This document shows positions 1 through 20,745 of a stretch of 20,745 nt of DNA, in pieces. The notes beneath the pieces were generated by a model. It had not been told where the DNA came from and did not search any database. It worked only from the letters and a program-made list of their open reading frames with translations. The DNA is from a virus. Within the stretch, counting starts at the first letter, position 1. Every line of letters begins with the position of its first letter. The stretch is from the IMG/VR virus record IMGVR_UViG_3300047564_006201, positions 1 through 20,745 of that record; one strand, 5' to 3'. The position numbers and the translations under genes are program-made.

Positions 1-10
1 GTATAAGATA

Positions 11-43
11 CGGTGGATTATCCAAAGATCCACCGTTTTTTTT
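11..43 (+). terminator. Rho-independent terminator of an upstream unit
   Basis: A perfect 8-bp stem, CGGTGGAT (11-18) with ATCCACCG (28-35), encloses a 9-nt loop and is followed by eight T residues (36-43). This is the classic intrinsic terminator layout for plus-strand transcription. The gene it ends lies before the window. It isolates the downstream cluster, which has its own late promoter element directly behind it. Confidence 0.9.
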
Positions 44-45
44 AT

Positions 46-53
46 TATAAATA
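46..53 (+). promoter_or_regulatory. T4-type late promoter (TATAAATA)
   Basis: An exact match to the T4 late promoter octamer TATAAATA sits in non-coding DNA, three bases after the T-tract of the preceding terminator. By analogy with T4, transcription would start about 6 nt downstream, near position 59. The octamer would be read by a gp55-type sigma with the gp33 coactivator and the sliding clamp; gp33 is encoded in this same unit. Such short AT-rich words occur by chance in this genome, but the position between a terminator and a gene makes this one credible. Confidence 0.7.
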
Positions 54-199
54 AAATTATCTCCAACGGGATCCAGTGGTCCAATACACTATGAGCAGTG
101 CTTGATAAGGATGGCATTTTGATATTTAACAATCTAGTAACTGAAAGCAGCACCTCTTCACAGCAAGAAAATCCCTTAATTAACAAAGAGGAAGTTAAC
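54..199 (+). other. 146-nt leader upstream of the hydrolase gene
   Basis: No gene is supported here. A GTG at 98 opens a frame that runs into the hydrolase, but it lacks a ribosome binding site and would bury the signal peptide behind a 34-residue extension. Very short ATG frames at 91 and 111 end after 4 and 3 codons. No strong hairpin was seen. The stretch is best read as the 5' leader of the late transcript. Confidence 0.45.
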
Positions 200-730
200 A
201 TGAAAAAGATAGTGTTAATAACACTTCTTGGTTTATGTTCACTTGTATTTGCAAACAATCAATTTGATGAAGTAATTGATACTCAACAGGACGTTCAGGA
301 ACAAATAGTACGTGTCCCTGAAAAGCAAATAGAGTGTTTAGCCAAGAATATGTACTTCGAAGCAAGAAATGAACCAGATGCTGGTATCAAAGCTGTAGGG
401 TTTGTCACGATGAATCGAGTGCAAGATCCGCAGTTTCCAAAATCAATTTGTGAGGTCGTTTACCAACGTGTTGGTTCCGTATGCCAGTTTTCATGGGTTT
501 GTATATTTGGAAGAAATCCACAGATCAGAAACAGGGAACAGTTTGAGCGTATTAAAGATATGGCTCGTGACATAGCAACAATGCATCCCAACAACAAAAC
601 ATACGACCCTAGTAAAGGCTCACTGTTTTTCCATGCCGCATACATCAAACCAGGATGGAAGCTGAATAAAAAAGTTCGTATTGGTCAGCATATATTTTAT
701 TCGAGGCATAGATATGATCCAAGATCTTAA
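200..730 (+). CDS. Secreted SleB-type cell wall hydrolase
   Basis: The 176-aa product looks like a peptidoglycan hydrolase of the SleB / Hydrolase_2 family. Residues 1-18 form a signal peptide: a KK start, a hydrophobic core, and a VFA cleavage site before NN. The catalytic-type motif MYFEARNE (51-58) carries the expected glutamate E54. It is followed by TMNRV (70-74), a central FHAAY (144-148) and the family-typical C-terminal GQHIFYSR (162-169). The start at 200 is chosen because AGAGGAAG lies just upstream and the signal peptide then begins at residue 1. A GTG at 98 in the same frame has no ribosome site. The gene overlaps gp33 by 17 bases and leads a late-promoter unit. Export by Sec suggests a role in lysis or wall degradation; a virion-associated role is possible. 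Family assignment is fairly sure, biological role is inference. Confidence 0.85.
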   Translation: MKKIVLITLLGLCSLVFANNQFDEVIDTQQDVQEQIVRVPEKQIECLAKNMYFEARNEPDAGIKAVGFVTMNRVQDPQFPKSICEVVYQRVGSVCQFSWVCIFGRNPQIRNREQFERIKDMARDIATMHPNNKTYDPSKGSLFFHAAYIKPGWKLNKKVRIGQHIFYSRHRYDPRS

Positions 731-950
731 TTTCGTAAGCATAGTAGAATTTTCTAAAGAGATTGAAGATCTTGTCAAACATAAAAAAATGGAGTATATT
801 GATGCGGTAGTATACTTCTGTGAGAAGAACGGTGTTGATATTGAAACGGCTGCCTCACTGATAAAGAATAATGCAAAGCTAAAAGCATTGATCCAAGACG
901 AGGCTGAACATCTTAACTATTTGCCAAAAACACACAAACTACCTTTATGA
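714..950 (+). CDS. 33: gp33-like late transcription coactivator
   Basis: This 78-aa protein resembles the short gp33 proteins of marine T4-like phages (T4 gp33 is 112 aa). In T4, gp33 binds the RNA polymerase beta flap and links it to the gp45 sliding clamp, activating late transcription with the gp55 sigma. Visible features are a helix-rich body with MEYIDAVVYFCEKNGVDIE (26-44) and the conserved-looking ending AEHLNYLPKTHKLPL (64-78). ATG 714 is chosen over the in-frame TTG at 681 because GAGG lies 7 nt upstream. The stop overlaps the gp59 start as ATGA. The 33-59-32 order is that of T4 and supports the name. Late promoter-like octamers in the window fit the presence of this factor. Confidence 0.82.
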   Translation: MIQDLNFVSIVEFSKEIEDLVKHKKMEYIDAVVYFCEKNGVDIETAASLIKNNAKLKALIQDEAEHLNYLPKTHKLPL

Positions 951-1555
951 GTGATTATGATGCCTATAAGATGTATTGTGCTCTGAAGAGGCACTTTAAT
1001 TCAGAGTCATATGATTATTTTAAGTACCAAGGTAAGGTTCGAACAACTCACAAAGCTTTTGAAAAGCGGAACGACAAATATTTCTTTGCAAAGTTAGCAA
1101 AGCACAAGGATATAGAAGGATTCCTAGTTGCAAACCTTGCATACGGAGATCTTTGGGTGGGTGATCTGGTTAACGAGCAGGCAGCAGAGAAACAGTATAG
1201 GGAATGGTTGAAACGCAAGCAATCGCTGTCATACGTGTTCAAAAACGATCTAGAAAATATCGGATCAATGAAAGACGAGATACGTGTTGTTGAAGGTCAA
1301 CATCCAAGGCTGTTCAGAAAGTATTTGTCAAAAGAAATATGTATCGAGACATTGATTGTGATGGATGGTCTTTGGAAAGGTCTGATGTTCATGTACTGGA
1401 ACGAGATGCTGAAAGACCCAGTATGGAAAAGTGAGTATATCAAGCTGATAAAGTTTTTGCCTTTTGTGAAGTATGATCGAGAAAAATATATGGAACTACT
1501 TGATCAGCATCAAAAACAATTCAACAAGCATATAGAAGAACATGAAACTAACTGA
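947..1555 (+). CDS. 59: gp59 replicative helicase loader
   Basis: The 202-aa protein (T4 gp59 is 217 aa) matches the helicase assembly factor that loads gp41 helicase onto gp32-covered forked DNA. The N-terminal stretch DAYKMYCALKRHF (4-16), then YDYFKYQGKVR (22-32) and KRNDKYFFAKLAKH (40-53), is the hallmark pattern of the family. The C-terminal half is helix-rich and basic. The ATG at 947 overlaps the gp33 stop (ATGA), giving translational coupling. Its partner gp32 lies two genes downstream; in T4 the two are adjacent, so the intervening oxygenase gene is an insertion relative to T4. Confidence 0.9.
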   Translation: MSDYDAYKMYCALKRHFNSESYDYFKYQGKVRTTHKAFEKRNDKYFFAKLAKHKDIEGFLVANLAYGDLWVGDLVNEQAAEKQYREWLKRKQSLSYVFKNDLENIGSMKDEIRVVEGQHPRLFRKYLSKEICIETLIVMDGLWKGLMFMYWNEMLKDPVWKSEYIKLIKFLPFVKYDREKYMELLDQHQKQFNKHIEEHETN

Positions 1556-2147
1556 TTTGATAAAATGTTATCCGAACATTGTTCCCGATCATTACTGTGA
1601 TTATTTTGTAGAGTTTTATGAGAACCATAAAGACCTGGTCACGAACTATCATCACGGAATGTATGAGCAAGCTCCTGACTTTGCAGAGCTAATATTTACC
1701 ACCGCATCTGTTAAAGAAGAGCACGTCAGATTCAACAATCACGTGGCTTCTTTGCTTAATAAAGCAGCAACACTATATAAGAGTGATTTCCCACTTTCAA
1801 ATAATTTTTTCCCCAAATCATATTCTTTTGAATTTCTCAGAATAAAGAAATATGAAAACAATGGAAGCGATGAGTTTAAAATTCATTGTGATGCAGATAG
1901 CATCTGTAGTAGTGCTAGATTTATGAACATCTTTTGTTATCTTAATGACGTTGAAGAGGGTGGCGAAACCGACTTTCCCGATTTCGGTGTTTCTTTCAAA
2001 CCCAAAAAAGGATCAGTTGTAATTTTTCCCCCATACTGGTTCTTTCCACATCAGGGTAACAAACCAATTTCTAATCCCAAGTACCTGTTAGCAACAAACT
2101 TGCACCATTCAAACTGTCACGATTGTAACGGTTGTTTGGTAAAATAA
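1542..2147 (+). CDS. 2-oxoglutarate/Fe(II)-dependent oxygenase (prolyl-4-hydroxylase-like)
   Basis: The 201-aa protein has the double-stranded beta-helix signature of 2OG-Fe(II) oxygenases. H115-x-D117 (within KIHCDAD) and a distal H170 (FFPHQGNKP) would hold iron. K180 in SNPKYLLATNLHH fits the basic residue that binds the 2-oxoglutarate carboxylate. Between them lie MNIFCYLND and EEGGETDFPDFG, typical of the P4H-like subfamily, which is common in marine T4-like phages. The substrate is unknown. The C-terminus holds a cysteine cluster, NCHDCNGC (191-198), that could bind metal. The gene overlaps gp59 by 14 bases and has only a weak ribosome site, so coupling to gp59 translation is likely. 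It sits inside a replication cluster, but nothing in the sequence shows a role in replication. Confidence 0.85.
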   Translation: MKLTDLIKCYPNIVPDHYCDYFVEFYENHKDLVTNYHHGMYEQAPDFAELIFTTASVKEEHVRFNNHVASLLNKAATLYKSDFPLSNNFFPKSYSFEFLRIKKYENNGSDEFKIHCDADSICSSARFMNIFCYLNDVEEGGETDFPDFGVSFKPKKGSVVIFPPYWFFPHQGNKPISNPKYLLATNLHHSNCHDCNGCLVK

Positions 2148-2256
2148 TTTTGTTGACTTTAATCAAGAAATGATAAATAATACTATGGCTATGGTTTCAA
2201 GTGGACAAAGTAATATACAATCATACATTTAATACAATTTATACAAGGAGCATACG
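2148..2256 (+). promoter_or_regulatory. gp32 promoter and mRNA leader with ATACA repeats
   Basis: This 109-bp gap precedes gp32. GATAAATA at 2172-2179 is a one-mismatch late promoter octamer; T4-like spacing would put the start near 2185. From 2211 to 2246 the leader has no G and few C, so it should be unpaired RNA. Four copies of ATACA start at 2215, 2223, 2232 and 2241. AAGGAG (2245-2250) is a strong ribosome site 6 nt before the ATG. T4 gp32 represses its own translation by binding an unstructured AU-rich leader, and this leader has the right character for that. No clear upstream pseudoknot was found. The promoter is moderately likely; the operator is inference. Confidence 0.55.
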
Positions 2257-3183
2257 ATGTCATTTTCTAATCTCAAGAAGTCTTCCAAAACGTCATTCGA
2301 CAAAATCACCCAGCAAGTATCAAAGCTAGCCAATCCTGAAGGGGCAGCACGTGAAGCTGATAATCGATTCTGGCAGCCAGAAGTAGATAAGTCAGGTAAC
2401 GGGTATGCTGTTATTCGATTCCTACCAGCACCCGATGGTGAGGATGTTCCTTTTGTCCGTGTCTTTAATCACGGTTTCAAAGGACCTAATGGACAGTGGT
2501 ATATTGAGAACTCTCTTACTACGATTGGTAAAGCTGACCCAGTATCTGAGTACAACAGCCAGCTTTGGGCTACTGGTATCGAAGCAAACAAGACCCAAGT
2601 GCGTAATCAGAAGCGCAAACTAAACTTTATCTCCAACATTTATGTTGTCAGTGATAAGGCACACCCAGAAAACGAAGGTAAAGTCTTCCTATTCAAGTAT
2701 GGCAAGAAGATCTTTGATAAGCTAAATGCCGCTATGAACCCTGAGTTCGAAGATGAAGATCCAATTAACCCGTTTGATCTTTGGACTGGTGCTAACTTCA
2801 AGCTGAAGATTCGTAATGTTGAAGGCTATCGTAACTACGATAAGTCTGAATTTGATACTGCGGGTCCTCTTATGGACGATGACTCTGAACTCGAGGCAAT
2901 TTGGAAGCAAGAACACTCTCTACAGGAATTCTTGGATGAGAAGCACTTTAAACCGTATGATGAGTTGAAGCAAAAGCTCTATCGTGTGTTAGCTCTTGAT
3001 GGTGGTGCTTCTAAGCCTGTGCAGAACGTTTCTCAACGTACTATTGAAGAAGATAGTGAGGAGGAGTTCGAGCAGATGGCAAAGCCTGCTAAGAGTGCTA
3101 AACCAGCTTCTAAACCCAAGGTTGACGCTCCATGGGATGAAGATGAAGATCTTGAAGCATTTAAGTCACTGATTAACGACTAA
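2257..3183 (+). CDS. 32: gp32 single-stranded DNA-binding protein
   Basis: The 308-aa protein matches T4 gp32 (301 aa). It coats ssDNA in replication, recombination and repair. A basic LAST-like stretch, LKKSSKTSF (6-14), fits the N-terminal cooperativity region. The OB core carries FVRVFNHGFKGPNGQWYIE (66-84), PENEGKVFLFKYGKKIFDK (137-155) and GANFKLKIRNVEGYRNYD (168-185). The tail is acidic (WDEDEDLEAF, 293-302) and would contact replication partners such as gp59. Oddly, there is no cysteine anywhere. T4 uses three cysteines and a histidine to bind structural zinc in the loop that here reads ENSLTTIGKADPVSEYN (84-100), so the zinc site is absent. The gene has its own leader and ends at a strong terminator. 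Confidence 0.96.
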   Translation: MSFSNLKKSSKTSFDKITQQVSKLANPEGAAREADNRFWQPEVDKSGNGYAVIRFLPAPDGEDVPFVRVFNHGFKGPNGQWYIENSLTTIGKADPVSEYNSQLWATGIEANKTQVRNQKRKLNFISNIYVVSDKAHPENEGKVFLFKYGKKIFDKLNAAMNPEFEDEDPINPFDLWTGANFKLKIRNVEGYRNYDKSEFDTAGPLMDDDSELEAIWKQEHSLQEFLDEKHFKPYDELKQKLYRVLALDGGASKPVQNVSQRTIEEDSEEEFEQMAKPAKSAKPASKPKVDAPWDEDEDLEAFKSLIND

Positions 3184-3187
3184 AAAG

Positions 3188-3211
3188 AAAGGGGCCTAGG
3201 CCCCTTTTTTT
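3188..3211. terminator. Bidirectional intrinsic terminator
   Basis: The 14-base palindrome GGGGCCTAGGCCCC (3191-3204) is extended by AAA and TTT to a 20-base inverted repeat (3188-3207). A T-tract follows on the plus strand (3205-3211), and on the minus strand a run of mostly T (complement of 3182-3190). It lies between the convergent ends of gp32 (stop 3181-3183) and the tape-measure-like gene (stop 3213-3215), so it probably serves both. The stem is the most GC-rich stretch nearby. Confidence 0.9.
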
Positions 3212-3212
3212 A

Positions 3213-5732
3213 TCATCCCAGTCTTGTGACCCCTGCTAGGGAAGAGTGGTCGTAGTTGTTCCTAGAATACTCGGGATAAACACTTCTTGATCCACCAGCC
3301 ATTGAAGTTGATGTATTGTTATTGACTATATTATAATTATTTACTGGAGCAGAAGCTAGTCCAGGTACATCCCAGTTCGTTGCCTGATTGACCTCTCCAA
3401 GTATATTCAGCGTGTCGAGTAGTTCTGACATTAACTCTTTCGGGTCGTTAGCCTTTCTTTGCTTCTCCATAATATCTTTAATTGATTGTTTGCGTTCCTC
3501 GTAGTAATCTTTGACTTTTTCTGTGATTTTATCTGTAACGCTTTCACCTTTTATAGTCATAAGTTCTAACTCTTCAGGACCCACAGGTTCCATCAATCTT
3601 TTATAAGCTTCATTATATCTATCAATAGCTAGCTTCCGTCTCTTTTCTTCCGACAGCTTTCTTTCGCTATCAGACACTGCAGATGGATTTTTGAAATATT
3701 CAGCAAGCTCTCTGGAAGCTGTATCACTCTTACTGAAAATTTGCCAATGTTTTCTTACAAACTCTTGGAGCCCCTTCATATCGCCTTTACTAATCAGCTC
3801 TTTGATCTTACCATTTGAGAACTCATCAAACATCATTTGCTGAACTTCGGGGCTGAACGGTTTGTCTAGTAGGTCGGGGTGTCTATTATAAAATTCCTGA
3901 ACATTCTCTCGAGTAAATTGAAAAGCTCCTACTGCACCGGTTCCTTTGTTTGGACCAGCTCCAACCTTACCCATAGTAGCAGTTATCTGCTTACTTTGAT
4001 AATCCAATAACTGCTTACCAGTCATTTGAGATACACCGGTAATTCCTTCTGGGAACGGAACATACTTGGGCATAATCTTTCCATCTTTTATGGAACCACC
4101 ATAAGGAATGTCGTATGATCCACCAGCCTCATGTTTAGATATGAGATTCGCTAATCCAGTTTTGAAAGATCCCTTATCCTCATCACTCATATTCTCGCTG
4201 ATGATTTCGTTCATAGCTTGATCATATTTGTCACGAGATATCCTCACCATCTTACCCTTTTCATCTGGGTAGTAATAGAAGTCAGCAGTTTCTATGAGAA
4301 TATATCTTTGTTCAATTGCAAAATTTCTTTCTGAGGGACTGAGGCTAGCCCACAATCTATTGAATTCCTTTAAAATCTCAAGATCCTGCCCCTTTTCTTC
4401 CCGTTCCTTTTGTTTTTGTCTATCTTTGTAGGCTTCTACAATCTTAGCATGGATCGCAAGTTTTTCTATCTCTGCTGCGGATCGCTGTAACGATGCTTGA
4501 ATTTCTTGTGGGCTTGCTGCATTCGGATCAGCTTGTGGTCCTATCTTTGAAAGCTCTTTGAACTGCTCCGCCTTCTTAAGGTTTTCCTCCGTTGGCTTAG
4601 GGGCTCGGTTTCCCATAGCAACCAGCCCCTTGGACATATCAAGATTTTCTCCGTCTGAAAGAGCTACTGCTTGATTAATTTCTTCTTCACTGATACCATA
4701 CTCTTTAAACATCTCGTACACTTGATATATTGTGAATCCAGTCGCTAGCAACCAACCAACATAAGGAACAAGGACTGCTGCTCGAGCACCAAAACCACGT
4801 GCGGCCGCTGCTTCTATTGCAGCAGTCCTTGCAGCTTGTCTAGCAGATGCTTTCACAGCTGGAGTGATAGCTCCTGGTCTACCGTTTCTATACTTGTCTA
4901 TACCATATGCAGTAGCCGCTGCAGTTCCAGCACCGGTAAGAGCGCTTCCTAGTAGACTGCCTCCAGTTGCAGCTCCCATTGATTTGATCATACTGTTAAC
5001 GAGGAGTCTGTTGGCCAGTAGGGTAGTGACAATACTAGCTGCAACTGGAATCATATATCTAAGGAGAACACCACCTGCCATTATCTTTAAGGTATCTTTC
5101 ATAACCTTAGCAGGATCTGCTTTGACGAGATCTATGATACCATCAAAAAAAGGTTTTACAATATCAAACCCGGCCGCAATCATATCAACAAGAGCACCAA
5201 ACTTCTTGATCACAGTATTAACAATTGGAAATTTTATATCAAGACTTTTGTATGCATCTTTGATTTGTTGAACTGTTCGCAATATACCAGCTGTTATATT
5301 GTCAAAAGTATTCTCAACAAAGGAAAACAGCTTGTTGAATAAACTTCCGAATCCTTTACTTAGTCTGTTTTTAGTGTCTCCAGACATATTATCCCAAAGC
5401 ATAACCTTAGCAAGCAATCCTGCTATTGCAAGAGGAAGAACTTTTCCTAACCCGGAAACTATGGAGTTAGACACACTTGACACTCCTGAAGCTGCAGCAC
5501 CAACAGCGGCACCACCGGTTTTTGCTACGCTGGATACAAATCCGGTGATAGTTCTACCAAGGGATGTTATACTGTTGACCATCTTTTCGTTGGTACGTAT
5601 AATGTTTCGTTGATAGCTAAGCATTGCTGATTGATATCTGATATCAGCGTTAACTTGCTTCAGCTGCTGCATACGCAGCGCACGCATTTCTTTTATCTGT
5701 TCAATGTAGCTTCTAGTATCAGCTGTTGCCAT
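3213..5732 (-). CDS. Tape-measure-like tail protein with embedded lysozyme/transglycosylase-like domain
   Basis: The 839-aa protein is the last gene of the minus-strand tail block. Residues 1-50 are a charged helix, likely coiled coil. Residues 55-110 and 210-335 are hydrophobic and Gly/Ala-rich, as in tape measure proteins. Residues 405-460 are charged helix. Residues about 520-690 look like a peptidoglycan-degrading domain: catalytic-type E535 in SKHEAGGSYD, then GTGAVGAFQF (597-606), PFSPEVQQMMFDE (625-637) and GDMKGLQEFVRKHW (650-663). These resemble the E..G..YD / GAxGxFQ pattern of lambda-endolysin-like lysozymes. The C-terminus is Asn/Ser-rich. Its place right after gp26/gp51 and before convergent DNA is where a T4 gp29-type or other tape measure would be expected. 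The start at 5732 overlaps the gp51-like frame by 14 bases, with GAGG about 12 nt upstream. Enzyme-like domain likely; tape measure role is inference. Confidence 0.7.
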   Translation of the reverse strand: MATADTRSYIEQIKEMRALRMQQLKQVNADIRYQSAMLSYQRNIIRTNEKMVNSITSLGRTITGFVSSVAKTGGAAVGAAASGVSSVSNSIVSGLGKVLPLAIAGLLAKVMLWDNMSGDTKNRLSKGFGSLFNKLFSFVENTFDNITAGILRTVQQIKDAYKSLDIKFPIVNTVIKKFGALVDMIAAGFDIVKPFFDGIIDLVKADPAKVMKDTLKIMAGGVLLRYMIPVAASIVTTLLANRLLVNSMIKSMGAATGGSLLGSALTGAGTAAATAYGIDKYRNGRPGAITPAVKASARQAARTAAIEAAAARGFGARAAVLVPYVGWLLATGFTIYQVYEMFKEYGISEEEINQAVALSDGENLDMSKGLVAMGNRAPKPTEENLKKAEQFKELSKIGPQADPNAASPQEIQASLQRSAAEIEKLAIHAKIVEAYKDRQKQKEREEKGQDLEILKEFNRLWASLSPSERNFAIEQRYILIETADFYYYPDEKGKMVRISRDKYDQAMNEIISENMSDEDKGSFKTGLANLISKHEAGGSYDIPYGGSIKDGKIMPKYVPFPEGITGVSQMTGKQLLDYQSKQITATMGKVGAGPNKGTGAVGAFQFTRENVQEFYNRHPDLLDKPFSPEVQQMMFDEFSNGKIKELISKGDMKGLQEFVRKHWQIFSKSDTASRELAEYFKNPSAVSDSERKLSEEKRRKLAIDRYNEAYKRLMEPVGPEELELMTIKGESVTDKITEKVKDYYEERKQSIKDIMEKQRKANDPKELMSELLDTLNILGEVNQATNWDVPGLASAPVNNYNIVNNNTSTSMAGGSRSVYPEYSRNNYDHSSLAGVTRLG

Positions 5733-5904
5733 TCTTTGCTATATCCTCTTGACTCTTTATATGATGCTTTAATAACTCTAGAAATATGTCTCTTTCAAAC
5801 GGAATTAAGTTTTCAACCTCAGTTATTGAATAATGATGATGCTGAGCCAAAATGAAAACCACATTATAGTAGTTTTCTAAGTTGTTATGACTCAGCCCAA
5901 GGTG
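5719..5904 (-). CDS. 51: gp51-like tail assembly frame, probably made as a gp26 fusion by -1 frameshift
   Basis: This frame encodes 61 residues after the slip point, with its stop at 5721-5719. The core YSITEVENLIPFERDIFLEL resembles the small gp51 hub-assembly proteins I recall from marine T4-like phages; in T4, gene 51 directly follows 26. The frame is -1 relative to gp26 and has no ATG. GTG at 5862 and TTG at 5850 are the only candidate starts and neither has a Shine-Dalgarno sequence. The frame is open back to a TAA at 5925-5923, so it overlaps the gp26 end by 31 nt, and that overlap holds the heptamer T TTT TTC. A frameshift there would give a 294-aa gp26-gp51 fusion (233 + 61). The layout matches lambda G/GT tail chaperones before the tape measure gene. 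Coding nature is fairly sure; the expression route is inference. Confidence 0.65.
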   Translation of the reverse strand, partial: HLGLSHNNLENYYNVVFILAQHHHYSITEVENLIPFERDIFLELLKHHIKSQEDIAKNGNS

Positions 5905-6602
5905 AAAAAATCTTCTATAGACTTAAACTCTACTTCTCTTTCCGTCCCCTTTTCATTTGTATAACTTATTTTATGATATAATTTAGGCATTGTATCAAAA
6001 AACTTTTCGAAACTTTTAAGAACAGAAGTGGGCAAATCTTCGATGAATGATTCTATTTCCTCTGCTTTAGAGTCCTTAAAGTATTGAATGTTTTCACCAT
6101 CATAAAATTGTTCCATACACCCACCAATCATAAAAAATAAGATATCCGTAACTTCTTCCCTAGCAAGCACTTCACCCATCAACTTTGCGCTCGGATACCT
6201 CATAACTATCCCGGAAGTATCAGATAATTTAATTACTCTACTATGCTCTGGATTCTCCACAACTTTTATGTCATCAACGTTTATTTTAAAGGTGTATGTT
6301 TTCTCATCATCAGGGTCGCTGTATGAAATATCAATTGTCTCTCCGACAGATTTGGCCCTCAGTTGTAAGAACAGGTATTCTAAATCAAAGGATGCTAGTG
6401 TTTGCGGATCAACAGTCCCATCCACATCACAGTTGACAATAACTTGTTGGACAACACTCATTACATCTTGCTGCTCACCACTTTGTTTAGCCATCAACAT
6501 CAACTTCTCTTCTTTAACAAGGAATGGTCTAAATCTAACTTTTTGTTTTGTGGACGGTATAATCAACTCAAAGGTTGGGTGCATCAATTTTGGCAAAGCC
6601 AT
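5892..6602 (-). CDS. 26: gp26-like baseplate hub assembly protein
   Basis: The 236-aa protein matches the T4 baseplate hub family that includes gp26 (T4 gp26 is 208 aa). Typical stretches are MALPKLMHPTFELIIPSTKQ at the start, FRPFLVKEEKLMLMAKQSGE (24-43) and FDLEYLFLQLRAKSVGE (73-89). The C-terminal part is helical and rich in acidic and aromatic residues. AGGAG stands about 6 nt before the ATG. gp26 takes part in forming the central hub of the tail. Position before a tape-measure-like gene, and the apparent frameshift at its 3' end, suggest that it acts as the G part of a G/GT-type tape measure chaperone. The family call is strong; the chaperone role is inference. Confidence 0.85.
   Translation of the reverse strand: MALPKLMHPTFELIIPSTKQKVRFRPFLVKEEKLMLMAKQSGEQQDVMSVVQQVIVNCDVDGTVDPQTLASFDLEYLFLQLRAKSVGETIDISYSDPDDEKTYTFKINVDDIKVVENPEHSRVIKLSDTSGIVMRYPSAKLMGEVLAREEVTDILFFMIGGCMEQFYDGENIQYFKDSKAEEIESFIEDLPTSVLKSFEKFFDTMPKLYHKISYTNEKGTEREVEFKSIEDFFTLG
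5904..5910 (-). promoter_or_regulatory. Slippery heptamer T TTT TTC for -1 frameshifting in gp26
   Basis: Read on the minus strand in the gp26 frame, the end of the gene is GAT TTT TTC ACC TTG GGC TGA. The heptamer fits X XXY YYZ exactly, four codons before the stop. The -1 frame is closed at 5925-5923 upstream and open to 5719 downstream, so a slip has to occur in the 31-nt window 5892-5922, where this heptamer lies. No strong downstream hairpin or pseudoknot was recognised. Confidence 0.6.
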
Positions 6603-6630
6603 AATAATCTCCTAATAACTATAAAAAAAT

Positions 6631-7410
6631 TTAAAAAAATCCACCTGATGACTCGTCTGCTTTTTTACTGTCAAATACTTCTTGATTCCAGTTGTAGTAT
6701 GCAAATGTTACACTAAACGTTGAGTAACTATCACCGGAGCTTGAAGAAAGAGACATCTCACTTAGAGCTATTGGGTACGCTTTGAATAACGTAACAGTTC
6801 TTATTGGTTCCAGTTTGTAGTCTGGATTTGATAACCCACCCAATATTGATCCAATGAAAGGAGCTCCAAGAGCAGCTGATGCAGCAGAAAGAGCAACTCC
6901 TTCTAACCCAGACCCACCAAACTTACCAGGTGCTCCTCTGTATGAAGTTATTTTAATCTCGGAAACATAAGAGGATTGGTATGAAAGAACAAATGTAGGG
7001 TTGGCAGTGTCTTGTTCTACTCCATCTACTGTTGCTGGAACGACTATGCCGGCAGCTGGTCGCTGATTGAATGCAGGATTGATCTGTCTTATCCACAAAT
7101 AGAATAGCTGGTACAGTAGGCCACTACCATCAGCAATGTATGTTATCGTACTTGTGTTGTTGAATTCAACACCTATAGGCATAAGCTGATTAGGGCCAAG
7201 ACCATACCTTTTTGTTGGAGCCGTTGAAATCTGCACTCCCGGAAGAGTGGCATTCTGAGCAAAAAGACGCAACTGATCACCGAGACCTCCCATGTATGCA
7301 GCTATTTGTTGGGGCATATTCTTTGGTATGGAAATTATTGTATCGAAGAGATTGGGTCTCTCGACGTCATATAACTGTATTTGTGATTTAAACTTGTTAA
7401 TGTCTAGCAT
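6631..7410 (-). CDS. 54: gp54-like baseplate tail-tube initiator
   Basis: The 259-aa protein has the layout of the T4 tail tube fold family (gp19, gp48, gp54). It opens MLDINKFKSQIQLYDVERPN, similar in style to T4 gp54. It has a central FNNTSTITYIADGSGLLYQL and ends with the tube-fold strand pair FKAYPIALSEMSLS (about 209-222) and STFSVTFAYYNWNQE. In T4, gp54 sits on gp48 on top of the baseplate and primes gp19 tube polymerisation (T4 gp54 is 320 aa). A Gly/Ala-rich insertion lies near residues 165-190. Its start overlaps the upstream stop as TAATG. The partner gp48 is encoded on the other strand at 8399. It could instead be another tube-fold member, but gp48 is separately present. Confidence 0.72.
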   Translation of the reverse strand: MLDINKFKSQIQLYDVERPNLFDTIISIPKNMPQQIAAYMGGLGDQLRLFAQNATLPGVQISTAPTKRYGLGPNQLMPIGVEFNNTSTITYIADGSGLLYQLFYLWIRQINPAFNQRPAAGIVVPATVDGVEQDTANPTFVLSYQSSYVSEIKITSYRGAPGKFGGSGLEGVALSAASAALGAPFIGSILGGLSNPDYKLEPIRTVTLFKAYPIALSEMSLSSSSGDSYSTFSVTFAYYNWNQEVFDSKKADESSGGFF

Positions 7411-7952
7411 TATCTTTTCTTATAAACGAAATCGTCTAGTGGAAGCAGTATTGCTTTTTGCCACTCATCCGGTCTTATGTAAAAAAACCTGGACCTAACA
7501 TGACTATTTAGATACTTCTTGATACACTCTCTTGATGATTTGAGCTTTGACATTCCTTTTAACAATCTATAGTTCAAGTTAATTTTCATCTGGTCAGTGA
7601 AAGTCTTATCAGAAGATAAAGACATTAAGTTGTCCAAAAGAACTGCTCTTTGGGTGTATGAGAGGTAGTGGAAGTTTATCCCTAAAAACCCGTTTTCTAC
7701 ATGCTCAAACGGGAATATGAGGGGGAACCTATCGTAGAGTGGTAGAGTAGCCTTATGCTTAGGGTCATAGTGGAAAAGATACATCTTTCCGATTGTAAGA
7801 GTTTTTGTGAGCCTATCATCACCCTTACTGATAATATTAATTGTTGACTTTGAGGAAAGATCCCTGTAAGTGGTATCAAACCAAGTTCGAGCGTCAGCCA
7901 CCATTCCTTTTGAAATAGCTTGGTTGAGCATCTGTTGGTATGTCTGGGCCAT
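7410..7952 (-). CDS. Conserved-looking T4-type phage protein of unknown role (180 aa)
   Basis: I do not recognise this product with confidence. It is mixed alpha/beta, basic and aromatic-rich, with no signal peptide or membrane segment. Notable stretches are IGKMYLFHYDPKHKATLPLY (54-73), FPLIFPFEHVENGFLGINFH (76-95) and HVRSRFFYIRPDEWQKAILL (151-170), which look like strongly constrained packing motifs. It sits between gp4 and gp54 with TAATG overlaps on both sides, so it is co-translated with head- and tail-completion proteins. In T4, the neighbours of gene 4 include gp2 (DNA end protector) and gp3 (tail terminator). A connector or genome-end role is a reasonable guess but unproven; the length fits T4 gp3 (176 aa) better than gp2 (274 aa). 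Confidence 0.8.
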   Translation of the reverse strand: MAQTYQQMLNQAISKGMVADARTWFDTTYRDLSSKSTINIISKGDDRLTKTLTIGKMYLFHYDPKHKATLPLYDRFPLIFPFEHVENGFLGINFHYLSYTQRAVLLDNLMSLSSDKTFTDQMKINLNYRLLKGMSKLKSSRECIKKYLNSHVRSRFFYIRPDEWQKAILLPLDDFVYKKR

Positions 7953-8389
7953 TATTTGATACCTAATTCATTTTCGGTCAGTATTTGAAATTTCCAGTGT
8001 CGCTCCTCGCAAAACTTCTGGGCATATTTCCACTTAGAGCTATTTATCCCCCATGTTTTGACCTCTTCTAAATACCTCTTTGTAACTCTTGATTTGGTTT
8101 TTGGAGGCTGAGTCTGAGCTTTGGGTTTTATTTCGACCACTACCGTTTCCACTGTGCCGTCTCTGTTTCTTTTTTTAACCCAGAAATCAGGGAAGTATCT
8201 GTGTACTTTGTTGTCAATGGGTGATAAATATGGAATAGCAAATTCTTCGCTTGCCCACTCTATCACGTCTGGATGGGTGTCAAGGTAACCCATAAATTTA
8301 CACTCCCAAAGAGAGCGATAAATAATATTAGAGGGATTACCCTTATACTTCGAGGGATTCTTGGGTTTAAATACACCTTTGTAACTCAT
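7952..8389 (-). CDS. 4: gp4 head completion protein (PD-(D/E)XK nuclease-like)
   Basis: The 145-aa protein closely follows T4 gp4 (150 aa), needed to finish the DNA-filled head so that tails can attach. It opens MSYKGVFKPKNPSKYKGNPS and contains IIYRSLWECKFMGYLDTHP (22-40). Its nuclease-like signature is P67-D68 in RYFPDFWV plus E86-I87-K88 in VVVEIKPK, with E29 as a possible further ligand. This is the PD-(D/E)XK arrangement also seen in TnsA-type endonucleases. ATG 8389 is chosen because the upstream in-frame TTG (8422) adds an unrelated hydrophobic stretch. No Shine-Dalgarno sequence precedes either start. Its ATG lies 9 bp from the divergent gp48 ATG, so its promoter must lie inside gp48; I found no convincing one. 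Confidence 0.9.
   Translation of the reverse strand: MSYKGVFKPKNPSKYKGNPSNIIYRSLWECKFMGYLDTHPDVIEWASEEFAIPYLSPIDNKVHRYFPDFWVKKRNRDGTVETVVVEIKPKAQTQPPKTKSRVTKRYLEEVKTWGINSSKWKYAQKFCEERHWKFQILTENELGIK
8317..8324 (+). promoter_or_regulatory. Candidate late promoter for the baseplate operon (GATAAATA)
   Basis: GATAAATA on the plus strand, one base from the T4 late octamer and followed by ATATTA, lies 75 bp before the gp48 start, inside the antiparallel gp4 gene. The same GATAAATAAT string precedes gp32. A promoter for the long plus-strand operon has to lie here because only 9 bp separate the divergent starts. A second GATAAATA at 8223-8230 is an alternative. Such words are common by chance in this DNA, so support is positional only. 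Confidence 0.4.
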
Positions 8390-8398
8390 AGGAATAAA

Positions 8399-9397
8399 AT
8401 GAATGTAGAATATGTAAGACAAGCAAAACTAGATGAGGCAGCTAAAAATGACGGATTAGATGTCCCTCACTCTAGCATTCCTGAAAAAAAAGTTGAAGAG
8501 AAAAGAACTAACCTTCTTTCATCAATATCACCTCTAGCTTATCCACCCGATCTCACTGATGAATTCTACATAGAGTTTAATGCCTTCAAAGCAAATACAA
8601 CGAGACCTGATGAAACAAAGCGAACGTTCAGTTTTGAAAAGTCTGTATATTTACCATTTCCTCAAACTGTAACCGATACATATAATTCCAGGTATAGTGA
8701 AGAATCTCTGATGGCTGGTGGTGATTTTTTAAGGAATTCAATAAATGAGGTTATGACGTCCGATGGGACTAAAAGTGTAAAAAACTTATTACCTGGATCA
8801 GGCGTTGCTGATCGTGCTGGTAAGGTACTTGCATCTGCTTTGGAGAAGGGTTTGAAAAATCCTATGGATACAGCAGCTGGTGCTGCTGTCTATGGGCTAC
8901 AGGGTATTGGTGGACCGATAGGAGCTGCTGCAAAAGCAGCGATACCCGTCACAACAAATCCATATCCTGTTCTTATCTTTCAAGGACCTGGTGGTTTTAA
9001 AAGTTTTGGATTTTCTTGGACCTTTTTTCCGGAAGATCCAAAAGAATCTGGTATCATTAGAAAGATTGTTGGTTATTTCAGGAGAGAGATGCTACCTGAA
9101 CGAATAGATAAAATTCCTTCTATATTAAAATATCCAGCAATCTTTGAGATTGTAATAAATCCAGAAATTAAATTATTCAAAAGGTGTGTGATCACATCTG
9201 TAGATGTCAATTATACGCCTGTAGGTCCAGCTTTCGTAAAGGAGTTTCCTAAGATAAGTTCGGATTTCATTGAGCCAGCTGCAGTAACGTTAACAATCAA
9301 TTTTCAAGAAGTTGAAATGTGGCTTGCCAATGACTTTTATAGTGAAGAGAGTAAAGACTTTAATTATGTTGACGCTAAAAAACGTACTTACGCATAA
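8399..9397 (+). CDS. 48: gp48-like baseplate tail-tube cap protein
   Basis: The 332-aa protein (T4 gp48 is 364 aa) is the likely platform between baseplate hub and tail tube. A charged, disordered N-terminus (about 1-45) precedes a beta-strand region starting DLTDEFYIEFNAF. A Gly/Ala-rich stretch follows (about 145-185), then GGFKSFGFSWTFFPEDPKES and a C-terminal strand pair, FKRCVITSVDVNYTPVG and AVTLTINFQEVEMW. The last is the tube-fold ending shared with gp19 and gp54. The ATG at 8399 has AGGA six bases upstream (8390-8393) and gives the expected length; the open frame extends further upstream but crosses the gp4 start. It is the first gene of the plus-strand baseplate operon, followed by gp53 with a 5-bp gap. 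Confidence 0.78.
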   Translation: MNVEYVRQAKLDEAAKNDGLDVPHSSIPEKKVEEKRTNLLSSISPLAYPPDLTDEFYIEFNAFKANTTRPDETKRTFSFEKSVYLPFPQTVTDTYNSRYSEESLMAGGDFLRNSINEVMTSDGTKSVKNLLPGSGVADRAGKVLASALEKGLKNPMDTAAGAAVYGLQGIGGPIGAAAKAAIPVTTNPYPVLIFQGPGGFKSFGFSWTFFPEDPKESGIIRKIVGYFRREMLPERIDKIPSILKYPAIFEIVINPEIKLFKRCVITSVDVNYTPVGPAFVKEFPKISSDFIEPAAVTLTINFQEVEMWLANDFYSEESKDFNYVDAKKRTYA

Positions 9398-9402
9398 TAA
9401 CT

Positions 9403-10266
9403 ATGGCAGATAATTTTTTCAAACACTACCCCACTATATCCTATAGTAACACAACGGTAAGAAATATACTGGCAAAGGTTGTATTTCAAAAAGATAACGA
9501 TCTGAACTACTACACATATCATCCGTACACTATTGTAGAGGGTGATAGGGCTGATATGTTGGCTTATTTGTATTATGGTGATCCCGGCTATGATTGGGTG
9601 ATATACTACTCAAACATGACCGTTGATCCGTACTTTGACTGGCCGTTAGATACCAACTCTTTCAAACGGTTTGTGGAAAGTAAGTATGGATCTCTTTCAG
9701 AAGCAAGATCAAAGGTTAAATTTTACAGATCAAATTACATCAGTGATGATTCATCACTGTCAATAGCAGCATATAATGCTCTATCCGATCTACAAAGAAG
9801 TTTTTGGTCTCCCGTTATCGGTACTAATAACAAAATATCCAGCTACATAAGAAAAAGAGAAGATGTTGTTTATAACACTAATAAAACTATTTCTTTAGGG
9901 GTATCTCTTGTTGGTAACACAGAATATTCTACAGGAGAGCAAGTCAGACAATCAAGTGGAGGTATTGTTGTTGCTTTAGGTAACCTTAAATATTCTAACT
10001 CGTCTGTTGTAATTGTTGATTGTGTTCAAGGATCCTTCTCCAACACGTATAATTTGATTGGTACTACAAGTGGGGCAAACTCAACTGTATCTTCTGTGAG
10101 TACATTATCGACAAGTATTGATCCAACAATACAAAACTATTTTGTTCCTGTCACCTACTTTGAATATGAAGAAGAGATAAACGAAAAAAGAAAAAATATA
10201 AGATTGCTTGACTCGTCGTATATTGTTAAGGTGGAAGAAAAGCTGAAGGAACTGTTACTGTTATGA
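9403..10266 (+). CDS. 53: gp53 baseplate wedge protein
   Basis: The 287-aa product matches T4 gp53 (196 aa), which joins neighbouring wedges around the hub. The family core is clear: YYTYHPYTIVEGDRADMLAY (36-55), then YLYYGDPGYDWVIYYSNMTV (55-74), DPYFDWPLDTNSFKRFVESK (75-94) and YGSLSEARSKVKFYR. The C-terminal helix VPVTYFEYEEEINEKRKNIR followed by LLDSSYIVKVEEKL is also typical. The extra length is a beta-rich insertion at about residues 165-235 (YSTGEQVRQSSGGIVVA, then GTTSGANSTVSSVS), a module that recurs in gp7 and gp8. The stop overlaps the next gene as ATGA. Confidence 0.87.
   Translation: MADNFFKHYPTISYSNTTVRNILAKVVFQKDNDLNYYTYHPYTIVEGDRADMLAYLYYGDPGYDWVIYYSNMTVDPYFDWPLDTNSFKRFVESKYGSLSEARSKVKFYRSNYISDDSSLSIAAYNALSDLQRSFWSPVIGTNNKISSYIRKREDVVYNTNKTISLGVSLVGNTEYSTGEQVRQSSGGIVVALGNLKYSNSSVVIVDCVQGSFSNTYNLIGTTSGANSTVSSVSTLSTSIDPTIQNYFVPVTYFEYEEEINEKRKNIRLLDSSYIVKVEEKLKELLLL
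9913..10107 (+). repeat. Beta-rich ~60-aa module inserted in gp53
   Basis: The insertion reads, in outline: STGEQVRQ, then GGIVVA, a strand ending VIVDCVQGSF, and a closing GTTSGANSTVSSV. The same order (aG-E-V-Q, G-x-V, V-x-L-x-N, G-x-F, T-SGA-x-x-x-V) is seen twice in gp8 and in looser form in gp7. It lies between the conserved gp53 core and its C-terminal helix. Function unknown; inferred to be a surface or packing module. Confidence 0.55.
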
Positions 10267-11561
10267 TTTTAAAACCAAGTCAGTGTGATATTAAAGAAAT
10301 ATCAATTACTTCTAACAGTAAAACAACAACATACGACATAGATAGTGGTATTCTAAACTTCATTCAGTCTGTTGACATCTACGAGTCAATTTACACTCCG
10401 TACATTACTGCAGATGTGTATATGGTTGATGGTGCTAACTTGAAAGAAAGGCTCAATCTTTCTGGTGGGGAGATATTTAAAATAAAGTTTTTAGGTTATG
10501 GCAACGATCAACCTCTTCAATACACTCTTAAACTTGGAGAGATCAATGGCGTTATGACAGCGGAAAATTTGCGCAGTAAAACGTATGCGTTGAGAATGTA
10601 TAGTAGCGAGTATATACTTAACTCAGCAAAAACAGTATCAAAAAGTTATAGTACTTCTACAAAAAATATCATAGAAGATATACTAAAAGGAATATTAGAA
10701 ACAACAAACAAAATTTATGTAGAGCCTACAAAAGATCTACCAGTGATTATTATTCCATATCTTAATCCACTAACCGCAATTTCGTTTATTCGTCAGCGTT
10801 CCGTATCCGCTAAAGATGTATCCACACCTATACTTTTTTTTGAAAACCAGTACGGATATTTTTTTACGACAGTTGAAGCTTTGTTTAACAATGGTGGTGC
10901 AGGATCCTCTGAAGTACAAACATTTTTTCAACGCGAGGCAATATCTACAAACGTAAAAGGACCTGAGGGATCAGTGTCAGATATTAATGCACATAGGCTT
11001 TTTGCTAACTATACTGTAAAAACTCCAGTAGATATCATAAACTTGTTGGATGAAGGTGGACTCAATAGTGTAATTTCAGATTTTGATTTAAACACAAAAA
11101 CATACAGACGAAGAGTATACTCTAACACACCAAAGAATACCTCTTTTATTGATTTCATGGGTGGAGCAAACTCATTGCTTACTGGTAAAATTAATGAAGA
11201 GTATTCAAAGTTCATAGGTAAAGGGTTTTTGATTCCTTTTGCAAAATATAAAGATACTCCAAACCCAACTGTAAATTTTTTGTATGATTCCCTTGCTGAG
11301 AAATACAGCTACACAAATTTACTCACACAACAAAAAATATACATTGACATTCCTGGAAATACGAAAATTGTTGCTGGTAGTGTTATTAATCTTGAAGTTC
11401 CAAGACACCAGGCACTATTTAATGGAAAAGAAAAAAATGAAGTTGAAAGCGGTAAGTACATCGTGTCTTCAGTTAGACATTCCGTAAATGTTCTTGTTGA
11501 TTCAAAGTACGACACGCATCTTGAGCTGATAAGGTATGGTAGAGGAGAGTTGAGCACATGA
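10263..11561 (+). CDS. 27: gp27-like baseplate hub protein
   Basis: The 432-aa protein (T4 gp27 is 391 aa) is placed as the trimeric hub that carries the gp5 spike, mainly because it directly precedes gp5 with an ATGA overlap. Its N-terminus has the usual hub-protein start: DIKEISITS, then DIDSGILNFIQSVDIYESIY (26-45) and TPYITADVYMVDGANL. Later segments include IIIPYLNPLTAISFIRQRSV and FFENQYGYFFTTVEALF, as in gp27/VgrG N-terminal domains, and a C-terminal SGKYIVSSVRHSV with LELIRYGRG, typical of these hubs. The protein is beta-rich without signal peptide or membrane segment. Direct likeness to T4 gp27 is weak by eye; position and fold style carry the call. Confidence 0.72.
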   Translation: MILKPSQCDIKEISITSNSKTTTYDIDSGILNFIQSVDIYESIYTPYITADVYMVDGANLKERLNLSGGEIFKIKFLGYGNDQPLQYTLKLGEINGVMTAENLRSKTYALRMYSSEYILNSAKTVSKSYSTSTKNIIEDILKGILETTNKIYVEPTKDLPVIIIPYLNPLTAISFIRQRSVSAKDVSTPILFFENQYGYFFTTVEALFNNGGAGSSEVQTFFQREAISTNVKGPEGSVSDINAHRLFANYTVKTPVDIINLLDEGGLNSVISDFDLNTKTYRRRVYSNTPKNTSFIDFMGGANSLLTGKINEEYSKFIGKGFLIPFAKYKDTPNPTVNFLYDSLAEKYSYTNLLTQQKIYIDIPGNTKIVAGSVINLEVPRHQALFNGKEKNEVESGKYIVSSVRHSVNVLVDSKYDTHLELIRYGRGELST

Positions 11562-12346
11562 CAACAGCTTATCTTGGTGAAGAGGGTTTCAGATGGTTTT
11601 TTGGTAAGGTTGAAGATAGAGAAGATCCTAAAAAAATTGGTCGTATTCGTGTGAGGATATACAATGTACATCCATTTACAAACGACGGGAGTCCTGATTT
11701 AGTTAATGTGCCAACAGAGCATCTTCCTTGGGCCACTCCTATTTCTTCAATAATGAGTGCTGGCCTGATTGATGAGAGAATTAAAGATGGTATTGGGGTA
11801 AGTTCATTAGGATTGATGGTTGGTTCTACGGTCTTTGGTTTTTTTGCTGATGGAAATGATTGCCAAATCCCTATAATACTTGGATCACTTGCAGGACTTT
11901 CAGGTAGCGACGAAAAAAGTGAGCTTCCCAAGTCTTCAATAGGAGAAAACTCAGCTGGGGCTCTAAAAAACAGTAAAAGAATACTAGCCCAATCACCTTT
12001 TCCTGGAGAACCGGAATCTCCCTACGCAGCTAAATATCCCTATAACAAAACAATACGTACAGAGTCTGGTCATCTTATCGAAATAGACGATACTCCTTCA
12101 AAAGAGCGTATTCACCTCATGCATAAAAATGGTACGTATGTTGAGATGGATGTGAACGGTGATGTTGTCATGAAAACAACAAGGAACAAGTACGATATAA
12201 CAACAAGCAACAACAATGTTTACATTGGCGGTGATGCTAACATTAAGGTCAACGGCAATCTTAACATGCTAGTTGATGGTACGTATACTGTAGAATCCAA
12301 AGGAGATATGCTTTTCAAAGCCCCTAGAATAGATTTTAATCCATAA
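11558..12346 (+). CDS. 5: gp5-like baseplate spike protein without lysozyme domain
   Basis: The 262-aa protein has the two outer parts of T4 gp5 but not the middle. Residues 1-115 form the OB-fold: FRWFFGKVEDREDPKKIGRI (11-30), RVRIYNVHP, LPWATPI, then STVFGFFADGNDCQIPIILG. Residues about 150-262 form the start of the triple-stranded beta-helix: KTIRTESGHLIEIDDTPSKE, then short repeats such as NGTYVEMDVNGDVVMKT, NNNVYIGGDANIKVNG and TYTVESKGDMLFKAPRIDFN. T4 gp5 is 575 aa with a lysozyme domain between these parts; here only a short Ser/Gly-rich linker is present (about 116-150). A lysozyme-like domain occurs instead in the tape-measure-like protein on the other strand. The start overlaps the hub gene (ATGA), the end overlaps PAAR (TAATG). 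Confidence 0.87.
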   Translation: MTTAYLGEEGFRWFFGKVEDREDPKKIGRIRVRIYNVHPFTNDGSPDLVNVPTEHLPWATPISSIMSAGLIDERIKDGIGVSSLGLMVGSTVFGFFADGNDCQIPIILGSLAGLSGSDEKSELPKSSIGENSAGALKNSKRILAQSPFPGEPESPYAAKYPYNKTIRTESGHLIEIDDTPSKERIHLMHKNGTYVEMDVNGDVVMKTTRNKYDITTSNNNVYIGGDANIKVNGNLNMLVDGTYTVESKGDMLFKAPRIDFNP

Positions 12347-12636
12347 TGCCAGCAGTTCATAGAGATACTGATTTAAGAGTATGTGGTGCTAGAACAGTAT
12401 CCGCACAAACAAGAAATGTATACGTCAATAATTTACTTTGGTCAATTGATAAAGACTTGAATTCTCATGGAGAAGGAGCACTAGTGGCTGCAACAAACAA
12501 CGTCTTTATTGGGGGTATCATGGTTTGTAATAATAACGATACATCAGCCCCAGATTCCTTATGTCCTACTGCTGGAGGTGCGCACTGTGCTCCAGGTGCA
12601 TCAGGGGGATCTAATAACGTGTTTGTAGGAGATTAA
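12346..12636 (+). CDS. PAAR-type spike tip protein (gp5.4-like)
   Basis: The 96-aa protein is a PAAR-repeat cone that would cap the gp5 beta-helix and pierce the host envelope. It opens MPAVHRDTDLRVCG, has two matching halves ending NNVFIGG (50-56) and NNVFVGD (90-96), and conserved turn residues between. Possible metal ligands are H5, H41, C60, C72 and H80/C81 as seen in the text of the protein; PAAR tips usually bind one iron or zinc with three histidines and a cysteine. It is translated from TAATG with gp5 and is followed directly by gp25. T4 gp5.4 (97 aa) has the same size and role. Confidence 0.86.
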   Translation: MPAVHRDTDLRVCGARTVSAQTRNVYVNNLLWSIDKDLNSHGEGALVAATNNVFIGGIMVCNNNDTSAPDSLCPTAGGAHCAPGASGGSNNVFVGD

Positions 12637-13062
12637 ATGCCAGTTCAGTACGCTGATAAATTTACAACAACGCCTCTTTACACTGAGAGATATAGCGACT
12701 TCCGTACAAATCTTGATAGAAATTTTGGTACTGGGGACATAACTCGTATAACTAACGAGGATGCTATTTTCACATCCTTAAAAAATATAGTAATGACGAG
12801 AAAGGGAGAACGTCCTTTTTTTCCAGAATTTGGTTGTAACATTACATCTTTACTTTTTGAAAACTATACCAGGTTTACTCAAAAAGCAATGGAGACAGAA
12901 ATCAGGACAGCAATAGAAAATTTCGAGCCTAGAGTAAGATTACAAAAAGCTGTAGTGAGTGGTAAACCAGACAATAACTCTGTATCCGTGGACATTTATT
13001 TTACCATAATAAATAGACCTGAAACACTCACTCTAAGCTTCCTTCTATCGAGAATAAGATAA
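12637..13062 (+). CDS. 25: gp25 baseplate wedge protein (GPW/gp25 family)
   Basis: The 141-aa product (T4 gp25 is 132 aa) belongs to the gp25 family, the sheath initiator that joins the wedge core to the first sheath ring; the same fold occurs in phage P2 gpW and in type VI secretion TssE. Clear family marks are YSDFRTNLDRNFGTGDITRI (19-38), EDAIFTSLKNIVMTRKGERP (42-61) and FPEFGCNITSLLFENYT. The closing strand SVSVDIYFTIINRPETLTLS is also typical. The start ATG directly follows the PAAR stop, and the gp25 stop directly precedes the gp6 start. Confidence 0.94.
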   Translation: MPVQYADKFTTTPLYTERYSDFRTNLDRNFGTGDITRITNEDAIFTSLKNIVMTRKGERPFFPEFGCNITSLLFENYTRFTQKAMETEIRTAIENFEPRVRLQKAVVSGKPDNNSVSVDIYFTIINRPETLTLSFLLSRIR

Positions 13063-14850
13063 ATGGCAAATTCATCAATAAATTTAGTTGACCTTGACTT
13101 CAACAGTCTAAAACAATCTTTCAAGGATCATTTAGCTTCACAGGCTAGGTACAAAGATTACAATTTTGATGGATCGAATATCAGCGTTTTACTAGACGTT
13201 TTAGCTTACAATTCCTATCTAAACACTTTCTATCTCAACATGGTGGCTAGTGAAATGTTTTTAGATACCGCTCAATTACGTGATAGTGTAGTCTCGCATG
13301 CTAAAGAATTAAATTATTTACCAAGATCATTTAAGTCAGCTTATGCTAATGTGAGTATATCTATAACGCCATCAACGTCTGTGGACACAGTTACGATACC
13401 ATCAAAAACAACATTCACATCAAGAATTGGTTCAGAAACGTATAATTTTGTAACAAAAGATAGCTATGTGATTGCGTCTAGCAACAACGGAGTTTTCCAT
13501 GCTAACAATGTCAATTTATATGAGGGCGTATACGTAACAGATACTTTTGTTAAAAATAGTACTATTGATCGTCAGAGATTCGTTCTCACTAATCCAAATA
13601 TTGATACCTCAAGCATAGAATTAATAGTTACAGAGAATGGTGGTGCCAATGTTTATAGTTATACCCAGACCTTTTCTTTGTTTGATTTGAAAACAACATC
13701 AACTGTTTTTTTTGTTCAGGCGTGTGAAAACGACCAGTATGAAATAGTTTTTGGTAGTGGTGGTTCAGGAAGAATTCCTCTCAACGGAGCTGTATTGGAA
13801 GCAACATATAGAATATGTAATGGTGAGCTACCTAATGGAGCAGATACATTTATTAACAATAGTAGCATTGATGGACATTCAAATGTCTCTATAGTAACAA
13901 ATTCCTATGCTATTGGTGGATCAGTCTCTGAGTCAGTTGACTCCATAAAATTCAATGCACCGAGACATTTTGCAACACAAGAACGTGCCGTTACAGAAAA
14001 CGACTATAGATCACTACTCATAAGGCAATTCCCTGAAATTAATGCATTATCTGTTTATGGAGGTGAAAAAGTAGATCCTCCACAATACGGGAAAGTGTTT
14101 ATTGCTATTGATATAGAAGGATCTGATGGGATTCCGGATGTAAACAAAAACGCATATCTCTCTTACTTACAGGATAAGGTTTCTTTGGGTATTACACCTG
14201 AAATTGTACAGCCTGAATTTGCTTATCTTAGTGTTACCAGTGAAGTGTTTTACGACTATAACAGCACAACGTTAACTAGTGAAGAAATAAAAACAATTGT
14301 TTCAAATGCAATCATTAACTTTAATTCTACAAATTTGGATGATTTTAATAAAACATTTAGAAAAAGTAACTTTACGACTGCTATAGATGTTAGTGATCCT
14401 TCAATAATAAACAATGATACAACAATCATCCCTTATTTCATGTTGACGCCTACTCCCAACATAGATTCAAGTTTCACTGTATCTTTCAATACTCCTATAC
14501 TTGTTACATCGCCTTCGGAAAGAACTCATACAGACACAACAGATAAAGGGGTATATTCTTCCAGATTTACTTTTAGAGATCTAACTTGTATAATGGAAGA
14601 TGATGGACTAGGTAACATAAGAATAGTCAGTTTATCTAATGATAACCACATTGAAATTGTTAAGGTTGGTACTGTTAATTATGAGACAGGATCTGTTGTG
14701 ATTTCTAATCTTAATGTTCCAAGTTTTTCCGGTAGCGGTATAAAACTTTATGCTAAAACAATTTCAACAGATTTTACAGCTTCGTTGAAATATATTATTA
14801 AGATAAATCCATCTGATGTCGTTATAACTGCAACCCCTGCTAGAAGATGA
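13063..14850 (+). CDS. 6: gp6 baseplate wedge protein (baseplate J-like)
   Basis: The 595-aa protein (T4 gp6 is 660 aa) is the wedge core that, as a dimer with gp7, forms the inner baseplate ring. The N-terminal part has FNSLKQSFKDHLASQARYKD (13-32), then YNFDGSNISVLLDVLAYNSY and TFYLNMVASEMFLDTAQLRD, a pattern strongly conserved in gp6. The middle carries the J-like region: FGSGGSGRIPLNGAVLEATY, then FNAPRHFATQERAVTENDYR and INALSVYGGEKVDPPQYGKV. The start follows the gp25 stop without a gap; the stop overlaps gp7 (ATGA). Confidence 0.92.
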   Translation: MANSSINLVDLDFNSLKQSFKDHLASQARYKDYNFDGSNISVLLDVLAYNSYLNTFYLNMVASEMFLDTAQLRDSVVSHAKELNYLPRSFKSAYANVSISITPSTSVDTVTIPSKTTFTSRIGSETYNFVTKDSYVIASSNNGVFHANNVNLYEGVYVTDTFVKNSTIDRQRFVLTNPNIDTSSIELIVTENGGANVYSYTQTFSLFDLKTTSTVFFVQACENDQYEIVFGSGGSGRIPLNGAVLEATYRICNGELPNGADTFINNSSIDGHSNVSIVTNSYAIGGSVSESVDSIKFNAPRHFATQERAVTENDYRSLLIRQFPEINALSVYGGEKVDPPQYGKVFIAIDIEGSDGIPDVNKNAYLSYLQDKVSLGITPEIVQPEFAYLSVTSEVFYDYNSTTLTSEEIKTIVSNAIINFNSTNLDDFNKTFRKSNFTTAIDVSDPSIINNDTTIIPYFMLTPTPNIDSSFTVSFNTPILVTSPSERTHTDTTDKGVYSSRFTFRDLTCIMEDDGLGNIRIVSLSNDNHIEIVKVGTVNYETGSVVISNLNVPSFSGSGIKLYAKTISTDFTASLKYIIKINPSDVVITATPARR

Positions 14851-17800
14851 AACAAATAGAAGATCAAATAAGTGTATTAGTTGAAAATCATTTTCCTCAG
14901 TTGTACAAAGAGGAGGGAGAGAACTTTGTTGCTTTTGTGAAAGAATATTATGATTGGTTACAGCAATCAAATAATGCAGTGTACTACTCTAGAAATCTAT
15001 TTGAGTTCAGAGATATTGATAGTACTATAGAAGAATTTCTAGTTCATTTTAAAGAAAAGTATCTTGTAGAAGCTCCTGTATTTTACGATTCGACTAGATC
15101 AAATGTAAAAAATGCATTAGATTTTTACAGGTCAAAGGGTACTGAAAGAGGCACCGAACTTCTTTTCAGGGAAGTCTGGGGATTGAATGATGTTGATATA
15201 TATTTTCCAGGCAAGGATGTTTTAAAAGCATCCGATGGCGAATGGTACATTCCAAAATATCTTGAGCTTTCATTGTCTGATAAAACAGCAAGTTTCGTGG
15301 GTAAACAAGTTACGGGTTCTTTATCCGGAGCAACTGCTTTTGTTGAAGGAGTTGTAAGAAGATCGGTCTTAGGAAAATACATTGATATTGCATACTTGAC
15401 CAATATCAAAGGTAATTTTCTTTACGAAGAGTTGATTACTTCTGATGGAGACTTGACTGATTCTCCTAGAGTAGTCGGTTCCATGACCCAGATACTCATT
15501 AACGATTCGGGAAGAGACTTCAATGTAGGTGATGTTGTAAATGTAATTTCTGATGTGAAGGGAAAGGAAGCCAAAGCAAGAGTTGATACCATTGGAACTA
15601 CATCAGGCAAGGTTACTTTTACTCTTGATGATGGGGGGAGTGGGTACAGACTGAGTACACAGCCAGTGATAGCTGAAAAAATGCTTCAGGTAACTAACGT
15701 CACTTCATCATGTACATACACCACATCGTTTTTGATAGATGAGACTGTGTTTCAGCCATTATCAAATGTGTCTATCTATTCGTCCAATTCTTTCTTTTCG
15801 ATAGGTTCTTTACTTGTCGGTGCTAACTCTACGACAAACGTTGCAACGGGACAGATTGTAGGTACTACGCAAAAACAAATAACAGGGACATTGACAGCTA
15901 ATAGCACATCAAATGTAGTGGTAGGATCAAACACAACATTCACAAGCCAAATAAGCAACGGTAATTTTATTAGATTTCAGTCGTGTACCTCTATTTACGA
16001 AGTTAGTTCAGTAACAAATAATATATCACTTGTTTTGACCACTACAGGTCCGAACGTAACTGCAAATAGTGCAACTATATCAAACGCAAATATTCTTGTT
16101 GTCAAATCATCAGGTGATTTTTCTTTGGCTGATAGAATATCAGATAGTACAGCATTGATTGGTTCCGTTCAGGATAGAACAGCAAGTGGTAAGATTGTTG
16201 GTGTGAATAGTACATTCATTGGGCTGACGTCAGTTTCAAATACGTTCACCACTAATAACTACAATTTTATCTACGGTAGCACATCAAATGTTTACGCTAA
16301 TGTTGTTGTTGTCGGAGTGGGATCTGATGCAAACGTATCAATTGGTAGCCTGACAGACGAAGAGGTTGTATTTTTAAATCTCGATTTACTTAGCGATAAC
16401 ACTAGCATATCCACCACTCTATTGACGGGAACCGTATCATCTAACTCGAGCAGTCCTCAAGTTAATGGTGTCTCAACAAATTTTACAACAGATCTGTATC
16501 ACGGTGCGCATGTAAAGTTTTCTGGAAATAGTAATATATTTCAAGTCAATAGCGTTACAAACACGACAGTGTTGACTTTGACTACTAATGGTCCTGACAC
16601 TACATCAAACACTCTTTCCATAACAAATGGAGAGATGATGACTTTGCCTCTTAATGCTTTCAAATATGGGTTTCCTAAGTATCCTACTGCAAATGTCAGC
16701 ACCATCTTAAATCTTGTACTAACAAGAGAGAGTGCTTCAATTGGAACCATTGCTTCCTTGACAGGTATCAATCCAGGTACAGGGTACAATGTTCCTCCTT
16801 TTGTCCTTATTAGAGATCAGGGTATAGCAGGTCTTGGAAGAAGGGACTTGAGTCTTAGCGTTTCAAACGTCACAGGAGTTTTTGTTGTAGGGGAGGAACT
16901 TACTCAAGACTTCTCTACCCCTTCATATACAGTTCAAACTAGTGGATCTAATTCAGGGTTAACAGTAACAGAGTCAGTTACTCAGCAGGTAAATGCTACT
17001 ACCAATGTATACGGAACTGCAGCTTCATCCAATACAACCATATCTGTTATAAACATTGATGGTGCGTTGATTAACTCTTCGATATCCTCAGCTCTCACAG
17101 GAACAGTATCTGCAAACGCGACATCTGCTCAAGTAAATGGTGTTGGGACTGCATTTACGACCAACTTGTCAAACGGAAGCTTTGTCAAATTCTCCGGAAA
17201 TAATTTAATTTTTCAAGTGAATGCTATATCTAATGATACTATATTGACTTTGACTACTAACGCTGCTGTAGTCACTGCAAATCAAATATATGAAACTTCA
17301 AACGTTTTAGTCGGAATGACTTCCGGAAAGTTTTTATTTGTTAATAACGCTATACAGAACAATCAGATATCTATTTCCAGAGGTAGCGTTCTGGCAGTTG
17401 CACCAACCAACTTAGCTGTGAAGAGAAAAACATTGAACCAAAGTTTTACTCCGGGGGTTCAAATTACCGGAAGTATTTCAGGTACCACAGCAAATGTAGA
17501 ATCAGTTTCTCAAATAGCTGGATCTTCGCTGATGGGTAACAATGCAGTATTAACTACGACTGCAGGAATAGTTACGGGATCAATCACTTCTGTATCAGTG
17601 ATTGATTCTGGTGTTGGATATGAAAACGGAGAGCTAGTCACTCTGGAAAAACCAAATAGTTCTTTTGTGGCAACAGGGTATGCAAATCTGATCAACCAAG
17701 GATTTAAAGAAGGATATTTTAAATCTACAAGAGGATTCTTAAACAGTGATAAATATATTCATGATGGAGATTTCTACCAATTTTATTCTTACCAAGTGAA

Positions 17801-17942
17801 GGCTGGTGTTCCTTTAAGTGTATACGGCGATACACTTAAAAAACTTTGCCACTTAGCCGGTACAAAACTTTTTGGTAACGTTGTTAAGACTTCCAGTCTC
17901 GATGTTAAAATAACCACTTCCGGTGTCAACATAGAAACATGA
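14847..17942 (+). CDS. 7: gp7-like baseplate wedge protein with repeated modules
   Basis: The 1031-aa protein (T4 gp7 is 1032 aa) lies between gp6 and gp8 as in T4. The N-terminus has IEDQISVLVENHFPQLYKEE (4-23), FVAFVKEYYDWLQQSNNAVY, then ALDFYRSKGTERGTELLFRE and DIYFPGKDVLKASDGEWYIP, the usual start of gp7 in marine T4-like phages. The C-terminus, GFLNSDKYIHDGDFYQFYSY with VKAGVPLSVYGDTLKKLCHL, is also typical. The long middle (about 160-960) is beta-rich, Thr/Ser/Asn-rich and built of repeats: three copies of a 75-aa unit (about residues 345-419, 526-600, 750-824) and several short GxGY turns. It contacts gp6, gp8, gp10 and gp53 in T4. Ends overlap both neighbours by 4 bases. Confidence 0.87.
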   Translation: MKQIEDQISVLVENHFPQLYKEEGENFVAFVKEYYDWLQQSNNAVYYSRNLFEFRDIDSTIEEFLVHFKEKYLVEAPVFYDSTRSNVKNALDFYRSKGTERGTELLFREVWGLNDVDIYFPGKDVLKASDGEWYIPKYLELSLSDKTASFVGKQVTGSLSGATAFVEGVVRRSVLGKYIDIAYLTNIKGNFLYEELITSDGDLTDSPRVVGSMTQILINDSGRDFNVGDVVNVISDVKGKEAKARVDTIGTTSGKVTFTLDDGGSGYRLSTQPVIAEKMLQVTNVTSSCTYTTSFLIDETVFQPLSNVSIYSSNSFFSIGSLLVGANSTTNVATGQIVGTTQKQITGTLTANSTSNVVVGSNTTFTSQISNGNFIRFQSCTSIYEVSSVTNNISLVLTTTGPNVTANSATISNANILVVKSSGDFSLADRISDSTALIGSVQDRTASGKIVGVNSTFIGLTSVSNTFTTNNYNFIYGSTSNVYANVVVVGVGSDANVSIGSLTDEEVVFLNLDLLSDNTSISTTLLTGTVSSNSSSPQVNGVSTNFTTDLYHGAHVKFSGNSNIFQVNSVTNTTVLTLTTNGPDTTSNTLSITNGEMMTLPLNAFKYGFPKYPTANVSTILNLVLTRESASIGTIASLTGINPGTGYNVPPFVLIRDQGIAGLGRRDLSLSVSNVTGVFVVGEELTQDFSTPSYTVQTSGSNSGLTVTESVTQQVNATTNVYGTAASSNTTISVINIDGALINSSISSALTGTVSANATSAQVNGVGTAFTTNLSNGSFVKFSGNNLIFQVNAISNDTILTLTTNAAVVTANQIYETSNVLVGMTSGKFLFVNNAIQNNQISISRGSVLAVAPTNLAVKRKTLNQSFTPGVQITGSISGTTANVESVSQIAGSSLMGNNAVLTTTAGIVTGSITSVSVIDSGVGYENGELVTLEKPNSSFVATGYANLINQGFKEGYFKSTRGFLNSDKYIHDGDFYQFYSYQVKAGVPLSVYGDTLKKLCHLAGTKLFGNVVKTSSLDVKITTSGVNIET
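15879..16103 (+). repeat. gp7 75-aa repeat, copy 1
   Basis: Starts ITGTLTANSTSNVVVGSNTT, continues FIRF...IYEVSSVTNN and ends LTTTGPNVTANSA... plus NANILVV. It aligns by eye with copies 2 and 3 along its whole length without gaps; it is the most diverged of the three. Confidence 0.75.
16422..16646 (+). repeat. gp7 75-aa repeat, copy 2
   Basis: Starts LTGTVSSNSSSPQVNGVSTN, continues VKFSGNSNIFQVNSVTNTT and LTLTTNGPDTTSN. It matches copy 3 closely at the protein level and in part at the base level (for example TTGACTTTGACTACTAA is present in both). Confidence 0.8.
17094..17318 (+). repeat. gp7 75-aa repeat, copy 3
   Basis: Starts LTGTVSANATSAQVNGVGTA, continues VKFSGNNLIFQVNAISNDT and LTLTTNAAVVTAN. 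Copies 2 and 3 appear to be the younger pair. Confidence 0.8.
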
Positions 17943-19738
17943 GCAAACTTATTACAAATAATCTAAAACTTTTCAATGTAGATCAGTTCATTGAATCTTT
18001 TTCTGAACCAAATTTTAACATTTACTACTATTTTATTGGTAATCCCACGCCATTCCCTTCAGATAACACACCACCCACATTATATGATAATGTGGAAACT
18101 ACCCTTGTTGATCCATTCTACAATATGATTGCTGGTAAACGTATAACCGCCAATGATGTGATTCAAATGGCTCCAAGGCACGATTGGGTAACTAACACAG
18201 TATTCAGCAAATATTCACATGATGACACTCAGCTGTTTTCAAAATCATTTTTCACTATCGTAGATGAGGGATCAACTTATAGTGTGTTTAAATGTTTAGA
18301 TAATAATAGGGGAGCTGCTTCAATAACAGCTCCACTTTCTACAGAAACTAGTGCTAATGATGATTTTTATTTTACTTCTGATGGATATCAGTGGAAGTAT
18401 ATGTACTCAATAACACAAGCACAATATGATAAGTTTGCTACTTCATCGCATATACCTGTAGTTGTGAATAGTAATGTTGTATCGAACGCGTCAAGTGGTA
18501 GTATAGATAGTATAGAGGTAGTAAATAGAGGCAGTGGATATGCTTCTTATTGTAATGGTATTTTTCAAGATGTTAGAGTTGGAGGTAATCCTTTAGTGTT
18601 TGCTATAGATCCTGCGTCTGCTTCTTCCAACGCTAATTTTTATATTAACAGTGCTTTGAAAGTTACGAATGGACCAGGAAGCGGACAGCAAAGAATGATC
18701 ACGGGATACACTGTTGCTGGGTCGACAAGAAGAGTAATCATTGATAGCGTTTTTGATATTGCCCCATCAACATCTTCTTCATATGAAATCACCCCTCTTG
18801 TTCAAATATCAGGTGATGGTACAGGAGCCACTGCAAGAGCGATTGTAAATGCATCGAGTAATACTATACATAGGATAGAGATAGTTACAAGAGGTCAGAA
18901 TTATAATTATGCAACCGTAACAATCACAGGGAATACTGGTATAATTAATGTTAATACAGGTACGGCAATAACAGCCAACACAGCAACTGCGAAAGTAATT
19001 ATTAGTCCTAAGGGAGGACATGGAAGTAATGCTGCAGCTGAGCTTGGTGCGCATTACGTTGGTATTAGCACCACTTTTGATAGCTCTGTTTCTGGTGGTA
19101 AAGTTGTTGATGAGAATGATTTTAGAGTATTAGGTATTTTAAAAGATCCGTTGTTTGCAAACGTTGTTTTAAATATCAGTTCAACAACAGGTACATTTGT
19201 TGATGGAGAGGTGGTTTTTCAGAACCCCTCTAACACATCAAACGCGTATGGTGTTGTTTACTCATCGAATGATTCAGTAGTTAAATTAACTAATGCATAT
19301 GGTTTTTTTGCCGCTGGTAATTCCACGGTTGGTATATTGACAGGCGCAAATAGTGGTTATACTGCTGTATGTGACTCCGTAACACAACCAACTACATACA
19401 TTGACCAAACATTTAAAGTGTTAGGATCTCTGTCATCTGGTACCTTCATTGAAGATGAGTTGGTAACACAGCAGGGTACCAGTGGTAACGGATATCATTA
19501 CAGTTCTAACGGTACTGTGGTAAGGTTGGTAAATAAAAGAGGTACCTTGAACCAAAGTGATATATCAACAACTTACACAATTGAGGGTGATACTTCAGGA
19601 GCTGTTTTCAACGTATCGGGTCTTGTTGATCCAGATATAGTGCATGGTACAGGCGATGTAATGTACATAGAAAACTTCTCACCCATAACAAAAACTGCTG
19701 GTCAAACTGAAAAAATACAGTTGGTTTTAGAATTTTAA
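17939..19738 (+). CDS. 8: gp8-like baseplate wedge protein with added modules
   Basis: The 599-aa protein is much longer than T4 gp8 (334 aa). The conserved front is clear: VDQFIESFSEPNFNIYYYFI (14-33), GNPTPFPSDNTPPTLYDNVE (34-53), then RHDWVTNTVFSKYSHDD and FYFTSDGYQWKYMYSITQAQ. The last residues, GDVMYIENFSPITK and AGQTEKIQLVLEF, are the usual gp8 ending. Between about 180 and 560 lies a beta-rich insertion with GxGY turns (VVNRGSGYAS near 198) and two copies of a ~60-aa module (about 417-481 and 499-562). In T4, gp8 dimers bind gp6, gp7 and gp10 at the baseplate rim. It starts at an ATGA overlap with gp7 and ends 11 bp before the next gene. Confidence 0.86.
   Translation: MSKLITNNLKLFNVDQFIESFSEPNFNIYYYFIGNPTPFPSDNTPPTLYDNVETTLVDPFYNMIAGKRITANDVIQMAPRHDWVTNTVFSKYSHDDTQLFSKSFFTIVDEGSTYSVFKCLDNNRGAASITAPLSTETSANDDFYFTSDGYQWKYMYSITQAQYDKFATSSHIPVVVNSNVVSNASSGSIDSIEVVNRGSGYASYCNGIFQDVRVGGNPLVFAIDPASASSNANFYINSALKVTNGPGSGQQRMITGYTVAGSTRRVIIDSVFDIAPSTSSSYEITPLVQISGDGTGATARAIVNASSNTIHRIEIVTRGQNYNYATVTITGNTGIINVNTGTAITANTATAKVIISPKGGHGSNAAAELGAHYVGISTTFDSSVSGGKVVDENDFRVLGILKDPLFANVVLNISSTTGTFVDGEVVFQNPSNTSNAYGVVYSSNDSVVKLTNAYGFFAAGNSTVGILTGANSGYTAVCDSVTQPTTYIDQTFKVLGSLSSGTFIEDELVTQQGTSGNGYHYSSNGTVVRLVNKRGTLNQSDISTTYTIEGDTSGAVFNVSGLVDPDIVHGTGDVMYIENFSPITKTAGQTEKIQLVLEF
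19187..19382 (+). repeat. gp8 ~60-aa module, copy A
   Basis: Reads in outline TGTFVDGEVVFQ, GVVYSSNDSVVKLTNAYGFF and GILTGANSGYTAVCDSV. It aligns with copy B immediately downstream and with the gp53 insertion. Confidence 0.7.
19434..19625 (+). repeat. gp8 ~60-aa module, copy B
   Basis: Reads in outline SSGTFIEDELVTQQ, SSNGTVVRLVNKRGTL and EGDTSGAVFNVSGL. Same order of turns and strands as copy A. Confidence 0.7.
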
Positions 19739-19749
19739 CAGAGGAATAA

Positions 19750-20745
19750 ATGGCACTTAATACTAATTTTAACGTTGAACCATACTATGATGATTATAAC
19801 GAAGATAAAAACTTCCACAGGGTTTTATTTAGACCTGCAGTTCCTGTGCAGGCTAGAGAATTAACCCAACTTCAGACAATTCTCCAAAATCAAGTTGAAC
19901 GTTTTGGTGACAATATTTACCAAAGTGGAACTATTATCAAGGGATGTAACCTAAACTATGATTTCTTTTATCCTTATGTTAAAATTAACGATCTTCAGCT
20001 TGATGGTTTTCCTGTTTCCGTATCATCTTTTGCAAACAATAGCTTCGTCAAAGACTCATCAAACTTAACATCAATAATTGTTAACTCTTCTCAAGGTTTA
20101 GAAACACAAAACCCAGATCTTTCTACACTGTACATAAAGTACACCAATACAGGAACAGGTGGAAAGAAGCAGTATGCAAATGGAGATACTCTTACAGTAT
20201 ATTCTTCTAACTATTCAATTCAGTCAATATCTATAGGAGATAGAGGTACGCTGTACAATAATACAGATGTAGTTGTTTTTAGTGGTGGTTCAGGTTCTGG
20301 CGTATCTGCTAATATTGTAACTTATGCTAACGGATCTATCAAAGACGTTGTAGTTACTAATGGTGGTTCAGGATATACAACAGCTCCAACAGTAACAATA
20401 ACAACCTCAACTGGATCTTCGGGTAGTCTTACAGCTATCAACTACATTGCTCAGGTTAAGGTTGCAAATTCAAGTTTCACCTCTCCAGTAGGTTCCGGAT
20501 CAGCTGCTACTGTTACTGATGGTGTCATTTACCAGAGAGGTCACTTCATACGTGTTGAAGAACAAACAGCTATTATTTCTAAGTATTCCGCTACTCCATC
20601 AAATGTCGCTCTTGGGTTCACAACAACAGAATCAATTGTAAACTCAGTTGTTGACACTACTTTACTTGATAATGCTCAGGGATATAGTAATTATACAGCT
20701 CCTGGTGCCCATAGATTGAAACTCACAGCAAATTTAGTATCTAAA
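19750..20745 (+). CDS. DUF4815-like virion protein, 3' end beyond the window
   Basis: The frame stays open from ATG 19750 to the window end (332 codons) and is therefore partial. GAGGA (19741-19745) is a good ribosome site 4 nt upstream. The N-terminus, NFNVEPYYDDYNEDKNFHRV (5-24), LFRPAVPVQARELTQLQTIL and NQVERFGDNIYQSGTIIKGC, is the pattern I associate with DUF4815 proteins, common in marine T4-like phages just after gp8 and usually called tail or baseplate structural proteins. Further on is a GGSGYTTAPTVTI turn (about 209-221) like those in gp7 and gp8, and YQRGHFIRVEEQTAIISKY. The exact place in the virion is unknown; attachment of fibres to the baseplate is a reasonable guess. Confidence 0.8.
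   Translation, partial: MALNTNFNVEPYYDDYNEDKNFHRVLFRPAVPVQARELTQLQTILQNQVERFGDNIYQSGTIIKGCNLNYDFFYPYVKINDLQLDGFPVSVSSFANNSFVKDSSNLTSIIVNSSQGLETQNPDLSTLYIKYTNTGTGGKKQYANGDTLTVYSSNYSIQSISIGDRGTLYNNTDVVVFSGGSGSGVSANIVTYANGSIKDVVVTNGGSGYTTAPTVTITTSTGSSGSLTAINYIAQVKVANSSFTSPVGSGSAATVTDGVIYQRGHFIRVEEQTAIISKYSATPSNVALGFTTTESIVNSVVDTTLLDNAQGYSNYTAPGAHRLKLTANLVSK

Follow-up and report, generated by a model that had tools for sequence, protein, structure and literature searches.

A conserved slip site and RNA helix in a probable tail chaperone gene of a T4-like phage that is very likely decoded by programmed -1 ribosomal frameshifting

A gp26-like gene and a -1 open reading frame that overlaps it lie between the tail tube gene and a probable tape measure gene of an uncultured T4-like phage. 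We analyzed IMG/VR virus record IMGVR_UViG_3300047564_006201 from position 1 to 20,745 and refer to this whole stretch of 20,745 nucleotides as the window. The minus strand of positions 5500-6700 was read and all open reading frames there were listed. The genes follow one another as tail tube, 26, 51 and probable tape measure (Table 1). The tape measure match of the 839-aa open reading frame is modest (phrog_4200), and the ATG of this reading frame, at 5732-5730, falls within the last few codons of the -1 frame. The 3' end of gp26 reads GAT TTT TTC ACC TTG GGC TGA. A TAA at 5925-5923 blocks the -1 frame, thereby confining any slip to the 31 nt from 5922 to 5892, and the heptamer lies within these. 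Past the slip, the -1 frame runs for 61 sense codons to a TGA at 5721-5719, contains no ATG, and would yield a predicted gp26-gp51 fusion of 294 aa (233+61). A first-pass annotation had described this arrangement, and its coordinates, the missing ATG, and the placement of the heptamer in the slip interval were all confirmed when we reread the sequence.

Table 1. Genes and RNA features around the gp26 slip site, in positions of the window.
Feature	Position	Strand	Remarks
Tail tube protein gene, upstream of gp26	6631-7410	-	phrog_45 tail tube, E 1e-28
gp26-like gene, short form (G / TAC-N)	5892-6602	-	236 aa; PF12322, phrog_150
Slippery heptamer T_TTT_TTC	5910-5904	-	in frame with gp26, X_XXY_YYZ phase
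-1 frame extension (gp51 / TAC-C domain)	5719-5904	-	phrog_634, pN/pS 0.20
Long-range RNA helix (putative stimulator), 5' arm	5888-5896	-	7 nt after heptamer; GCUGAGUCA
Long-range RNA helix, 3' arm	5841-5849	-	UGGCUCAGC
Inner hairpin in helix loop, window-type lineage only	5854-5877	-	arms 5877-5869 and 5862-5854; MFE fold
Probable tail tape measure protein ORF	3213-5732	-	839 aa; phrog_4200 E 1e-7, phrog_58 E 2e-4

The gp26-like protein belongs to a family of T4 baseplate proteins. It matched PF12322 (T4_baseplate) with an E value of 1e-54 and phrog_150 (baseplate hub) with 6e-61. An AlphaFold model of the protein had a pLDDT of 87, and most of its viral fold matches were to subunits of the baseplate hub or to proteins of hub assembly. 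A search of solved structures by gp26 sequence returned nothing meaningful, and a fold search of the model against the PDB returned nothing significant, solved chaperones included; the HK97 chaperone 2ob9 appeared at rank 22 without significance (E 2.8, probability 0.21, TMt 0.37).

The occurrence of a slippery heptamer together with an open -1 frame is far beyond chance. Slippery heptamers are common in the AT-rich window, with 42 of them in frame across 18 genes. The one in gp26 is the only one of the 42 from which the -1 frame runs beyond the stop codon of its own gene.

The slip site is conserved at the level of codons. We drew gp26 relatives from viral contigs and annotated phages and surveyed 101 distinct loci, a set that leaves out Vibrio phages K364 and D531 and Rhizobium phage RHph_I1_18. 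The first-pass annotation had proposed comparing related gp26 3' ends, and T TTT TT[T/C] was in frame at the same place in all 101 loci (T TTT TTT in 51 and T TTT TTC in 50), which are not independent because the sequences are related. A fairer control is provided by the other phenylalanine columns in the same genes. The first Phe codon of the heptamer was TTT, and the codon before it ended in T, at every one of the 101 loci, whereas the share of TTT at other conserved Phe columns of the gp26 alignment was 38-84%, and the second Phe of the heptamer was TTT in 50%. Conservation at the slip codon thus goes beyond that of a Phe-Phe pair. The slip site and -1 extension were present in marine phages, cyanophages, and Sinorhizobium, Aeromonas, Stenotrophomonas and Vibrio (KVP40) T4-like phages; the KVP40 gene ends GAT TTT TTC GTA TAA and has a matching -1 frame. 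Outside the surveyed set, RHph_I1_18 carries T TTT TTA AAC. The expectation of a recurring heptamer failed in K364 and D531, where it is missing and the gp51-like frame begins at TAATG, indicating that some relatives take another route.

The -1 frame is under purifying selection and encodes a gp51-like domain. We defined two large groups of loci by the distance from the heptamer to the gp26 stop: 9 nt in the group that includes the window (42 loci), and 3 nt in group II (51 loci, mostly cyanophages). Within the group of the window, the -1 frame had a pN/pS of 0.20, with pN below pS in 91 of 91 pairs; no such signal of purifying selection was found in the two control frames of the same group. 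Among the related loci, the -1 extension was 56-70 aa long in every complete case, and the +1 frame closed after a median of 4 codons. The gp51-like character assigned to the domain in the first-pass annotation was borne out by a match to phrog_634, 'baseplate hub assembly catalyst' (gp51), at E 1e-21. The domain also matched the last 50 columns of phrog_150, and a predicted model of the extension was mostly helical, at low confidence (pLDDT 70). It could be argued that the -1 frame, which is short and has no start of its own, is decayed or open by chance, with gp26 acting alone. The length range and the match to a named family speak against this, the selection test strongly contradicts it, and we consider it almost certainly wrong.

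Conservation of a long-range RNA helix downstream of the slip site exceeds that needed for the protein. The 60 nt downstream of the heptamer folded much better than shuffled sequences (z of -6.3 in the window, mean of -2.8 over the 101 loci). Since these nucleotides also encode protein, we ran a second comparison in which the -1 frame was recoded synonymously; for the 42 loci of the window's group the mean z was -4.9, with 39 of them below -2 and the window at -5.3. The helix has 9 bp, including one G-U pair, and three more outer pairs are possible (5899-5897 with 5839-5837). In the window's group, 8.4 of the 9 pairs were observed, compared to 5.0 under synonymous recoding; 93% of helix cells were paired, compared to 20-35% when the helix was slid (0 of 500 shuffles), and three pairs had two-sided changes. 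When every possible six-pair helix was scanned without bias, this one came first (0.74 observed, 0.004 expected), and no pseudoknot stood out in that scan of the group. The inner hairpin was weakly enriched across the group, and an Rfam scan of the region gave nothing but subthreshold chance matches.

We considered whether gp51 might be made as a separate short protein by termination and reinitiation after the gp26 stop, with no frameshifting. In its favor, a separate gp51 is annotated in P-SSM3, S-SSM5 and P-HM1, 32 of the 51 group II loci carry an ATG as the fourth codon of the -1 frame, and Vibrio K364 and D531 have TAATG. The window itself fits poorly: its -1 frame lacks an ATG, and its first GTG is 15 codons in, past the conserved segment GLSHN..NYY. 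Likewise, 31 of the 42 loci in its group have no ATG within the first 15 codons of the -1 frame. Reinitiation also gives the heptamer and the RNA helix no role, yet both are conserved. As an account of this locus we find it very unlikely. It probably replaces frameshifting in K364 and D531, and given the ATG at codon 4, a free gp51 is conceivable in those group II phages, where reinitiation could add it to the products of frameshifting.

Group II has different RNA signals around the same slip site. An 11-bp local hairpin ranked first in the helix scan of group II, with 71% of cells paired and 19 cells with two-sided changes. In addition, 21 of the 51 loci had a GGAGG that resembles a Shine-Dalgarno sequence some 10 nt upstream of the heptamer, compared to 3.7 expected under synonymous recoding. 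RNAalifold gave no consensus on the whole cyanophage set, some members of which lack the hairpin, and we therefore counted the named hairpin instead; a clear RNA structure was not present at every locus surveyed. Bacterial -1 frameshifting is known to be stimulated by Shine-Dalgarno elements 5' and by structures 3' of a slip site (PMC7618472). These signals also bear on whether RNA polymerase, rather than the ribosome, slips on the T run and generates mixed mRNAs, some encoding the fusion. In favor of the polymerase, six or more consecutive T are present at the slip site of every surveyed locus. Against it, half of the loci have just 6 T followed by C, and the helix 7 nt downstream and the cyanophage GGAGG are features of ribosomal frameshifting. 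We view polymerase slippage as extremely unlikely.

T4 and some of its relatives have separate genes for the short and long proteins and no slip site. T4 gp51 spans columns 13-280 of phrog_150, with a gp26-like domain and the gp51 domain in frame, and T4 gp26 spans only 14-235; the composition of T4 gp51 explains why the -1 domain of the window matches the end of phrog_150. T4 gp26 and gp51 align weakly with each other (E 2e-6, a single comparison). From the alignment and the phrog_150 coverages, we conclude that T4 has paralogous genes for the short and long forms. By whole-record search, T4 has two copies, and KVP40, phiAS5, P-HM1 and Vibrio K364 have one each; most other T4-like phages that we examined have a single gene and the slip site. 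In six two-gene phages (T4, an Acinetobacter phage, Aeromonas 31, a Krischvirus, Klebsiella Mineola and RB43), an in-frame T TTT TT[T/C] was absent from the 3' end of gp26. T4 and Mineola retain the Phe-Phe pair with the codons TTC TTT; in the others it is lost. The first-pass annotation had placed T4 gene 51 after gene 26; the two are indeed adjacent, but they are divergently transcribed. T4 gp26 and gp51 are listed as hub assembly chaperones, and gp51, which is essential, is reported to be missing from the finished particle (PMC3004832).

Based on the sequence evidence as a whole, we think it very likely that this gene encodes a tail assembly chaperone and that programmed -1 ribosomal frameshifting operates in its decoding. 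The proposal of a G/GT-type pair made in the first-pass annotation is thus strongly supported by the near-universal site, the conserved -1 frame and RNA structure, and the gene order. That ribosomes slip here, how often they do so, and that the products act as chaperones are inferences. Ribosomes translating gp26 would pause at the helix with the two Phe codons in the slip site. Most would reach the gp26 TGA and produce the 236-aa short form, and a minority, aided by the long-range helix that begins 7 nt downstream, would slip back one base at T_TTT_TTC and produce the 294-aa fusion. By analogy with gpG and gpGT of lambda, the short form and the fusion may then coat the tape measure protein, recruit tail tube subunits, and leave. 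The shared gene order and the place of T4 gp26 and gp51 among the hub assembly chaperones make such a lambda-like role likely.

The two branches differ in what surrounds the common slip site: a 9-12 bp helix linking bases about 45 nt apart in the branch of the window, and the GGAGG with the 11-bp local hairpin in the cyanophage branch. We propose that T4-like chaperone genes carry two lineage-specific RNA stimulators at one slip site, both under selection over and above the coding requirement, which tune the ratio of short to long protein to the design of the tail, and that the slip site was lost in phages with two paralogues. We consider the chances that this proposal is correct to be about even. 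No description of these putative stimulators was found in the part of the literature that we covered, and they are possibly the new part of this analysis.

Frameshifting in such phages had been reported before. The first-pass annotation was unsure on this point, and the answer comes from two papers (PMC10885494, PMC12846349). Both point to Vladimirov, Gautam and Davidson 2022 (Virology 566:9-15), who established which proteins are the tail assembly chaperones in T4-like phages. The PRFect paper states that some T4-like phages hold one short and one long fused copy and do not use frameshifting (PMC10885494), and the paper on phage Adele cites Vladimirov et al. for poly-T slip signals in T4-like TAC-N genes (PMC12846349). 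A 2016 review still listed T4 as an exception to G/GT frameshifting (PMC5009743). Since the frameshift reading appears right and was already reported, the window represents a further member. The results support frameshifting as the common T4-like route to the tail chaperone pair, across about 100 mostly uncultured phages, and they account for the long-puzzling gp26 and gp51 of T4 as two halves of a chaperone system encoded by paralogous genes. They also suggest that many 'gp51' genes in databases are truncated fragments, and the RNA signals offer a concrete set of frameshift elements that can be tested in viruses abundant in the sea and in fresh water.

The locus resembles several known systems and differs from each. 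The system of Vladimirov et al., as represented in the two papers cited above, likewise has a short TAC-N and a long TAC-NC, made by frameshifting or from separate genes depending on the group; the lineage of the window is uncultured, and conserved RNA stimulators are described here. T4 gp26 and gp51 are of the same protein family, with T4 gp26 equivalent to the short form and T4 gp51 combining both domains, whereas T4 and its close relatives use two paralogous genes, divergent in T4, in place of a slip site. The lambda proteins gpG and gpGT associate with the tape measure protein, and tail tube subunits are brought in by the T part (PMC5009743). As in the window, a short protein and its -1 fusion are encoded between the tail tube and tape measure genes. 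In contrast to lambda, which slips at G_GGA_AAG, the window has T_TTT_TTC, another protein family (PF12322), a contractile-tail phage as its setting, and a long-range stem. Lastly, the cyanophage branch resembles dnaX-type signals in having an upstream Shine-Dalgarno-like element, a heptamer, and a downstream hairpin, whereas the branch of the window is without a strong upstream element of this kind and has the long-range helix instead.

In the window, the ORF listed for the head closure gene overlaps that of the tail tube cap gene, which is on the other strand. Matches to the respective families start at residue 12 of the head closure ORF and at residue 59 of the tail tube cap ORF, indicating that the real starts of both genes are probably further inside the listed ORFs.

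The gp5-like hub protein seems to lack the lysozyme domain, and its matches span only parts of the hub/tail-lysozyme profiles. The window also encodes a separate cell wall hydrolase. In the probable tape measure protein, a segment (KHEAGG...GAVGAFQFT) resembles a lytic transglycosylase motif by eye and had no Pfam match. The 2OG-Fe(II) oxygenase gene is flanked by genes for a gp59-like helicase loader and a gp32-like protein.

Features of the window
Feature	Position	Strand	Details
Cell wall hydrolase	98-730		PF07486
2OG-Fe(II) oxygenase gene	1542-2147	+	
Probable tape measure protein	3213-5732	-	
Head closure gene, listed ORF	7952-8422	-	
Tail tube cap gene, listed ORF	8273-9397	+	
gp5-like hub protein	11558-12346	+	262 aa

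Group II loci, which are mostly from cyanophages, show enrichment for a second, long-range RNA pairing, between columns 36-41 and 102-107 from the heptamer (0.45 observed versus 0.11 expected). This pairing could be an alternative structure, or could form a pseudoknot with the local hairpin downstream of the heptamer. In the cyanophage records L018, L019, L110, and L111, gp51 was entered as a separate gene that starts after the gp26 stop. By our analysis, true gp51 coding in these records begins at the slip site, and the entries are therefore probably truncated.

The sequence T TTT TTA AAC in Rhizobium phage RHph_I1_18 (L104:4690-4880) contains two overlapping in-frame slippery heptamers, and the overlap of the two frames is far longer there. 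Another related locus (L016:2753-2762) has a longer stretch of T with an A after it. Here too there are two overlapping heptamers, with no clear structure downstream of them.

In Vibrio phages K364 and D531 (L021:3697-3905 and L108:4570-4770), the gp26-like gene lacks the slip heptamer. The gp51-like ORF starts at TAATG, and the genes neighboring the pair are also different. Together, these features suggest a change to reinitiation, in which gp51 is made as a separate protein after the gp26 stop, without frameshifting.
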